NCBI RefSeq assembly: GCF_022814725.1
Contig: NZ_CP093442.1
Span: 372,001 to 436,000, forward strand
From: Bdellovibrio reynosensis
GTDB lineage: Bacteria > Bdellovibrionota > Bdellovibrionia > Bdellovibrionales > Bdellovibrionaceae
Length of the DNA: 64,000 bases
Reading direction: 5' to 3'
Each line of letters opens with the position of its first letter. Position 1 is the first letter of the stretch. The position numbers and the translations under genes were made by a program. Positions 1 to 64,000 of the stretch are shown in pieces. The notes under the pieces were generated by a model. That model was given only the letters and a program-made list of their open reading frames with translations, ran no database searches and was not told where the DNA came from.

Positions 1-495
1 ATGAATCAGTTGAAAGCGCTTAAAGGTCACAAAGTAAATGTTCAAGTAGCTAAAATTGACGAAGAGGCAGTGATTAAAACTATGCCTCGTGAAAAATTGG
101 ATGCTTCTTTGAAAGCTTTAGATGAAGCGTTAGCAAAAGGTGATGAAGCCGCAGTTCAAGCTCAATTGAAAGAACTTAAAGTTTCTTGGGAAGAAACTGG
201 TTACGTTGATTTGGGCGCTGACAACTTCCCAAAAATCCAAAGCGCGACAGCAACTGAAGCTGTGTATGAACTTAAAAAATCAGAACCACTTTTAAAACGC
301 CTTGTTCGTGATGGCAGCAACAAGTTCGTATTGAAATTGAAAGATTCAAAAGTTGAAACTGTAGTGAATCTTGAACCAATGACAGTTGAAATGATGCAAA
401 AACGCCGTGCTGAAGGCATGTTCGAAGCATGGATCAACCAATTCCGTTCTAAGTCCCACGTGACTATGAACACAGATGCTCTGCAATTGAACTAG
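1..495 (+). CDS. PpiD-like peptidyl-prolyl isomerase, C-terminal part (5' truncated)
   Basis: The frame is open from the first base, so the gene probably starts before the window and the Met at base 1 is internal. The visible 164 residues resemble the C-terminal region of SurA/PpiD-type periplasmic folding factors: a Lys/Glu-rich helical stretch (about residues 25-65), a G-Y-V-D-L-G segment, and a closing 'MFEAWINQFRSKSHVTMN' (about 141-158). That ending matches the usual R-x3-F-x2-W-x2-x-L-R-x-K-A-x-I-x-x-N ending of PpiD proteins. The parvulin active domain is not in view, so the call rests on the tail alone. The stop lies 4 bases before the next start, so the two genes are probably co-translated. 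Confidence 0.5.
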   Translation: MNQLKALKGHKVNVQVAKIDEEAVIKTMPREKLDASLKALDEALAKGDEAAVQAQLKELKVSWEETGYVDLGADNFPKIQSATATEAVYELKKSEPLLKRLVRDGSNKFVLKLKDSKVETVVNLEPMTVEMMQKRRAEGMFEAWINQFRSKSHVTMNTDALQLN

Positions 496-499
496 CAGT

Positions 500-1138
500 A
501 TGCTGCAATTCGTAAGAGAAATTCCCATTCGCATAGTATTACAAGGAGCCCTGTCAAATAGACGGGGTTTCTTATTTTACCTATCGGCGGGATTTTCTGG
601 CGAGGTTGATCCGTTATCAGGAATGACAGTCAATCTTATGGCCGTGGATGAGTGGCTGACGGAATTAAAAGAAGATCTTGAAGAAAGTCTTTTTAATTCT
701 CCCACGGAAAGTTTGACCCACGCCCTTGCAGAAATCATGGCAGTATGTCGACTGAACCTGCTTGAAAAAGCGGAAAAAGAAAAAGTTGAATTAGTTAGCC
801 TGACTTTCCGGGAAGAAAGAGCCTGGTCCTTTAGTTGGAATAAAAAGCTTTCCCCTGAAGAAATGCTTTTCACGTACTCCCACTACCTTGAATCTTTATC
901 GACGGCTGAGCGCTTTGATTTATTAAAAATTGATTTCCAGTGGCTGCGCGTGGCGGGATGTGAAGAAGACCTTCAGCATGAAGGATTTAAACTTCTAAAA
1001 AGTGTGAGCCATGAACCGGCAGTACAGCTAACCCAAAAGCTTTCTGAAAATATTGAATATATGCTTAAGTCAGGAAGCCATCTTAAAGGTTTTTCCATTC
1101 ATTATTTGGGCGAAGGATTCAGTGTCACCTTGCCGTAA
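500..1138 (+). CDS. Degenerate pterin-synthase-fold (PTPS/QueD-like) protein
   Basis: This 212-residue protein has two stretches with the pattern of the 6-pyruvoyl-tetrahydropterin synthase / QueD family. 'GEVDPLSGMTVNLMAVDEWL' (about residues 34-53) matches the D-P-x-x-G-M-V-x-D/N-L strand-helix. 'SPTESLTHALAEIM' (about 67-80) matches the P-T-A-E-N-L-A helix. The family's zinc-binding histidines (the H-G-H motif) are missing, so it is probably not an active synthase. The second half ('EPAVQLTQKLSENIEYML') may be a second half-fold. ATG 500 is the only start that keeps the first motif. It has no clear ribosome site and probably relies on coupling to the gene ending at 495. A weak hairpin with trailing Ts lies inside the gene near 549-580. 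Confidence 0.4.
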   Translation: MLQFVREIPIRIVLQGALSNRRGFLFYLSAGFSGEVDPLSGMTVNLMAVDEWLTELKEDLEESLFNSPTESLTHALAEIMAVCRLNLLEKAEKEKVELVSLTFREERAWSFSWNKKLSPEEMLFTYSHYLESLSTAERFDLLKIDFQWLRVAGCEEDLQHEGFKLLKSVSHEPAVQLTQKLSENIEYMLKSGSHLKGFSIHYLGEGFSVTLP

Positions 1139-1300
1139 TATGGCAACGCTACGTTTTCCATTTAAGCAGCTTGGCGGATCGCCAATTTCAGGCAGGGTGT
1201 ACAGAGTTTAAACAGCCGATCGATCCCCAGTCGGGCCCTATTGTGTATGGGGGCCCGCACAAGATTTGAATAGATATCATCTATAACCCTGTGAGGACCT

Positions 1301-2386
1301 ATGAAGTTTTTAAATCTTTTAGCTGTTGGTGCTTTTTTGGTTTCAGCGAACGCTTTTGCCGAAACTTCTTGGGAAGATGACATTCGCACGACCACCTTCT
1401 GTGTGCAGAACTTCAATGCCTATGGTCCCATCTATGCACCGGATGTAGCGGGGCGAACAGTTAAAATGACGAAATTCCTAAAAAGCCAGTCACCATGTGA
1501 TGTAGTTCACTTACAAGAGGTTTGGAATAAAGGCCATATTGAACAAGTCGAAACTGCCTTAAATAGCTTTTACCAAGTGAGTGCTCCAAATAAGGAAGAA
1601 ACAATCGGTGTCATGTCGATGTTCCGCGGAACTATTCTTGGCAAACAAACAGTCGCGTTTAATGTTAATAACGAAGGCGGAATGCTAGATAATGTTCGTG
1701 AGGCTTTCGACGTTAAAAAAGCATATCACGTAGTACAATCAAACCTGAATGATGTGGAAGAAAAAATCTTCTTCATGAACACTCACTTGCATCCTTCGTC
1801 CCAAGCGGTTCGCTTAACGCAAATTCTTGATTTATTGCAGTGGCGCTTAAAAAACCAATCAGAAAAAATGGTATTGTCCGGAGACTTTAACGCTGACATC
1901 GACAGTCTAGAACGCAAAGTTTTGATGTTAAGCTTAGGTGTTCGTGATTCGATGGAGGAATCATTCGGCGGAAAATATCCAGCGGGCTATTGCACTTATT
2001 GCTTTTTAAATAATTTAAGCTTGATGTTCACAAATCACACTTTCGATTACATCTTCTATTCAAATGTTGGTCAGGCTGATACACAACTAAGACCGTTCGA
2101 TGGCGAAGTGAATATGAAGGGTAAAACAACATTTGGTATCGCCGAAGGTTGGTCAGATCACTTCGGCGTTCGCGTGAAGTTCGCGGTTCAACCAAAAACT
2201 GCAAACGATATCAATATTGAAGTTCGCAGAGAAGAGGCGTTAAAAGCCCTGGCTGATGCCGATGCGATTTTAAAAGTGCAAGAGCGCGCAGAGTTCAAGC
2301 CATATTCGACTTTGGTTCAACAACTGGCAGCAGAACTTAAAGACCGTAACGGCACTTTCAATAGCTATTTTGAAAGTTATCGCTAA
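1301..2386 (+). CDS. Secreted endonuclease/exonuclease/phosphatase (EEP) family protein
   Basis: The N-terminus is a clean Sec signal peptide (MKFLNLLAVGAFLVSANAFA, cleavage after about residue 20). The EEP fold motifs follow in order: 'CVQNFNAYGP' (about 32-41), the metal-binding Glu in 'LQEVW' (about 71-75), 'NTHLHP' (about 160), 'SGDFNAD' (about 193-199) and the catalytic His in 'WSDHFGV' (about 285). All key Asn/Glu/Asp/His positions are present, so it should be an active Mg2+-dependent phosphodiesterase. The substrate could be nucleic acid, a phospholipid head group or a phosphoinositide-like molecule. Export suggests action in the periplasm, outside the cell or in prey. The last 60 residues are a helical extension. 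A GAGGA site sits just before ATG 1301. Confidence 0.8.
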   Translation: MKFLNLLAVGAFLVSANAFAETSWEDDIRTTTFCVQNFNAYGPIYAPDVAGRTVKMTKFLKSQSPCDVVHLQEVWNKGHIEQVETALNSFYQVSAPNKEETIGVMSMFRGTILGKQTVAFNVNNEGGMLDNVREAFDVKKAYHVVQSNLNDVEEKIFFMNTHLHPSSQAVRLTQILDLLQWRLKNQSEKMVLSGDFNADIDSLERKVLMLSLGVRDSMEESFGGKYPAGYCTYCFLNNLSLMFTNHTFDYIFYSNVGQADTQLRPFDGEVNMKGKTTFGIAEGWSDHFGVRVKFAVQPKTANDINIEVRREEALKALADADAILKVQERAEFKPYSTLVQQLAAELKDRNGTFNSYFESYR

Positions 2387-2447
2387 AAACAATAAGGTTC
2401 AGTGAATGACCATTGAATCTTATCTTTTTAAAAATATCTCTTTAAGA

Positions 2448-2849
2448 TTAATCTAAATGTTTCGGTGTGAAAGCTTCCGGGAAGATTTCTGGGAACTGGA
2501 AGCTTTTGATTTTACCTTCCAAATTCGCTGTGTGAATAACAGTCTGCTCGTTTGCAAACTCTGCAATAACCTGGCGGCAAAAACCACATGGCGGCCACGG
2601 TTTTTCAGCATCACTGACAACTAAAACTTCAGAGATTACTTTGTGAGCCCCTTCGCTGACGGCTTTAAAAATCGCCACACGTTCTGCGCACACAGTGCCG
2701 CCGTAAGAAGCGTTTTCCACGTTACATCCTGTAAAAATCTTGTCTCCCATTAAAACGGCGGCGCCGATATAGGCGTTAGAATAAGGGGCGTGGGCTTTTT
2801 TCTGAACCTCACATGCTGCTTCAAAAAGTTTTTTCTGTGTATCTGTCAT
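2448..2849 (-). CDS. cdd: Cytidine deaminase
   Basis: A 133-residue homotetrameric-type cytidine deaminase that converts cytidine and deoxycytidine to uridine and deoxyuridine in pyrimidine salvage. The zinc site is complete: Cys54-Ala-Glu56 in 'TVCAERVA', and Cys88 and Cys91 in 'PPCGFCRQ'. The substrate-binding 'GCNVENASYG' (41-50) precedes it. Length is normal for the small T-CDA class. The start overlaps the end of the upstream maf gene by 4 bases (ATGA), so the two form an operon. Salvage of prey nucleosides is a plausible use in a predator, but that is inference. Confidence 0.93.
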   Translation of the reverse strand: MTDTQKKLFEAACEVQKKAHAPYSNAYIGAAVLMGDKIFTGCNVENASYGGTVCAERVAIFKAVSEGAHKVISEVLVVSDAEKPWPPCGFCRQVIAEFANEQTVIHTANLEGKIKSFQFPEIFPEAFTPKHLD

Positions 2850-3415
2850 AGGCCGATATCTTCCAATATTTTGTTTAAAGCAATCAAGGGTAAACCCTGG
2901 ATCGCAGTAAAATCGTCTGTTTCGATTTTATCAAAAAGCATGATGCCATGTTTTTCGATCTTATAACTGCCAGCGCAATCGGTGGGTTCATCCAGTTCGA
3001 CATACCGTTCCAGCTGGCTTTGTGAAAGTGTGCGCATCGTCATGCGGGTGATGTTGGTATAAGGAATGGCTTTATCGCCATCAAATACGCAAATAGCGGT
3101 GATCAATTCATGGGTTTTACCCTGCATCGCCATAAGCTGTTTTACTGCATTTTCTTTAGTGTGGGCTTTGCCTAAAATTTGCCCTTCAAAAGACACCAGT
3201 TGATCACCACCAATAACGACACGGTCAGAGCTTTTAAGGCTTTCTGCTTTCATAAAAGCGAGCTTTTCAGCCAACGCTTTCGGAGAAAGTTTCGGGTCCT
3301 TTTCTTTATCCTCATCAATAAGCGGGGCCGTCGCGGTGAAGCTGTAAGCCAATCGAGAAAGAAGCTCTTTACGGTATTTTGAGGTGCTACCAAGTATCAG
3401 TTGTTTTTCTGCCAT
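2846..3415 (-). CDS. maf: Maf family nucleotide pyrophosphatase
   Basis: The start taken is ATG 3415 (MAEKQLILGSTS, 189 residues). An upstream in-frame start would add only 7 unrelated residues. The family signature 'LGSTSKYRKELL' is at the N-terminus and the conserved 'GGDQLV' follows near the middle. Maf/YhdE proteins hydrolyse non-canonical or modified NTPs (dTTP/UTP or m7GTP depending on subgroup). I cannot assign the subgroup from sequence alone. The gene overlaps cdd by 4 bases, making a two-gene nucleotide-metabolism operon. Confidence 0.9.
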   Translation of the reverse strand: MAEKQLILGSTSKYRKELLSRLAYSFTATAPLIDEDKEKDPKLSPKALAEKLAFMKAESLKSSDRVVIGGDQLVSFEGQILGKAHTKENAVKQLMAMQGKTHELITAICVFDGDKAIPYTNITRMTMRTLSQSQLERYVELDEPTDCAGSYKIEKHGIMLFDKIETDDFTAIQGLPLIALNKILEDIGL

Positions 3416-3499
3416 AGGCTTTCCACTATAGGTCAAAATAGCTGTAAAAACTATAATTTAAGAGCCAAAGCCCCGGTTTTGCGGTAAAGGTCGAACGCT

Positions 3500-4417
3500 A
3501 TGACAAAAAAGACTCTTCCTGATGTTGCTAAAGAAACCCATTCTGAAAGATACGCCCCGATTGATTGGGTGGGCATGGGCTCTATCGAGTTGCCGTTGTT
3601 ATTAAAACAAAGTGACGGTGTATATCGCATTCCTGCACGCGTGGATGCCAAAGTCAGTTTAGATAAAAAACCTTCTCGCGGCATTCACATGTCGCGTTTG
3701 TATCTCATCACTCAAGAACTACTATCTAAAAACGAATTGTCCTTCGACCTGTTGGGTAAAACTACGGATGAGTTTTTAAAAACCCACGAAGATCTTTCCA
3801 GTGAAGCATCAGTGCAAGTTCAGTTTGAAGCACCACTTATCCGCAAAGCTTTAAAAAGCACAAATCAAGCTTGGCGTTCATATCCAGTGATCTTGTCTTC
3901 ATTTAATCATGAAGGTAAGAAAAGCTATTTCGTTGAAGTGGTTGTGACTTATTCAAGCACGTGTCCCGCTTCTGCGGCTTTATCTCGCCAATTGATTCAA
4001 GATGGATTCAAACAACAATTCCAAGATCAGTCGGTTGATTTTGATGTGATTCATTCTTGGTTGGGAACAACTCAAGGGATCGTGGCAACTCCGCACGCGC
4101 AACGCAGTTTTGCCCGCGTGAAAGCGGAAGTTGGCATTGATTTCCAATACGGCGATCTTATCGATGTCGTTGAAGAAGCATTGCAGACAGCGGTTCAAGG
4201 GGCCGTGAAACGTGAAGACGAACAAGAATTCGCCCTTCGCAATGGCCAGAACCTTATGTTCTGCGAAGACGCTGCCCGAAGAGTGAAAGAAGCTCTTGAT
4301 ACTAAAGCAGGCGTTCTAGACTATGTTGCTGAATTCAGTCACGTAGAGAGTCTTCATCCCCACAACGCGGTTTCGCATATTTCAGCAGGAAAAAAACTGC
4401 GCACTTTCCAAATCTAA
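3500..4417 (+). CDS. folE2: GTP cyclohydrolase I type 2 (FolE2)
   Basis: A 305-residue member of the COG1469/FolE2 family, which opens GTP to dihydroneopterin triphosphate, the entry step for folate and for queuosine/tetrahydropterin pathways. Visible family hallmarks are 'VGMGSIELPLL' (about 26-36), 'RGIHMSRLY' (about 60-68), the active-site Cys (about 154) in 'SSTCPASAALS', and 'ATPHAQRS' (about 195). FolE2 uses metals less strictly than the classical zinc enzyme FolE. It faces the convergent gene at 4453 with a shared bidirectional terminator between them. Confidence 0.93.
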   Translation: MTKKTLPDVAKETHSERYAPIDWVGMGSIELPLLLKQSDGVYRIPARVDAKVSLDKKPSRGIHMSRLYLITQELLSKNELSFDLLGKTTDEFLKTHEDLSSEASVQVQFEAPLIRKALKSTNQAWRSYPVILSSFNHEGKKSYFVEVVVTYSSTCPASAALSRQLIQDGFKQQFQDQSVDFDVIHSWLGTTQGIVATPHAQRSFARVKAEVGIDFQYGDLIDVVEEALQTAVQGAVKREDEQEFALRNGQNLMFCEDAARRVKEALDTKAGVLDYVAEFSHVESLHPHNAVSHISAGKKLRTFQI

Positions 4418-4419
4418 AA

Positions 4420-4451
4420 AGGAAAAAGGGAGCTTTAGGCTCCCTTTTTTA
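4420..4451. terminator. Bidirectional rho-independent terminator
   Basis: An 11-bp stem (gggagc/gctccc extended by A-T pairs) with a 5-base loop. It has an A run on the left and a T run on the right, so it can serve both folE2 and the convergent gene ending at 4453. Confidence 0.85.
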
Positions 4452-4452
4452 T

Positions 4453-7400
4453 TTAGTTAATCACCGGATCTAAAAGATTGTTTCTTCTGAATCGTTCCAT
4501 ATAGCTGTGTCCCTGGAACTTACCAACTTCCGGAGCCCAGTAAACGCCTTCTTTCTGATGACGGAAAGTAGGATGGCTTAGCTCAAGCATATTTGAAATA
4601 CTTGTGATCATCCACATATCCTGGTCGCGCACGAAATCACGCACGTGGGAAATATGTTTTGCGCGTTTACCAATCAAACGATCTAGGACGCCGACCAAAT
4701 CTTTGGCTTGTTGATCCAAACTATAATCGGGGGTCATGCTGTTCCAAGCACCCAGGATTTTACGTGCGCCTTTGCTAACATCATCGATGGGATCGTTGGG
4801 TCTAATATAGCGATCATAACCTCGCGTAATGCTTAAATAGCGAATGTTAGAAGGACTGCTGACGCTTTCTAACAAGCTACGTAAAGCCGCTTTAGAAAGC
4901 TGCCAACGCATAGTCCCTTGGATTTCTGGGTAAACTTCAAGTTCGGATGGCATTCTAAATCTAATGTAGTTATCAGTGCCTGAACGTTCTTCAAAGAATT
5001 CTTTAAAATCCTCTTCAAATTCTTTACGGGTGCAATAGTTGTCGAACATAGAAAGGTTGATGATCACCTCAAGGTCCTTAAACTGGCGGTGTTTTTCATC
5101 CGGCGTTCCTTCAAGGTTAATACTGATATGCTGTCCTTCGCCCCAGAAATGGCCAACGAAATTAAAAGCACCATCAAACATTCCCGTGGTGGTTTTTTCA
5201 TTCCAAACTCGACTGAAGGAACGGTCATAGGAACGGTTTTTGTGGGCTAATATAACCTTCTGTCCATCAGCTTCAATGGTGTTAACCCCTGTATCTGAAC
5301 CATAGTTCCAAAAGATAAAACCCAGCTGAAAGTTTTTGTTTTTTCCTAAATCACTCAGCTCATGGGGTTTTACTAGCTGATCCAATGAGCTAAAGTCATT
5401 GTCAATCAATGCGGTGTCAAAGGCTTCTTGTAATTGCTGCTGACCTTGTGCACTTTCATTTAAAGTGTCGACCCTATATAAACGATAGGTTCTTTTAGCC
5501 TTTGATGCTTTTAGGTGGGCTGCCAAACGCACATAGGTTCTGACGTCAACTCCACTTTGAATGGCTGCGGTTTTAATGTGATCTGTTGTAACCTCTAACA
5601 ATGTATTGTGGGGTTTGGCGAAATAAACTGTTTTGACTGCAGAAATACTGAGTCCTAAAAGTGCTGCATCAATCTGAATATCATCGATGATCTTGGTTTT
5701 TGATTGGCCGATAGATGCGCCAATAGAGTGAGTGACAAAAAGCTGTTCCCCAGTTCCCAAAGTGCGGCGTATTTCATAAACACTGAATGGATTTAATAAA
5801 GAGAAAAACCGATTCGTACCTACTTCCTTCATAGTTGAAACACTGTGAAGATATTCGAATGTGTAAGTATAATATAGTCCTATGGGAGTCGTGATTCGAT
5901 CAGAGACCAACCCGATTGGCAGGCTAATGCTGATTTTATCTTTCAGTAGATAACGTTTTTGTCCCGGACCTAATTCAGGATTTACACTGACAGCTCGTGA
6001 AGCGGCAAATGAAATACCTCCGTTGACCGTAGTTGTTCCCAGATCAACAGTGAAATTCCCTTTGCCATAGGTTTCAGGATTAAAAAGTGTTAAAAACTTA
6101 TTCTGCAGTTTATTTATTCCTAAAACGATAGCGGCTTGTAGCGGTGTGAAGCGATTTCCCAAAATGGGTAAGGTATTGCCCGGGATTTCTTGTGCGCCTT
6201 CTTTCAAAAGACCATCTTCATTGATATATTCCGGGTACATCGCTGACAAATCCGCTTTACCTAAAACGGGATGAAATTTAAATCCTTCTTTCTGTAAATC
6301 AAAATCCACGATCATCTTATTAAGACGATTCTTAATTTTTTCAGAATATAAAGCCCGCGCCGGAGCAGGAAAGCCTGACTCTGCCATGATACTGTCAATT
6401 TGCCAGGTCTGAATTCGCGCCATTCTGCGGGCCAGCCACTTCACATCGCTATAAGTAGTATCCTTCCATGTTCGATGATCAAATACAGAAAGAAAGAATA
6501 AATGAATTTTATCTTTATGGATTTTTGTGAATTCCCAAGGATACAAATTGACCGTGCCAACGTAACCCAAAAAGCCTGGAAGTCCCAAAGCAGAACTGGT
6601 GTCACTGATAAAGAAAATCGGGGACCATCCACGCGCTGGATCTTTAATAGCATCAACTCGGGATTGGTATTCAAATTGGTCTTGAAGTGCGATTAAGGCA
6701 TTATACAAAACCATCGCGCGATATTCACGACGATTGCGCAGGCCATTGTTTCCCATGCGAAAAGGGCCCATACGACGATATTCGTCTTTATCGGGATAAG
6801 CTTCTAAGGTGACGTTTTTTAATATGACTGCATTTTCACCTGGAATGCGATCTATATGAGTCATCGCAGAACCCATCTCTAAACCATGAACAGAGCGCCA
6901 CTGTGCTAAAAAATGCTCAAAAGTCGTATCACCTAATATAAGTTTTATTTGTGAGCGGAAAGTGGTGGGATTTGCAGGGTATCCAATAATCCGGGCTAAG
7001 TGATTTACAACCGGTGCCACGTAAGCTTCAAAACCCACGCGCAAGGTGACGTCTTTCTTTTTTGGATTTCCCTTTTTATTTAAATCGTTTTCATCAAACC
7101 AATGGGTTTTAAATTTAATTGTTCCATTGCCCATTCGCTCATAGTGAAAAACCGGCAAAGTGTCATGCTTAGGTGGGAAGAACTTTTTTCCTAAATAAAC
7201 TTCCTTGGCTGGATCATAGGCTTCTACCTCATTATCAGTCCAAATAGGTGAAGAGGGTGGATCTAAGGTAGAAAGATCCAAACCTTGACGACGTGCTAAT
7301 TTCAGACTTTCCTGATCTGCAAACCTACCATTTAGTAGCAAGTTACTGGCTTGGGTTTTTGGCGAATCGTCGAGTGAAAATTCATAAAAGTTTTCAGCTA

Positions 7401-7902
7401 AGTTTTTAATGCGGTCCGAAGCTTTTGAAAACAACGTCATTGGATAAGGCGTGTAACCTGCAGCAATGAATAGTAAGATCGTTTCAACTTTTTCGTGAAT
7501 CTGCAGGGGTGTCATTTTTTTATAGGCAGCTTTTAGTTCTCTGGTGTGCTCAAGTGCAAACAAAATAGGTGCGATGGTTTCAGCTTCTTCGTTCTGCGCT
7601 TCGACGCCTTCTTTTTCGGCTTTTTCGTTTTCATAACCGTGGGTAAAAATTAAATTCGTCTTGCGATTCAATTTTGCAGAATCCATCAAAAGGCCTTTAT
7701 GATGTTCCAAAAAGGAAATCAGGCGGTCCAATTTAAGTGGGTCAATACCGCCATCGCTATAAAAGTAAGCCGAGCGATACTTGTTTAAAGCTCCATCATG
7801 TCCAGAAGAAATAATTCCTTCCGAAGGCGAATACGGACTGGTGGCCCAAAGAAGATTTGGAAATAGAAATAAGAGTGCAAGTAAGCCAAACAATTTTCTC
7901 AT
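4453..7902 (-). CDS. Large secreted protein of unknown function, tandem paralogue 1
   Basis: The 1149-residue product has a Sec signal peptide (MRKLFGLLALLFLFPNLLWA) and matures near 'TSPYSPSEG'. I recognise no domain. The first 600 residues are mixed helix/strand with conserved blocks such as 'LNRKTNLIFTHGYENE' and 'DHRTWKDTTYSDVKWLARR'. The middle (about 640-780) has alternating beta-strand patterns ('ISFAASRAVSVNPELG', 'ISISLPIGLVSDRI') reminiscent of a barrel or beta-sandwich. The C-terminal third is again mixed. It is collinear with the gene at 8000-11416 over the full length. It differs by a 17-residue insertion near 'RGYDRYIRPNDPIDD' that its neighbour lacks. ATG 7902 has an AAGAGGG ribosome site. 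Function is unknown; export to periplasm or surface is the only supported statement. Confidence 0.8.
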   Translation of the reverse strand: MRKLFGLLALLFLFPNLLWATSPYSPSEGIISSGHDGALNKYRSAYFYSDGGIDPLKLDRLISFLEHHKGLLMDSAKLNRKTNLIFTHGYENEKAEKEGVEAQNEEAETIAPILFALEHTRELKAAYKKMTPLQIHEKVETILLFIAAGYTPYPMTLFSKASDRIKNLAENFYEFSLDDSPKTQASNLLLNGRFADQESLKLARRQGLDLSTLDPPSSPIWTDNEVEAYDPAKEVYLGKKFFPPKHDTLPVFHYERMGNGTIKFKTHWFDENDLNKKGNPKKKDVTLRVGFEAYVAPVVNHLARIIGYPANPTTFRSQIKLILGDTTFEHFLAQWRSVHGLEMGSAMTHIDRIPGENAVILKNVTLEAYPDKDEYRRMGPFRMGNNGLRNRREYRAMVLYNALIALQDQFEYQSRVDAIKDPARGWSPIFFISDTSSALGLPGFLGYVGTVNLYPWEFTKIHKDKIHLFFLSVFDHRTWKDTTYSDVKWLARRMARIQTWQIDSIMAESGFPAPARALYSEKIKNRLNKMIVDFDLQKEGFKFHPVLGKADLSAMYPEYINEDGLLKEGAQEIPGNTLPILGNRFTPLQAAIVLGINKLQNKFLTLFNPETYGKGNFTVDLGTTTVNGGISFAASRAVSVNPELGPGQKRYLLKDKISISLPIGLVSDRITTPIGLYYTYTFEYLHSVSTMKEVGTNRFFSLLNPFSVYEIRRTLGTGEQLFVTHSIGASIGQSKTKIIDDIQIDAALLGLSISAVKTVYFAKPHNTLLEVTTDHIKTAAIQSGVDVRTYVRLAAHLKASKAKRTYRLYRVDTLNESAQGQQQLQEAFDTALIDNDFSSLDQLVKPHELSDLGKNKNFQLGFIFWNYGSDTGVNTIEADGQKVILAHKNRSYDRSFSRVWNEKTTTGMFDGAFNFVGHFWGEGQHISINLEGTPDEKHRQFKDLEVIINLSMFDNYCTRKEFEEDFKEFFEERSGTDNYIRFRMPSELEVYPEIQGTMRWQLSKAALRSLLESVSSPSNIRYLSITRGYDRYIRPNDPIDDVSKGARKILGAWNSMTPDYSLDQQAKDLVGVLDRLIGKRAKHISHVRDFVRDQDMWMITSISNMLELSHPTFRHQKEGVYWAPEVGKFQGHSYMERFRRNNLLDPVIN

Positions 7903-7948
7903 AGGATCCCTCTTAAAAAATCTTTGAAAAGGCTAGAGGAACCCTAAT

Positions 7949-7967
7949 TTGAAGGCTAATTGCAAAT
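7949..7967 (-). promoter_or_regulatory. Conserved upstream block, copy 1
   Basis: A 19-base sequence (ttgaaggctaattgcaaat on the plus strand) lies 47 bases upstream of the start at 7902. It recurs exactly at 11467-11485 upstream of the tandem paralogue, where the surrounding bases are less alike. No clear sigma-70 hexamers could be placed, so it may be an operator or part of an alternative promoter. Confidence 0.5.
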
Positions 7968-7999
7968 TTGTTGAATCGGTTATTTGCTTGTAATGCTTA

Positions 8000-10900
8000 T
8001 CAGTCCTTCTTTTCAGTAAGAATTGGATCTAAAAGATTGTGACGTCTAAATCGCGTCATAAAACTATGCCCCTGAAATTTTCCTACTTCTGGCGCCCAGA
8101 AAATATTCCGCTGTTGGTCGCGAAAGGTGGGATGACTTAGGGCTAACATGTTAGAGATGCTTGTGATCATCCAAATGTCGTCGTCACGCACGAAATGCCG
8201 AAGCTGACTAATATGCTTTGCGCGTATACCGATAATTCTATCTAATATGTGCACTAAATCTTTGGCTTGGTGATTAAGATCGTAATCACTGACTTTTCCA
8301 TCCCATGCGCGAAGAAGACGTCGGGCACTGCGAAGGATCGTTAGCTCGCGGATATTAGAGGGACTGCTGACGTTTTCTAAAATGCTTTTCAAGGCTGCCT
8401 TGGAAAGTTGCCAGCGCATGGTGCCGTGAAGTTCAGGATAAACACCAAGTTCAGCGGGCATATAAAAACGGATGTAGTTATCTATTCCAGAGCGTTCTGC
8501 GAAAAATTCTTTGAAATCATTTTCAAATTCTTTGCGGGTGCAATAATTATCAAACATTGAAATGTTAATGATAACTTCCAACTCTTTAAAATTTCGTCCT
8601 CCTTTTTCGGGAGTTCCTTCTAAATTAATGCTGGTGTATTGTCCTTCGCCCCAAAAGTTACCGACGAAATTAAAGGCACTATCAAACCTTCCGGTCGTTG
8701 TTTTTTCAGTCCAGACTCTGCCAAAGGATCTGTCATAGGCGCGATTTTTATGGGCTAGTATAACTGGCTGTCCATTGGCCTCAACAGCATTTACGCCAGT
8801 GTCGGAACCGTAATTCCAAAAAACCGCACCTAATTGAAAGTGTTTACTTCGAGATAGATCATTAAGTTCATGGGGTGTAATAAGCTTGTCTAATGAATTG
8901 AAGTCGTTATGAATTAAGGCTGTGTCAAAAGCTTCTTGTAAGTGCATCTGTCCTTGTTCTGTTTCATTTAAAGTGTCTACACGATAAAGACGGTAAGTTC
9001 TTTTTGCTCGGGTGGCGCGAGCATGGGCTGCTAAACGTAAATAAGTTCTAACATCAAGACCGCTTTGTATTGCTGCTGTTTTTATGTGATCGGTGGATAC
9101 TTCCAATAAGGTGTCATGGGGTTTGGCGAAATATATCGTTTTAATCGCTGAAATGCTTAAACCTAAAAGAGCTGCGTCAATCTGAATGTCATCAATTATT
9201 TTGGTTTTGGATTTGCCAATGGAAGCGCCGATCGAATGAGTAACAAAAAGCTGTTCGCCGGTTCTTAAATTGCGACGAATTTCATAAATACTAAAAGGAT
9301 TCAACAGTGCAAAGAAACGTTTTGTCCCAGTTTCTTGCAAAGTTGATACGCTATGAAAATATTCAAAAGTGTAAGTGTAATACAAACCCAGGGGAGTGGT
9401 GATGCGATCAGAGACTAAGCCAATTGGAAGGCTGATGCTGATTTTATCTTGTAGTAAATAACGCTTTTGCCCAGGCCCTAGTTCGGGGTTGACGCTCACG
9501 GCACGGGAAGCAGCAAAAGAAAATCCGCCCTGAACATCCACCGTTCCTATATCGATAACGAAATTTCCTTTTCCGTGGGTCGCGGGATTAAAAAGTTCTA
9601 AAAACTTATTTTGGAGTTTGTTAATGCCTAAGGCGATGACTGCCTGAAATGGGGTAAAACTTTTTCCTAGAATCGGTAATGTGTTTCCGGGTATTTCCTG
9701 TGCTCCTTCTTTAAGAAGTCCCTGTTCATTGATATATTGTTGAAACCTGGCGGCAAGTTCGGAATGGGTAAGTACACGGTGAGGTCTGAACCCTTCTTCG
9801 TAAAGGTCAAAATCCATCATCATTTTATTGAGGCGCGATTTAAATTTCTCTGCATACAAAGCACTGACCGGAGCAGGGAATCCTGAAGCTGCCATTATGC
9901 TATCTATTTGCCAGGTCTGAATTCTTGCCATTCGGCGCGCAAGCCATTTAACATCACTATAGGTCGTGTCTTTCCAAGTGCGATGATCAAATAGTGATAG
10001 CCACCATAAATGGACTTTGTCGTTATAGACCTTCGTAAATTCCCACGGAAACATATTCACTGTGCCGACATATCCAAGGAAATCCGGAAGAAATGAAATT
10101 CCTAAAGATGAACCCGTATCGCTAATAAAAAAGATCGGCAGCCATCCTTTGACTGGATCTCTGATGGCATCGACCCGGGATTGATATTCGTATTCGTCCT
10201 GCAAAGCGATCAAGGCGTTGTACAAAACCATCGCACGGTATTCGCGGCGATTGCGCAAACCGTTGTCCCCCATACGGAAAGGACCCATCTTGCGATAGTC
10301 CTCTTTGTCAGGATAAGCTTCAAGGGCCACGTTTTTTAAAATCACCGCGTTTTCGCCATGAATTCGTTCAATATGAGTCATGGCGGTGCTCATCTGTAAG
10401 CCGTGAATCGTTCGCCACTCTGAAAGAAAGTGTTCAAAGGTGGTATCGCCCAGTTCTAATTTTATTTGTGATCTGAATGTCGTGGGATTAGCAGGATAAC
10501 CGATAATTCTAGCCAAGTGATTTACGGCCGGGGTGACATAGGCTTCTCGGCCCACTCTAAGAGTGACATCTTTCTTCTTAGGCTTTCCTTTTTTAGTTAG
10601 CTCTGATTCGTCAAACCAATGGGTTTTAAATTTTATGGTTCCATTTCCCATACGTTCATAGTGAAAGACGGGAAGTAAGTCTGACTTTGGCGGGAAAAAT
10701 CTTTTGCCAAAATAAACTTCATTCGCAGGATCATAATCCTCCACTTCATTGTCAGTCCAAATTGGGGAAGAGGGTGGATTTAATGTTGAAATATCAAGAC
10801 CGCGGCGACGGGCTTGTAGCAATGTTTTCTGGTCGGCGAAACTTCCGTTTAATAACAAGTTGCTCGCTTGAGTTTGGCTAGAATCATCAATTGCAAATTC

Positions 10901-11416
10901 AAAAAAGTTTTCTCCCCAATTCTTTATATTTTCTTTTACTTTGGTGAACATATTCATCGGATAAGGGGTATATCCAGCCGCGAAAAACAGTAGAACAGTT
11001 TCAACTTTTTCGTGGATTTGTTGAGCCGTCATTCTGGAGTGGTTGGCTTTTAAATCCCGGGTGTGTTCCAAAGCGAAAATGATCGGAGCTATAGCCTCTG
11101 CTTCTTCGTGTTGTGCTTCAGTACCTTCTTTTTCAGCTCTGTCATTTTCATAACCATGGGTAAATATTAAATTGGTTTTGCGATTCAATTTCGCTGAGTC
11201 CATCAGTAAACTTTTATGGTGCTCTAAAAAGCGAATCAGTTTTCCGAGTTTTTCTGAATCTATGTTTCCGTTGGTATAAAAGTAAGTCTGTCGATATTTA
11301 TTTAAAGATAAATCGTGGCCCGAAGTTATCATTCCTTCGGAAGTCGAATAGGGGCTAGTCGCCCACAATAGACAAGGTAAAAGCAACTGTAATATCGTGA
11401 TGCTTAAAATTCTCAT
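8000..11416 (-). CDS. Large secreted protein of unknown function, tandem paralogue 2
   Basis: A 1138-residue paralogue of the gene at 4453-7902, in the same direction and 97 bases upstream of it. The start is placed at ATG 11416 because AAGAGGA lies 4-5 bases before it; the TTG one codon earlier is less likely. The signal peptide is MRILSITILQLLLPCLLWA. Full-length collinearity with copy 1 includes invariant blocks such as 'FRSQIKL', 'PFRMG' and 'EGAQEIPGNTLPILG'. It lacks the 17-residue insertion of copy 1, has 3 extra residues near 'GISFLPDFLGYVG' and ends with a short charged tail (TEKKD). DNA identity is clearly below that of a recent duplication. No recognised domain or catalytic motif. 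Confidence 0.8.
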   Translation of the reverse strand: MRILSITILQLLLPCLLWATSPYSTSEGMITSGHDLSLNKYRQTYFYTNGNIDSEKLGKLIRFLEHHKSLLMDSAKLNRKTNLIFTHGYENDRAEKEGTEAQHEEAEAIAPIIFALEHTRDLKANHSRMTAQQIHEKVETVLLFFAAGYTPYPMNMFTKVKENIKNWGENFFEFAIDDSSQTQASNLLLNGSFADQKTLLQARRRGLDISTLNPPSSPIWTDNEVEDYDPANEVYFGKRFFPPKSDLLPVFHYERMGNGTIKFKTHWFDESELTKKGKPKKKDVTLRVGREAYVTPAVNHLARIIGYPANPTTFRSQIKLELGDTTFEHFLSEWRTIHGLQMSTAMTHIERIHGENAVILKNVALEAYPDKEDYRKMGPFRMGDNGLRNRREYRAMVLYNALIALQDEYEYQSRVDAIRDPVKGWLPIFFISDTGSSLGISFLPDFLGYVGTVNMFPWEFTKVYNDKVHLWWLSLFDHRTWKDTTYSDVKWLARRMARIQTWQIDSIMAASGFPAPVSALYAEKFKSRLNKMMMDFDLYEEGFRPHRVLTHSELAARFQQYINEQGLLKEGAQEIPGNTLPILGKSFTPFQAVIALGINKLQNKFLELFNPATHGKGNFVIDIGTVDVQGGFSFAASRAVSVNPELGPGQKRYLLQDKISISLPIGLVSDRITTPLGLYYTYTFEYFHSVSTLQETGTKRFFALLNPFSIYEIRRNLRTGEQLFVTHSIGASIGKSKTKIIDDIQIDAALLGLSISAIKTIYFAKPHDTLLEVSTDHIKTAAIQSGLDVRTYLRLAAHARATRAKRTYRLYRVDTLNETEQGQMHLQEAFDTALIHNDFNSLDKLITPHELNDLSRSKHFQLGAVFWNYGSDTGVNAVEANGQPVILAHKNRAYDRSFGRVWTEKTTTGRFDSAFNFVGNFWGEGQYTSINLEGTPEKGGRNFKELEVIINISMFDNYCTRKEFENDFKEFFAERSGIDNYIRFYMPAELGVYPELHGTMRWQLSKAALKSILENVSSPSNIRELTILRSARRLLRAWDGKVSDYDLNHQAKDLVHILDRIIGIRAKHISQLRHFVRDDDIWMITSISNMLALSHPTFRDQQRNIFWAPEVGKFQGHSFMTRFRRHNLLDPILTEKKD

Positions 11417-11466
11417 CAATTCCTCTTAATTTCTGGATAGGCGAATAACCGTAGAGGAATGGTAAA

Positions 11467-11485
11467 TTGAAGGCTAATTGCAAAT
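11467..11485 (-). promoter_or_regulatory. Conserved upstream block, copy 2
   Basis: The same 19 bases as at 7949-7967, here 51 bases upstream of ATG 11416. Near-equal placement upstream of two diverged paralogues suggests a retained regulatory or promoter function. Confidence 0.5.
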
Positions 11486-11642
11486 CTGTCTGGACAGTTA
11501 TTTACTGGTAATCCACATTTTCGTTCGAATCACGATAGCCTGAATAGAAAGATTTCAGAACAATCTGGCTTGAAAATAGGTAGTGAAAACAGGTATTTAA
11601 TTCTTAAAATGCGATTTTGAGCAAGCTACTTAATAACCAGTT

Positions 11643-11661
11643 GAAAATGATTCTTAATAAT
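11643..11661 (+). promoter_or_regulatory. Candidate Fur box upstream of fur
   Basis: gaaaatgattcttaataat matches 12 of 19 positions of the Fur-box consensus GATAATGATAATCATTATC, best in its left half. It lies directly against the -35 element of the predicted promoter, the arrangement expected for autorepression. Confidence 0.35.
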
Positions 11662-11691
11662 TTGGACTTTAAAGGGCGTAGCTACTATAAA
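11662..11691 (+). promoter_or_regulatory. Predicted sigma-70 promoter of the Fur-family gene
   Basis: TTGGAC (11662-11667) and TATAAA (11686-11691) are separated by 18 bases, about 20 bases before the start codon at 11712. Confidence 0.5.
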
Positions 11692-11711
11692 GATGGTTTT
11701 GAGGTACACCC

Positions 11712-12209
11712 ATGGGTAAAGACGCAGTTCCATTTCTGCCAAGACAACACGACGAAGACATCATCGTTCACGAAGATGAATTCGACGAATCAGAACTTAA
11801 GCGCATCATTCGCGCATTAAATCTTAAAGTAACCACTCAACGTATGGCGATTCTTAAAGCTCTTCACGATGGTCGTCGCCATGTGACAGCTCAAGAACTT
11901 TATGAAAAGTTAAATAAAAACCATCCTGAAATTGGTTTTGCGACGGTGTACCGCTTTCTTCGCACTTTGACTGAAGGAAGTTTTGTTACTGAAGTTCGCA
12001 TGGGCGGATTGCCAGCTCGTTATGAACTGACTCCCAAAGGTCACCATGACCATTTAACTTGTGTAAAATGCGGCAAGATCTGTGAGTTCGAAAACAAAGC
12101 AATCGAAAGTCTGCAAGAAAAAGTAGCCAACCAATTTGGCTTCACTCTGACTCACCATATTCTTGAACTCTATGGAGTTTGTCCAAGTTGCCAGGCAAAA
12201 GGCACTTAA
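11712..12209 (+). CDS. fur: Fur-family metal-responsive transcriptional regulator
   Basis: The 165-residue protein has an acidic N-terminal extension of about 30 residues, then the winged helix (recognition region 'EIGFATVYRFLRTL', about 76-89). Next come the regulatory metal site 'HHDH' (about 111-114), Cys117 and Cys120 of a structural zinc site, and the second pair Cys157/Cys160 in 'CPSC'. This is the full Fur/PerR/Zur layout with both Cys pairs intact. Iron sensing (Fur) is the default reading. PerR or Zur cannot be excluded from motifs alone. GAGG precedes ATG 11712 by 7 bases. Transcription ends at a hairpin that contains the next start codon. Confidence 0.85.
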   Translation: MGKDAVPFLPRQHDEDIIVHEDEFDESELKRIIRALNLKVTTQRMAILKALHDGRRHVTAQELYEKLNKNHPEIGFATVYRFLRTLTEGSFVTEVRMGGLPARYELTPKGHHDHLTCVKCGKICEFENKAIESLQEKVANQFGFTLTHHILELYGVCPSCQAKGT

Positions 12210-12219
12210 GCTAAAATCA

Positions 12220-12248
12220 CCCCATGACAAAATCATGGGGTCTTTTTT
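12220..12248 (+). terminator. Terminator hairpin of fur containing the next gene's start codon
   Basis: A perfect 8-bp stem, ccccatga (12220-12227) with tcatgggg (12233-12240), and a 5-base loop, followed by tcttttttt. The left arm contains the ATG at 12224-12226 that begins the following gene. Confidence 0.8.
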
Positions 12249-12985
12249 TATCTGCACTTCTTTTTTCTTTAAACGTTTACGCGGCTGAAGCGGATTCACC
12301 AGTTATCAATCCTCCGCACAGGGATAAAAACCCCCACGGCATCAAGCCTTCGCGCTGTTCTTGGGTGCAAGAGGGTAACTATGAAGAATGCAATTATTTA
12401 GATAACTCTGGTCCCGTCAGATTTTTATTTAGAAACTACGGACCCAATCGCATCGTTTCTAAAGCGCCGTCCCGTTCCCGCGAATGGAGTTTTAATTTCG
12501 CCGGAAACGCGCGCCAAGATTTAAGCTTTTCCATCACCGATATGCCAAACGGTACGGTGAGCTTAACTCAAGAAAGTATATTCCATTTATTCCCCCGAAA
12601 AACCCTGCCGCATATTCGCACTGAAGATAACAAACACTATGTGACTTTGCCGACAGGTGAAGTGGTTGTTTTCAACGCGCAAACAAAAGAAGTTCTTGGG
12701 GGAGTGATCAGTGAAGATGGTCCTATGACTTCTGGTGTGCGGGCTTTGGCGCCGGCAAAAATCACTTATAAAGGCACGGGTGTAATGGTTCGTGCAAATC
12801 AGCGTGGAGCAGATCCTCGTTTGGGAAGTAGTACTGCGAAGATCACCAAAGGAAGTAAGTCCTGCCAAGTACAGCTAAAAGAACTTTGGCCGGATCAAAA
12901 TCAAGACTCTGCCGTGCATTTTCGTTTTGCTACGGATGCGGAATTTGATGCTTTCTTAAAACGTCGGTGCGGCTTCGGTATTTAG
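12224..12985 (+). CDS. Exported protein of unknown function
   Basis: The 253-residue product has a Sec signal peptide (MTKSWGLFLSALLFSLNVYA, cleavage before AEADS). The mature protein contains four Cys (including 'SRCSWVQEGNYEECNYL' near the front and the Cys near the C-terminus) that could form disulfides in the periplasm. I recognise no domain. The only start that preserves the signal peptide is ATG 12224, which has no Shine-Dalgarno sequence and lies inside the stem of the upstream terminator. Translation may therefore be low or depend on read-through from fur. Confidence 0.65.
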   Translation: MTKSWGLFLSALLFSLNVYAAEADSPVINPPHRDKNPHGIKPSRCSWVQEGNYEECNYLDNSGPVRFLFRNYGPNRIVSKAPSRSREWSFNFAGNARQDLSFSITDMPNGTVSLTQESIFHLFPRKTLPHIRTEDNKHYVTLPTGEVVVFNAQTKEVLGGVISEDGPMTSGVRALAPAKITYKGTGVMVRANQRGADPRLGSSTAKITKGSKSCQVQLKELWPDQNQDSAVHFRFATDAEFDAFLKRRCGFGI

Positions 12986-13063
12986 CATTAAAATGTGTGG
13001 AACAGTGCATTTCTTGGGCTGGACCTTGCGGCGGGTGTTGTCCTCATCCTAGAATGAGGACTT

Positions 13064-15664
13064 ATGGCACAAGCTGAAGATGGAATCATAGTAAAGGGTG
13101 CAAAAGAGCACAATCTTAAGAACGTCAGCGTTACTATTCCGCGCAATAAGATCACGGTTTTTACCGGCTTAAGCGGCAGTGGAAAATCGTCTTTGGCATT
13201 TGATACAGTGTACGCTGAAGGCCAACGTCGTTACGTCGAAAGCTTGTCAGCCTATGCTCGTAACTTTCTAGAGCAGCTTAAGAAACCAGAAGTCGATTCC
13301 ATCACAGGTTTGTCGCCAGCCATCGCCATCGATCAAAAGTCAGTCAGTTTAAATCCTCGTTCAACCGTAGGAACGGTGACTGAAATTTACGATTACTTGC
13401 GTTTATTATACGCCAAAGTGGGCGTGTCTGAATGTCCTACGCATCATATTCCGGTGACCAGCCAGACGCCTCAGCAAATTATCGACGATGTGTTTAAGAA
13501 AAGCATGGGCACAAAGTTTTACGTGCTTGCGCCCATGGCTTCTGGAAAAAAAGGGGAGTTCTTAGCAGAGTTCCAACGCTGGGCTAAAAAAGGATTCGTT
13601 AAAGCCAAAGTCGACGGCAAGATGATTGAGCTAGATAAAGCTAGCAAACTTGCAAAAACGAAAACCCACGATATAGACTTGGTCATCGATCAGTTAATTT
13701 TAAAAGACAGCTTAAAACTGCGCTTGTCAGAATCGATCAACACCTCTTTATCCATGGCCAACGGACGAGTGATCATCGAAACTTTGAATGGTGAACGCAC
13801 AGCTTACTCTTTGCATTCAGCTTGTCCCATTTGCGGTTTCAGTTTCCCAGAAGTGGAACCACGCTTATTCAGTTTTAATAATCCCCGTGGCGCCTGTGAA
13901 ACTTGCCACGGTCTTGGTACCATTGACCTTGAAGAAGAAGAACAATTTTCTGAAGGTGAAGTGGGCGGTAAGAAATTAGAAAAAGTCGTCTACAAATATA
14001 AAGGCAAAAAAACTTCGGAAGAAGATGACGAAGACGGCGAAGAAATGGATTTATCAGCCTGTCCTGATTGCCATGGTTCACGTCTTAAACCTGAAGCTTT
14101 AAATATTAAAGTCGGTGAAAAAACCATTTCAGAACTTTCTGATATGGGCACGGTTGAATTGCGCGAATGGCTTTCTAAGCTTTCTTGGAAATCCAAAGAC
14201 CAACTGGTCGCAGAAAAAATCGTAAAACAAATCATGGCGCGCTTAGATTATTTGGTGCGCGTTGGGACGGGCTATCTTTCCTTAAGTCGTCCATCACGAA
14301 CCTTATCGGGTGGAGAAGCTCAGCGTATTCGTCTGGCGACCCAAGTGGGTTCATCATTGATTGGCGTTCTTTATGTTATGGATGAACCAAGTATCGGTCT
14401 TCATCCTAGGGATCATCATCGTCTTCTAGGAATTATCGGTGAATTGAAAGATCGTGGAAACACCATCTTGTTGGTTGAACATGATGAAGACACCATCCGT
14501 TTTGCTGACTTTGTCGTGGATCTAGGTCCGCGTGCTGGTGTTCTTGGTGGCGAAAAAATGGCCCAGGGAACTCCCGATGAACTTGCTGCGAATCCAAACT
14601 CGTTAACAGGCAAATACCTCAGCGGTGAAGTGCGCATCCCAGTTCCCAAAGAGCGTCGCAAAGGAACCGGTGAATTCGTAAAATTAATTGGTGCCACTGG
14701 CAACAATCTGCAAAACGTAAACTTAGAAATTCCACTGGGAACTTTCACTGCTGTCACTGGGGTTTCCGGATCTGGCAAAAGTACGCTTATCATTGATACT
14801 CTTTATAAAATTCTTGCCCAACATTTTTATAAAGCGTCAGCCCAACCTTCACCTTATAAAAAAATTGAGGGCCTTGATAAGATTGATAAAGTCATTGATA
14901 TCAATCAGCGTCCCATTGGGCGAACACCTCGTTCAACGCCGGCAACCTATGTAGGTCTTTTTCCGATGATCAGGGATTTGTTTGCAAATTTACCTGATTC
15001 AAAACTTCGTGGTTACGAGCCAGGCCGCTTTAGTTTTAACGTCAAGGGCGGACGCTGTGAAACCTGCCTAGGGCATGGTCAAATCAGGGTCGAGATGCAT
15101 TTCCTAAGTGACGTTTTCGTGACTTGCGATACGTGCCTGGGACGCAGATACAACCGTGAAACTTTAAACATCAAATATAAAAACAAATCCATCGCTGATG
15201 TTTTAGAAATGAGCGTGGAAGAGGCCTTAGAATTCTTCCGCAATCATCAACAAATTTATCGCAAACTTGATACTCTTCACCGCGTGGGCCTTGATTATAT
15301 GACCTTGGGGCAAAGTTCGACCACCCTTTCAGGCGGTGAAGCGCAACGGGTGAAGCTTTCTAAAGAACTTTCCCGCAGGGGCACTGGCAAGACGTTATAC
15401 ATCTTAGATGAACCCACAACAGGTTTGCATTTTGATGACGTCAGAAAACTAGTAGAACTGATCCAAGAGCTGACGGATCAAGGCAACACCTTGCTGGTGA
15501 TTGAACACAGCATGGAGGTTGTGAAGGCTGCGGATCACGTGATTGATCTAGGTCCTGATGGCGGTAAGCACGGTGGTCAGATCGTGGCGACGGGAACTCC
15601 GGAACAAGTTGCTAAAGTCGCGCGCAGTGAAACCGGCAAGTTTTTAAAGCCCGTTTTAAAATAA
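13064..15664 (+). CDS. uvrA: Excinuclease ABC subunit A with shortened insertion domain
   Basis: UvrA recognises DNA damage with UvrB in nucleotide excision repair. The order is complete: first Walker A 'GLSGSGKSS' (about 34-42), a UvrB-binding region (about 125-245), first zinc module ('CPICG', about 256; 'CETCHG', about 278; 'CPDCHG', about 333), signature 'LSGGEAQRIRLA' (about 414), 'DEPSIGLHPRD' (about 440). Then come second Walker A 'GVSGSGKST' (about 565), second zinc finger (about 665-690), 'LSGGEAQRVKLS' (about 755) and 'DEPTTGLHFDD'. The protein has 866 residues against about 940 for E. coli UvrA. The loss is concentrated between 'CETCHGLG' and 'CPDCHG', where the insertion domain is replaced by about 45 mostly acidic and Lys residues. 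A GAGGA site precedes ATG 13064. Confidence 0.95.
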   Translation: MAQAEDGIIVKGAKEHNLKNVSVTIPRNKITVFTGLSGSGKSSLAFDTVYAEGQRRYVESLSAYARNFLEQLKKPEVDSITGLSPAIAIDQKSVSLNPRSTVGTVTEIYDYLRLLYAKVGVSECPTHHIPVTSQTPQQIIDDVFKKSMGTKFYVLAPMASGKKGEFLAEFQRWAKKGFVKAKVDGKMIELDKASKLAKTKTHDIDLVIDQLILKDSLKLRLSESINTSLSMANGRVIIETLNGERTAYSLHSACPICGFSFPEVEPRLFSFNNPRGACETCHGLGTIDLEEEEQFSEGEVGGKKLEKVVYKYKGKKTSEEDDEDGEEMDLSACPDCHGSRLKPEALNIKVGEKTISELSDMGTVELREWLSKLSWKSKDQLVAEKIVKQIMARLDYLVRVGTGYLSLSRPSRTLSGGEAQRIRLATQVGSSLIGVLYVMDEPSIGLHPRDHHRLLGIIGELKDRGNTILLVEHDEDTIRFADFVVDLGPRAGVLGGEKMAQGTPDELAANPNSLTGKYLSGEVRIPVPKERRKGTGEFVKLIGATGNNLQNVNLEIPLGTFTAVTGVSGSGKSTLIIDTLYKILAQHFYKASAQPSPYKKIEGLDKIDKVIDINQRPIGRTPRSTPATYVGLFPMIRDLFANLPDSKLRGYEPGRFSFNVKGGRCETCLGHGQIRVEMHFLSDVFVTCDTCLGRRYNRETLNIKYKNKSIADVLEMSVEEALEFFRNHQQIYRKLDTLHRVGLDYMTLGQSSTTLSGGEAQRVKLSKELSRRGTGKTLYILDEPTTGLHFDDVRKLVELIQELTDQGNTLLVIEHSMEVVKAADHVIDLGPDGGKHGGQIVATGTPEQVAKVARSETGKFLKPVLK

Positions 15665-15784
15665 TCACAGTAAGAAGTTAGATCCTGTGGGATATGCTTG
15701 TGTTTTAGGCATTTCACATTGCAATCGCGCTGTGCGCCGTGTTTTTCTTTGATCTTTGGCTATTTATCGTCAACTTTAGTTTTC

Positions 15785-16816
15785 ATGAAATATTTTACGA
15801 CCTCATTTATTTTTACAATTCTAGGTTTGATCGCGTCTTTCTTTGTGGGCCAGTACTATGGCGGCACAGTGGGCGCAGGTCTGCAGGCTCTTTTCATTGC
15901 CACTGTTCTGGCGGTGCTTGAAGTGTCCCTTTCATTTGATAATGCCATTGTGAATGCGGTGGTTTTAAAACAAATGACCCCGGTGTGGCGTAAGCGCTTT
16001 CTAACTTGGGGTATGTTGATCGCGGTTTTCGGAATGCGTTTGGTGTTTCCTCTCGCGATCGTGACTTTCATCGCCCACGTCAATCCTTGGGAAGCGTTGG
16101 TGATGGCAGCGACTCGCCCCGACGAATACGCAAACCTAATGCTATCAGCTCACTTGGAAGTTTCAGCCTTCGGTGGAGCTTTCTTACTGATGGTGGCACT
16201 AAAATACTTCTATGATGAAAGCAAAGAACTTCACTGGATTCCATTTCTTGAAAAGCCAACAGCCTATCTAGGCAGTAAGGTGGAAGCGATCGAAGTGGCT
16301 CTGTGCTTGGTGATTTTTGCAATCATCACTCAGTTCATGCCTTCTGAAAGTGCATTGCCATTCTTAAAAGCCGGTATGGCGGGTTTGATCACTTATGTGA
16401 TCGTGGATGGTATCGGTTCATGGCTTGAAGCTTCTGATGAAACAATGAAAGACGTTCACCGCGCCAGTGCCGGTATGTTCTTATACCTTGAAGTTCTTGA
16501 CGCCTCATTCAGCTTTGACGGTGTGGTGGGTGCGTTTGCGATCACTCACAATCTTTTTATCATCATGATCGGTCTAAGCATCGGTGCGTTCTTCGTACGT
16601 AGCTTGACGATTATGTTCGTAGAAAAAGAGACTTTAACGAAATTCGCTTTCCTAGAACATGGCGCTTTCTATGCCATCGGTCTTTTAGCGATGATCATGC
16701 TATCTAGTCCGTTTGTGCATATTCCAGAATGGTTTACGGGTCTAAGCGGCGCAGTTTTGATTGCGGCGTCGTTTGTGTGGTCTCTGAAGAAGGCTCCCAA
16801 AGAATCTGCAGAATAG
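15785..16816 (+). CDS. DUF475/TerC-like integral membrane protein
   Basis: The start is taken at ATG 15785 (MKYFTTSFIFTILG, 343 residues), because the 29 residues gained by starting earlier do not look like protein of this family. About eight or nine membrane segments are evident. The TerC-type acidic motifs are present: 'EVSLSFDNAIVNAVVL' near residues 45-60 and 'EVLDASFSFDGVVGAFA' near 240-255. TerC-superfamily proteins are linked to metal ion (Mn2+) efflux and tellurite resistance; DUF475 members are little studied. Its 3' end overlaps the convergent DMT gene by 83 bases. Confidence 0.75.
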   Translation: MKYFTTSFIFTILGLIASFFVGQYYGGTVGAGLQALFIATVLAVLEVSLSFDNAIVNAVVLKQMTPVWRKRFLTWGMLIAVFGMRLVFPLAIVTFIAHVNPWEALVMAATRPDEYANLMLSAHLEVSAFGGAFLLMVALKYFYDESKELHWIPFLEKPTAYLGSKVEAIEVALCLVIFAIITQFMPSESALPFLKAGMAGLITYVIVDGIGSWLEASDETMKDVHRASAGMFLYLEVLDASFSFDGVVGAFAITHNLFIIMIGLSIGAFFVRSLTIMFVEKETLTKFAFLEHGAFYAIGLLAMIMLSSPFVHIPEWFTGLSGAVLIAASFVWSLKKAPKESAE

Positions 16817-17651
16817 CGGCTACCATAATTAAAGCGGCGCCGGTCATTTGAAACGGACTTAGGCGCTCGCTTAATAGCAAATATCCAAACAGCGCGGCAA
16901 ACGGGGATTCCAACAGGAATAACATGCTTGCCGTTGAATCCGACAAAATCTTCTGCGTTCTGACCTGCAGATAAAAAGCAATCACGCTTGAAGCAATTCC
17001 CAAAACAGCAATGCCGATCCACGCTAAGTTATCAGAACTTTGATAAGTCACTTTTTCCTGAAAAAATAGAAGCGGAGTTAAAACAACCAAGCACCACATG
17101 GATTGGAAGTTGTTAAAACGAAAAGCATTACCCACATGCGGGGAAGTTCTGCCGATATAAATAATATGAAAAGCGGCAATCAGCGAACAACCAATGGTCC
17201 AAAGATCTCCGACATTGATGCCGGCAAGATTCGCATCCATCAGAACAAACGTTCCTGCTAAAGCGACAAACACCAGAACATAATTTTTCCAGTTGCTGGG
17301 GGATTTAAAGAACCAGGCGTTTAGTATGGGAACAATTATAACGTAAAGACTTGTTAAGAATCCGCTCTTAGTCGCGGTCGTATATTTTAATCCGATGGTT
17401 TGTAACAGCAACATCGTTGCTAATAAGAATCCGGCAGGGAAGGCGCGAAAGAGTTCTTCACGGATCGTAGTGAAGTTGGCTCCTTTGGCGGCGAAATACA
17501 TGATCTCGCCTACAAAGACCGCCACAATAAATCGATAAACTAAAATTTCAGCGGGAGTAAATGCCTTCAGCGCCCAGGCCGTGGCGACAAAGCCGAAGCC
17601 CCAGAGAAGCCCAGCAAAGATCAACTCTAGGGCGGCTCTGGGTTTAGTCAA
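16734..17651 (-). CDS. EamA/DMT-family transporter
   Basis: A drug/metabolite transporter with about ten membrane helices and the two-fold EamA repeat ('LIFAGLLWGFGFVATAWAL' opening the first half, 'WIGIAVLGIASSVIAFYLQ' in the second). Such proteins export metabolites or amino acids; the substrate is not predictable. No ATG is available. TTG 17651 starts just before the first helix and overlaps the upstream reductase stop. Another in-frame TTG at 17690 would add 13 residues. The C-terminal tail is encoded opposite the last 83 bases of the DUF475 gene. Confidence 0.8.
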   Translation of the reverse strand: MTKPRAALELIFAGLLWGFGFVATAWALKAFTPAEILVYRFIVAVFVGEIMYFAAKGANFTTIREELFRAFPAGFLLATMLLLQTIGLKYTTATKSGFLTSLYVIIVPILNAWFFKSPSNWKNYVLVFVALAGTFVLMDANLAGINVGDLWTIGCSLIAAFHIIYIGRTSPHVGNAFRFNNFQSMWCLVVLTPLLFFQEKVTYQSSDNLAWIGIAVLGIASSVIAFYLQVRTQKILSDSTASMLFLLESPFAALFGYLLLSERLSPFQMTGAALIMVAAILQILWEPSSETTQTTPQSKLRRLDP

Positions 17652-18366
17652 ACGCTTCTGACCAAATGCGGGTCTTATCGATGCCGTCAACCTCGATAAG
17701 TTGATGTTTTACTTCTTTGATCATTCCACCGTTACCGCAAAGGTAGAACGTCGTCGGGATATTTTTGTAGTCAAATTCAGAAAGGAAGTTTTGCACGTAA
17801 CCTTTTTTACCTTTCCAGTCATCCTGCGGGCGACTTAGGACGAACTCAAATTTGAAATCTTTAAGTTCTTGTTCTAATGCTGCCATTTCTTTTTCATAGT
17901 ACATATCTTTTTCAGTTCGCACGCCGAACAACATGCGATAACGCAGATTCGGGTACTGTTCTTTTTTAGAAAGCAGATAGCAGATATGTTGAGAAAGACC
18001 AGTGCCAGTATTTAGGAATACGATTTGTTCTGTTGGTGGTTCTTGGAAGAATACTTTTCCGAAAGGACCTGTGAAGTTGATCAGCTCACCACCCTTCAAG
18101 CTCCAAACGAAAGTCGAGGCGATGCCGTTTTCAACGTATTTAAACAACAATCTAAAGCCATTAGTGATGCGGTCGTCAGATGCAATTGAATAAGCACGCA
18201 AGACAGGTTTTGCTTCGCCTTGAGGAACGTTCAACATCACGAACTGACCAGCTCTAAATTTAAATTCTTGGGGAGTTTCTGCTTGCAGAACCAACTCACG
18301 CACTCCAGGGGTGTGATCGATAATTTCGGTGACTCTCATGTGGTAAACGGTACGGGCGGCAGACAT
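17644..18366 (-). CDS. Ferredoxin-NADP+ reductase-like FAD/NAD(P) oxidoreductase
   Basis: A 240-residue flavin reductase. The FAD-binding barrel has 'RAYSIAS' (about 60-66) and 'GPFGKVFF' (about 100-107). The NAD(P) domain has 'LNTGTGLSQHICYLL' (about 118-132) and 'YLCGNGGMIKEVK' (about 215), followed by an aromatic-poor C-terminus 'IWSEAFD'. It lacks an N-terminal ferredoxin or an additional iron-sulfur motif. ATG 18366 is preferred over 18381 because AAGGAGA sits 5 bases before it. The DMT transporter follows with overlap, so the two form one transcript. Confidence 0.82.
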   Translation of the reverse strand: MSAARTVYHMRVTEIIDHTPGVRELVLQAETPQEFKFRAGQFVMLNVPQGEAKPVLRAYSIASDDRITNGFRLLFKYVENGIASTFVWSLKGGELINFTGPFGKVFFQEPPTEQIVFLNTGTGLSQHICYLLSKKEQYPNLRYRMLFGVRTEKDMYYEKEMAALEQELKDFKFEFVLSRPQDDWKGKKGYVQNFLSEFDYKNIPTTFYLCGNGGMIKEVKHQLIEVDGIDKTRIWSEAFD

Positions 18367-18432
18367 AAATCTCCTTGTCATTACATCAAGGGATTAATAA
18401 TCCGAAAAACCCAGACAGTCCAATGTTTTAGC

Positions 18433-18460
18433 TTGTTCTTTCACTCGCATTCCCTAAAAT
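18433..18460 (+). promoter_or_regulatory. Predicted sigma-70 promoter
   Basis: TTGTTC (18433-18438) and TAAAAT (18455-18460) with a 16-base spacer. Transcription from here would begin near 18467. This favours the GTG start at 18493, which has GAGGAAG before it, over ATG 18469. Confidence 0.4.
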
Positions 18461-18492
18461 GTAAACATATGGAACATCAGCGAGGAAGAATC

Positions 18493-20541
18493 GTGAATAT
18501 TGCGCAGCATCTGGTACTTTCCATTCTTTTATCATTTAGTTCTCAGGCTCTAGCACAGGAAAAAGCGGAGGAGAAAGCAGCCCCGGCGGCCGCCGAAACC
18601 GCAAGTCAGGAAGAAGTTCCTGCTCCGCAAAGATCTTTGCTCAAAACCGCAGCAACTAAAAACTTCAGCAAGCCGCTTTATTTTGATCAATTGGATAACG
18701 GAGTGATCTTGCCTCCGATGGAGCTTGAGTATGACTTAAGCGACGGGAAAAATTTAAAGATCGGAAACGTCACTTTAAACGAAAAAAACTTTTTCTTCGC
18801 CCTTTTACCTTTGGGTAAAACTCACTCGCAGTTAAACCAAGTTCTTGGCAGCAGCGAGGCAGCAAAAGTGGCATTGATCATGTCATGGCCCCAATCGCTG
18901 ATGTCCCATGGAACCTTAGAGATGATTTCACGCACGGGCACCGTGCTATGGACTTATTCATTTACAAAAGAAGATCAAGCCAACTGGGCAAAGCAACTTG
19001 AAGACTGGCGCAAAGGACTTGTTAGCAAAGGTGTTCCAGCAAAAGCTTTGCGTGGTGGTATCTTTGCTTCCCAATATGCTATTCAGGATGTTGAGTCCGT
19101 GAAAGCGCCGTTCTGGGGGCAAAAGGAAGCGTTTCGCTTCTGTGTGACGCAAACTACGGGTAACAACTCGACAAAAATTTGCTCGCAACGCTATGGTGCA
19201 AAATCTTCTGGTAAAAATGTCGTGATGGGAAAAATGCGTCAAGATCCGGTCGCTCCGCGGGTGTTGGTGCAGAACGAAGAAGCAAAGCCGAAGGCCTCTG
19301 TTCCTGTTGCGGCTGATATGCCAACTTCTTTTTTCGCTGAACTTGCTACGGGTGAATCCTATGAGTTCGTCACTTTGCCAAACAAAGTCGAACTAATGGA
19401 TATCGCTGACACAAAAAAGTCAGACACTCTTAGAATTGTTGGTTATGATACTCGTCCGATCGGGCGTTCTATTATTTTAAATCCAGATCAATACGGGAAG
19501 CTGACTAAGTTGCTGGGATTTGAAGCGACTATCGGGGACCCTCGTAAATTTTGGGCCATGGCTTTAAAAAAGGATGACCCAAAAATATATTTGCCGGGGC
19601 AAGGTGGTGGGGTCTTTAAGCAGCGCTTTGAACTAAATGAAATTCCACGTTCGCAAAGCCGCGTTTACTTGCATAACCAAACGCCCGCAGGAACTTACAT
19701 CGATAACGTGAAACTTTTCGGTCGTAAGCAGCCCGTGGCAGAGGTCAACTCGGAACAGAATTCAGTGGATCTGAATCCGCAGGATCCCGCTGCATTCACT
19801 TGGAACTTTAAAGCCACGGAACGTGGTAAAATCAACCGCTCTTACTTGAATGTCACGGCTGACGGCAAAGCTTATAAGTCTTACTATGAAATCTTTAAAG
19901 GTTATCCGCGCGAATTGTCGGGTCGTTTTTCAGGCGTGCAAGCGGCAGGCAAGCTGATTATCATGGGCGAAGTCGCCTACAACCAATGGTTTGAAGATCT
20001 TTTCGGCTGGCAGAACTATTGGCTGTCTCGTCAACGATGGGGTGCTAGCTTTAAGTACTTCCAATCCTTTAATAAGATGGATGTCAGCACGACAGAAACG
20101 GCCGGTATTGCCGTTATGACTCTTGATTTAAAGTGGCGCTATACGCCGGGTTTATGGGGCCGCGATGAAACCGTCGGGGGGATGCTTTCATATCAAAACG
20201 TGACCTTCGGTAAAGCCGTAGCACCCATGGTGGGTGCGGGCGCTTTCTGGGCACGCTCAATGCCGAAAGTTTTTGATGATCTATTCAATTTAATCCCACT
20301 TATGCGTTATCCAAAATGGGTGGACATGGAATTCATCTATTACGCACTTCCGATGAATGCAAATGTCACACTGAATGCGCCGATGTCGTTAAACTTCCAC
20401 GGTAAAGTTCTTTGGTCCGAACGTTTTTTCGGTGAAGCTGGATTTGGTATGAAACGTTACGGCTTTACTGATACTTCTGTAAATCAAAAGGCCGAGTTAA
20501 ACACCTTCTACGGCACAGTGGGATTAGGTATTAACTTCTAA
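18493..20541 (+). CDS. Exported beta-rich protein, paralogue of the 45747-47525 gene
   Basis: The start is set at GTG 18493 (GAGGAAG site, then the signal peptide MNIAQHLVLSILLSFSSQALA). The mature protein opens with an Ala/Glu-rich linker. The ordered blocks match the 592-residue protein at 45747-47525: 'KPLYFDQLDNG' with 'KPLYFQADKNN', a beta-rich middle with 'YLHNQTPAGTYIDN', a 'FTWNFKA' strand, 'YEIFKGYPREL' with 'YDVFRGHPMSI', and 'YNQWFEDLFGWQNYW'. The last 200 residues alternate like an outer-membrane barrel and end '...GTVGLGINF', a terminal Phe typical of Bam-inserted proteins. It may combine a periplasmic beta domain with a membrane barrel. It is about 90 residues longer than its paralogue; function unknown. 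Confidence 0.7.
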   Translation: MNIAQHLVLSILLSFSSQALAQEKAEEKAAPAAAETASQEEVPAPQRSLLKTAATKNFSKPLYFDQLDNGVILPPMELEYDLSDGKNLKIGNVTLNEKNFFFALLPLGKTHSQLNQVLGSSEAAKVALIMSWPQSLMSHGTLEMISRTGTVLWTYSFTKEDQANWAKQLEDWRKGLVSKGVPAKALRGGIFASQYAIQDVESVKAPFWGQKEAFRFCVTQTTGNNSTKICSQRYGAKSSGKNVVMGKMRQDPVAPRVLVQNEEAKPKASVPVAADMPTSFFAELATGESYEFVTLPNKVELMDIADTKKSDTLRIVGYDTRPIGRSIILNPDQYGKLTKLLGFEATIGDPRKFWAMALKKDDPKIYLPGQGGGVFKQRFELNEIPRSQSRVYLHNQTPAGTYIDNVKLFGRKQPVAEVNSEQNSVDLNPQDPAAFTWNFKATERGKINRSYLNVTADGKAYKSYYEIFKGYPRELSGRFSGVQAAGKLIIMGEVAYNQWFEDLFGWQNYWLSRQRWGASFKYFQSFNKMDVSTTETAGIAVMTLDLKWRYTPGLWGRDETVGGMLSYQNVTFGKAVAPMVGAGAFWARSMPKVFDDLFNLIPLMRYPKWVDMEFIYYALPMNANVTLNAPMSLNFHGKVLWSERFFGEAGFGMKRYGFTDTSVNQKAELNTFYGTVGLGINF

Positions 20542-20580
20542 TTTTTCCACCAGCTTAAAAGACTAGTCGAATGCCACTTA

Positions 20581-20612
20581 AAGGGGCCCATCCGGGGCCC
20601 CTGTTTAATTCT
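20581..20612 (+). terminator. Rho-independent terminator
   Basis: A GC-only stem aggggccc/gggcccct with a 4-base loop and a modest T-rich tail, 40 bases after the stop at 20541. Confidence 0.65.
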
Positions 20613-20702
20613 TAGACAGGCCAGATTCAATATAACCCTTTTTCACCTTGGAGTGCGAATTGCTTAAGTCCATCACGTTGGAAAATTAAAAAAGGACGTT
20701 GG

Positions 20703-21710
20703 ATGAAAGCATTAAAACTCTCTTCTTTATTTGTTGCAGGCTTAGTGAGCTCTTTATTAGCGACTGCTGATAAAGCTTATGCGGTCACTGTTAATATGAA
20801 CACAAAGACGGTGAATGATTCTTTAGTTCAGAATCTTTCCTGCAAAAATCTAAGTGTGGATAATATTTATCGCGCCATCCGCGCCGATGCTTTCGATGCT
20901 AATCGTAATATGCCCATTCAGAATTGGGCTTTTAAATCAGGCATGGCGACCATTGCAGGGTGCTGGGCGCTTTCATCGACCCAACGTATGGTTTCTTATA
21001 TGGCCCGCTATAACGCCACTGGTGCGCGCAGCATGCAAGAACGTATTCCTGTCGTTTTAGATATGGTCCGCGGTGCAAGAGTAGTTGAAGCTAAAACCAA
21101 CACCGTTGATGAAAACCGCAATAGACTTTCTGAAGTTAAACTTCCTTATTTTAGTGTCTTCGCCGTTGAAGAAGGCAATCTTCGTGACAGCCGCAACAAC
21201 TATAATGGTCTTTGGAATAAGCTGATGGATGGATACGATCAAAACGTTGGTGGCTATGTTGTTCGTCGCCACTTCCGTGATGAAATCGAAGCCAACCAAG
21301 CAAATCACTTTTTCCGCTTCGGTAATATCGGCATGGGCATGGGCTCGGGCAAACGTTCTGAAAGAAAAAATGCTGAAACAGTCGAACAAATCATTCGTAA
21401 TGCCAGTGGGAAGCGTTTAACTTTGATCAATTTGCGCGCGGGTCGCACATTGCAACACATCGTAATGGTGAAGTCTTTTAAGCGCCTTAGTAACAACATT
21501 ATCGATTTTACAGTTTATGATTCTAATGCTCCAGAGCGTGACTGGTCCGTGTTCTATAACGGTCGCTCTGGTCAGTTCTATGCTCCTGATGTTGTCGATC
21601 GCATCGGTGCAATTGAAACAAAAGCCTTGGGAGTTTTCGTGGTTGATGAAGAAGAGCGCGGTAAGTTAGAGTCGGCGATGCTGGCTTTTTATAAGGCTCT
21701 TTGTAAGTAA
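20703..21710 (+). CDS. Exported protein with a papain-like Cys/His motif pattern
   Basis: The 335-residue product has a Sec signal peptide (about residues 1-27, ending DKAYA). A Cys lies in 'AGCWALSSTQR' (about residue 92), close to the papain nucleophile pattern C-W-A-F-S. A candidate His follows in 'LQHIVMVKSF' (about 258), and 'FTVYDSNAPERD' (about 275) may supply the Asn/Asp. The order Cys-His-Asn/Asp and the hydrophobic strand after His fit clan CA (C1/C39-like) cysteine peptidases. A Gly/Met-rich loop ('GNIGMGMGSGKR') sits between. Overall similarity to known peptidases is low, so catalysis is inference. It stands alone between terminators. Confidence 0.6.
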   Translation: MKALKLSSLFVAGLVSSLLATADKAYAVTVNMNTKTVNDSLVQNLSCKNLSVDNIYRAIRADAFDANRNMPIQNWAFKSGMATIAGCWALSSTQRMVSYMARYNATGARSMQERIPVVLDMVRGARVVEAKTNTVDENRNRLSEVKLPYFSVFAVEEGNLRDSRNNYNGLWNKLMDGYDQNVGGYVVRRHFRDEIEANQANHFFRFGNIGMGMGSGKRSERKNAETVEQIIRNASGKRLTLINLRAGRTLQHIVMVKSFKRLSNNIIDFTVYDSNAPERDWSVFYNGRSGQFYAPDVVDRIGAIETKALGVFVVDEEERGKLESAMLAFYKALCK

Positions 21711-21732
21711 GCCATCAAGGTCTAAAGACGCA

Positions 21733-21755
21733 AAACCCGCAGCAATTGCGGGTTT
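21733..21755 (+). terminator. Weak rho-independent terminator
   Basis: A 9-bp stem aaacccgca/tgcgggttt with a 5-base loop, 22 bases after the stop at 21710. It has only three Ts at the end. Confidence 0.55.
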
Positions 21756-21788
21756 ACGCGCTTAAGGAAGATGTAACCGGAGACCCTT

Positions 21789-21854
21789 ATGTCTTTAAAA
21801 ATAGTCATATTGTGCGCCCTTTGCCTTATGGTGCTTTCTATTGCATCTGCATAA
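21789..21854 (+). CDS. Possible 21-residue hydrophobic peptide
   Basis: The reading frame encodes 21 residues ending LCLMVLSIASA, then stop: a signal-peptide-like or small membrane peptide and nothing more. CGGAG precedes the ATG by 7 bases. It lies in the 373-base gap between the papain-like and poly-Gly lipoprotein genes (21711-22083). The rest of that gap shows a weak terminator, an imperfect palindrome around 21957-21981 and no convincing gene. It could be a real small protein or the stump of a decayed exported gene. Confidence 0.3.
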   Translation: MSLKIVILCALCLMVLSIASA

Positions 21855-22083
21855 TACTTTTCCCTAAGTGGTTGCAGAACGCCCCCACTTCTTCTTCAGC
21901 CTCCCGAGTCATGAACCCATTTCTGCCGCAATTTTCTTCAAAATACCCCAACGGTGTCAAAAAAGTTGGTACCACTTTTTGCAAAGTAGGGATTCGCAAT
22001 CGGACTGGTGTCGGATTTGACTATCTTAATTTGACCTCTTAGGCCCCGGGCTTTTAAGAGGAGGGAAAAATGGGGAGAACCAC

Positions 22084-23001
22084 ATGAACCAAAATATGAA
22101 AAATGGCTTAAGACTTTTCGTTGCAACTGTAGTCGCTACAAGCTTTGCTGCCTGCGGTGGCGGAGGCGGTGGAGGCGGCGGTGGTGGAGGCCAAGTCGTT
22201 TATTATCCTTACGAAACTGTTTACGGTGACATCTGTCATACACAAGAAGCCTCACCAGGCTGTACGTTCCTAGAATCTAATGGTCAAAGAATTAAAGTGA
22301 CGGATGATCCTCACTACGGTCGTTCGGGACACGGGTCTGATGATCTTTGGTATGTCGAATTTGATTCTAGCGGTAAAGCGGCTGTTTACAATGATCTTGG
22401 TCAATTCCAATACTACGCTGGTGTTCATGAATTCGCAGGATACGTGGGTGGTAACACGATCGGTGTTGGTACAACGGGTCTTCACTGGGAAGATGTGACT
22501 AACGGGACATACTGGCTAGGTAAAAATGGCGTTCTTTACAGCGCAAATTCTGGTGAAGGAAATTACGGTCAGGCGATCAATGATGAAGCCTCTAGCGAAG
22601 CCTCAGACACGAATTTCGCAGCTTTAAATTCAGACGCTAATAAACAACTTGTGAAAATGGCTTCCCAAAAGCTAATGAACGAATACGGTTTCAAACAAGA
22701 CAAAGCTGTGGCAGTGGCGTCCGCTTTGAATTCTTGGGCTGTAGCGGCGGCGGATCGTGGAGCAACTTCAGAAAAAGATATGGATAAAACTTTCAAGGCT
22801 GTATTCGGTGTTCAGTTCTCTGATGCTTTAGCAGCGGTGAAAGACCTTTCATTGGGTGATAAAGCAGCGATGCAAGATCTTACAAACAGATCTGCCTCAG
22901 CACTTGGATTGAAACCTCACCAAGCGCAAAAATTCATGAAAGGCATGTATAAAAAGGCGTTAGCGAACTGGGGTTATGACGACGCTTCATTCTCTTGGTA
23001 G
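22084..23001 (+). CDS. Poly-glycine lipoprotein of unknown function
   Basis: The 305-residue product has a lipoprotein signal with lipobox 'SFAAC' (acylated Cys24), followed by twelve consecutive Gly codons. The mature part has a beta-rich domain (about 45-160) with Tyr/Trp/Gly-rich strands ('VYGDICHTQ', 'HWEDVTNGTYWLGKNG') and two further Cys that may pair. An Ala-rich helical C-terminal domain follows (about 175-305). The first domain probably stands off the membrane on the flexible Gly linker. GGGGAG precedes ATG 22084 by 6-7 bases. No family recognised. Confidence 0.75.
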   Translation: MNQNMKNGLRLFVATVVATSFAACGGGGGGGGGGGGQVVYYPYETVYGDICHTQEASPGCTFLESNGQRIKVTDDPHYGRSGHGSDDLWYVEFDSSGKAAVYNDLGQFQYYAGVHEFAGYVGGNTIGVGTTGLHWEDVTNGTYWLGKNGVLYSANSGEGNYGQAINDEASSEASDTNFAALNSDANKQLVKMASQKLMNEYGFKQDKAVAVASALNSWAVAAADRGATSEKDMDKTFKAVFGVQFSDALAAVKDLSLGDKAAMQDLTNRSASALGLKPHQAQKFMKGMYKKALANWGYDDASFSW

Positions 23002-23030
23002 TTTCAAAATAAAAAAGATTACTCAGAATA

Positions 23031-23060
23031 AAAGGGGCCACTTCGGTGGCCTTTTTTATT
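23031..23060 (+). terminator. Rho-independent terminator
   Basis: A ggccac/gtggcc stem with a ttcg tetraloop and six Ts, 35 bases after the stop at 23001. Confidence 0.85.
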
Positions 23061-23191
23061 TTTTTGTCAGGGTTGATTCTTTGCTGTCTTAAGGTTTGTT
23101 TTTTGTCATTTTGTGGCTTAGAACGCCCGCTGGTCGCTATTTTCAGGATTAAATGATCCTTGTAAACATGTCCGTGTGTTATCGTAGGTGT

Positions 23192-23878
23192 ATGCGTTTA
23201 TTGTTTCTTTGTTTTTTATTCTTTCCAGTTCTGACGTTTGCTCAGGGCAAAATTCTTAGGCTTGCAGTGCCTGAAGGATCGCGTGCGCTGGTGTCTTTTC
23301 AACAGTTAGAACGTCTGTATCGCATCGCCGGGAAAGTGAATGGCGTCCAATTTGAATTTGTTCAAACACCGATGAAACGCGCAAAAATGCTTATTCAATC
23401 AGGCGATCTTGACGGGGAGCTTTTACGCAAAAGAAGCGATGATCACAATCAATTGATCTATTCGCACAAGCCCATCGGTCATTCCATTTTTCGAGTGGTG
23501 TATTTAAGAACAAATAAAGTTTTCGACGAAGCGAACTTGACTAAGTTTCGAGGACTTAAAATTCTAAATAATGATTCTACCGCCGATGAAGAAAAAAAGC
23601 GGGGCTTGAGTCTTATTGAAGTTCCGACAATTCAAGCGGCATTAAAGATGTTGGACGCAAAACGGGTTGATTTCGTTATCATTTCTGAAAGCGCCATTGA
23701 TGCATTAAACCTGGATGAAAGCTATTCAACGTCACGCAGTTTTTATGATCGCGTGCCTTTGCACTTGGTTTTAAATAAAAAGCACAAAGATTTAATGGCG
23801 GGACTTGAAGGGGCGATTCAGCAAGAATATAACTTGAATCGCCAAGAATACGGTCACTTACATAAGTTCATCGATTAG
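23192..23878 (+). CDS. Periplasmic solute-binding-like protein (family 3 fold)
   Basis: The start is set at ATG 23192, because the signal peptide MRLLFLCFLFFPVLTFA begins there; the 13 residues encoded upstream do not belong to it. The 228-residue product has the pattern of a short family-3 solute-binding protein: strand 'KILRLAVPEGSRALV', 'MLIQSGDLDGELLRKRSD' (the usual 'G-x-x-D' turn), 'IPTIQAALKMLDAKRVDFVIIS' and a C-terminal helix. No permease or ATPase genes lie next to it, so it is either an orphan receptor or serves a sensor. The ligand is unknown. Confidence 0.65.
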   Translation: MRLLFLCFLFFPVLTFAQGKILRLAVPEGSRALVSFQQLERLYRIAGKVNGVQFEFVQTPMKRAKMLIQSGDLDGELLRKRSDDHNQLIYSHKPIGHSIFRVVYLRTNKVFDEANLTKFRGLKILNNDSTADEEKKRGLSLIEVPTIQAALKMLDAKRVDFVIISESAIDALNLDESYSTSRSFYDRVPLHLVLNKKHKDLMAGLEGAIQQEYNLNRQEYGHLHKFID

Positions 23879-23885
23879 GCGCTGG

Positions 23886-24539
23886 CTAGAAGTATCCTAG
23901 CAAGCCCAAACTTGCTTTAAAGCCCGTCGTAGTTGTTGAGGCATCTCCCGTAAGTTTTCCATATAAATAGCCACCATCAATTCTAAAGCCCACATTGCTG
24001 CCGGTAGGAAACCACTTCGCGAACAAACCACCAAAGAAGGTCATGACAGTGGAAGCGTTAGATCCGTCATTATACTGCCCGAATGTTCCAGCGCCTCCAG
24101 CGCCATAAATAAAAGCTTCGCCAGGAGTATTTGCAATCAAGTTGTAGTCAAAAAAACCACCGCCGCTGATCAAAGTTGTCGTGGTAGCGCCTTCTGCATC
24201 AGAAGTGTAGGACCCTAATGGGCCAAATTCATAGGAGCCATGATTCCAACCAAAGCGCGCAGTTAAAGAAATGTCCATTTCATTTTCAGCTCCCGATGTG
24301 TCAGATTTTAGGCTTTGAATCAAACCTTCGATACTGATGACGTAATTTCTTGAAGACGTTGTGACCGATGATTCACCGAATTCATCAGGTGCAAGTTCAT
24401 AAACGCGGCCTGATTCAAGGGTGGCACCCGAAAATTCAACGACAGCTTGCTTGCCCTTTACTTTGCGAACTTTGATCTTTTGTGCGTAAGTTGCGGAACA
24501 AAAACTGAAAACGGCTAGGGCCAGTAAATACTTTTTCAT
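23886..24539 (-). CDS. Putative small outer-membrane beta-barrel
   Basis: ATG 24539 (AAGGTGG site) is chosen over the GTG two codons earlier. The 217-residue product has a signal peptide (MKKYLLALAVFSFCSATYA). A basic SH3-like strand pair follows ('KIKVRKVKGKQAVVEF'), then about eight amphipathic strands rich in Gly, Tyr and Phe. It ends 'FKASLGLLGYF', a terminal aromatic residue typical of barrels handled by the Bam complex. Size and pattern fit an eight-stranded OmpA/OmpX-like barrel. The divergent HD-GYP gene starts 155 bases away. Confidence 0.6.
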   Translation of the reverse strand: MKKYLLALAVFSFCSATYAQKIKVRKVKGKQAVVEFSGATLESGRVYELAPDEFGESSVTTSSRNYVISIEGLIQSLKSDTSGAENEMDISLTARFGWNHGSYEFGPLGSYTSDAEGATTTTLISGGGFFDYNLIANTPGEAFIYGAGGAGTFGQYNDGSNASTVMTFFGGLFAKWFPTGSNVGFRIDGGYLYGKLTGDASTTTTGFKASLGLLGYF

Positions 24540-24694
24540 AACCACCTTTTTGATTTCGGATGCTCATTAAAAGTCTTTCAACGCTTAATAGTGATGTCAA
24601 CGGGAAGTTGTCTCAAGATGAGACGCGAAGTTTATTCTTTAATTTAAGTTTTGTTTTTAAAAACCGAAAAAATCAGAGTGATAAAGGAGTTTTA

Positions 24695-25342
24695 ATGTCA
24701 TCATCCTTTGGGGATGTTCCTGCATGGGCCTATGAGGCTGCGCAGGCGCTGATGCAATCTCTGAAAATCGTTGATCCAGCGACCTTCGCGCACTGCTGTC
24801 GCGTGGGCGAGATGTCGCGTAAGCTTGCCCGTGATGCTGGCTTAAATGAATACCAGCAAAAGCTTGCAGAATTTGCAGGCCTTTTTCACGACATTGGTAA
24901 AATGGGAATTCCCCAATCTATCATTTCTAAGCCGGGAAAATTAGACGACAATGAATACCGCATCATGAACAGTCATCCTGTTTTAAGCGAAGAAATCGTA
25001 AAGCCCTTGGCGAAACATGATTTCTTTGCGCAAATTCTGCCAGGTATTCGCGGTCACCATGAGCGTGTGGATGGCACTGGTTATCCTGATAAAAAATTAG
25101 GTGATGAAGTTCCGTTGATTGCGCGAATCATTCTAGTGGTTGATACCTGCGATGCGATGTCACAGACGCGGGCTTATCGTAAAGGTTTACCCATGGATGT
25201 TGTCTATGCAGAATTAAAACGCTGTTCGGGCACTCAGTTTGATTCACAGCTTGTGAATATTTTCTTACAAGCTCATCCGTCCTGGAAAAACCAAGAAGCG
25301 GATCAAGAAACTGAAAATAAACTTATAAAAAAGATCGCTTAA
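24695..25342 (+). CDS. HD-GYP domain phosphodiesterase
   Basis: The start is set at ATG 24695 (AAAGGAG 5 bases before it). The 215-residue protein is almost all one HD-GYP domain, without a receiver or sensor: 'HCCRVGEMSRKLA' (about 31-43), the HD pair in 'GLFHDIGKMG' (about 61-70), and 'HHERVDGTGYPD' (about 121-132) carrying the GYP motif. All metal-binding residues appear present. These enzymes hydrolyse cyclic di-GMP (or cGAMP), which controls the switch between predatory and free growth in Bdellovibrio relatives. The lack of an input domain suggests regulation by expression or by a partner. A 6-bp inverted repeat (gtctca/tgagac) lies in its leader at 24610-24624. Confidence 0.88.
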   Translation: MSSSFGDVPAWAYEAAQALMQSLKIVDPATFAHCCRVGEMSRKLARDAGLNEYQQKLAEFAGLFHDIGKMGIPQSIISKPGKLDDNEYRIMNSHPVLSEEIVKPLAKHDFFAQILPGIRGHHERVDGTGYPDKKLGDEVPLIARIILVVDTCDAMSQTRAYRKGLPMDVVYAELKRCSGTQFDSQLVNIFLQAHPSWKNQEADQETENKLIKKIA

Positions 25343-25349
25343 GGGCGAA

Positions 25350-25383
25350 TAAAAAAAGGCGGGAATCCCGCCTTTTTTTTTAT
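25350..25383. terminator. Bidirectional rho-independent terminator
   Basis: Stem aaggcggga/tcccgcctt with an A run on the left and a T run on the right, between the convergent HD-GYP and DUF1338 genes. Confidence 0.9.
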
Positions 25384-25390
25384 TTTAAAA

Positions 25391-26191
25391 CTACTGCATC
25401 TTATTCGTAGATTCAAAGATCTTATCAGCAGATTTAGCCACAAACCCTTGGTACAGTTTGCCGTTTTCAAGTGGATAGCGTTTCGCAAATTCATAGTAGC
25501 AACCCGGGATATTGTGGGTTCCATCGTCGAATTGGACAGGGATTTCAGAAGCCATGGTCGAACTTTGCTCTAAGTAATCGGCTTTGGTGCCTTTTACCTC
25601 TCCGCCGGATTTATTTAATACATATCCGTTGGCTTTAATGAAATCATTTAGCTCAGTGATGTCGTCAAAATTCTTAAGTTTGTTGATATTCACTGTGAAG
25701 TGGTTGGGTCTAAAACCGTAGGCCGCAACCCAAGAAGCGTATTCGCTTTCTTTTGCAAGCTCAGAATATAGTGAATATGTCATTGGCCATGGACGACCGC
25801 TCATCGCAAAAGTTTCGCTATCGATCACCGACTGAGGAATTTGGTCTACAAGTTTGTTCACAGTATCACGTACAAACGGAGACACTTTTTCAAGTTCAAG
25901 TTCGCTGATGAAAATCTTCGGCATGTCTGTGTTTGGATGCTCATAGTGTTTTGCGTAAAGTTTTTTCTCTACGAAAACGTAATCGTTTTTTTCTACATAG
26001 CCTAATTTTTTAAAGTGCTTAGCAAGGGATTCAATACCAAGGCGCGGATGATTAAAAGTTCTTAGGGCGATGTGATCATTTAAAACTGTTTCGCCCTTGG
26101 CGACGAAAAGATCATAGATTCTTTTTGCAGCAGGATTCAGTTGGCAGTAATCAACCCACATTTTTTCAAGAAGACTTTCAAGACTCATCAT
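25391..26191 (-). CDS. DUF1338 family protein (2-oxoadipate dioxygenase/decarboxylase-like)
   Basis: The start is placed at ATG 26191 (AGGAG 7 bases upstream, 266 residues). The sequence matches the DUF1338/HglS family: 'DHIALRTFNHPRLG' (His near 39), 'PNHFTVNINKL' (His near 166) and a late 'CYYEFAKRYP' with the Glu that completes the iron site. Characterised members convert 2-oxoadipate to D-2-hydroxyglutarate in lysine breakdown; this assignment is by family. No other lysine-catabolism gene is nearby. The window gives no way to tell whether this is the plain catabolic enzyme or a variant. Confidence 0.8.
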   Translation of the reverse strand: MMSLESLLEKMWVDYCQLNPAAKRIYDLFVAKGETVLNDHIALRTFNHPRLGIESLAKHFKKLGYVEKNDYVFVEKKLYAKHYEHPNTDMPKIFISELELEKVSPFVRDTVNKLVDQIPQSVIDSETFAMSGRPWPMTYSLYSELAKESEYASWVAAYGFRPNHFTVNINKLKNFDDITELNDFIKANGYVLNKSGGEVKGTKADYLEQSSTMASEIPVQFDDGTHNIPGCYYEFAKRYPLENGKLYQGFVAKSADKIFESTNKMQ

Positions 26192-26308
26192 ATTCGTTCT
26201 CCTAATGGAAGGAAGATTACTCCTCTTAACTAACTGGCGCAAGGCGCGCGCATTTGGCAGCGAGCGTTATCCGTTGGAGTCCGCAAATATTTCACTGAGT
26301 ATAGAGCA

Positions 26309-27331
26309 ATGAAGACCTTGCTTGAGTTCCAACAAATTGAAGAACGAATGCAAAGCTTGGGCGATCAAGCCCGGGTGGAGGTTTTGGCGCGCAGCCAAAG
26401 CGGGAACCTAAGTTTGCCCATATGTAAAATTACGTTCGGCAGTGAGTATCCTTCGGCCCCGGTAATAGGTTTTGTGGGTGGTGTTCACGGTCTTGAAAGA
26501 ATCGGCGCCCAAGTCTGCATCGCACTTATGAATTCTGTGGCAGAACTTTCTTTGTGGGATGAAAACCTGCAAAAAACTTTACAGAAAATTCGCATTTTTT
26601 TTATACCGACCGTAAATCCGATCGGTATTTATCAACGCACTCGATGCAATCCACGCGGTGTGGATTTGATGAGGAATTCCCCTGTTGAAGCAGAAAATCC
26701 AGCGCGGTGGGTAGGGGGTCAGCGTGTGTCGCCGCGACTGCCTTGGTACAGAGGCAAGCTTGGCGCTCCCATGGAAGTGGAAGCGCAAGCGCTGGTGGAT
26801 GCGGTCACAAAAGAAATCAAAGACAGTTCGCTAGCAATCACCTTAGACATTCATTCAGGTTTTGGCATGCAGGATCGCTTGTGGTTTCCCTACGCAAAAA
26901 CGGTGAAACCGTTTCCGGATTTAGCCATGGCCTTTGAGTTTAAAAAGCTAATGGACCGCACTTACCCCCATCACTTTTATAAGATTGAACCTCAGTCGCA
27001 AAGTTATACAACCCATGGTGATTTGTGGGATTATATTTACGATCAGCACACGACACAAAATAGCAGCCAAAAATATTTACCGCTGTGCTTAGAAATGGGT
27101 TCTTGGTTGTGGGTCAAAAAAAACCCAATGCAGATTTTAACGGCGGATGGGCCTTTCAATCCTGTGAAAGCCCATCGTGAACAGCGTATTTTACGCCGGC
27201 ACAATACTCTTTTAGAATTTTTAATTCGCGCTATTTCGTCACCTCACGCTTGGGTTCATGGGGAAGGTGAAAAGCAACAGCAATCTTTGCAACGTGCTAA
27301 GGAGCTTTGGTATGCAACAACACCATCCTAA
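26309..27331 (+). CDS. M14-family zinc carboxypeptidase-like protein
   Basis: A 340-residue protein without a signal peptide. Zinc ligands fit M14: His60 and Glu63 in 'GGVHGLERIG', His182 in 'LDIHSGFG', and a catalytic Glu near 262 in 'CLEMGSWLW'. 'NPIGIYQRTRCNPRGVDLMR' (about 100-119) is the substrate-binding Asn-Pro/Arg segment. The family removes C-terminal residues from peptides or acts as deacylase/deglutamylase. Lack of export suggests processing of imported peptides. The last 20 bases overlap the next gene's start. Confidence 0.8.
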   Translation: MKTLLEFQQIEERMQSLGDQARVEVLARSQSGNLSLPICKITFGSEYPSAPVIGFVGGVHGLERIGAQVCIALMNSVAELSLWDENLQKTLQKIRIFFIPTVNPIGIYQRTRCNPRGVDLMRNSPVEAENPARWVGGQRVSPRLPWYRGKLGAPMEVEAQALVDAVTKEIKDSSLAITLDIHSGFGMQDRLWFPYAKTVKPFPDLAMAFEFKKLMDRTYPHHFYKIEPQSQSYTTHGDLWDYIYDQHTTQNSSQKYLPLCLEMGSWLWVKKNPMQILTADGPFNPVKAHREQRILRRHNTLLEFLIRAISSPHAWVHGEGEKQQQSLQRAKELWYATTPS

Positions 27332-28055
27332 AAACTGGCTTTTACTTCGTGGCCTTGCTCGCGGTGTGGGACACTGGGGGACGTTTGCAGAAAAAATCCA
27401 AGAGCGTTTTCCCCAAGACCGCTTTGAATTTATTGATTTGCCAGGAAACGGAACCCGCAATGAAGAGGTGAGTCCAACGACGATAGGTGACTACGTCAAA
27501 GACCTTCGCTCCCGTTCTGAGTTTGTTAAAAAAAATGAAAAATTCAATGTCCTCGCGGTTTCTTTAGGGGCCATGGTCACTGTCGAGTGGATGCGGGAAT
27601 TTCCCCACGAAATTAACAAGGCGTTTTTGGTGTGCACCAGCTCTTCGGGATTTTCACCCTTCTATCATCGCTTTCAACCGATAAACGTGGTGAAGTCGCT
27701 GCGCCTATTAAGTTCAAACCAAGCTTTGATCTGGGAAAATACGATTTTAAACATGATCGTCAACAGTGCCGATCGCCGCGAAGCTGAAATGTTGGGAATG
27801 GTGGCCTATTCCGATCGATATCCAGTGAAGATGCAAAACATTTTAAGGCAGTTGGCGGCAGCATCGCAGTTTCGTTTTCCCAAAGAAGCTCCGGGTGATG
27901 TTCGTTTGATTGGAAGTCATGGTGATCGATTGGTGTCCCCGCATTGCACTTTGCGAATTGCCCATGCCTGGGAACTGAAGCCCCACATGCATCCTTGGGC
28001 TGGCCACGATATCCCTATTGATGACCCCCAATGGCTGCTTGAACAATTACTCTAA
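27312..28055 (+). CDS. Alpha/beta hydrolase
   Basis: The start is set at ATG 27312 (AAGGAG 7 bases upstream), inside the end of the M14 gene, so the two are coupled. The 247-residue product has a 'LLLRGLARGVGHW' oxyanion-hole strand, the nucleophile elbow 'AVSLGAMV' (Ser near 83), an acid near 'GSHGDRLVSP' (about 208-217) and the catalytic His in 'WAGHDIPID' (about 231). It is cytosolic and small. It could be an esterase, thioesterase or peptidase; the substrate is not predictable. Confidence 0.8.
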   Translation: MQQHHPKNWLLLRGLARGVGHWGTFAEKIQERFPQDRFEFIDLPGNGTRNEEVSPTTIGDYVKDLRSRSEFVKKNEKFNVLAVSLGAMVTVEWMREFPHEINKAFLVCTSSSGFSPFYHRFQPINVVKSLRLLSSNQALIWENTILNMIVNSADRREAEMLGMVAYSDRYPVKMQNILRQLAAASQFRFPKEAPGDVRLIGSHGDRLVSPHCTLRIAHAWELKPHMHPWAGHDIPIDDPQWLLEQLL

Positions 28056-28223
28056 AACATCCGTTTTCTGAGGATTTTTTAACGGTATAATTTTCAACTT
28101 TAGCAGGGTATTTTTACCATCATCTCGAACAGGTTGCATTAGGGGTAAAACAACGCGTGGCTCCGTTGACTCCTCCAGGCTTTTCTTATTCTCTATCGGC
28201 TGGACTTTTATCCAGAGGCGGAT

Positions 28224-29657
28224 GTGAGGGTTAAAACCTATCTTGCGGCAGGGCTTTTTTGTCTTGCAGTAACCACAAAAGCAAAGGCCCAAACCCCAAG
28301 CTTACAAAAGCTTGCATTGGGCGTCAGTGTACTTGAAGAGCCGATGGCACCGTCATCAAAGGCCCAAGTGTATGGACAGGTCCGTATGGAGGGGATGCAA
28401 TATCTGACTCCCATCGCGGAAGCATCCCAATTAACCTACAGCCAATTACTTTCAGCGCGGCTTTCTGCAGTTAAAGAAACTTCGTGGATGGATTTTGCTA
28501 GTGATATTTCTGGCGGAACCTTTTTTACTAAAGGGCAGTCCCATTTCGTCGTTCATGAACTGTATGCTGGGTCCCACGGCAATTCTGATTTTAAAACTTT
28601 CGTAGGTCGCAAAAAGAAATCCTGGAGTGAAATTGATCAACGCTGGCAATTAGGTCTTTGGCAGCCGACGTTTTCTATCGACGCCCTTCGCCCTGAAGAA
28701 CAAGGTTTAACGGGCCTGTTTCTAGATTATAATACGCAAAAACTTGAAGTCCTTGGATTTGTGACACCCATGTTTATTCCGAACATGGGGCCTGATATCC
28801 GCGAGGAAGGCGGGGGCTTGGTGGCAGACAGCCGCTGGTACCGTGCCCCCTCTAGGGATTATGATTTCAACAACCGCATCAATACCATCAGCTATGACTT
28901 GGACATCCCAGAAACAGCAAAGCTCGTGGCCAATCCAGGCGGGGCCTTCATGGTCCGCGTCGGAGATAAAGACAAGGGTCCTTGGTTGAATGTCAGTGCG
29001 GGATATTTACCGGTGAACGAGCTGATTTTAAAACGTCAAAATTTCAAAGACGTTTCTGAAGACGAAGTGGACGTGACCGTATCACCCGTCGTGACCTACC
29101 ATTCAATCTCCTCTGTGGACTTTGGTTATTCGTACAACTCTGTCAGCGGCACGATCTCTTACTTGCAAGATGAGCCTTTAGAAAAGCTTCCGGATCCAGA
29201 TTGGTCCATCCAAAAAATCAAAGCCCTGCAAGCGTATTCAGCGTCTTTGGATTTTTCTTTAGCAAATATTTTTAGCAAAACGTTGTCTTTCCAAATTGAG
29301 TATTTAAAAGTCGTGGGCGGTGGCATCGTTGATATACTTTCAACAGGTCAACCTGATGACTTTACGCTTTTTGATAAGCGGCTTAAATTTACCAACGCTT
29401 TATCTTTCGGCGTTGAAGGGCAGCTTGCTAGTTTCTTCCGACGTCCGTTCGTGACGCGCTTTAAGTATCTTTACGATTATGATCAGCGTGGTTCTTTGTT
29501 GAATACAGAGTTTTTGTATTATCCATCGCAAAAATGGGCCGTGGTTATGGGGGGCGACATCCTGGGGGTTCAAGATGAAACCTTCAGTCCCTCTAGTTTC
29601 TTAAATCAATATCGCGCCAATGATCGCGTCTATGGAGGGATGACTTATGTTTTCTAA
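28224..29657 (+). CDS. Outer-membrane beta-barrel protein, cassette copy A
   Basis: The start is GTG 28224 (CAGAGG site), followed by signal peptide MRVKTYLAAGLFCLAVTTKAKA. The 477-residue product has repeated amphipathic strands and ends 'RVYGGMTYVF', with a terminal Phe as in Bam substrates. It is collinear with the 447-residue barrel at 57342-58685. Shared blocks include 'FVGRKKKSWSEIDQRWQLGLW' against 'ILGRKRILWNELDARWDLGVW' (short runs conserved), 'PEEQGLTGLF' against 'PERQGLSGIF' and 'MFIPNMGP' against 'FYLPDQGP'. The C-terminal Y-V-F-stop codons overlap the start of the lipoprotein gene by 11 bases. A role as transporter, anchor or export channel for the lipoprotein is inference. Confidence 0.78.
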   Translation: MRVKTYLAAGLFCLAVTTKAKAQTPSLQKLALGVSVLEEPMAPSSKAQVYGQVRMEGMQYLTPIAEASQLTYSQLLSARLSAVKETSWMDFASDISGGTFFTKGQSHFVVHELYAGSHGNSDFKTFVGRKKKSWSEIDQRWQLGLWQPTFSIDALRPEEQGLTGLFLDYNTQKLEVLGFVTPMFIPNMGPDIREEGGGLVADSRWYRAPSRDYDFNNRINTISYDLDIPETAKLVANPGGAFMVRVGDKDKGPWLNVSAGYLPVNELILKRQNFKDVSEDEVDVTVSPVVTYHSISSVDFGYSYNSVSGTISYLQDEPLEKLPDPDWSIQKIKALQAYSASLDFSLANIFSKTLSFQIEYLKVVGGGIVDILSTGQPDDFTLFDKRLKFTNALSFGVEGQLASFFRRPFVTRFKYLYDYDQRGSLLNTEFLYYPSQKWAVVMGGDILGVQDETFSPSSFLNQYRANDRVYGGMTYVF

Positions 29658-32600
29658 GCTAAATTGGAGCTTTAAAACCATAAGTCTTGTGACTGCAGCC
29701 TTCTTGGGGCTGTCTGCTTGTGACAGCAAAGTCGGGGAAGCGCCTCCTCCACCGCAAAGTCAAGAGTTCGGTGGGACGGATTGTTTAACGGAAGCAAAGC
29801 CTGTTATAAAAGCCTTCGTCCTTGGTGACGCAAAAACCGAGGAGCTTGAAGCCACATGGATTTGCATCGATAGCGCCATTGAAAAATTCAAGCGTTACGT
29901 GCGCGGGCGTTCTGCCGACCGCTATACTCCCCAAGAACTGGCTACTTTCTTAGAAAACAACTTTTTAGCAAAATCTGAAGATCCACCTATTTCACCTGCG
30001 CTGCAGGCGGAATTCATGAAGGTGAAGCTGCTTTTCCTAGGTGGCAGCCCAAATTACATTTCACGGGCTGAGCTTGATAAGATTTTAGTTCTGACGAAAA
30101 GCCTTCGTGAAATCACGATAAAATTAAATCCTTATATGAAGGTGCTTTCGCTGAACTGGTCAGTGACGGAAGCCAATAACATTCAACGGGATGTTCGTTA
30201 CTTTGAAGATGCCAACCGTGAGGTGCAAAATGCCGCCCGTACTTTGGCGGCACTGATCGAAAAAAATGGCCAGACCTATAAACTTTCTGACTTCGTCTTT
30301 TTGATGGAAGAAATGGGAACCTTCTTTAAAGAAAAGTGGGAGTTTCCAAAAATCATCGCGCGTTATATGCCGCTCGTGAAGAAAGTAAAGAAGGCATTAG
30401 CCGGAGGCCAAGAAAACTCTATCACTCCGAATGAGTGGCGCCGCTTTGCTTTATTAGGTGCCCGGGGCTATGTTCAGTATCTTCGTTATCATTATTTTAT
30501 TAAATCAGCTCCAGAGACTGGGACGGGGTATCGACTTTCTTACCTTTCTCGCACGGTGGAAGATGTCCTTTCGGTTTTTCAAGATCTGGTGGCGGAAAAG
30601 CCTGAAGAAGTCGTATCTCGCGACGAAGTCACAGACTTACTAAAAACCCTGGCTGTCGTATGGCCGGAATTTAAGGTTTCACCAGGCTTGGTCCTTGAAG
30701 GTATGAAGGTCAAAGCTTTATTCTTTGGCGGCAGTGTCGATTCATTTTCTGCACGCGATTTTGAAACGGCTCGCTTAAAAGTCAGTCGTATTAAAATTCT
30801 TGTCGAACGATTTCTTCCTTTCTACACGATTTATGGTCGTGAATGGGATCCAAGTTTTTATGAAGCTGAAGAAGCGCAACGACTTTTTATGGAATCTCAG
30901 TTCGTCTTAGAGGCGACCGTCCGCGAAGCTGGCAGTTTGTTTGAAGGCACCTACGACATCAATGACGTCAAAGGTCTGATGCGGGAAATCGAGTCTTTAT
31001 ATGGCGGTTTCGCCGAAAAGAAGATTTCGGAAAAAATGGAGCCGTATATTCCGTTAGTGATTGATGCAAAAAAGATCATTTTCGGCGGCAATGATTCTTC
31101 GCTTCGCAAAGGTCACTGGAGCACTTTGCTTAGTTTCGCGGCGCGAGTGTACACAGATTTCTTGTATTATGATTACTTCCTTTCTGAAAGAAATTTGGAA
31201 GAACCGTTAAGTGTTAGTTACATGTCTATTTTGGCGAATCAAAGCCTTAATATTTTGCGTGATCTTTTAGCTGCTAAAAAAGCCTCGAATTTTTCTGCTG
31301 AAGAGCTAGGAAAATTGGTGGGCCACTTAGGCAAAGTCGGGCTCATTCCTGATAAGCTTACTGCGAAGTCGATTGAAGGCTTTGTAGATGTACTTGTGAA
31401 TAATATTTTAGTGTTCCCGGAACAAAGAATTAAAGGAACTCTTCCTAATGCTTTAACCATGGGTTCTGTAGAGGTTCTGCGCCAAGAAGCCCAGGTGTGG
31501 CTTGATACTGAACTTTTCATTTCTAAACTTGTGCAGAATTGGAAGCCTGAAGAAGGTTTAAATACGGCAGACTTGATTTCTTTGTTAGAAAAAGAAAAGT
31601 CGCAAGTGAATGAAACGACGCCATTGTATTCAGGACTTCATGAAATTCAGTTGGCGGTGCAAGGACCCGTCACGCACACGGTCGACGAACAGGGTCGCCT
31701 TATTATTTCAAACCGCTTTGTGCAACTGTACACGGCAAAAAGTCTGCGCCAGTTAAATATGAATCGCAGTTTGGCGCGCATTCTGATCCGCTCCGTTTCT
31801 AAGGACCTTGAAGCGATTAAGACTTATAAAGGTGCTTCGCTAGAAGAAATCCAAGAGCCTTTCCTTAAGGTCTTTCCAGCCCTTGTTGATTTAGGATTCA
31901 TTGATAAAAAAAGCGTGAACTTCGTAAAATCACGTTTCTTAGAAGCCAATCTTTTCACTCCGCACGCGGATGGAAATAACTTTGCTTCCCAGGCCGAGTT
32001 GAGCACATTAGTGGGTATGATTTGGTCGGGTGTTCGCATCAACAACATGCTTCGCGAAACCCTGATCCAAGAGTGCTTCAATGGCCGCCAGATCACAAAT
32101 TCAGATAGCGTCAGCATCGCCTGTGCGCAAAAAGCCTATAAGAAAGCGATGCCAACAGTAATGACGGCAACGCCGGAGTATTTAAAATTCCAAAAGCATG
32201 CAAGCAATGAAGACTGGGCTGTCTTTATGACCAATGCTTTCAAGGCGGCAGGTTATCAACCCAATGATAAGAAGGAAGCGTTGATAGAAGACATCGCGCT
32301 GACTCCGCACGTTCTTCAGTATATTGAGTCGGTGTTTGCCCGTTACGATAAAAACAAAGACGGCTACATAGAAACTTCCGAGGGCTTAAAAGCATATCCT
32401 GCTTTTAAAGGCATCATCATGGACGTGGCTAAAGATCAGTTGAATTCAGGAAAACTGAAAACCAGCGAGCTGCAGCCTTTATTCATGTACATCCTTCGCT
32501 ACGGTAAAGCTCCGGATGGTTTGGCGGAAGGCGCTTGCTTTAGATATATCTGGGTGAAAAAGCCAGAAAAATGGAATATCTGGGCGGGGCGTTCGAAAAT

Positions 32601-32703
32601 GGCAGAAATCCTAGGATACATCGCGGATCAGTCACGCCAAGGCAAGAAACCTTCTTCCCAAAACAACATGGGTCTTAGTCTGACTTGTGATTGGTTGAAT
32701 TAA
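29647..32703 (+). CDS. Large EF-hand lipoprotein, cassette copy A (two internal repeats)
   Basis: The 1018-residue product has lipobox 'LGLSAC' (acylated Cys25) and a Pro-rich linker, then a mostly helical body. Two modules alternate. Module A has 'MKVKLLFLGGS' (about 122) and again 'MKVKALFFGGS' (about 352). Module B has 'YMPLVKKVKKALAGG' (about 240) and 'YIPLVIDAKKIIFGG' (about 466), each followed by a Tyr-rich helix. This gives a tandem repeat of about 228 residues. Near the C-terminus 'YDKNKDGYIETSE' (about 898-910) is a canonical EF-hand loop, so calcium binding is likely. It is the paralogue of 58675-60969 and overlaps the barrel gene by 11 bases. Mature location is probably the outer membrane. 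Function unknown. Confidence 0.78.
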   Translation: MFSKLNWSFKTISLVTAAFLGLSACDSKVGEAPPPPQSQEFGGTDCLTEAKPVIKAFVLGDAKTEELEATWICIDSAIEKFKRYVRGRSADRYTPQELATFLENNFLAKSEDPPISPALQAEFMKVKLLFLGGSPNYISRAELDKILVLTKSLREITIKLNPYMKVLSLNWSVTEANNIQRDVRYFEDANREVQNAARTLAALIEKNGQTYKLSDFVFLMEEMGTFFKEKWEFPKIIARYMPLVKKVKKALAGGQENSITPNEWRRFALLGARGYVQYLRYHYFIKSAPETGTGYRLSYLSRTVEDVLSVFQDLVAEKPEEVVSRDEVTDLLKTLAVVWPEFKVSPGLVLEGMKVKALFFGGSVDSFSARDFETARLKVSRIKILVERFLPFYTIYGREWDPSFYEAEEAQRLFMESQFVLEATVREAGSLFEGTYDINDVKGLMREIESLYGGFAEKKISEKMEPYIPLVIDAKKIIFGGNDSSLRKGHWSTLLSFAARVYTDFLYYDYFLSERNLEEPLSVSYMSILANQSLNILRDLLAAKKASNFSAEELGKLVGHLGKVGLIPDKLTAKSIEGFVDVLVNNILVFPEQRIKGTLPNALTMGSVEVLRQEAQVWLDTELFISKLVQNWKPEEGLNTADLISLLEKEKSQVNETTPLYSGLHEIQLAVQGPVTHTVDEQGRLIISNRFVQLYTAKSLRQLNMNRSLARILIRSVSKDLEAIKTYKGASLEEIQEPFLKVFPALVDLGFIDKKSVNFVKSRFLEANLFTPHADGNNFASQAELSTLVGMIWSGVRINNMLRETLIQECFNGRQITNSDSVSIACAQKAYKKAMPTVMTATPEYLKFQKHASNEDWAVFMTNAFKAAGYQPNDKKEALIEDIALTPHVLQYIESVFARYDKNKDGYIETSEGLKAYPAFKGIIMDVAKDQLNSGKLKTSELQPLFMYILRYGKAPDGLAEGACFRYIWVKKPEKWNIWAGRSKMAEILGYIADQSRQGKKPSSQNNMGLSLTCDWLN

Positions 32704-32714
32704 GTCTAATTATT

Positions 32715-33353
32715 CTAATCCGTCACTTTTGCTGAAATGACTTTCGCAGAGGTGACTGTCGCTGATTGCATTCTTAAACCTAAGAACGCACCAGAGCCCA
32801 CTGTGTTGGGCATAGCAGACGCCAAATCCCCTGGACGGTTGGTATCAATGTCTGCAGAAGCTGCGACGTAAGAAACCATGTTTCTGCGCCAGACAAGAAG
32901 TCTCGCCTTAGTTCCATCATTATGAACTTCAATAATAAGATCTAAATCCGTTGGGAAATAATAGGCTAGATTCGTGGCAGTGACTGACGAAGCTGCATTA
33001 TCAAACATCACGATGGAAGAAACGCTGGCGCCGTTACGATGAAAATAAATAGAAATGCCGTCAGTACCTGGGAAGGAAGAGTTGCTTCCATAGAAAATCA
33101 CTTCCACCCAGCTTGTAGAAACACTGTCTAAGCTTGCTTTAAGTTGAAAAGCGCGACGGGAAGTTCCTAAAACATCTGTAAAAAACAGAGTCCCTGTTCC
33201 GGTCACACTCAAATTGTCATAATTAGAAAAGCTGCCGGAAACAATCGTGTTTGGATCAATACCAACAGATTCCGGAGCCTCTTCAGGCGCAGCACATGAC
33301 GTTAATATGAATAGGCTTACTAAAAGAACGGATCTTAGAATGAGTTTTTCCAC
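32715..33353 (-). CDS. Putative lipoprotein, beta-rich
   Basis: The 212-residue product has lipobox 'FILTSC' (Cys20). The mature part is nearly all beta, rich in Ser/Thr/Asn ('SNYDNLSVTGTGTLFF', 'VEVIFYGSNSSF'), like a jelly-roll or concanavalin-type fold. The start is GTG 33353, 19 bases inside the end of dcd, so it depends on translation of that gene. No enzymatic motif. It converges on the EF-hand lipoprotein gene with 11 bases between the stops. Confidence 0.65.
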   Translation of the reverse strand: MEKLILRSVLLVSLFILTSCAAPEEAPESVGIDPNTIVSGSFSNYDNLSVTGTGTLFFTDVLGTSRRAFQLKASLDSVSTSWVEVIFYGSNSSFPGTDGISIYFHRNGASVSSIVMFDNAASSVTATNLAYYFPTDLDLIIEVHNDGTKARLLVWRRNMVSYVAASADIDTNRPGDLASAMPNTVGSGAFLGLRMQSATVTSAKVISAKVTD

Positions 33354-33871
33354 ATCATTGACTCTACTGGAATTGGTTTTTTGTCGTTATACTTTGCCGA
33401 CGGTTTGACGTTATAAGCCGTCAAAATGTCGCCCTTTACTTCAAAGTATATCAACTGACCAATTGGCATTCCAGTATAAACGCGAACAGGCTGTTTAACT
33501 GAAATCTCCAGAGTCCAATAATTGCAGAAGCCGACGTCGCCTTTACCAGCGGTGGCATGGATATCGATTCCGAGGCGGCCTACACTTGATTTTCCTTCTA
33601 AAAATGGGACATGTTTCAGAGTTTCTGTGTACTCTAAAGTAACGCCCAAATAGAGGGTGTCTGGCATAAGCACAAAACCCTCTTCAGGAATCTCAAAAGT
33701 GCGAATTTGGTTATGCTTCCTAGCGTCCAGCACCTTATCTTCGTACACAGCCAAAGTCTTGCCCAAGTGAACATCGTATGAGTTCGTGCCTAAGCATTGT
33801 CTGCGGAAGGGCTCTACTTTAATTGAGCCTTCTTCCATGTACGAAAGAATCTGCTGATCCGTAAGAATCAT
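33335..33871 (-). CDS. dcd: dCTP deaminase
   Basis: The 178-residue product matches the Dcd/dUTPase family: '[15 protein letters not shown]' at the N-terminus, 'LGTNSYDVHLG' (about 27-37), the trimer-interface/active-site block 'EGKSSVGRLGIDIHATAG' (about 92-109) and the catalytic Glu in 'WTLEISV' (about 120). It deaminates dCTP to dUTP for thymidylate synthesis; a bifunctional dCTP deaminase/dUTPase variant cannot be excluded. Its start codon shares a base with the stop of rpmG (TAATG), placing it in the rpmG transcript. Confidence 0.92.
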   Translation of the reverse strand: MILTDQQILSYMEEGSIKVEPFRRQCLGTNSYDVHLGKTLAVYEDKVLDARKHNQIRTFEIPEEGFVLMPDTLYLGVTLEYTETLKHVPFLEGKSSVGRLGIDIHATAGKGDVGFCNYWTLEISVKQPVRVYTGMPIGQLIYFEVKGDILTAYNVKPSAKYNDKKPIPVESMMWKNSF

Positions 33872-34050
33872 TACTTAGTTTCTCTGTGAACTGTGTGGCG
33901 CTTAAGATTTGGATTGTATTTCTTTTTCTCAAGACGGCTTGGAGTCTTAGTTTTGTTTTTCGTTGTAGTGTAACGAGAAACAGGTTTGCCTTCAGCACGT
34001 GCTTCAGTGCATTCCAAAGTGATGATGATTCTTCCTGACTTTTTTGCCAT
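33871..34050 (-). CDS. rpmG: 50S ribosomal protein L33
   Basis: The 59-residue product begins at ATG 34050 with AAGGGG upstream. '[20 protein letters not shown]' and the basic C-terminus are typical of L33. Only one Cys is present, so this is the zinc-free C-minus form. It is the first gene of a compact transcript with dcd (1-base TAATG overlap) and the lipoprotein gene. Confidence 0.93.
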
Positions 34051-34236
34051 TGCGGTACCCCTTAAATGGAACTTTAAAACATAAGCTTCTAAACTGACAC
34101 GCGGCTTTAGGCAAACACGTTCATTATATTGCCATGCGTAATTGAAAAAAAATGACAATACCTTTTAGAAGGGGCTCAAGGTATCAAATGAAAAAGGAAA
34201 CTTCAACAGGCAATTTACTGTCTACAGGGAGAATTC

Positions 34237-35115
34237 ATGAACTCACTGAGCCTTTTTTCGATCTCCGTGCTTTTGTCTGCCTGCGCCCATGCCCAATCCA
34301 TTGGCATTTTCCAGGGATCCACCCATCAACCGGTGACTTTGAATCAAACAATGGCGGAGGTCCAACCAGGTTCCATCGTAGTAATCGGAGAAAACCACGG
34401 ATTCAAAGAACATCAAGATCAGCAGCTTCAGATCATGCAAGCTTTGCGCGCAAAAGGCTTGAAGGTTTCTGTGGGACTGGAATTTTTTACATACACTTCC
34501 CAAGATCTCGTGGACTCTTATCAGCAAGGTGTTTTGGCTGAAGAGGAATTTTTAAAAGCTATTCAGTGGGGCAGTCCTTCCTTTGACCTTTATCGCGATC
34601 AGGCTTTGTACCCTGATTTAACAGAAGGTTCGAAAACCCTTGCCCTGAATGCGCCACGAAAACTGACTAGCAAAGTTGCAAAACATGGATTGCAAAATCT
34701 GACGGCCGAAGAGCAAGCATTGTTACCCCCGAAGTTTAGCTTGGGCCGAGAAAGTTATAAGCAACGTTTTTTAAGCATGATGCCGCACCTGCCGTCACCT
34801 GAAGCGGGGGAAAGGTACTTCGCTGCTCAGTCCATCTGGGACGATACCATGGCTTGGAGGGCGGTAGACTATATGATGAATCACCCTGACCAGGTATTAG
34901 TGATCGTGGTGGGAGAGTTCCATGTCCAGTTTGACGGAGGCTTGCCGGATCGAATTAAAGCTCGTTCTGCGCATATCCCGGTGTTGAGCTTTTCGCAAAT
35001 CAACACCTTGGGATTGAGTTCCGATGAGATTGCACAAGAGATCGCAGCGTCGCCAACAGAAGGTCCTAGGGCCCATTACCTGTGGTTAGCGCCAGCACAA
35101 GGTCCAGTGAAATAA
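34237..35115 (+). CDS. ChaN-family haem-binding-like lipoprotein
   Basis: The 292-residue product has a lipobox-like 'VLLSAC' (Cys16). The ChaN/DUF399 motifs are visible: 'VVIGENHGFKEHQDQQLQIM' (about 48-67), 'VGLEFF' (about 81), 'WDDTMAWRAVDYM' (about 198) and 'VVGEFHVQFDGGLPDRI' (about 218-234). ChaN dimers bind haem in Campylobacter and related fold members include TraB-type proteins. Here a role in haem/iron handling or as a metal-dependent hydrolase is inferred from family only. GGGAG precedes ATG 34237. Confidence 0.78.
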   Translation: MNSLSLFSISVLLSACAHAQSIGIFQGSTHQPVTLNQTMAEVQPGSIVVIGENHGFKEHQDQQLQIMQALRAKGLKVSVGLEFFTYTSQDLVDSYQQGVLAEEEFLKAIQWGSPSFDLYRDQALYPDLTEGSKTLALNAPRKLTSKVAKHGLQNLTAEEQALLPPKFSLGRESYKQRFLSMMPHLPSPEAGERYFAAQSIWDDTMAWRAVDYMMNHPDQVLVIVVGEFHVQFDGGLPDRIKARSAHIPVLSFSQINTLGLSSDEIAQEIAASPTEGPRAHYLWLAPAQGPVK

Positions 35116-35175
35116 AGATTCTTTGTGCTTCTGTGGCTTTTTCCTAAAATAGAAAAAGCTTAAGGAGTTCTAACT

Positions 35176-35583
35176 ATGTTTCCCGCTGAAACACGCATAC
35201 TAGTTATCGACGATATGCCTTCTATACGTGATCTAGTTAAAAACACATTAAAGGGCATGGGCTTCAAAAATATTTTGGAAGCTGGAGACGGGGAAGAAGG
35301 ATTAAAAATTCTTCTGCAAAACAATTCTGCCGGGAACAATATCCAATTGGTTATTTCTGACTGGAACATGCCGAAAATGAAGGGGCTTGAGCTTTTAAAG
35401 CAAGTTCGCGCGACCGCAGAGTGGTCGAATCTTCCCTTTGTTCTTTTAACTTCTGAATCAGAGCGTGATCAGGTGACAGAGGCCGTTTTAGCCGGAGTTT
35501 CTCAGTATATCGTGAAGCCTTTTTCTGCGAAAATTTTTGAAGATAAGCTAAAAGCGGCTTATCAAAAACACAACAAAGCCTAA
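35176..35583 (+). CDS. CheY-like single-domain response regulator
   Basis: The 135-residue receiver domain is complete: acidic pair Asp12/Asp13, phospho-acceptor Asp62 in 'SDWNMPKMKG', the switch Thr in 'LLTSES' (about 93) and Lys in 'IVKPFSAK' (about 114). There is no output domain, so it acts by binding a partner (flagellar switch or a kinase/phosphatase). It is likely the target of the CheA-like kinase 0.8 kb downstream on the other strand. AAGGAG precedes ATG 35176. Confidence 0.9.
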   Translation: MFPAETRILVIDDMPSIRDLVKNTLKGMGFKNILEAGDGEEGLKILLQNNSAGNNIQLVISDWNMPKMKGLELLKQVRATAEWSNLPFVLLTSESERDQVTEAVLAGVSQYIVKPFSAKIFEDKLKAAYQKHNKA

Positions 35584-35608
35584 TTTGGCGACATCGTCTA
35601 ACCAAACA

Positions 35609-35650
35609 AACCCCTAAGTTAAAAACTTAGGGGTTCTTTTTTTTTTGAGT
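35609..35650 (+). terminator. Rho-independent terminator
   Basis: A perfect 12-bp stem aacccctaagtt/aacttaggggtt with a 3-base loop, and a run of Ts. Confidence 0.92.
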
Positions 35651-35856
35651 CTTAAGTCTCACAAAATTTATTAGAATAAGAGTGATCTTTTAAACAAGCC
35701 TTCTAGGATTTAAGGATCACGACTTTGTGATAAAGCCCAGCGGCCTGAATTTTCGCTTGTTAGAAAGAGTGTGTTTTTATCCATGCAACTTCATCTTGTG
35801 GTGACCTCGGCAAGGTGTGACCATGGGGGTGAACTCTCTCGGTAAAGGAGGACGAT

Positions 35857-36285
35857 ATGAATCTATATAAACTTGTCTTGGCTGCAGTTTTTATGTTTTC
35901 TGGAGTGACCTTCGCTGAAGGAACACGTTCTACTACTAGCTCCGGAACAGCAACTGGAACAATGAGCTCAGCTGAAAGAAATTCGGGCCCTGGCACAACT
36001 TCAGGCGCATCGACGGGAAGAAGTGATGGCACAACAACATCGGATTCTTATTCTAGCTCTACTGGAACAACAGCTATGGATGATGACTCAGGAACAGCTT
36101 CGGACCAAATCGAAAAAGACCGTCGCGCTCAGAAAAAGTTTATGAAAAAAGGCAGAACAGCAAGAGATACTGCTACCGAAACGCAAGGTACTGGTACGAA
36201 CACTGATTCTCGTGGAACAACTTGGGATAATTCTACAGGCAGCAGTGATACAGGCACAGGCACAGGCACTGGAACAACTGAATAA
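35857..36285 (+). CDS. Low-complexity Ser/Thr/Gly-rich exported protein
   Basis: The 142-residue product has a signal peptide (MNLYKLVLAAVFMFSGVTFA) and a mature part dominated by Thr, Ser, Gly and Asp. It is interrupted by one basic helix ('IEKDRRAQKKFMKKGRTARD', about 87-106) and ends in a Gly-Thr repeat (about 128-141). A strong AAAGGAGG site suggests high expression. The composition suggests a disordered, possibly glycosylated or surface polymer-binding protein. It sits inside the signalling block but nothing else ties it to that function. Confidence 0.65.
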   Translation: MNLYKLVLAAVFMFSGVTFAEGTRSTTSSGTATGTMSSAERNSGPGTTSGASTGRSDGTTTSDSYSSSTGTTAMDDDSGTASDQIEKDRRAQKKFMKKGRTARDTATETQGTGTNTDSRGTTWDNSTGSSDTGTGTGTGTTE

Positions 36286-36315
36286 CAGTTTTTTACATTG
36301 CATTCGACGAGAGAG

Positions 36316-36350
36316 TGACAAAAGCACCCTTGAAAAGGGGTGCTTTGTCA
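36316..36350. terminator. Bidirectional terminator hairpin
   Basis: A long imperfect stem (tgacaaaagcaccctt against aaggggtgctttgtca) lies between the converging exported-protein and kinase genes. Confidence 0.6.
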
Positions 36351-38300
36351 TTAGGCTGCGGTCGCCGTTTTCTTTTTGTCTTTTTTAAATTCAGTGATGT
36401 AAGGAACTTCAATAAATAAGCAGGTGCCGATACCCACTGTGGATTCAACCCACACGCGCCCTTGCAGTTCTTCGGCTGCGTATTTAATCGCATCCATTCC
36501 CACACCACGGCCAGAGATTTCTGTCACCTGATCGCGGGTAGAAAACTGACTGTCAAAGATGTGCTGGATGACGTCTTGATCGCTTTTCTTACGAGTGTCG
36601 ACCATTTTCTTAGCTAGTTTTTCGCGGATCTTCACTGGGTCGATACCGCCACCATCATCAACAATCTTAATCGCAAGCTGTGGGCCTGCGTGGGATTGTT
36701 TGATCTCGATAGCCACTTCGATATGACCTTCCGCAGGCTTGCCTTGATCAACACGCAGGTCGGGAAGTTCAATACCATGATCTACGGCATTTCTAAACGC
36801 GTGTACTAACGTAGAGAAAAGAGAACTATAGATTTCTGGAATCACCATGACATTGCCATGGGTAATTTTTAAAGGGGCGACCATCTTATCGACCTTTTCG
36901 CCTAAGCGAAGCATGACTTCGTTGTACGGCTCAAAGAATCTTTCAACCGGTTCCATGGCTAATTCAAGCAAAAGCTCTTGGGCCACTTGGCCGCCACCTG
37001 GTAATGTGCCGACCTTGCGGGCGATATCATTCAGTTTACTTATAGCAACTTCGATCTGACGTTCATCAGACAGGGCCGTCGTACCAAGGATTTCTTTTGT
37101 TTCATCTAAAAATTTAAAAAAGCCTTCTTCGATTTCAAAGCATTTCGCACGAAGTGCGATGAAGTTTGATTGGGAAAACTCTTGGCTAAGATCATTCAAA
37201 ATTCCTTCGGCCATGTGGCAGCTTTCTGCAACCTCTTTGACAGAAAATAAAGCTGCGCCCCCTTTTAAAGTATGCAGTGAACGATACAGGCTTTCTGTAT
37301 CAGGGGCTGCGTCCTTCGAAACTTCTTCGCGAATCGAAATAAGTAATTCTTGGGACTCTTGGATAAAGCGGTGGATCTCGCGCTTGCTCTTAATCATGTT
37401 AATGATAAGTTTGGCGTGTTCTTTTTCTCTTTCAGCTTGTTTCTGTGCTTCAACTAATGAAGTGATATCTGAAGCTACAACGACGATACCGTCCATAGCT
37501 CCTTCAGATGAACGCAGAGGATGATATTCCAAGGCGATATTGCGATTTTGTGAATGGGGGTAGGTCGTCGGACCCAATGGCGCTAGGTCTTCAAATGGAA
37601 GCATTTCCATAAAGACTGTCATCATCCATTTCTTAAACCCGTCCACTTTGTTTTCTGGAAGTTTTAAAACTTCCCAAATGTCTTTACCTTCTGGCTTGCA
37701 TTCCACCGTGGTTTCGCAGGCCTTAGATGAAACATCCAGAATTTTACCTTCGGAATTAAAGATAAAGAAACCTTGTCCCAGGCTGTCTAAAAGAGCCGAC
37801 ATAGTTTGATTTAAGCGCGACAATTCGCGGGTTCTATCGGCAACCATTTGTTCCAAGTTCTTGCTGTAGTTTTCAAGCTGAACTTTGGCGTCTTCAAGGG
37901 CCTTAATGACATCTTCTTTTTGTTCAAGTTCGGCGCGATATTTCTTTTGTAAACGCTCTTCCAGCGTCACGTCACGGACGAAGACGATCCAATTCTTATC
38001 GCCCATGCTGTCAAAGATAGGTTGTAGGGTGATTTGAACTTTACCTTCGCCACCTTGGGCTGTTTTGAAAGTCACTTCTTTATACGGAGTCGCATCCGTA
38101 ATAGAAATCAGTTTTGTTAAACCCTCAATCGGTTCACTGAACTCAAAGATTTCTAAGAGCTTCATGCCGCGAGTGATTTTTCGAATGGAAAGTCCTGCAA
38201 TGATCGCTGCGGTTTCATTGCAATAGACGACCTTTTGTTCTGCATTCAAAACAAAGACTGGTTCAAGAAGAGTGTCAAATAAACTGTACTGAATCTTCAT
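36351..38300 (-). CDS. CheA-like histidine kinase with two PAS domains and Hpt
   Basis: The 649-residue cytosolic kinase has PAS 1 (about 1-110, 'FVRDVTLEERL' at its end), a coiled coil (about 112-165), PAS 2 (about 168-275) and an Hpt domain with phospho-acceptor His near 342 in 'SLHTLKGGAALF'. A CheA-type ATPase follows: N box 'HAFRNAVDHGIE' (about 497), G1 'DDGGGID' (about 546) and G2 'SGRGVGMDA' (about 597). No CheW-like domain follows; the protein ends just past the ATPase. It therefore resembles CheA in chemistry but not in coupling to chemoreceptors. The start overlaps the stop of the upstream FecR gene by 4 bases (ATGA), so the two are made together. Likely target: the CheY-like protein at 35176 or the receiver at 43082. 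Confidence 0.85.
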   Translation of the reverse strand: MKIQYSLFDTLLEPVFVLNAEQKVVYCNETAAIIAGLSIRKITRGMKLLEIFEFSEPIEGLTKLISITDATPYKEVTFKTAQGGEGKVQITLQPIFDSMGDKNWIVFVRDVTLEERLQKKYRAELEQKEDVIKALEDAKVQLENYSKNLEQMVADRTRELSRLNQTMSALLDSLGQGFFIFNSEGKILDVSSKACETTVECKPEGKDIWEVLKLPENKVDGFKKWMMTVFMEMLPFEDLAPLGPTTYPHSQNRNIALEYHPLRSSEGAMDGIVVVASDITSLVEAQKQAEREKEHAKLIINMIKSKREIHRFIQESQELLISIREEVSKDAAPDTESLYRSLHTLKGGAALFSVKEVAESCHMAEGILNDLSQEFSQSNFIALRAKCFEIEEGFFKFLDETKEILGTTALSDERQIEVAISKLNDIARKVGTLPGGGQVAQELLLELAMEPVERFFEPYNEVMLRLGEKVDKMVAPLKITHGNVMVIPEIYSSLFSTLVHAFRNAVDHGIELPDLRVDQGKPAEGHIEVAIEIKQSHAGPQLAIKIVDDGGGIDPVKIREKLAKKMVDTRKKSDQDVIQHIFDSQFSTRDQVTEISGRGVGMDAIKYAAEELQGRVWVESTVGIGTCLFIEVPYITEFKKDKKKTATAA

Positions 38301-40462
38301 TGTGCAAAGGTCTCATTCTTTTGATGGTAAAGGGTGAATTCGCGTTTCGTAGTCCATTCAGAGGATTCTTGGTCGCTTTTCGATTCTGCACGCACGCGCC
38401 AATAGATTTTCCCCAACGGCACTTTTTCTTTAATAAGATAACGATTTCCTTGCAGGGATTTCGCAATCAAAGTACGTGAAAAATCAGGTTTGTCAGAAAT
38501 TTCGATTCTATAAGAAGTCGCGCCTTCTACTTTTTTCCACTCTAGCCAGATGAATGGTTCCATCTCTGTTTGTAAGAAAATAGAAGCATTATTAAATGGC
38601 TCCATTAAAAGTGGAGCCGCTAGAGGAGAGCGGAAGCTATAAAGCACTTCTTCGATATTTGAAAATTCAGTCAAAGGCTTGTTGGTTTCGTCCAATGCTT
38701 GCACGCGCACATTGAAACGACCTGGTACTGGGATTTTTAAGATTCCTGTGTTTGACGCAAATTCCATTTGTGTTGGTTTTGTGAAGTTTTTGTCTTCATC
38801 CATTTGCACAAGATAGGATTTAGCGAATGGAACTTCGCTCCAGCTGATGGGTGTTTCTGTTGGTTGTGGGGTCGCTCCAATAACTCTGATGGATTTTAAA
38901 GGATCTAAAGTCAGACCGCTAACCGAGATATCTAAAGTTCCCACTTCACTTGGTTCACTGACTAAACCATTTAAACCGCGAGCATAGACGCGATAGAAGT
39001 ATTTACCCGGGCGATATTGACCCCAGGCCACTTGGTTTTGTGTGACGTCGTATCTTTCGGCTTCTTGGAAGCTTGCGTCTTTTGCAATTTGCAAATGGTA
39101 TTGCTTGGTTTGCAACACGGGCTTCCATGCAATCTTAGGTGCTTCTGGTGATGCAGGATTGCGGTCTTTCCCTGATGGAGCTACGAACTCTACTTTTTTA
39201 GTTATAAGAACAGGGCGTGTCGGGCGTTCTTCTTTATGTGCCACCAATGCAAGATTGAAGTTCACCGGTTGTGACCATGGTGAAACTTTATTGCTTTCTG
39301 TTGTACCTTGAACACGAACCCAGTAGCTGCCGCTTTCAAGTTTCGGTGTTAAAGCTGCCAGGTTATTCGTCTGACCTTCTTTAAGAATAGTTTTAAATTC
39401 TGGATCTTGAGAAACCTGCCAAGTGAAGTTCTTTAAAAGACCTTGTGCTTTCCATTGAACTTCAGTGGAAGTAGCTAGGGTCTCTTTTGCTTTCACTTTT
39501 AGTTCCAGCGAAATTTGGGCTTCGGGAAGGGGACTTGTGATCTGTGGACCTTCAAGATGCGTGATAAACATTTTTTGTACAGATGTTGTAGCACTTGTTT
39601 GCCCATCTTCATCAAGACCTTTTACGCGCCAGAAATAAGCACCTGGCTCGATCGGATCTTTAACATCTGCTTTTTGTTCACTTGTCACTTTAGAAACAGA
39701 AACGCTAGAGAAATCTTCTGTCGGAGAGATTTCAAGTTGGTATCTTGATAAACCTTTTCCATGCCATTCAAACGGCAATGGATCGTCAGGATTGATTCTT
39801 AACCAGTTGATGTTTTGTGCAGTTTTAAGTTCCAACTCAGGTTTTTGAACTTCTTTAACTTCACCTTTTTTAGAAACAGCGACTACGGTGTTTTTAGGAA
39901 GCTCTTTAACGGTTTGCTTTTTCTTATCGACGTATTTTACTTCACCGGCGATAAGCTTCAGGTCGACATTGCCACTGTGGGCTTTCTTAAATTGGATTTT
40001 AGGTTTTTCGGTGGTGCCTTTGTTGGTTTCAAGTTTGATTTCTTCGCCGCCAGATGTAACGGTGACTGAAGTGTCGCCAGAAAGTTCACCGGTTAAGTTA
40101 CCGTAGCGCAGATCCAAATTCATTTGACCGTTTTTAAGATTCAAAGTGATTAAAGAGTTCGGCTGGATTTTGATTTCAGATCCATCTTGCAAGCGAATGG
40201 TCGCTTCTGAGCGGTCCCCAGTATAGATAGAATCATTTTGGAAGACCTTATCTTGACGGGAAGCGGGCACCCAACTGAACGTATCAAGGTTTTTACGTCT
40301 TACATCGTTTTGAGAGATAGAAACGTCACCAATCAATTCCAATTTTCCGGTGTTGGCTTTCGGGAATAGTAAAGAGTCGTCGTACAAAAAATACGAAAAT
40401 GCGAGTAGCGTTGCTACCGCAAATAAGAAAATCGTTTTTTCTGTACGTCCAAATCCAGACAT
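38297..40462 (-). CDS. FecR-domain envelope protein with five Fn3-like repeats
   Basis: The 721-residue product has one N-terminal membrane segment (about 10-27), a FecR domain (about 70-160: 'IYTGDRSEATIRLQDGSEI', 'LITLNLKNGQMNLDLRYG') and a Lys-rich linker. Five Fn3-like repeats follow, each marked by Y-x-x-Q/E-[IV]-x-x-D-x-x-F ('YQLEISPTEDF', 'YHLQIAKDASF', 'YRIEISDKPDF') and G-x-Y/F-x-x-R-V. FecR domains in such proteins sit in the periplasm; the repeats would reach into envelope polymers. Overlap with the kinase gene suggests it senses or reports envelope state to that kinase. AGGAG precedes ATG 40462. Confidence 0.8.
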   Translation of the reverse strand: MSGFGRTEKTIFLFAVATLLAFSYFLYDDSLLFPKANTGKLELIGDVSISQNDVRRKNLDTFSWVPASRQDKVFQNDSIYTGDRSEATIRLQDGSEIKIQPNSLITLNLKNGQMNLDLRYGNLTGELSGDTSVTVTSGGEEIKLETNKGTTEKPKIQFKKAHSGNVDLKLIAGEVKYVDKKKQTVKELPKNTVVAVSKKGEVKEVQKPELELKTAQNINWLRINPDDPLPFEWHGKGLSRYQLEISPTEDFSSVSVSKVTSEQKADVKDPIEPGAYFWRVKGLDEDGQTSATTSVQKMFITHLEGPQITSPLPEAQISLELKVKAKETLATSTEVQWKAQGLLKNFTWQVSQDPEFKTILKEGQTNNLAALTPKLESGSYWVRVQGTTESNKVSPWSQPVNFNLALVAHKEERPTRPVLITKKVEFVAPSGKDRNPASPEAPKIAWKPVLQTKQYHLQIAKDASFQEAERYDVTQNQVAWGQYRPGKYFYRVYARGLNGLVSEPSEVGTLDISVSGLTLDPLKSIRVIGATPQPTETPISWSEVPFAKSYLVQMDEDKNFTKPTQMEFASNTGILKIPVPGRFNVRVQALDETNKPLTEFSNIEEVLYSFRSPLAAPLLMEPFNNASIFLQTEMEPFIWLEWKKVEGATSYRIEISDKPDFSRTLIAKSLQGNRYLIKEKVPLGKIYWRVRAESKSDQESSEWTTKREFTLYHQKNETFAQ

Positions 40463-40575
40463 AACACTCCTGCTTTAGTTGATATCGGCAGAATTTTCTG
40501 AATGATTTACGGACCTTAGCCTAAGTTCTTTGACATTTTCTTTCTTGGGGTGCCTTTCGCGGGCATACTGATCTG

Positions 40576-42411
40576 GTGAAAAAACGTGGATTATCAATAA
40601 GATATAAGATTCTGTTGTTACTAACTTCGCTGCCATTAATCACATTAACTGTGTATTTGGTGTTGGCTTTAAAAATTTTTGAAGACGATAAAATTGCCTA
40701 CGTCTTCGATTCATCCAGCAATATGTCTGGAACCATGGCGGCTCAAATTAAGACACAGCTTAATGCCGTGCTTGGAACCACGAAACCCATCTTTCAAGAT
40801 TACCTAACGCAAAATAAATTCACGTCCATTTCTGAATCGATCTTTCAAAATGAATTCAATCTAGAGGCCATCGTCGTATTTACGCCTTCAGAAAGCGGAT
40901 CTTTTGAAAAGAAAGCGCTGCTTGAAAAAGCCGTAGGGCAGACAGACGCTGTCTTAGCGTCTTTGCAGAACAATCTGCCGATTTATTTCTCTGACGTGGA
41001 AGCTAGTAAGCGTATGGTGAAGGTTCCATTCAGTGATGATCGCGTTTTTATTTTTGAACGTGTTGCTGATGAAACGACAAATCGCGTGACAGTTTTTATG
41101 GTGATCACGCGGATGAGTGAAGCAGCAGAAATGTTTAAGGCTTCACTTTCACAAAGCATGTATTTGATTTCGGGCGATGGAACTATTTTATTTGGTCCGG
41201 ATAAGCTGCCAGGTAAAAAGTTGCAGGAATTTCTAGCTCCTTCATTTTTAAGTGGCCAGTCGGCGAAAGTTGCTCAAGGGGCCGAGACGGTGAAATCCGC
41301 AGAAGGGGATTTGCTAGTTTCCTATTCTCGCGCAGGGTTTGGTGATCTGACGGTAGTGACTGCGGTGGCTAAGGAAAAAGCCTTGGGTGCCGTTCAAATC
41401 TTGATTAGAAAATCTTTGATTTTTTTCGGTATTTTGATTTCAGTAACTGTGATCTTAAGCCTTTTTGCTTCTAGCGGTTTAACTCAAGCCCTTACTCAGT
41501 TGTTTAATGCGACTAAAAAAGTGGCGGAAGGTGATTTTAATATCCGTGTAGATGTGAAAACCAACGACGAAGTGGGAAGCCTTGCTGACAACTTCAATAT
41601 TATGGCGGCGGAAGTTTCGCGCTTGTTAGATCAAACAGCTGAAAAAGCCCGGATGGAATCCGAGCTGCAAACGGCAAAAACGGTGCAAGAAACTCTGTTC
41701 CCAGAAACCCGCGCTAAGATTGGTCCGTTGGCAATTGCCGGATACTATGAGCCTGCCAGTGAGTGCGGTGGCGATTGGTGGCATTACTGTCAAATCGGAA
41801 ACAAGATTTTCTTATGGATTGGGGATGCAACGGGCCACGGTGCTCCGGCCGCTTTGATCACAAGTGCGGCGAAATCGGCATCAACTATTATTGAGCGATT
41901 GAATATCTCTCCAGCAAAGGCTTTGGAGCTATTAAATAGATCTATTTATGATGTTTCTAAAGGTCGTATCATGATGACCTTCTTCTTAGCGTCTTTTGAT
42001 TTAGAAACAGGGGAGCTTATTTATTGTAATGCATCCCACGAAGCTCCGTTCTTGATGAAGAAAACAGAGGGGGCTCCGTTAAAGAAAAAGGATTTGGTGC
42101 CGCTGAACGAAGTGAACAACCCAAGGTTGGGTCAATCTCGTGATTCGGTTTATGCACAAACGAGCATTCAAGTCGACGTTGGTGATTCTGTGTTCTTCTA
42201 TACTGACGGTATTCCAGATATTCAAAACCCAAGTAAAGAAGCTTGGGGCGAGCGTGAATTTATTAAGGCCTTGATCGCTGCAAACAAAGATGGTCCAGGT
42301 GTGGGTGATTCAGTTGAAAAATTCGCGCTAAGTTTTCAAGGTCATCGTCAAGGGGCGGCCTTGGTCGATGACGTCACATTTTTTGTGGTCAAACACGAAG
42401 GCAATGTTTAA
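40576..42411 (+). CDS. Membrane-bound SpoIIE-type (PP2C) phosphatase with HAMP
   Basis: The start is GTG 40576. The 611-residue product has TM1 (about 12-32), a periplasmic sensor of about 240 residues (Cache-like layout), TM2 (about 277-298) and HAMP (about 300-355, 'VAEGDFNIRVDVKTNDEVGS'). A short coiled coil precedes the PP2C/SpoIIE domain with 'ECGGDWWHY' (about 396) and 'WIGDATGHGAPAAL' (about 413-426); the C-terminal 'FYTDGIPD' and 'VDDVTFFV' carry the remaining metal Asp residues. All metal sites appear intact. RsbU/SpoIIE-type enzymes dephosphorylate STAS anti-anti-sigma proteins. One is encoded 56 bases downstream. Confidence 0.88.
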   Translation: MKKRGLSIRYKILLLLTSLPLITLTVYLVLALKIFEDDKIAYVFDSSSNMSGTMAAQIKTQLNAVLGTTKPIFQDYLTQNKFTSISESIFQNEFNLEAIVVFTPSESGSFEKKALLEKAVGQTDAVLASLQNNLPIYFSDVEASKRMVKVPFSDDRVFIFERVADETTNRVTVFMVITRMSEAAEMFKASLSQSMYLISGDGTILFGPDKLPGKKLQEFLAPSFLSGQSAKVAQGAETVKSAEGDLLVSYSRAGFGDLTVVTAVAKEKALGAVQILIRKSLIFFGILISVTVILSLFASSGLTQALTQLFNATKKVAEGDFNIRVDVKTNDEVGSLADNFNIMAAEVSRLLDQTAEKARMESELQTAKTVQETLFPETRAKIGPLAIAGYYEPASECGGDWWHYCQIGNKIFLWIGDATGHGAPAALITSAAKSASTIIERLNISPAKALELLNRSIYDVSKGRIMMTFFLASFDLETGELIYCNASHEAPFLMKKTEGAPLKKKDLVPLNEVNNPRLGQSRDSVYAQTSIQVDVGDSVFFYTDGIPDIQNPSKEAWGEREFIKALIAANKDGPGVGDSVEKFALSFQGHRQGAALVDDVTFFVVKHEGNV

Positions 42412-42466
42412 GTTTATTAGATAGTCGTGGACTCCGGTTTTACCGGAGATTTTAGAGGAGAAAAGA

Positions 42467-42937
42467 ATGGGTAAACTCGATGTGAAAATGAATAAAGCAG
42501 CTGACAAATTAGTTGTTCAGATGGCTGGCACTATCGATGAAGATGTGGACTTTTCTCAGTTCAACTTAGGTGGAAATCCCGCAATTGAAGTTGAGCTAAG
42601 TGGTCTTAAAAGCATCAACTCTTGCGGCATTCGTGAATGGATCAAATGGATGGGAACAGCGGGTCCCGCGCCAGTGACATTTAATAATTGCCCTAAGGTG
42701 ATCGTTGATCAAATCAACATGGTGGATGGATTTCTTCCAACGACGGGTAAAGTAAATTCCTTTTTCGTTCCTTACTATAATGACGACGCTGGATCTGAAA
42801 AAAACGTTCTGTTCCGTTATGGAACAGAGTTTTCTGAGGGCAGCGTGAATCCGCCACCATCGGTAAAAGATGAAGAAGGCAATGAAATGGAAATGGACGT
42901 CATCGAATCAAAGTATTTTAAGTTCATTAAGAAGTAG
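42467..42937 (+). CDS. STAS-domain (anti-anti-sigma-like) protein
   Basis: The 156-residue product has 'VEVELSGLKSINSCGIREW' (about 41-59), which aligns with the STAS switch motif ahead of the phosphorylation helix. In SpoIIAA-type proteins this reads D-S-S-G-L with phosphorylated second Ser. Here it is N51-S52-C53-G54-I55, so the usual phospho-Ser position is Cys and the Asp is Asn. An acidic C-terminal tail (about 120-150) follows the domain. GAGGAG precedes ATG 42467. It lies directly downstream of the SpoIIE phosphatase, its natural partner, but an RsbW-type kinase is not in the window. Confidence 0.75.
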   Translation: MGKLDVKMNKAADKLVVQMAGTIDEDVDFSQFNLGGNPAIEVELSGLKSINSCGIREWIKWMGTAGPAPVTFNNCPKVIVDQINMVDGFLPTTGKVNSFFVPYYNDDAGSEKNVLFRYGTEFSEGSVNPPPSVKDEEGNEMEMDVIESKYFKFIKK

Positions 42938-42983
42938 TCCGTCTTCGCGCCTTTGGCGCTACGGCGGGACAGGCCGTCCGGAG
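42938..42983. repeat. REP-like intergenic palindrome
   Basis: gtccgtcttcgcgcc pairs imperfectly with ggcgctacggcgggac around a ttt loop. The sequence is GC-rich compared with its surroundings and starts right after the STAS stop. The single copy in the window cannot prove a repeat family. Confidence 0.4.
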
Positions 42984-43008
42984 TCAGGTCGTTGGTCTAG
43001 GATTCGAG

Positions 43009-43038
43009 GCAGTACTGGTTGTCAGTACTGCTTTTTGT
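43009..43038 (+). terminator. Rho-independent terminator
   Basis: A perfect 9-bp stem gcagtactg/cagtactgc with a 5-base loop and five Ts, separating the STAS gene from the response regulator gene. Confidence 0.9.
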
Positions 43039-43081
43039 TTTTTAAACTTCATTTAGAACTTTAAATAGCCGAAAAGAAAAC

Positions 43082-45010
43082 GTGGACGCTAATAAATCAA
43101 AGATTCTGATATTAGAAGATGACCAAACGATCGGCGTGGCTTTAAAAGAAGTTCTTGCCCGAGCGGGTTATAGCGTCTTTCTTGCGACTCGTCCTGATGA
43201 AGCCAACTCGATATTAACATCTAATACCAATATTGAATTCCTTTTCTGTGACTGTCTTCTTCCACAAATGACAGGTCTGGATTTCATTAAGCAGGTTCGC
43301 GGCAATTACCCGAACTTGCGCTTTAAAGTCGTTTTAATGAGCGGTATCTATACCGATAAAAGCTTCATCCAAGAAGCGTCTCAAGCGACAGGGGCGGTTG
43401 CATTCTTAAAGAAACCATTTGAGATGGAACAAGTTCTAAAACTTGTTAAAAAAGAAGAAGCGCCAAAACGTGAAGAAGTCGGCGCCAGAAAACTTCTTTA
43501 TCAAATGTTCGCAAATCCCACAGTGACCAATCGCCAAAAACGGAAGGTGATTGAATCCATCGAAGAAGTGAGCGGTTTTGACTTACCATTTTTATATTCC
43601 TTATTGGCAGAAACAAAGAGCAGTGGATATTTAAATATCTACAATGCTGATGGTTCTGTTTCCGGTATTTCATTCTGTAATGGCACGATCGTCGGCGTAG
43701 ACGTTGATGATAAAACAACATTCCTAGGTGAGATGTTGATTCAAAGTGGTTACGCGACACCTAAAGACGTGCAAACGGCTTTGCGTGACAAGAACAATCG
43801 CCGCATTGGTAATTACTTAATTCAAAACAATCAGCTAAGCCCCCACGCGTTTGATTTGATCCTGATGGAACAAATGAACATCCGCTTGGTTAGAACGATC
43901 GTAGATCAAAAGATCCGCGTGAATTTCGCCTCTGCAGAAGTAGAGATGAGCAGCCCCAGCATTGACGCTGACAGCTTGTCTTATTACTTGCATGACTGGA
44001 TCGCTTCAAAACTTTCAGTAAGCTGGTTAAAGTCTTTATATGTAATGTGGTCGGGGAACGTGATCGTAAAAAGTCCAACCTTCCGCGAAGATCATCCTGC
44101 ATTAAGCATGAGCTTGATTAAGACGCTAGAAGGTTTAACGGTAAAGTTAAACAATCAAATGACTTTAAGTCAGCTTTTAGATGTTAAAGGATACAGTGAA
44201 GTAGCTGTTTATAAAGCGATCCACTTCCTATTAACAAAAGGTCTAATCGTTTTTGCTCAAAGAGCTGCTTTCGCAAATCCGCAAGAGCAATTGAAAGTAT
44301 TAAAGAAAATCTGGGCAGAACTAGAAAGCAAAAACGGATACGACATCGTATCGTACATGGAAACAGGTTCTGGTGGCACATCTCTAGACGGCGCCCTCCA
44401 AGACTTCATGACATTAATCGGTGATCAACCCCAAGATACAGCGTCAGAGCTATATCAAGTATGGAACAATATTAAAAAAATCGCCGAAGAATCTGTAGCC
44501 ATGGCAAAAGATTCGAGCAAAATCGACCAGTACCGCCAAGCTTCGAAAAAAACAGAAGCCGAAGCAAAACTAAGAGCCGCTTCATTAATGGAAGACGTTA
44601 AAAAAGCATTGCAATACAACCAATACGCAAAGGCTTTAGAACACTTAGCGGAAATCGCTAAACTAAATCCACAAATGCAACAGTTACACGTCTACAGCTC
44701 ATGGGCAAAACTAGGCGCTCTAGATCCAGCAAAAAAAGTATTTCAAATGAAAGAAATCGAATTGGAACTAATGCAAGTCCCACCAGACGAGCGTTACGAC
44801 ACACTATTCCCATTCGTCATCGGCCTATTCAATAAAGCAAAAGGAGATGTGGTAGCAGCACGCAAATCTTTCGAAAAAAGCGTAGCCTTAGACCCATCCT
44901 TCATCCCTGCACGAAGAGAAATCTCTCTGTTGTCAGCGGCAAACAAAAAACAAGACGTCTTCAACATGGACCTAAAACAAGTCGTCTCTGGTTTCTTCAA
45001 GAAAAAATAA
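43082..45010 (+). CDS. Response regulator with DUF4388/PATAN-like middle and TPR-like C-terminus
   Basis: The start is GTG 43082. The 642-residue product has a receiver (about 1-125, phospho-acceptor Asp57 in 'FCDCLLPQMTG', 'LKKPFEM' near 115). A DUF4388/PATAN-type region follows (about 160-330, 'SGYLNIYNADGSVSGISF', 'LGEMLIQSGY'), then a winged-helix-like stretch (about 360-410), a helical linker (Lys/Glu-rich, about 480-520) and TPR-like helices (about 525-620). No DNA-binding family is obvious. PATAN-type regulators in Myxococcota and Bdellovibrionota bind small GTPases or other signalling partners. It closes the signalling block. Codon use in the last third shows frequent comma-like A/T third positions, but the frame is unbroken. 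Confidence 0.8.
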   Translation: MDANKSKILILEDDQTIGVALKEVLARAGYSVFLATRPDEANSILTSNTNIEFLFCDCLLPQMTGLDFIKQVRGNYPNLRFKVVLMSGIYTDKSFIQEASQATGAVAFLKKPFEMEQVLKLVKKEEAPKREEVGARKLLYQMFANPTVTNRQKRKVIESIEEVSGFDLPFLYSLLAETKSSGYLNIYNADGSVSGISFCNGTIVGVDVDDKTTFLGEMLIQSGYATPKDVQTALRDKNNRRIGNYLIQNNQLSPHAFDLILMEQMNIRLVRTIVDQKIRVNFASAEVEMSSPSIDADSLSYYLHDWIASKLSVSWLKSLYVMWSGNVIVKSPTFREDHPALSMSLIKTLEGLTVKLNNQMTLSQLLDVKGYSEVAVYKAIHFLLTKGLIVFAQRAAFANPQEQLKVLKKIWAELESKNGYDIVSYMETGSGGTSLDGALQDFMTLIGDQPQDTASELYQVWNNIKKIAEESVAMAKDSSKIDQYRQASKKTEAEAKLRAASLMEDVKKALQYNQYAKALEHLAEIAKLNPQMQQLHVYSSWAKLGALDPAKKVFQMKEIELELMQVPPDERYDTLFPFVIGLFNKAKGDVVAARKSFEKSVALDPSFIPARREISLLSAANKKQDVFNMDLKQVVSGFFKKK

Positions 45011-45019
45011 CGCTCTTAG

Positions 45020-45268
45020 CTTCGATCGAAGTTCGGAATGGGAAGGCTTAGGCTCCTAGCTTGGTGCTTGGCTGTCTCCATGAACACGCCATCCTGGCTC
45101 ATCGCCGCCGCACTTCGTGCGGTTCGCGCAAGGTTGAGGGCTCCTGCCCCCAACCCCTTCGGGGCTGACGCGCAAAAATAGCATCCTGCTATTTTTGTCA
45201 TGGCGCCGGCGAAGGTTCATTCCGCATCCACAGCACAGAGCTAAGCCCCAAGCCCTTCCCATTCCGAA
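45020..45268. repeat. Long inverted-repeat element, copy 1 (with internal insertion)
   Basis: The outer arms 45032-45060 and 45240-45268 pair imperfectly (15 bases exact, ttcggaatgggaagg). An inner stem follows (tgaac with gttca), and then a hairpin ccgca/tgcgg. The core is homologous, inverted, to the element at 45555-45717. Copy 1 has about 60 extra bases containing two more hairpins (ggttgagggc/gcccccaacc and aaaaatagca/tgctattttt). A perfect 12-base palindrome cttcgatcgaag (45020-45031) borders its left end. Confidence 0.75.
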
Positions 45269-45281
45269 TTGCTGAGATAAG

Positions 45282-45393
45282 ATGTCATGCTTTCTTAAAG
45301 AAAAGATTCAACTTGTCTGGGAAGCGGCGAAGCCCAGGCTTTTAAAGCGCTGAGGAGAAAATTCAAAAAGTTAAAGAAGAATATGAACCTTAG
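45282..45393 (+). pseudogene. Small helical ORF split by a +1 frameshift (or two tiny ORFs)
   Basis: From ATG 45282 a 23-residue frame reads M-S-C-F-L-K-E-K-I-Q then an amphipathic stretch to LLKR and stop. The other frame (45349-45393) continues 'AEEKIQKVKEEYEP' and stops. Joined by one base shift they would give a continuous charged helix of about 37 residues. No good ribosome site is seen. The terminator at 45440 shows the stretch is probably transcribed. It could be a decayed small gene, a frameshifted gene or an RNA. Confidence 0.25.
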
Positions 45394-45439
45394 ATCCCGG
45401 TCCTCTGAATAATTCGTGTATCAACTATTGAGCAGTTCC

Positions 45440-45472
45440 TAAGGCACCTGAAAAGGTGCCTGCTTCTTTTTA
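45440..45472 (+). terminator. Rho-independent terminator in the repeat gap
   Basis: An 8-bp stem aggcacct/aggtgcct with a gaaa loop, then cttctttttt-like T-rich tail. It follows no recognised gene other than the split ORF at 45282-45393. Confidence 0.8.
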
Positions 45473-45554
45473 CGGTTTCACCGCGTCACAAAAAAAGCAT
45501 ACGAACTTAAAGTCCAAACCGAAGAATTCTTAACACAACACTCGTTGCTAGCAC

Positions 45555-45717
45555 GATTTGGGTTTGGGGTAAGGGCTTAGTTAGCTTGGATACGAAGTGA
45601 GCCTTTGTCGGCGCCACGATGGCGCGAACCGCAGCGTAGCTGCGGCGACAACTGAGCCCGGACGGCGTGCTCACGTAGCTAGCCAAGCTAACTAAGCCCT
45701 TACCCCAAACCCAAATC
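45555..45717. repeat. Long inverted-repeat element, copy 2
   Basis: Perfect 35-base outer arms (45555-45589 and 45683-45717) flank a 93-base core. Reversed, the core matches copy 1 (for example agcacgccgtccgggctca against aacacgccatcctggctca). The inner stem is gtgagc/gctcac where copy 1 has tgaac/gttca, and the apex hairpin is ccgcagc/gctgcgg where copy 1 has ccgca/tgcgg. It lies 30 bases beyond the 3' end of the gene at 45747-47525. Confidence 0.8.
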
Positions 45718-45746
45718 CGTCGCTCGCAAGCGACCAGACGCCGTGT

Positions 45747-47525
45747 TTAGAATTTCCAGAGGGCTCCACCGTTGAGGCCGATCTGCATTTCTTCAGTACC
45801 GCTTGATGGATCGAATTTGTAAGAAGAAAGATCAAGGCCGTAGCGCCAGTAGAGTTGGTTAGAGGCTTGCCAGTAGCCTTGGGCTCTTAGGATGTAGGCG
45901 GAGGTTACTTTGAAATCTCCTGTTGAGCCTAGTAGGTAGTCGAATTTTACTTCGGTCCAATGCATGAGTGGTTTTAGCCAGCGGTGTGGTTTTTTAAGTA
46001 GGAATGCTCCGACTCCGTAGGCTGTGCTGCTGACTCCTTCGGCTTGTAGCATTTGCAATGGGAAGCTTAAGCCCCATGTGGATTCGCTTAAATTGAATCC
46101 TGGTTTTGCTCTCCAGTTTAAATGCACTGTTGTGAAATCGATTTTGCCTTCGCCGGATTTTTCTATGACTTGTTGGTCTCTTTCTAGGGAAATTCCAAAT
46201 CTGAATCTAGACCAATCTGCATTGATCATCAGGAAATTTTCAAACCACCATTGGTATTCGATTTCAGCAAACGCCACAGCTGCTGGAGTTTGATAATGAA
46301 GTCCCAGGCTGATGGACATTGGGTGGCCTCTGAAGACGTCATAGCCTACTTGAAATTCGTTGTTATCCGAAGTCACCATTAAGTATCGGCGGCTTTCTGC
46401 TCCGGCAGGAATATCGCGAATGGTCCATTGGAATTGGTTTTTCTTTGTGGGTTCTACTTTCGCTGCTGTGTCTTTTTCAACAGGGCGAACTTGCACACCT
46501 TCTGGGGTGATTCCGTTGAACGTCAGGCTTGATGAGTAAGTTCTTGAAGCTGACCTAGGTGATAGGAAAGGGCGGCTTTTTTCTCTGGGTAAGTTTCCGC
46601 GCACGTAAAACTCTTGGCGCATCGGGATGTCGCCTTCGCCTTTTAGATACAGGACGGGGCGGTCCTTAGGCAAGGCTATTTGCCAATCTGTTTCGCTTAA
46701 TTTTTTAACTTTGGTTTCATCAACCGGTTCTGCGCCTGTTGCTGTAAGGATGATCTTTGTGTTGTCTTCTGAAACAACTAGATCTTTAAAGTCGACGTCT
46801 TTTTTTCTAGTTTCAACTTCAAGGAAAGCGCCAGTTTGCGTTTGAGCTTTGAACGCGACTGTCTCGCTGCGATCATTTAAATAAATGATTCCTTGATTGC
46901 CAACCACTTTACCGTTGATTTCAATTTGTGCGGATCTTTTGGTGGCTGAACGAGATTTTACCACCATCTGTCCTTGCTGCGAACTTAGGTAAAGTTCTTT
47001 AGAACACAGGTACAGTCTTGTTTCTTCGCTTTCCTTGTAAATACAAAATACCATGAAGGGGAAGTACTTCATGTCGTTAACAAGGTTGGCTTCAACCCCT
47101 TCAACTGTGAAAGTCGCGATTTCAGAGCGAAGATGTTCTTCTTCGGCTTTCTTTTGACCTTGAGTGATTTTTAATTCTTTTTTAGTGGCGATCGCATTGA
47201 AAATGGCTTTTCCAGAATTGTTTTTAATCGCTAGTTCGCCATCTTTAATCAAGCCCGCTGGCCAAGTGAAGTGAATACGGAAAGTGCCTTCTTTATCGCC
47301 CGATGGCTCAATTTGAAAAGTCACTTGCGTAGTATCAATCAGAATGTCACCGACTTTAAGGCGATCGTCATCGATCAACGTATATTCAAAACGTTGCGGT
47401 AGTACCTGCAAATTGTTTTTATCTGCTTGAAAATACAAAGGCTTCAATTTGCTAGAACCTTTACCTTGCGCCAAAACTTGCGCTGAACACAGAATCGCAA
47501 CCAATGAAATCAGTAATTTAATCAC
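45747..47525 (-). CDS. Exported beta-rich protein, paralogue of the 18493-20541 gene
   Basis: The start is GTG 47525 (GTGA overlap with the upstream NTPase gene). The 592-residue product has signal peptide MIKLLISLVAILCSAQVLA. 'KLKPLYFQADKNNLQVLP' opens the shared beta domain, and the middle block contains 'FRIHFTWPAG' and 'FQWTIRDIP'. The last 190 residues are barrel-like ('FAEIEYQWWFENFLMI') and end '...LNGGALWKF' with terminal Phe. It has the same architecture as the gene at 18.5 kb, minus its N-terminal Ala/Glu-rich extension. Function unknown; an outer-membrane location is likely. Confidence 0.72.
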   Translation of the reverse strand: MIKLLISLVAILCSAQVLAQGKGSSKLKPLYFQADKNNLQVLPQRFEYTLIDDDRLKVGDILIDTTQVTFQIEPSGDKEGTFRIHFTWPAGLIKDGELAIKNNSGKAIFNAIATKKELKITQGQKKAEEEHLRSEIATFTVEGVEANLVNDMKYFPFMVFCIYKESEETRLYLCSKELYLSSQQGQMVVKSRSATKRSAQIEINGKVVGNQGIIYLNDRSETVAFKAQTQTGAFLEVETRKKDVDFKDLVVSEDNTKIILTATGAEPVDETKVKKLSETDWQIALPKDRPVLYLKGEGDIPMRQEFYVRGNLPREKSRPFLSPRSASRTYSSSLTFNGITPEGVQVRPVEKDTAAKVEPTKKNQFQWTIRDIPAGAESRRYLMVTSDNNEFQVGYDVFRGHPMSISLGLHYQTPAAVAFAEIEYQWWFENFLMINADWSRFRFGISLERDQQVIEKSGEGKIDFTTVHLNWRAKPGFNLSESTWGLSFPLQMLQAEGVSSTAYGVGAFLLKKPHRWLKPLMHWTEVKFDYLLGSTGDFKVTSAYILRAQGYWQASNQLYWRYGLDLSSYKFDPSSGTEEMQIGLNGGALWKF

Positions 47526-48127
47526 GGCAAAATCTCCCGATTGATTTCATCAGCGGATTTGTGCGCCATGATCGCGCGAATCACTGATAATGATGTCGTC
47601 ATTTTAGAAAGAAAGTCTTCATTGTGGGTGATCACTACGCGATGAGGGTGACCTTCCCAAGCTTTAGCAATCTTATCATTCAAATCCCACGCTTCTTGAA
47701 AAGTTTCAGTGCGAATGGAGTTTGTTGTGTCGTAAAAATCTTCGGCGGCGGTGTCTAGATGAATAACCCAGTCATATCTTGCAAGCTCGGCATCCCTATT
47801 ACTTTGGATGTTTTTAAAAAAATGCTCTTCGCTATCTGGCCAGTAGGCGATTGCATCTAATGATCCACGGTCGCAAACGATCAAAGGTTTTTGGCTAGTT
47901 TCGCATATCAAGTGTTCAAGTTCTTTTTGCGTAAAATAGATGGCACGTTGGGCGCAAATCAGACCCAGATCACCTTTGCTGCGTGGGAAACCTCCGCGAT
48001 ACAAAATACTGGCAGCTTCTGGAACAAGCGCGCATTTTTGGCCAAGTTCTTTTTTCAGAGCTTCAATAAGAGTGGTTTTTCCGCCCGAAGGACCGCCAGT
48101 AATTGCTATTTTTACGTAGGATTTCAT
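47522..48127 (-). CDS. NadR-like P-loop NTPase (AAA_28 type)
   Basis: The 201-residue protein opens with Walker A 'GGPSGGKTTLIEAL' (about 10-23). 'LVPEAASILYRGGFPR' (about 34-49), 'LIVCDRGSLDAIAYW' (about 81-95) carrying the Walker B-like Asp, and 'VIHLDTAAEDFY' follow. This is the small kinase-like P-loop family that includes NadR's ribosylnicotinamide kinase domain. Which small molecule it phosphorylates, if any, is not clear. Its stop overlaps the start of the beta-rich exported protein gene by 4 bases. Confidence 0.78.
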   Translation of the reverse strand: MKSYVKIAITGGPSGGKTTLIEALKKELGQKCALVPEAASILYRGGFPRSKGDLGLICAQRAIYFTQKELEHLICETSQKPLIVCDRGSLDAIAYWPDSEEHFFKNIQSNRDAELARYDWVIHLDTAAEDFYDTTNSIRTETFQEAWDLNDKIAKAWEGHPHRVVITHNEDFLSKMTTSLSVIRAIMAHKSADEINREILP

Positions 48128-48171
48128 AGCAATAGGATCACTAATTAGAGGAAAAGGGTCAAAGTAAAAAG

Positions 48172-49314
48172 TTACAGGATATAACGCAGAAGGAAGGCGA
48201 TATTATAAATCAGCCGCGCAAAAAGCCCCGGGGTTTTTACTTCTTGTTCAGAAATGACTTTCGATTCTGCGATATCAAGCTGCCACTGGTTCAGCATGCT
48301 TTGTAAGCTTTCGGCATCGTCAAGGACCACTTCAACTTCAAGATCATGCAAAATACTGCGGTGATTAAGGTTGAAGGAGCCAATCAGCACTTTGTCGTCA
48401 ATGATCATTGTCTTCGCATGCAGGATGGTTTTTTGATACTCATAAATCTTAATTCGACGTTGCAGTAAAAAGCGCACGATATAAAAAGCCGCCCACTTCA
48501 CCATGGGCACATCAGATTTGCCAGGAATCACAATTTCTACCTGAATTCCTTTGCGAGCCGCCTTTAAAAGGGCACGCATCAGTGACCCCTTCGGTAGAAA
48601 ATACGCAGTCGTAATAAGCACGCGGCTTTTTGCTGATGAAATTCGAATTAACAAGTCCCGATACAGGCGTCGGCGCATGCGTTGGGTGTTATTTAAACGC
48701 AATAACTTTTCGTAGGGCTCAGAGCGATTCTTCCAACGTCCCACCCAATTTAAAATGCCGTGGATGAAGGTGCGCAAATAAGAAATTTGAAAAGCTTGAA
48801 CCAACTGTTGCACCGGAGGCCCTTCGACCCAAACTCCGGTATCGCGCCAAGCTTTTGTGCCGACGATGCTTGCGCAATGATTTTGGATGAAGTTAAAGCT
48901 GCCCAAATAAACGCGCTTCTGATCGATGATGGCGATTTTGCGATGGGTGCGGCGATTCAAACGTCTGAATAGAAGTGAGCCCTGGATGGCTTTTCCTGAA
49001 AAAGTTTTTTTAATAGCCGCGAGCGGATAGGGAAGCGGATGAAATACACGAAATTCAATCCCCATTTCCGAACATAATCTGCTAAGTTGTGGGATGTAAG
49101 TGTAAGAGCCAAAACCATCGACGATGATCTTAACTGAACAACTGCGCTCTCGGGCGCTTTTAAGTTCGGCTAAAAGGGTCATCGTTAAAGTGTCGACAGC
49201 AAAGATATAAGACTCAATTGTGATAGAACTTGAAGCGCTACGGATATCCTCTATGAGGCTTTCAAAGAACTCATCACCTGAATAAAATATGTGGCTTCGA
49301 CTCCATGACTCCAT
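48172..49314 (-). CDS. Phospholipase D / cardiolipin synthase family protein
   Basis: The start is taken at ATG 49314 (380 residues), because the 88 residues encoded upstream read through the opposite-strand promoter region and resemble no family member. Two HKD motifs are present: 'THRKIAIIDQKRVYLGSFN' (about 135-153) and 'LHAKTMIIDDKVLIGSFNLN' (about 300-319). Spacing between them matches ClsB/C-type cardiolipin synthases, which form cardiolipin from phosphatidylglycerol or another phospholipid donor. The membrane-anchoring N-terminal helices of ClsA are absent, but a hydrophobic C-terminus ('LIYNIAFLLRYIL') could attach it to the membrane. A predatory role in prey membrane remodelling is speculation. 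Confidence 0.82.
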   Translation of the reverse strand: MESWSRSHIFYSGDEFFESLIEDIRSASSSITIESYIFAVDTLTMTLLAELKSARERSCSVKIIVDGFGSYTYIPQLSRLCSEMGIEFRVFHPLPYPLAAIKKTFSGKAIQGSLLFRRLNRRTHRKIAIIDQKRVYLGSFNFIQNHCASIVGTKAWRDTGVWVEGPPVQQLVQAFQISYLRTFIHGILNWVGRWKNRSEPYEKLLRLNNTQRMRRRLYRDLLIRISSAKSRVLITTAYFLPKGSLMRALLKAARKGIQVEIVIPGKSDVPMVKWAAFYIVRFLLQRRIKIYEYQKTILHAKTMIIDDKVLIGSFNLNHRSILHDLEVEVVLDDAESLQSMLNQWQLDIAESKVISEQEVKTPGLFARLIYNIAFLLRYIL

Positions 49315-49381
49315 ATGTCGATTGTTATTTAAGTTATTAAAAAAGTCGACAGCAAAGCTTTGAGGAGGGCAAACTGACTTT

Positions 49382-50095
49382 ATGACTATGTGCAAGCTAT
49401 CGAACTTCAAAAAATTTGCGGTAAGTGTCTGCCTTATTCTCGCTTCGTGCGGAGCGACATGGGCCCAGGCAGCGTTACCTTCTAGAACGACAACAGTGAT
49501 TTTCTTCGGCCAACAAAAAGCGGAAGACTTCGATACAAAAGTGAAACCCGTTTTTGCTGATTTCGTACGTCCCTGCAAATCCTGCGAGATCGTAAACTAC
49601 ACGCCTTATACAAAAGATGGCCACGTAGATATGGAAGCCTTGCAAGAAAGAATTCAAAGCCTTCCGGAAAACACCAGCTTTATCTTTTTTGATTTTAATT
49701 TGAAAGCTAACGATCAAACAAAAGAGCTGATTGAAACTTTAAACAAAAAAGTCGCAGCAGGCCTTTTAGTGGTCGGCAGTGCGGGGGCTCCAAAATCTTT
49801 AGAGTCATCAAGTCCCCTAAGCAGAACAGTTCTTGGGAAAGTAAATGGTGCCTTAATCATCGGCGAACTGGCAGAACGTGATCGTTTGATGCCAACAGGG
49901 TTCTACGGACCAGAAATGTTAACAGCACTTCGTCCACCGAAAGATATGATGGGCCAAGGTTACTCGCCATTGATGTTTGCTGCTGAACTTGCTGAAAACT
50001 GGCAAAAGCGCACTCCAACAGAATGGTCTGATCATTTCCGCACCAAAAAACTAAAATCTCGTAAAATTTGGTTGGATCTTAACGATCTATTCTAA
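49382..50095 (+). CDS. Exported protein of unknown function
   Basis: The 237-residue product has a signal peptide with 'VCLILASCGATWAQA' (cleavage after about 30; a Cys lies in the segment, but the lipobox is poor). The mature part has alternating strand/helix ('TVIFFGQQKAEDFDTKV', 'SFIFFDFNL', 'GLLVVGSAGAP'), like a Rossmann-type or subtilisin-related fold, but no catalytic triad could be located. Two Cys occur in 'RPCKSCEIV' (a C-x-x-C pair). ATG 49382 and the next ATG at 49388 are both possible; GAGGAGG lies 13 bases before the first. Confidence 0.6.
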   Translation: MTMCKLSNFKKFAVSVCLILASCGATWAQAALPSRTTTVIFFGQQKAEDFDTKVKPVFADFVRPCKSCEIVNYTPYTKDGHVDMEALQERIQSLPENTSFIFFDFNLKANDQTKELIETLNKKVAAGLLVVGSAGAPKSLESSSPLSRTVLGKVNGALIIGELAERDRLMPTGFYGPEMLTALRPPKDMMGQGYSPLMFAAELAENWQKRTPTEWSDHFRTKKLKSRKIWLDLNDLF

Positions 50096-50104
50096 TTGCC
50101 GAAA

Positions 50105-50947
50105 CTAACGGCCCGGATACATCTCGATACGATCGTGGTATTCGGGCGGAATTTTCTCAAAGAGCAGTCGGCGGGCTTCGCCATCAGAATAGCGGCTGCT
50201 TGCGTGAATAAAGACAATCTTTTCACTCTCAATTTCGTGCAATCTTGGAATCACTTCATCAATATGGATATGGCCCCATTGACGGGCTTGTTCGATGGTT
50301 TTGCGATCATCAAGATAAGTTGATTCCATAATCAAGATTTTTGATTTTCGAACCCAATCTCTAGAATCTAAAAACTCAATTTGTGTGTCACCGGTGAAAC
50401 TAACGACCGGAGTATGAATGATATCGTTAATATCAATTCCTTGGCGTCGCAAGTTGATGATTTCATCGCGTTCTAATCCCAGGTATTCTTTTTTTAACTT
50501 TTTATGAACCTCAAACACCGTATAACCATAAGATTCAATTCGGTGAGTGGTCGGAAACACCTTCACATAGGTTTGCGGATTCAATTCAATCACGTAATCC
50601 GCAGCCACAGGAATGAATTCATAGGTATAGGTATGACCTTCAATCTGCTCCCAAAGTTTCATAATTTTATCCATCGGTTCAACCAAGGAACCTGGCATAT
50701 AAAACTTAGGACCTTCTTGGGAGTTCATCGCTTTTTGCGAGATGATATACGGAATGCCTGCCGCATGGTCTAAGTGACCATGGGTGATAAAATATTTTTT
50801 TAAATGAAGAAGATATGGATAACCTTGGGCCACATCAAAGGCCAAAGAAAGGTCGGGCATGGTTATTCCAGTACGAATTCCCGACAGCGATAAGCCGTAG
50901 AATTTATACTTGTCGTAACTCCAACTTTCTCCAGCCTGGATTGCCAT
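50105..50947 (-). CDS. RNase Z-like metallo-beta-lactamase fold hydrolase
   Basis: The 280-residue protein has 'FITHGHLDHAAGIPYI' (His56, His58, Asp60, His61) for the two-metal site. A His in 'FPTTHRIESYGY' (about 134), Asp in 'SFTGDTQIEF' (about 177) and a late His in 'FIHASSRYS' follow. The layout fits RNase Z/ElaC-type enzymes, which trim tRNA 3' ends, but the flexible exosite arm is not obvious. It may instead be a general phosphodiesterase. No signal peptide, so cytosolic. Confidence 0.78.
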   Translation of the reverse strand: MAIQAGESWSYDKYKFYGLSLSGIRTGITMPDLSLAFDVAQGYPYLLHLKKYFITHGHLDHAAGIPYIISQKAMNSQEGPKFYMPGSLVEPMDKIMKLWEQIEGHTYTYEFIPVAADYVIELNPQTYVKVFPTTHRIESYGYTVFEVHKKLKKEYLGLERDEIINLRRQGIDINDIIHTPVVSFTGDTQIEFLDSRDWVRKSKILIMESTYLDDRKTIEQARQWGHIHIDEVIPRLHEIESEKIVFIHASSRYSDGEARRLLFEKIPPEYHDRIEMYPGR

Positions 50948-50955
50948 ATTTTATC

Positions 50956-52248
50956 TTACATGCAACGTGCAACTAGATCGTGACCGATCCATGCCACCGG
51001 AGCTTTGGGTTTCCAAGAGTCATGCAACATCACATAGCCGCAGGATTTAAAGACCACTTCACTTAATGGGAACGTGATCAAATGTTTATCGTCCTTATGC
51101 AGGCTATAAAGATGCTCAGAAGCATTCAACATGTTTTCCATCTGGTCTAAACGCGAATGCTGAGGCCACTGTTCAAACTTGCAGAAGTCTTTCACCAAAG
51201 GGCTTGTCATATAGTCATCAGTGAATTTCAAAATCTGATCGAAAGAAACTTCGTCTTTTAACAGTTTTTTGCATTCAGCAAAAACCTGGTCCGCGTGGTT
51301 TTTGTCGCCAGTGTCTTTTTGCATCGCAAGTAATAAAGGATACAAAGAAACTTCCACACCTTGGAACACACCAGATGAGTTCGTAAGAATCTCTGGGCAG
51401 TTGTAAACGCAGCAGTTGATACCTTGAGCAAAGAAATCTTCAGAGATTTTCTCTAAAGCCATTTTCGCCCAGCCCTGGAAATAAGGCGTGTAGGTTTGCC
51501 ATTTGTATTGGCCATTAATAAGTATTTCAGTGCCATGGTATCCGTAAGCAGAGTAAGAGACATGGTTGCCACCAGCTTCAATCTTTTTACGAAGCGGAGC
51601 AGAAATTTCAATCAAGTGGCGGAAGGTTTCAGCAGTCACTTCAATAAAGTTTTTCAAACATAATTGGCCAATGTCTGAATCCATCAACGCTTGGGAAGGA
51701 ATGTGTCTGTCGCCAGCACCTTTGAAAGTTCTATTTAAAAGTGGCATTAAAACTTTCGCGCGGGGAACACCACCAGCCATCAAGTGCGCAAACTGAACGT
51801 TAGCACCAGCAGGAATCACTTTTTCCAATTCTTTTACGAATTGTTCAGTGTTCATTTTAAAGCGGGCGATTCCAGCTTTGCGGGATTCTTCAATCGAAGT
51901 CCAATCAAGTTTGGCCTTATCCCATTCGCTCATTTTAACTTCTTTTAAAACTTCGTCAGGCGAAACACCTTTAGAATCTTTATCCATATCAAAGCCCGCT
52001 TCAAGCGGCACATTGATAAATGGTTGAGGAATGTTTGCAGATTCTTCCGCAGTCAAAGGGCGAAGAGTGCCGTCTTTTTCACGGCGGCCCACGGTTGCGC
52101 GCACGATGGTCATGCCACGGCGCTCAGCTTCTTCAACTAAGCCGTTTGCGTATCCACGAGAAAAAAGTTCGCCGAATAACACAAGAACGTCGCCTTTTTT
52201 GTAGGGACTCAAAGCAGGTTTTTCACGAAGAGGGAAGAGTTGCGTCAT
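50956..52248 (-). CDS. Conserved protein resembling FabMG-type enoyl-ACP reductases
   Basis: The start is taken at ATG 52248 (GAGGTG site, 430 residues). The opening 'KKGDVLVLFGELFSRGYANG' is a Rossmann-like strand/Gly turn, followed by 'RATVGRREKDGTLRPL' and 'INVPLEAGFDM'. I recall this pattern from proteins annotated as the FabMG family, triclosan-resistant enoyl-ACP reductases found by metagenomics. That identification rests on memory of family text, not on a search. A second conserved part has 'GGNHVSYSAYGYHGTEILI' with a Tyr/Lys-like arrangement. Transcription is opposite to the BtuF-like gene, 122 bases away. Confidence 0.5.
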   Translation of the reverse strand: MTQLFPLREKPALSPYKKGDVLVLFGELFSRGYANGLVEEAERRGMTIVRATVGRREKDGTLRPLTAEESANIPQPFINVPLEAGFDMDKDSKGVSPDEVLKEVKMSEWDKAKLDWTSIEESRKAGIARFKMNTEQFVKELEKVIPAGANVQFAHLMAGGVPRAKVLMPLLNRTFKGAGDRHIPSQALMDSDIGQLCLKNFIEVTAETFRHLIEISAPLRKKIEAGGNHVSYSAYGYHGTEILINGQYKWQTYTPYFQGWAKMALEKISEDFFAQGINCCVYNCPEILTNSSGVFQGVEVSLYPLLLAMQKDTGDKNHADQVFAECKKLLKDEVSFDQILKFTDDYMTSPLVKDFCKFEQWPQHSRLDQMENMLNASEHLYSLHKDDKHLITFPLSEVVFKSCGYVMLHDSWKPKAPVAWIGHDLVARCM

Positions 52249-52370
52249 AATATACACCTCACAATTTAAGACACACATAGTGTGCTAGGCTGCAGGGGCG
52301 GTCAAGTTTTTGACTCCCATTGGCTCGGTGGGTAATGTAACCTAATTCTGTTGCTGCATTTGGAGGATCG

Positions 52371-53117
52371 ATGCGTGTTGTGAGTATGGTGCCATCATGG
52401 ACTGAAACCCTATTAAGGGCGGGAGTCGAAGTTGTTGGACGCACGCGTTTTTGCATTCATCCTCCTAAAATGATCACTAATATTCCTATTGTGGGTGGCA
52501 CAAAGGATGTGTCGTGGGAATTAGTAGCCGATCTTAAGCCTGATTTAGTGTTGTTGGATGAAGAGGAAAATCCATTAGATATGGCAGAAAACTGCCCTGT
52601 TCCTTACTTAGCCACCCACGTGTCGTCATTAGAAACATTGCAAAAAGAATTAGTGCGTTTAGGCGAGCATTTCGAAAGTCCCCTGTTGATGGAGTGGGCC
52701 GTGGATGCTTTAGATGTTTTAGAAGCTCCGACGGCGGCTTGGGACTTTCAGAAAATTCCAGGGTTCATGGAATGGGTGAAAACTCCTTCGCAAAAAGAAT
52801 ATGAAAATGTCGTGTATTTAATCTGGAAAAAGCCTTGGATGACGGTGAGTCAGCAAACTTACATTGGCTCTGTATTACAGAAGTTGGGGGCTAAGATGGT
52901 TGAATTTCCCATCGATGAAAAATACCCCGTGATTGATATTGAAGATTATGAAAAATCGTTTCTGTTATTTTCTTCAGAGCCCTATCCATTTCAAAAAAAG
53001 ATAAATGACCTGAAAGCACTGAATGTGGAAGGAGCTATTGTAAATGGCGAATCCTATTCTTGGTTTGGGATTCGCAGTTTGGAATTTATGCGGGATACAT
53101 TGTTCCCTAAATCTTAA
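52371..53117 (+). CDS. BtuF-like helical-backbone metal/cobalamin receptor without signal peptide
   Basis: The 248-residue protein begins directly with the mature-type strand 'MRVVSMVPSWTETLLRAG' of ABC substrate-binding proteins of the FhuD/BtuF class. 'VVGRTRFCIHPP' (about 21-32), 'VGGTKDVSWELVADLKPDLV' (about 41-60) and a late 'GESYSWFGIRS' follow, matching the two-lobe helix-backbone fold. There is no signal peptide, with a good TGGAGG site directly upstream, so it is cytosolic if the start is right. No transporter genes lie nearby. It could bind a cofactor inside the cell rather than deliver it. Confidence 0.75.
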   Translation: MRVVSMVPSWTETLLRAGVEVVGRTRFCIHPPKMITNIPIVGGTKDVSWELVADLKPDLVLLDEEENPLDMAENCPVPYLATHVSSLETLQKELVRLGEHFESPLLMEWAVDALDVLEAPTAAWDFQKIPGFMEWVKTPSQKEYENVVYLIWKKPWMTVSQQTYIGSVLQKLGAKMVEFPIDEKYPVIDIEDYEKSFLLFSSEPYPFQKKINDLKALNVEGAIVNGESYSWFGIRSLEFMRDTLFPKS

Positions 53118-54250
53118 AGGCTTACGAATAAAGTTTGCAGTCTTAGCAACAAAGTTTTTTCTTTCAACTGCACATCATTGGTGTACATCAGCTCTGTTTC
53201 TACATAAGAAGCCCCCGCAGTGAAGCCATCTTTTTTAAACACAAATGAAACATCCGCAGAATGCCCAATGCGATTGGTGTCTGATCCTGCTGCATTAAAA
53301 TAAGCTACAGCAGCTTCGGGTTGAACTTGGAAGTAACTTCCACCAAGAACAATATCCGTATTCGGATTCATATGAATTTCGCCAGCAAGATTCACCCGGA
53401 AGGCAGCATTTAAATCAGCCGGAGCTTTTTGATTTAACAGATATTCACCGCCAAGTGCTAAGTCTAAAGAATCTAAAACAGGGAATTTAACCTCGGTCGA
53501 TGCTTCGACGCCTTCATATTTATAAATGAACTCATACTCTTTATCAGAAATCTTTTTAATATCGTTACCAAGTTTTGCCGAAGCTTGCGCCACGGCGGAA
53601 GGAAGATTTGAGTAAACGAAATAGCCCAACGAAGTTTTCCAATACAAATTCTTTTCCAGTTCCCAAATAAATTTTGCCGCAGCTGAATTTAATGCTGGAG
53701 TACTTTCTAACTCTTTCGTATTCGTGCTTAATGTTGACGATGTTGGAATCGCAGTTTCTGCATCAATACTAGTTTTTAGTTTTCCTACCGCCCAGTTTCC
53801 TTCGATGCGTGCGGCAGGGAATGCAATAGGGTCGACAAGAAGGCTTGAATGCATGTATTTCTGATTAAGAGCGCCGCCGGATATTTTCATTTCTAAATAG
53901 GGCTCATAGTGGGCTGCCGCTTGCACAAGGCTGATCTTGTTTTCAGGTTGGTAGGCGCCCACCATCGAATTCGTCTGGCCTGATTGCATGCGCAGAGCCG
54001 GCTGAATATCTAACTGCAGATTTTTGCTAAGATCGTATTTGGCTTTAATGTCTGTTCTAATGTCGACCACTTTGGATTGACTGGTTTCATCTTGGTAAGA
54101 GGAGCCAGAAAGTCTAAAACGCCATTCCGCGGAAAAACGTTTTTCCTTTTTCGCAGCAGGTGTCACTGAGGAATTTACATTCTGACCTTGAGCGTGGGCC
54201 CAGCCAGAAATTATCAAAATGAGACAAGCTGTTGAAATTACAGATTTCAT
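53114..54250 (-). CDS. Putative outer-membrane beta-barrel protein
   Basis: The 378-residue product has signal peptide MKSVISTACLILIISGWAHA, then a Lys-rich start and about fourteen to sixteen amphipathic strands ('FSAEWRFRLSGSSYQ', 'TDIVLGGSYFQVQ', 'GFTAGASYVETEL'). The C-terminus ends '...RLQTLFVSL', not in an aromatic residue but hydrophobic as in some barrels. Its stop overlaps that of the convergent BtuF-like gene. Substrate unknown. Confidence 0.65.
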   Translation of the reverse strand: MKSVISTACLILIISGWAHAQGQNVNSSVTPAAKKEKRFSAEWRFRLSGSSYQDETSQSKVVDIRTDIKAKYDLSKNLQLDIQPALRMQSGQTNSMVGAYQPENKISLVQAAAHYEPYLEMKISGGALNQKYMHSSLLVDPIAFPAARIEGNWAVGKLKTSIDAETAIPTSSTLSTNTKELESTPALNSAAAKFIWELEKNLYWKTSLGYFVYSNLPSAVAQASAKLGNDIKKISDKEYEFIYKYEGVEASTEVKFPVLDSLDLALGGEYLLNQKAPADLNAAFRVNLAGEIHMNPNTDIVLGGSYFQVQPEAAVAYFNAAGSDTNRIGHSADVSFVFKKDGFTAGASYVETELMYTNDVQLKEKTLLLRLQTLFVSL

Positions 54251-54446
54251 GGTTACCTCTCAACACAAAATAAATACAAGTTCCGTGCTGAAGAAGTGAT
54301 GCTTAAGTTGCAACTAATAGAACTTGATACGCGGTCCAATGTAGAACTGTTTACCCTGGGACAAAACACGGCACCGCTTTGGGAATTATTACCTTGCCGT
54401 TAGGTAAGTTCCTGTAAATGCAGGCAACCTGGTAAATTAGCGTCTT

Positions 54447-54920
54447 ATGAAAAAATGGCTCCTCGTTTTAAGTATTATTTCATTCAATGCAAGCGCCGCA
54501 GACCTGTGTTTTAAAAGTGAAAACAATCCGCGCACCGGTGAAGTCTTTCAAACGCAAGCGGACTATGATGATGAGCTTTCTTTGTGGAATCAAAAGCATC
54601 CCGGAATGCCCAATCCATTTTCTTTGATGAAAGCCTATAGTCTTTATTCCAGCGAAAAAGATTTGGCGAATAAACTAAAAAAGAAATCCGATAAACTGGC
54701 TCACTGCTATGTGGGTTGCCGAATTTCCCAGGAAATCAGCAAGCGCACCGCTGATTATGTCGGCTGGTACAAAGAAGAAAAAGATCTTAAAGATTGTCAC
54801 CACGGAACTCGGTTTGACGAACAAGATTATATCGCCACTGTCCGTGGCGCTGACTTAGGTGAAACTCAGCAAGACGCCAAGGGCTGCCTAGATTCGTGCA
54901 CCCAAATTTATTCCCGATAA
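54447..54920 (+). CDS. Small Cys-containing exported protein
   Basis: The 157-residue product has signal peptide MKKWLLVLSIISFNASA. Six or so Cys remain in the mature part, including 'AHCYVGCRISQEI' (about 86-98) and 'GCLDSCTQIY'. The spacing H-C-x3-C-R ... G-W-Y-K-E-E-K-D ... A-x-x-x-G recalls small effector/toxin-like domains with an H-x-C-Y-x-x-C-R core, but I cannot name the family. Disulfides are likely. The 3' end overlaps the convergent waaA gene by 33 bases. Confidence 0.55.
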   Translation: MKKWLLVLSIISFNASAADLCFKSENNPRTGEVFQTQADYDDELSLWNQKHPGMPNPFSLMKAYSLYSSEKDLANKLKKKSDKLAHCYVGCRISQEISKRTADYVGWYKEEKDLKDCHHGTRFDEQDYIATVRGADLGETQQDAKGCLDSCTQIYSR

Positions 54921-56183
54921 AACCCGCTGAGTGGAATTGCGATTCTTGCCGATTTCAGCGCGAATTTCTTCTTTGATGTGGGCGATGTTGTCCTGCTTTT
55001 TCTTAATACGTTCTAAAAGCACGACCAGGTCTTCGGGGTTATGAATAACTTGAACGATCATTCCTGAAGAATAGTTTTTCTTTTGATAATACAAAGCTTC
55101 GCGGTTGTTCTGGTGGTGAGGTCCGACCATCACTGGTAAACCCGCAGCCAAGGCTTCCATCACGCTGTGCACTTGTTTTTTAAACGAGCCGCCAATAAAG
55201 GCAATATCCGCCCAGGTGTAAAGCTCTGCTAAAATGCCCACTTGATCGATTATCAAGACTGATCCCGCAGGCCAGATCTGAGCTTGCGAATAGCGAACAA
55301 AACGCAAGCCTGCGTCTTTAAGCTGTTGTTCTAAGCTTTCAAGATGCTTTGGCGTTGTTTCATGGGGCGCTAAAATAATTTGAATATGGACGTTTTTAAG
55401 TTTTGCTAAACCAGGAATCAGTACGGCTTCGTCTTCGGGCCAAGTTGAACCCGCAATAAAAACAAAATCCTCAGGCCCAGGCATTAACTCGCTTTTCAGT
55501 ACGCGGGGGTTTTCCAGGCGGTGAAACACTTGATCAAATCGCGTGTCGCCACTGGCGATGACGGGGACTTTCAAGTTTAACTTCTGCAAGTTCAGAACGT
55601 CTTCTTGGGATACGCAGTGAATTTGTGAAAGCTGATTTAGCGCATAAGTAGTAAGGTAACGAGTCAGTCCACCCAAGCGGCTTGAGTTATCTGCAAATGT
55701 CGCTGAAAACAAGATGCAGGGAAGATCATTTTTCTTCGCTTCACTTGCTAAAACAGGCCACACATCCGTGCGCGCAAATAGCAGCATGCGCGGATTCCAT
55801 TTTTTTATGAAGGCTTTTATTGAAAACGAAAATTCCCAAGGTTGGGCTGCCCAGACGTCGATTTCTTGAATGTTGTTCAAAATCTTTTTAGCTGACGGGG
55901 ATGAATAGCTCACAAGAATCGGAATGTCGGGATATTGCTTTTTTAATTCACGAATTAAAGGGCGAGCATATTCGATTTCCCCACTGGCAGCATGGATCCA
56001 AATGGGACGAACGGAATTGATTTCCTTTTCACTGTTAGCTTTTTTAAGTTTGTAAAAGCCATGGTTTTTATCAACGGTCAGTTCCTTTAGTTTATTGTTC
56101 AAGATCGGGCGTAACGCCTGACCCAAAATAAAAGTGAAAGGAACTAAAAGATACTTATAAAGAAAGAAAACAAAGCTGCTCAT
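54888..56183 (-). CDS. waaA: 3-deoxy-D-manno-octulosonic acid (Kdo) transferase
   Basis: The 431-residue protein has an N-terminal membrane anchor (about 1-22), 'IWIHAASGEIEYARPLI' (catalytic Glu near 69), 'FARTDVWPVLASEA' (about 135), 'GSTWPEDEAVL' (about 250) and the CMP-binding 'GGSFKKQVHSVMEALAAGLP' (about 345). It attaches Kdo to lipid A in LPS core synthesis. The start overlaps the stop of the heptosyltransferase gene by 4 bases, so core assembly genes are together. Length is normal. Confidence 0.9.
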   Translation of the reverse strand: MSSFVFFLYKYLLVPFTFILGQALRPILNNKLKELTVDKNHGFYKLKKANSEKEINSVRPIWIHAASGEIEYARPLIRELKKQYPDIPILVSYSSPSAKKILNNIQEIDVWAAQPWEFSFSIKAFIKKWNPRMLLFARTDVWPVLASEAKKNDLPCILFSATFADNSSRLGGLTRYLTTYALNQLSQIHCVSQEDVLNLQKLNLKVPVIASGDTRFDQVFHRLENPRVLKSELMPGPEDFVFIAGSTWPEDEAVLIPGLAKLKNVHIQIILAPHETTPKHLESLEQQLKDAGLRFVRYSQAQIWPAGSVLIIDQVGILAELYTWADIAFIGGSFKKQVHSVMEALAAGLPVMVGPHHQNNREALYYQKKNYSSGMIVQVIHNPEDLVVLLERIKKKQDNIAHIKEEIRAEIGKNRNSTQRVLSGINLGARI

Positions 56184-57220
56184 CGACGACCTAATAACAT
56201 TCTAAGTTCAGCGGCCACATGAAGGGGAGTGATATCCACCAGGCACTGATGAAATTTGGTTTTATTCACACAAGGGCCCTGACCATGTTTGCTGCAAGGA
56301 CGGCACGGAAGCATTATTTCCATCACCTTAGTAGTCGGGCGCGAAGGAAAACCAAAGGGAGCCGGTCCCATCAACGCGATGGTTTTTTGCCCCAGTTGTT
56401 CAGCCACGTGTAACAACCCAGTATCATTACTTACTAACGCCGCCGAATGTGCAACGACGCTGGAACTGACTTGCAATGAACACTTCCCAGCCAAGTTTAA
56501 AACTCGATCAGGGGCGACGTCGCGGATGTCTTCAATGAAGGAATCTTCCGGTCCACCTAACAGCACGAACTTTTGATTTGGGAAAAGCATTATAAGCTCT
56601 TTCCAATATTCTTTAGGCCAACGTTTTAAAAAGAAGGCAGCGGAAGGGGCTAACGCAATAGCGCCGGCATAAGAGCCAAGAACGTCCAACGCTTTTTTGT
56701 GACTTTCTTCGCTAGGAAAAATTTGTGGGGAAGGCGGAGCCAATCTTGGTACGCCCCATTGTTCTAACGGCTCTAAAAGATCGCGCTGGCCATTAAAAGG
56801 CATCTCGAATTTATTAATGCGAAATCTAAAAAGCAAAAATCTTTTCCAACGGCGAATCGAACGGCGAATAAATTGAGGACCGACACCAATAACACCCATT
56901 GGGCGCAAGATCATACCAATAATGCGCGATCGGCTGTTGTTATGGGCATCATAAATGTGGGTGAAGTTTTCTTTGCGCATTTCAAAGCAAAGTTGAATCA
57001 GACCGCGCACACCGTTTTTTCTATCAAACTCCCAGATCTTATCAATGGCAGGATGATTTTGCAGCAAGGGTGCCATGTCTTTGCGCGTGACCCAATGAAT
57101 TTCCGCCTTGGGATAGGTTTGCTTAAGCGCTGCAGGAACGCTCAAAGTCTGCACCACATCTCCAAAACTGGAAAAGCGAATGATTAAAAATTTAGCATTT
57201 TTAGTCTCATTTTGAGTCAT
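56180..57220 (-). CDS. Glycosyltransferase family 9 (ADP-heptose:LPS heptosyltransferase-like)
   Basis: The 346-residue protein has 'LIIRFSSFGDVVQTLSVPAA' (about 12-31), the GT9 N-terminal motif, and 'IALAPSAAFFLKRWPKEYW' (about 187-205). 'VSNDTGLLHVAEQLG' (about 266-280) contains the donor-binding Asp-Thr-Gly. Two Cys in 'LPCRPCSKHGQGPC' may be structural. It adds heptose (or a related sugar) to the LPS core after Kdo. WaaC or WaaF rank cannot be decided. Confidence 0.85.
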   Translation of the reverse strand: MTQNETKNAKFLIIRFSSFGDVVQTLSVPAALKQTYPKAEIHWVTRKDMAPLLQNHPAIDKIWEFDRKNGVRGLIQLCFEMRKENFTHIYDAHNNSRSRIIGMILRPMGVIGVGPQFIRRSIRRWKRFLLFRFRINKFEMPFNGQRDLLEPLEQWGVPRLAPPSPQIFPSEESHKKALDVLGSYAGAIALAPSAAFFLKRWPKEYWKELIMLFPNQKFVLLGGPEDSFIEDIRDVAPDRVLNLAGKCSLQVSSSVVAHSAALVSNDTGLLHVAEQLGQKTIALMGPAPFGFPSRPTTKVMEIMLPCRPCSKHGQGPCVNKTKFHQCLVDITPLHVAAELRMLLGRR

Positions 57221-57341
57221 CCCTAAATCCTACCAAAGACGGCCAAAAAGGTCACTTGTTTAAAAGTTTTTAAAAGCAGAGTTCATAAAGTGGCCGCCGT
57301 CTGGGCACAGGCTTTGATCTATACCCAAGGTAAGGAGACCT

Positions 57342-58685
57342 ATGCCTTTTTTTGGTCACTCCATTTTTGGGGCCCTTTTACTGCTTTTATTTCCAATTCT
57401 CGCGTCTGCGCAGGTGCAGACCGAAATGAAACTATTTTCAGATTCCTTTATCAGTCCTGCCTTTGAAGCTACGCAAAAAACTAATTACCAATTTATCGGT
57501 GCACAACTTAAAACGGACCCTTTCGAAGAGGGGACTTTAAAAATGGATATTTCCGGCGGCGTGGCCGTAGGTGCTCCGCTTTTGAATTATTTGAACATCT
57601 CTGAGTTTTATGTGCAGAATCGCCAGAATGAAAATGAATCCTTTATCTTAGGCCGAAAACGAATTTTGTGGAACGAACTTGATGCCCGTTGGGATTTGGG
57701 TGTGTGGGAACCGTTATTTAAGTGGAACCCATTGTCGCCAGAGCGCCAAGGATTAAGTGGAATTTTTTGGCAAATGGATAAGCCTTATTACACGATGGTG
57801 TTATTTGCCTCGCCGTTTTATTTGCCAGATCAGGGGCCTAGTTTTGAAATAGAAAATGGCAGTTTCGTAAAAGGAAATCCTTGGTTCCGCAGACCCCCAG
57901 AAAGCATTCGTATTTGGAGTGAGGCCACTGCTATTGATTATAAATTTGAAAAGCCCAATGAAGCCCAGGTTGTGATGCAAAATTCTTTCGGGATGAAATT
58001 AAGCTTCGGTGATCCGCAAAGCTTCCGTGGGCAGCTAAGTTACACTTACAAGCCTGCCAATCAGTTGGCGATTGGTTATCAAGGTAATCTTGATGTCGCT
58101 CAACTTAAAGGTGTCGTGGATTTACAACCCCAAGTTTTTTATCACTCGCTTGCGGGTGCTGATGTAACATACAAAATCAACCAGTGGCGTGTGGGGTTGA
58201 GTGGAATATTAGATAGACCTAACAAAGATGAGATCTTTGAAGAACAGTGGACCCATCCTGTTTTCGAAGAAGCTTTGTTGATCAGTCCTTTTATTGAGTG
58301 GAATAACGGTCGCTACGGAATCAACTTCCAACAATTAGATATTTATGGTGGAGACATCAAAGAAGAAGGGGAGCTTGCCAATCCAGGCCGAGCCTCTTTA
58401 ATGACCCGTTACCCTTATAAACAGGCTCAACAAGTGGCCTTTTTAACAAATTATAACTTTTCAAAAAGTCGCCGATTGATGGGTAAAATCAGTTACACCC
58501 ATTCACAAAAAAATAAGTTTGATCTTATACGTTTAAGCACTCGTTTGCGTTTGTCGGCGATGTGGTCCTTTATCGGCGAAATGCAAATGGTGAAAGCTGA
58601 TTCCATGACGGCAGAAAATCAAAGTGAAATTTCCCAATTTGTGAACAACGATCGTTTCATGGTAGGGGCCGCTTATGTCTTTTAA
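57342..58685 (+). CDS. Outer-membrane beta-barrel protein, cassette copy B
   Basis: The 447-residue product has a signal peptide (first 23 residues, ending ILASA) and a TAAGGAG site before ATG 57342. It is collinear with the barrel at 28224-29657. Shared blocks include 'LGRKRILWNELDARWDLG' (about 102-119), 'PERQGLSGIFW', 'WFRRPPESI' (against 'WYRAPSRDY') and the C-terminus 'NNDRFMVGAAYVF', whose last codons overlap the downstream lipoprotein start by 11 bases as in copy A. Identity is low, so the duplication is old. Role unknown. Confidence 0.78.
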   Translation: MPFFGHSIFGALLLLLFPILASAQVQTEMKLFSDSFISPAFEATQKTNYQFIGAQLKTDPFEEGTLKMDISGGVAVGAPLLNYLNISEFYVQNRQNENESFILGRKRILWNELDARWDLGVWEPLFKWNPLSPERQGLSGIFWQMDKPYYTMVLFASPFYLPDQGPSFEIENGSFVKGNPWFRRPPESIRIWSEATAIDYKFEKPNEAQVVMQNSFGMKLSFGDPQSFRGQLSYTYKPANQLAIGYQGNLDVAQLKGVVDLQPQVFYHSLAGADVTYKINQWRVGLSGILDRPNKDEIFEEQWTHPVFEEALLISPFIEWNNGRYGINFQQLDIYGGDIKEEGELANPGRASLMTRYPYKQAQQVAFLTNYNFSKSRRLMGKISYTHSQKNKFDLIRLSTRLRLSAMWSFIGEMQMVKADSMTAENQSEISQFVNNDRFMVGAAYVF

Positions 58686-60969
58686 AAAAATCGTAAGTAG
58701 GGCCTTAGCTTGCGGCATCGCTTTAAGCTCTGTCGGATGCAGCGAGTTTTTAAATGGCAAAAAGACAGAACCCGAAGTTATCGAATTTTCGGACACGCGT
58801 TTTAAATGCTTGCAGGCCATTCCAGCCCAGCTAAAGCTTTATTCTATTGGTGAAGCGCAAGCAGAAGAAGTCAAACAGGGCTTTAATTGTATGAGTGAGG
58901 CCCTAAGATATTTTAATAAGCGGACTTTCGGTTCCATTGATGGCGGTTATACCGTTGAAGAAATGCGTCGTTTCTTTGGCAAATATTTTTTAAAACAAAA
59001 CAACGTCACCCCGGAATTTGCAGCCGAGTTAATGAAAATTAAAAGAGCCCTGTTAGGGGGCTCTACGGCCTATATCACTAAAGATGAAATCACGCGTTTG
59101 ATTGATATTTTAAATGCAGTCCGTGACGAGGCTGTGACGTTGGCTCCGCACATGAAGGTCATTCTTTTGATTTCAAAAAAAGGTGAACTGCCATGGGAAA
59201 CTATTTCGTCGGCCACCGAACAGCTGCGTCTAAGCTTACAAAAGCTTTTAGAAAAAACCCAGATTGCAAAGTCAGACTATAGTTTTGATGACGCTAAAAG
59301 GGCCTTAGCCGGGTTTGGCGAATTCATTCGCGGTGAAGAACCCTTTGCCCCGTATGAACGCTACAGCAACTGGGTGGGCGTTGTAGAAGCTGTGAAGAAT
59401 GTTCTGATGGGACAGCAAGCTCAATTCACGGGGCTTTATCAGTGGAACGATAGCCTTAACACATTGATTTCACTTTACGAGATGGCTTTAAAGTACCACT
59501 ACTCTTTAAGTGATTTAAAGTTTGATAACAAAGAAAAGCTTTCTCAGGCCTCGCAGTTTATGGAGCAAGGTCTTCACCTTTTAGGCAATGCCCATCAAAT
59601 GAAAACCAAAGGACTTATTCCCGTAGCGGACATTGATAATCTGATTGATCAGGCCTTGCCACGAATCACCAAGCAGATTCGCACAAAGTCGATCAAGAAA
59701 ACCTACCGTGCCGTTTTAATGAAGATTTTAGATCCTGAGCGAAAAATGGATTCTAGATCCGTATTGGGTTTAGAAAAAAAGCATCTTGCCTCTTTACAGC
59801 GCGAATTCAATATCTGGCGTTTACAGCAAGAGTTTATAGATGGCCTTGGTGATGATAAAAATATTTTTCTGACTCAAGCTCAATTGGTTTCTGCTTTTGA
59901 AAGTTTCGATAAAAACAAAAGTGTCGATGCTGCGGCCCGCGATGATGCCTTTGAACAAAGTGCTTTGCTCGCTGCGTGGCAAGATGTGGGTGAGCTTTAT
60001 AAGTCTTCAATGACTGTGAGCTTCACAGCAGAAGGAAAGCTTGCCATTGCTAAAGCTGCGGCTATCCGCCATACGTGGGCTTCGTTGACTAAGGGTAACA
60101 TCATGCGTGCTTTGTCTCGTCTTCTTCTTTTGGGATACGGGGAAAGTCGTCAAGAACGCATGAGCAAAGTGGGCATGAATGAAACTGGTTTAGTGGGTTG
60201 GTATGCCGATTTTCTAGAATTGGGATTGGATGCAGGAGCCTTTGATCCTCGCTCGGCGAATTCGGGGACGCGCAGCTTTTTAGAGGCGAATTTTTTCACG
60301 TTCAGTGGCGATGGCAACGCCTTGATGGATCAAAAAGAATCCTTTGAATTTGTTAGTACTTTATTCGCGGCAGGTCTTGCTTCATCAGAAGGTTTGCAAA
60401 GTGAATCTTTAGCAGCTCATTGTGCAGTCGCAGAGTTGGATGTATTCGGTAAGCCGTACTTACAAGAGGAATGTTTTAAACAAAACCTTAAAAATAATTT
60501 TGCCAAGTACTTTGCAAATTTACCTGGAATGGTCCGTTATATTGCGGATTTAAATCAAGCGCGATGGGAAGAATTCTATCGCCACCTTGCGGTGGCTTCG
60601 GCGGCTCCGAATCAGAAAGTCGGTTTTGTTGAAACAGCCAACATACGCACGATGGTGACAATTCTTCATTACATAGAAGCAGTAGTGGTCATTTTCGATA
60701 AAGATGGGAACACGAAACTTTCTTTAGAAGAAGTTTATGACGCTTCCCCTCGATTTACGCCGTTCTTTAAAACAATTAAAAAAATCACGAATCAAACGCT
60801 TTTAGAAGAGGGCTTTGCGTACCTTGTTTTTAAAGGGACGATTCCAGGAGCGGCGGATTTAACAGGTTTTCAACTGCAGAAGCTGTGGGGCATTAAGGAT
60901 GCAGAACGCATGGAAATTGTGCGTTTATTTGGAACTTTGAAGGATGAATTGAACAAGCCAAAAAATTAA
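58675..60969 (+). CDS. EF-hand lipoprotein, cassette copy B (one internal repeat)
   Basis: The 764-residue product has lipobox 'LSSVGC' (Cys22). Module A 'LMKIKRALLGGSTAYITKDE' begins about 119 and module B 'WVGVVEAVKNVLMG' about 232, once each, against twice in the 1018-residue copy A. One A-B unit accounts for most of the length difference. Two EF-hand-like loops occur: 'FDKNKSVDAAARDDAF' (about 412) and the canonical 'FDKDGNTKLSLEE' (about 674). The body is helical, as in copy A. It overlaps the barrel gene by 11 bases and is followed after 14 bases by another exported protein gene. Confidence 0.78.
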   Translation: MSFKKIVSRALACGIALSSVGCSEFLNGKKTEPEVIEFSDTRFKCLQAIPAQLKLYSIGEAQAEEVKQGFNCMSEALRYFNKRTFGSIDGGYTVEEMRRFFGKYFLKQNNVTPEFAAELMKIKRALLGGSTAYITKDEITRLIDILNAVRDEAVTLAPHMKVILLISKKGELPWETISSATEQLRLSLQKLLEKTQIAKSDYSFDDAKRALAGFGEFIRGEEPFAPYERYSNWVGVVEAVKNVLMGQQAQFTGLYQWNDSLNTLISLYEMALKYHYSLSDLKFDNKEKLSQASQFMEQGLHLLGNAHQMKTKGLIPVADIDNLIDQALPRITKQIRTKSIKKTYRAVLMKILDPERKMDSRSVLGLEKKHLASLQREFNIWRLQQEFIDGLGDDKNIFLTQAQLVSAFESFDKNKSVDAAARDDAFEQSALLAAWQDVGELYKSSMTVSFTAEGKLAIAKAAAIRHTWASLTKGNIMRALSRLLLLGYGESRQERMSKVGMNETGLVGWYADFLELGLDAGAFDPRSANSGTRSFLEANFFTFSGDGNALMDQKESFEFVSTLFAAGLASSEGLQSESLAAHCAVAELDVFGKPYLQEECFKQNLKNNFAKYFANLPGMVRYIADLNQARWEEFYRHLAVASAAPNQKVGFVETANIRTMVTILHYIEAVVVIFDKDGNTKLSLEEVYDASPRFTPFFKTIKKITNQTLLEEGFAYLVFKGTIPGAADLTGFQLQKLWGIKDAERMEIVRLFGTLKDELNKPKN

Positions 60970-60983
60970 GATAAGGTCCAAAA

Positions 60984-62048
60984 ATGACCTTAAAATGGCT
61001 TGTTTTGATTATCTTAAGTTTCAGCAGCATAGCCTTTGCTTCTATTGAAGATGAAGTGCCCGTGGTCGTCCGCGAACCTGCAAGCCTTGAAGAGGCCAAA
61101 GCCATTCGTCCTGAAGCCTCGGGGCGCGTTGATCATTTGATTGATAACAAAACCCTTAAGGCCATCAGTCATTTCAGTGACTGGTATATCGGGGAAGTGA
61201 TTGCCGTGCAGTCGCAAACCCCTGGGGTGGGTATCGTTGGATTTGTTGAAGTCACTGGGATTGAAATAAAATCAGATGGCACCTACATCATCACTTGTGA
61301 TCTTTTAAGACAGTCTCGCTTAAACTTTATTCAAGTGGGCGATCAAATCATGCACTTGGATTTAAGTTCTGAAAATCCAAAGTACAAAGGGACCACCGAT
61401 CTTTTAATCAAAGAACAAGGTAAAAATATTTCTTCTAAGTATAAACCTCTGTTCACTCAAGGTGTTGCTGCCGGTGAAACGGCGGAAACTTTGTGGGAAG
61501 GTGAATATCTTGTTACTTGGTACGGTCAGGTCAATTACGGCCTTAAAAAATGGTTAACCATCAATACTGTGGTCCCCGCTGATTTATTGGGTGCTGCCAA
61601 TGGCAGTGTGAAGTTTCAATTGTATGAATCCTATTCGAATGTTTTTGCTGCGGGTTTAAATTTTACGAAAATTCCTAATCAAACGAATTCAACCCTGAAT
61701 TTAAATATTCACTGGGATTCGTATTCCTCGGAAAGCGTTGTTTCACATACGTTTTTATCCATCGCCCTTTTTAGTTTTGAAGAAGCCGAAGATGCCACGG
61801 CCATCAAATCGTTAGGTACAAGTTCTTTGCAATCAGGCAGCGAATTCATTTTAGACAACTGGGATCGCATCTTAGTGGGACCGAGTTATAATTTCGAGAA
61901 AAAAGCCGTCGGGGGATTTTTAACTTATCTCAAAATTTGGGATAAGTTCCACTTAAGCTTTTCTGCCAACTCCACAGATATTACCTCTTTAAAGTTGTCA
62001 CCGGTGGACGGGTATTACTTCTTGTTTGATGCTTACTGGAGATTCTAA
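60984..62048 (+). CDS. Putative outer-membrane or periplasmic protein, third gene of cassette B
   Basis: The 354-residue product has signal peptide MTLKWLVLIILSFSSIAFA. A small beta domain (about 30-140: 'DWYIGEVIAVQSQTPGVGIV', 'ICDLLRQ'-type strands) precedes barrel-like strands ('FQLYESYSNVFAAGLNF', 'TNSTLNLNIHWDSY'). It ends 'YYFLFDAYWRF' with a terminal Phe. No counterpart follows cassette A. Its stop shares a base with the next start (TAATG), so it is in one transcript with the rRNA methyltransferase. Confidence 0.65.
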   Translation: MTLKWLVLIILSFSSIAFASIEDEVPVVVREPASLEEAKAIRPEASGRVDHLIDNKTLKAISHFSDWYIGEVIAVQSQTPGVGIVGFVEVTGIEIKSDGTYIITCDLLRQSRLNFIQVGDQIMHLDLSSENPKYKGTTDLLIKEQGKNISSKYKPLFTQGVAAGETAETLWEGEYLVTWYGQVNYGLKKWLTINTVVPADLLGAANGSVKFQLYESYSNVFAAGLNFTKIPNQTNSTLNLNIHWDSYSSESVVSHTFLSIALFSFEEAEDATAIKSLGTSSLQSGSEFILDNWDRILVGPSYNFEKKAVGGFLTYLKIWDKFHLSFSANSTDITSLKLSPVDGYYFLFDAYWRF

Positions 62049-63229
62049 TGAGTCGCTTTTTTGTTTCAACGCCACTGGGGTTTGAAGAGCGAACTCTGGC
62101 AGATCTAAAAGCTATCTGGCCCCATCTTCTGGGGAAGGATGCAAAACCCCACGGTCTTCCCTGTACTGAAGTGCAAGTTCTTGAAGGGGGTCTTGAATTT
62201 GAAGCTGATCTTTTCATCGGATTGCAGCTTAATTTTTTCTTAAAGACAGCCAACAGAGTTTTATTGCGGATGGCATCTTTCAAGGCCCGGGATCTGCCGA
62301 AATTCTATCAGAAATTCAAATCTCTTCCGTGGTTAGAATATCTGGCTTCAGCAAATGTAGAATGGGAAGTCGCTGCGAAAACCAGCCGCCTTAATAACGA
62401 AAAACGTCTGCAAGAAAGTGCTGAACAGGCCTTAACGGAAATCTTTGCGAATATAAAACCGTCTGCACAACCTTGTGGCAGCATCTTTATCAGAATGGAA
62501 GACGATGTCTGCACCATCAGCTTAGATACGACCGGCGAACATTTGCACAAGCGGGGGTGGACTGTTCTTAAGGGTGAAGCCCCTTTGCGGGAAACCATCG
62601 CTAGCTTTTTAATCAAAGAGCTGGTTGACGGGGATACGGATCTTTCAGAGGTCACATTGTTTGATCCAATGATGGGGGCTGGAACCTTTTTAACCGAGGC
62701 CCGTTCTTTAGCTGCGGGACAATTCGTAAGACCTTTTGCCTTTCAAAAATGGAAAAAAGCGCCGAAGCTTTTTTTATCGAATAGTTTTGCGTTCAATTAT
62801 TCTTTGCCGCCAGCCAAAACTTTTAAAAAGTTCATTGGAAAAGACATCAATTCTGAAATGCTTGAAGTGGTAGAAAAAAATTTTCAGGAAGTTGAAAGGC
62901 AGATTTCCTTGGTGCAAAAGAAGGCGTTTTCTAAAGCTGATCTTGATGTGTCCCAAGGGGACTCTTTAATGGGGCCAAGTTTAGCAGCAGAAAACCTGTG
63001 GATGATTGTGAATCCTCCCTACGGAGAACGCCTTCCCACAGCCTCAGGAGAGGGGCTTAAGGGTCTTGCCCATGAGCTGTGCAGTCGCTATACCCCCCGC
63101 AGGATAGGCCTGCTTTATCCAGACAAAGAAAAGGTTCAGCCGGTGCCACAAGGCTACCGCCGCCTTAAAGAGATTAAAATCAACAATGGCGGCATTCGCT
63201 GTCTGTATACAGTTTTGACACGCCTTTAG
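62048..63229 (+). CDS. RlmL/RlmK-type 23S rRNA guanine-N2 methyltransferase
   Basis: The 393-residue protein has an N-terminal ferredoxin-like/THUMP part (about 1-165, 'VDTTGEHLHKRGW'-type end), then a Rossmann methyltransferase. SAM motif 'FDPMMGAGTFLTEA' is at about 202-215, 'GKDINSEMLEVVEKN' at about 264-278, and the catalytic motif 'NPPYGERLP' at about 320-328. N-P-P-Y is the target-base motif of N2/N6 amino methylases, and the THUMP layout points to RlmL's 23S G2445 type. It is coupled by TAATG to the exported protein upstream. Confidence 0.85.
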   Translation: MSRFFVSTPLGFEERTLADLKAIWPHLLGKDAKPHGLPCTEVQVLEGGLEFEADLFIGLQLNFFLKTANRVLLRMASFKARDLPKFYQKFKSLPWLEYLASANVEWEVAAKTSRLNNEKRLQESAEQALTEIFANIKPSAQPCGSIFIRMEDDVCTISLDTTGEHLHKRGWTVLKGEAPLRETIASFLIKELVDGDTDLSEVTLFDPMMGAGTFLTEARSLAAGQFVRPFAFQKWKKAPKLFLSNSFAFNYSLPPAKTFKKFIGKDINSEMLEVVEKNFQEVERQISLVQKKAFSKADLDVSQGDSLMGPSLAAENLWMIVNPPYGERLPTASGEGLKGLAHELCSRYTPRRIGLLYPDKEKVQPVPQGYRRLKEIKINNGGIRCLYTVLTRL

Positions 63230-63312
63230 AATTTTCAGGAATTAGTCAGAAATCCGTGACTAGGCGTCTTCCCTCTAGAAACTTACCGAGTTTCAAGTTA
63301 GATTCCTGGTCC

Positions 63313-64000
63313 ATGAAAACATCATCTCTTTTAGCAGCATTATTTCTTGGTTCCTCACTCTTAACCTCCGCTTGTACGCCTGCAGATAAGGCTGTCACTG
63401 AAAAAGATCTGCGCTTAAAAATCCAGGCGCAGAATGATAGAAAAGCTAAAAAGAAATCTAAAGATGGTGGCCGATCTAATTCCTCTAGCGGGGCAAGAAT
63501 TGGCTTCTTTTCATTGTCTTCGCTCATTCTAGATAAAGAGGTAGAGTCGGTTGAACTTTATCGCTTGGCGGCGGAAATTGATAAAGGCGATAAATCCAAT
63601 GCACGTATCAAAGACCGCCAAGAAAAAGATGGGACTGTTTCGCTGGTGATTTCTCTTGATAACGCAGAAGTTAATTATACAACGACCCAAGGTTCTTTTA
63701 AGACGTCACAAAAAAAGACGTACAATGTTTTATCGACAGCTGATGAGTTGACCGTAACTGCTGCGAATATAAAACAATCTTTTGATAAAACGAATTCAGA
63801 AAAAGGCAAAACTTACGCAAACCTTGGTGAAGAAAATTATAAAATTTCAGCGAAAGAAAAATCGGATTCTGTTTTAGAGATCACTTTGACGACAAAAAGC
63901 AAAGTGCAAATTTCTAAAGAAGGTCAAAAAGCTTTTGAAAATTTCAATCTTGTGGTTGTGACCGAAGTTGATAAAGAAAGTTTGGCGACGGAAAATGTAA
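63313..64000 (+). CDS. Lipoprotein of unknown function (3' truncated by window end)
   Basis: The frame stays open from ATG 63313 to the last base (229 codons visible), so the gene continues beyond the window. Lipobox 'LLTSAC' gives acylated Cys21. A Lys-rich linker with 'RKAKKKSKDGG' follows. After that come repeated beta-strand pairs with a Lys/Ser/Thr-rich surface ('VSLVISLDNAEVNY', 'VLEITLTTKSKVQIS'), like a beta-sandwich or beta-helix. No family recognised. No strong ribosome site precedes the start. Confidence 0.65.
   Translation, partial: MKTSSLLAALFLGSSLLTSACTPADKAVTEKDLRLKIQAQNDRKAKKKSKDGGRSNSSSGARIGFFSLSSLILDKEVESVELYRLAAEIDKGDKSNARIKDRQEKDGTVSLVISLDNAEVNYTTTQGSFKTSQKKTYNVLSTADELTVTAANIKQSFDKTNSEKGKTYANLGEENYKISAKEKSDSVLEITLTTKSKVQISKEGQKAFENFNLVVVTEVDKESLATENV

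Follow-up and report, generated by a model that had tools for sequence, protein, structure and literature searches.

What is the origin of two long inverted-repeat elements that share a conserved centre, yet have paired arms that differ from one copy to the other and remain complementary within each? The elements lie in a window of 64,000 nucleotides from Bdellovibrio reynosensis (RefSeq assembly GCF_022814725.1, contig NZ_CP093442.1, positions 372,001 to 436,000; genome of 3.58 Mb, one contig), between the convergent genes 43082-45010 (+) and 45747-47525 (-). Coordinates are those of the window unless stated otherwise, and the parts of the locus are as follows.

45020-45268 (-): copy 1 of the element, core in - orientation, right end facing gene 43082-45010
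45032-45068 (-): copy 1, gene-side (right) arm
45232-45268 (-): copy 1, far-side (left) arm
45071-45230 (-): copy 1 core including the inserted module (contig positions 417071-417230, -, as matched by the core model R1)
45130-45199 (-): copy 1 insert, about 65-70 nt, two hairpins
45555-45717 (+): copy 2 of the element, core in + orientation, right end facing gene 45747-47525
45555-45592 (+): copy 2, far-side (left) arm
45680-45717 (+): copy 2, gene-side (right) arm
45587-45687 (+): copy 2 conserved core as matched by model R1 (contig positions 417587-417687, +)
44977-45021 (+): 3' end of gene 43082-45010 (last codons, stop and following bases), duplicated in inverted orientation across copy 1
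45275-45316 (-): decayed inverted copy of that gene 3' end, on the far side of copy 1
45726-45754 (-): 3' end of gene 45747-47525 plus following bases, duplicated in inverted orientation across copy 2
45525-45552 (+): decayed inverted copy of that gene 3' end, on the far side of copy 2

To determine whether the elements fold as proposed, arms and cores were aligned and each copy was compared with 200 dinucleotide shuffles. Copy 2 has 38-nt arms that are 97% complementary, with the first 35 bases perfect, and copy 1 has 37-nt arms that are 78% complementary without gaps. Both copies fold well beyond the shuffles (z -12.0 for copy 2 and -7.15 for copy 1), and the cores match at about 81% over the uninterrupted part. 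The preliminary description, which reported two oppositely oriented copies whose inner stem, apex and outer arms change in pairs and an insertion that itself folds in copy 1, is therefore confirmed as an observation. The changes it named in the inner stem and apex hold on an alignment of 14 copies from this genome, in which 93% of cells pair, the covariation score is 0.369 against 0.118 shuffled, 16 of 34 pairs are changed on both sides, and 66 cells change on both sides, with very few G-U intermediates. The insert is present in copy 1 and in three further copies in this genome, and also occurs in a second, different element family.

A search of the same genome found many further copies, and a covariance model of the 100-nt core (R1) gave 21 matches. 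In the orientation of the core, a copy reads left end, left arm, short internal loop, conserved core of about 85-100 nt, internal loop, right arm and right end. The six-helix core has an inner stem, a long stem bearing two hairpins, and a side hairpin GCC-nnnnn-GGC; the motifs CCTT, GAGCC-n-GGA-n-GGCGTG and GCGCGAACC are nearly invariant. About 25 of the further places matched in this genome belong instead to another dispersed repeat, a small hairpin AAGGCACCTGAAAAGGTGCCT followed by CTTCTTTTT, which lies at 45447-45489 in the window. The second element family (GCAAGGCGGAGG...GCGCAGGCGTAGC...GCTACGTCGGAG...) has long arms and is also found directly behind stop codons, at four extracted loci of this genome (L019, L021, L023 and L026) and at L090, L094 and L100 of three other species (genomes G002, G016 and G013).

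To establish the distribution of the family, the core was searched in related genomes. It is present in 22 of 24 Bdellovibrio genomes searched (this genome and 21 of 23 other species), with 2-30 copies each, and is sporadic in other genera of the phylum (7 of 163 genera in a 291-genome sample). An exact-pattern scan of a genome collection hit only two Bdellovibrio records, and an exact-pattern scan of viral contigs gave no match. Searches of Rfam at gathering and relaxed thresholds returned nothing for the element except a sub-threshold match to MIR1437, as expected of any long hairpin. The family was not found described in the papers searched, although that search was narrow and did not cover most subscription literature.

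A total of 143 copies from many species were extracted, and flanking genes were called by a simple longest-ORF rule. Sixty-two copies lie between convergent genes and 9 between divergent genes, although the two kinds of gap are equally frequent on a circular chromosome. The right end lies within 30 nt of a stop codon in 43 of 88 cases, and the left end in 6 of 57, so the element is typically antisense to the gene it follows. Inverted pairs of copies in one gap, as in the window, are cases where both convergent genes have one. No coding cargo was seen between paired copies, the spacers being unrelated, and no conserved promoter-like block or constant T-tract was found beside the element.

The arms are 32 bp at the median and 94% complementary over the 143 copies, yet unrelated between loci apart from a weak shared outer motif (ATTTG) and a G/T-rich composition; the 5' arm of either strand has 31% each of G and T, 20% A and 17% C. 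To determine whether the symmetry extends beyond the arms, the flanks of each locus were compared with those of mismatched loci. The flanks outside the arms are also inverted copies of each other, with z of 15.6, 14.1, 7.5 and 5.4 at 0-25, 25-50, 50-75 and 75-100 nt outside the arms. Part of this sequence is coding: the last codons and stop of the gene on the right recur, inverted and decayed, beyond the left arm, with 14 of 67 loci scoring >=28 against 1.7% of controls and 7 of 67 scoring >=32 against 0.6%. In the window this holds for gene 43082-45010 across copy 1 (score 39; reached by 0 of 2000 shuffles) and more weakly for gene 45747-47525 across copy 2 (reached by 15 of 2000), and two other species (G023 and G006) show the same at the first gene.

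Orthologous copies in close species were then compared to follow how the arms evolve. Mean divergence over 26 comparisons is about 16% in the arms, 6% in the core, 5% in the gene-side flank and 18% in the intergenic far flank, so that on average the arms diverge no faster than the intergenic left flank. In single cases, however, the arms are nearly unrelated while the core is kept: in the orthologous pair L138/L159 the arms are 57-66% identical (random 54%), the core 91% and the flanks 93-96%, with each copy still paired. In L132/L152 the core, right arm and near right flank are identical and only the left arm differs, being rewritten and a perfect palindrome in one species. Changes on both sides (89) outnumber one-sided changes (39), and the paired changes comprise 42 transitions and 47 transversions, close to the 293:356 of the flanks, as counted on 23 related comparisons, some of which share species. 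Stepwise compensation through G-U should favour transitions, whereas copying one arm from the other should not, which argues against slow compensation.

The window site itself varies between species. In G020, G018, G001, G007, G003 and G014 the two genes abut or overlap at their stops with no element; this genome (G000) and G015 have two copies, one of those in G015 lying in a masked stretch and inferred from its ends; G023 and G006 have one; G002, G016 and G013 have the second element family; and others have plain terminators. In G022 and G021 (L095 and L099, intergenic after the ortholog of the first gene) the terminator is wrapped in an extra palindrome of 20-27 bp (AAAGGTACGGAC...), a possible second case of arms copied around a hairpin. 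A cleaner empty site (L131 in G001 against G018) shows a 6-bp AAAATA repeat around the segment missing in G018, but that segment also contains a terminator, so that deletion of a hairpin between short repeats is as likely as insertion.

To identify an enzyme that might mobilise the element, candidate partners were sought; no constant enzyme was found, and no recombinase was found to go with it. Y1 transposases are not a constant partner: this genome has one Y1 gene, but G013, G017 and G008, which carry 15, 6 and 11 copies, have no Y1 match. G022 and G012 carry 12 and 10 Y1 transposase genes against 0-6 in the others, a possible RAYT expansion. No integron integrase above cut-off was found in the genome, only sub-cut-off tyrosine recombinase matches to TIGR02249, and the boxes RYYYAAC and GTTRRRY were found at the left end of 2, the right end of 1 and both ends of 0 of the 143 copies. 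In G013 three copies ride inside an IS1-like transposon of about 1.2 kb (L206:150-1400, with L203 and L204; 290-aa transposase; NF033558 E 2e-11, below its cut-off), between the transposase and the right TIR, with slightly different, co-changed arms. Its TIR AAACTGATCC lies outside the element and was not seen at the other copies inspected, and shared ends are weak; this transposon moves the element in one species but does not explain the rest.

Published transcripts were examined for overlap with the element in G006, taken as HD100, whose merRNA coordinates match: the c-di-GMP-I riboswitch is found at the published place and strand. The copy at 1,339,147-1,339,246 (-) lies inside APsRNA6 (1,338,787-1,339,441, +; 46-fold up in attack phase; PMC3627812, Table 2), so that this copy would be transcribed on the strand sense to the gene. 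APsRNA6 also contains an open frame of about 90 codons ending just before the element (L239:414-692; HD100 about 1,338,813-1,339,091), which would encode a small predicted membrane protein, so the published sRNA may be an mRNA.

The analysis itself establishes the structure, the family, its placement and the inverted flanks, such that element and flanks together form one long palindrome centred on the core; the cause and any role are inferred. The explanation favoured here, with moderate confidence, is fold-back template switching, in which the hairpin-prone core would make a DNA polymerase switch templates and copy the gene-side arm and flank onto the far side. Repeated switching would rewrite and re-match the arms, so that a mutation, or a whole stretch, changes in both arms together. 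Template switching is an established source of such changes and can create and maintain perfect stems (Monttinen & Loytynoja 2022, PMC8794818). It shares paired multi-base stem changes and inverted copies of neighbouring sequence with the present case, as does quasi-palindrome correction in bacteria, but here it would be tied to one dispersed element family and recur at its copies across a genus, including duplication of coding ends. In this view the copies disperse as a repeat and persist where a big hairpin is tolerated or useful, behind stop codons between convergent genes; in at least one case the element would be transcribed as the 3' part of a highly expressed attack-phase RNA. Several findings do not fit. 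Arm mismatches on the core strand are purine-purine 139 times and pyrimidine-pyrimidine 7 times (65 loci to 3), and some persist while the rest of the arm turns over, which pure homogenisation does not predict and which suggests selection on one folded strand or a strand-biased process. The weak shared motif and composition indicate that the arms are not simply unrelated target sequence, and no very recent insertion with a near-perfect long flank duplication was seen.

The interpretation in the preliminary description is partly supported. Its expectation of many intergenic copies with paired substitutions in Bdellovibrionota genomes was borne out, and of its two readings, that of arms copied as pairs fits better than that of compensatory change under selection, although selection on folding is not excluded. 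A selected structured RNA (a 3' UTR element or sRNA) is the main rival, and is not exclusive of template switching, but it remains a doubtful alternative. Covariation in several helices of the core, the strand-asymmetric mismatches, the excess of G-T over A-C on the core strand in some species (not in this genome, 4 to 7), the position behind stop codons and the copy inside APsRNA6 all favour it. However, double changes show no transition excess and very few one-sided intermediates, whole arms differ between close species, selection on pairing does not explain inverted copies of coding ends outside the arms, no conserved promoter-like block accompanies the element, and the strand transcribed in APsRNA6 is opposite to that favoured by the mismatches.

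A non-autonomous MITE- or REP-like transposon that carries its own arms, with replacement of one copy by another at the same site, is unlikely. The dispersed copies with a shared core, the similarity of cores within G013 (0.89, against about 0.66-0.76 to others), the exchange of element families at the window locus in G002 relative to its sister species, and the copies in the IS1-like transposon are consistent with it. However, no carried-over arms are seen except inside those G013 IS copies, there is no constant transposase, and ortholog cores often stay 91-100% identical while arms differ, which replacement would not give. REP/BIME elements and REPINs with RAYT (TnpA-REP) transposases (PMC2817692, PMC3733652, PMC8266576) are likewise dispersed extragenic palindromes at gene 3' ends in several to many copies, but REPs are 20-40 bp with a conserved hairpin, whereas this element is about 165 nt with a multi-branched core and arms not conserved between copies. 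MITEs and ERIC-type repeats are also short dispersed non-coding repeats with a large inverted repeat, but theirs is shared between copies and here it is copy-specific. Long bidirectional terminators are very unlikely despite the convergent context and the plain terminators at the same site in several species, because many copies lie behind a separate intrinsic terminator, no constant T-tract is present, APsRNA6 as mapped continues past the element, and the conserved core is not needed for termination. The resemblance to integron attC sites, suggested in the preliminary description despite its noting absent core sites, rests on imperfect inverted repeats whose fold is kept while sequence varies, and is contradicted by the lack of boxes and integrase and by copies that are scattered and not in cassette arrays.

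A bolder reading, not excluded but less likely than not, is that the element inherits only its core and builds its arms anew at each site by fold-back copying of the host gene's 3' end, and then keeps rewriting them. If so, it would be a genetic element whose long stems are templated by their surroundings, and a natural case where textbook compensatory covariation is produced by mutation rather than by selection. Covariation is the standard proof of a selected RNA structure, and this family offers about 150 sequenced copies in which strong covariation comes with signs of mutational coupling (inverted copies outside the stem, a neutral substitution spectrum and whole-arm rewriting), making the template-switch hypothesis of stem evolution directly testable in a culturable bacterium. 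It is also a large, apparently undescribed repeat family in predatory bacteria that overlaps at least one abundant transcript.
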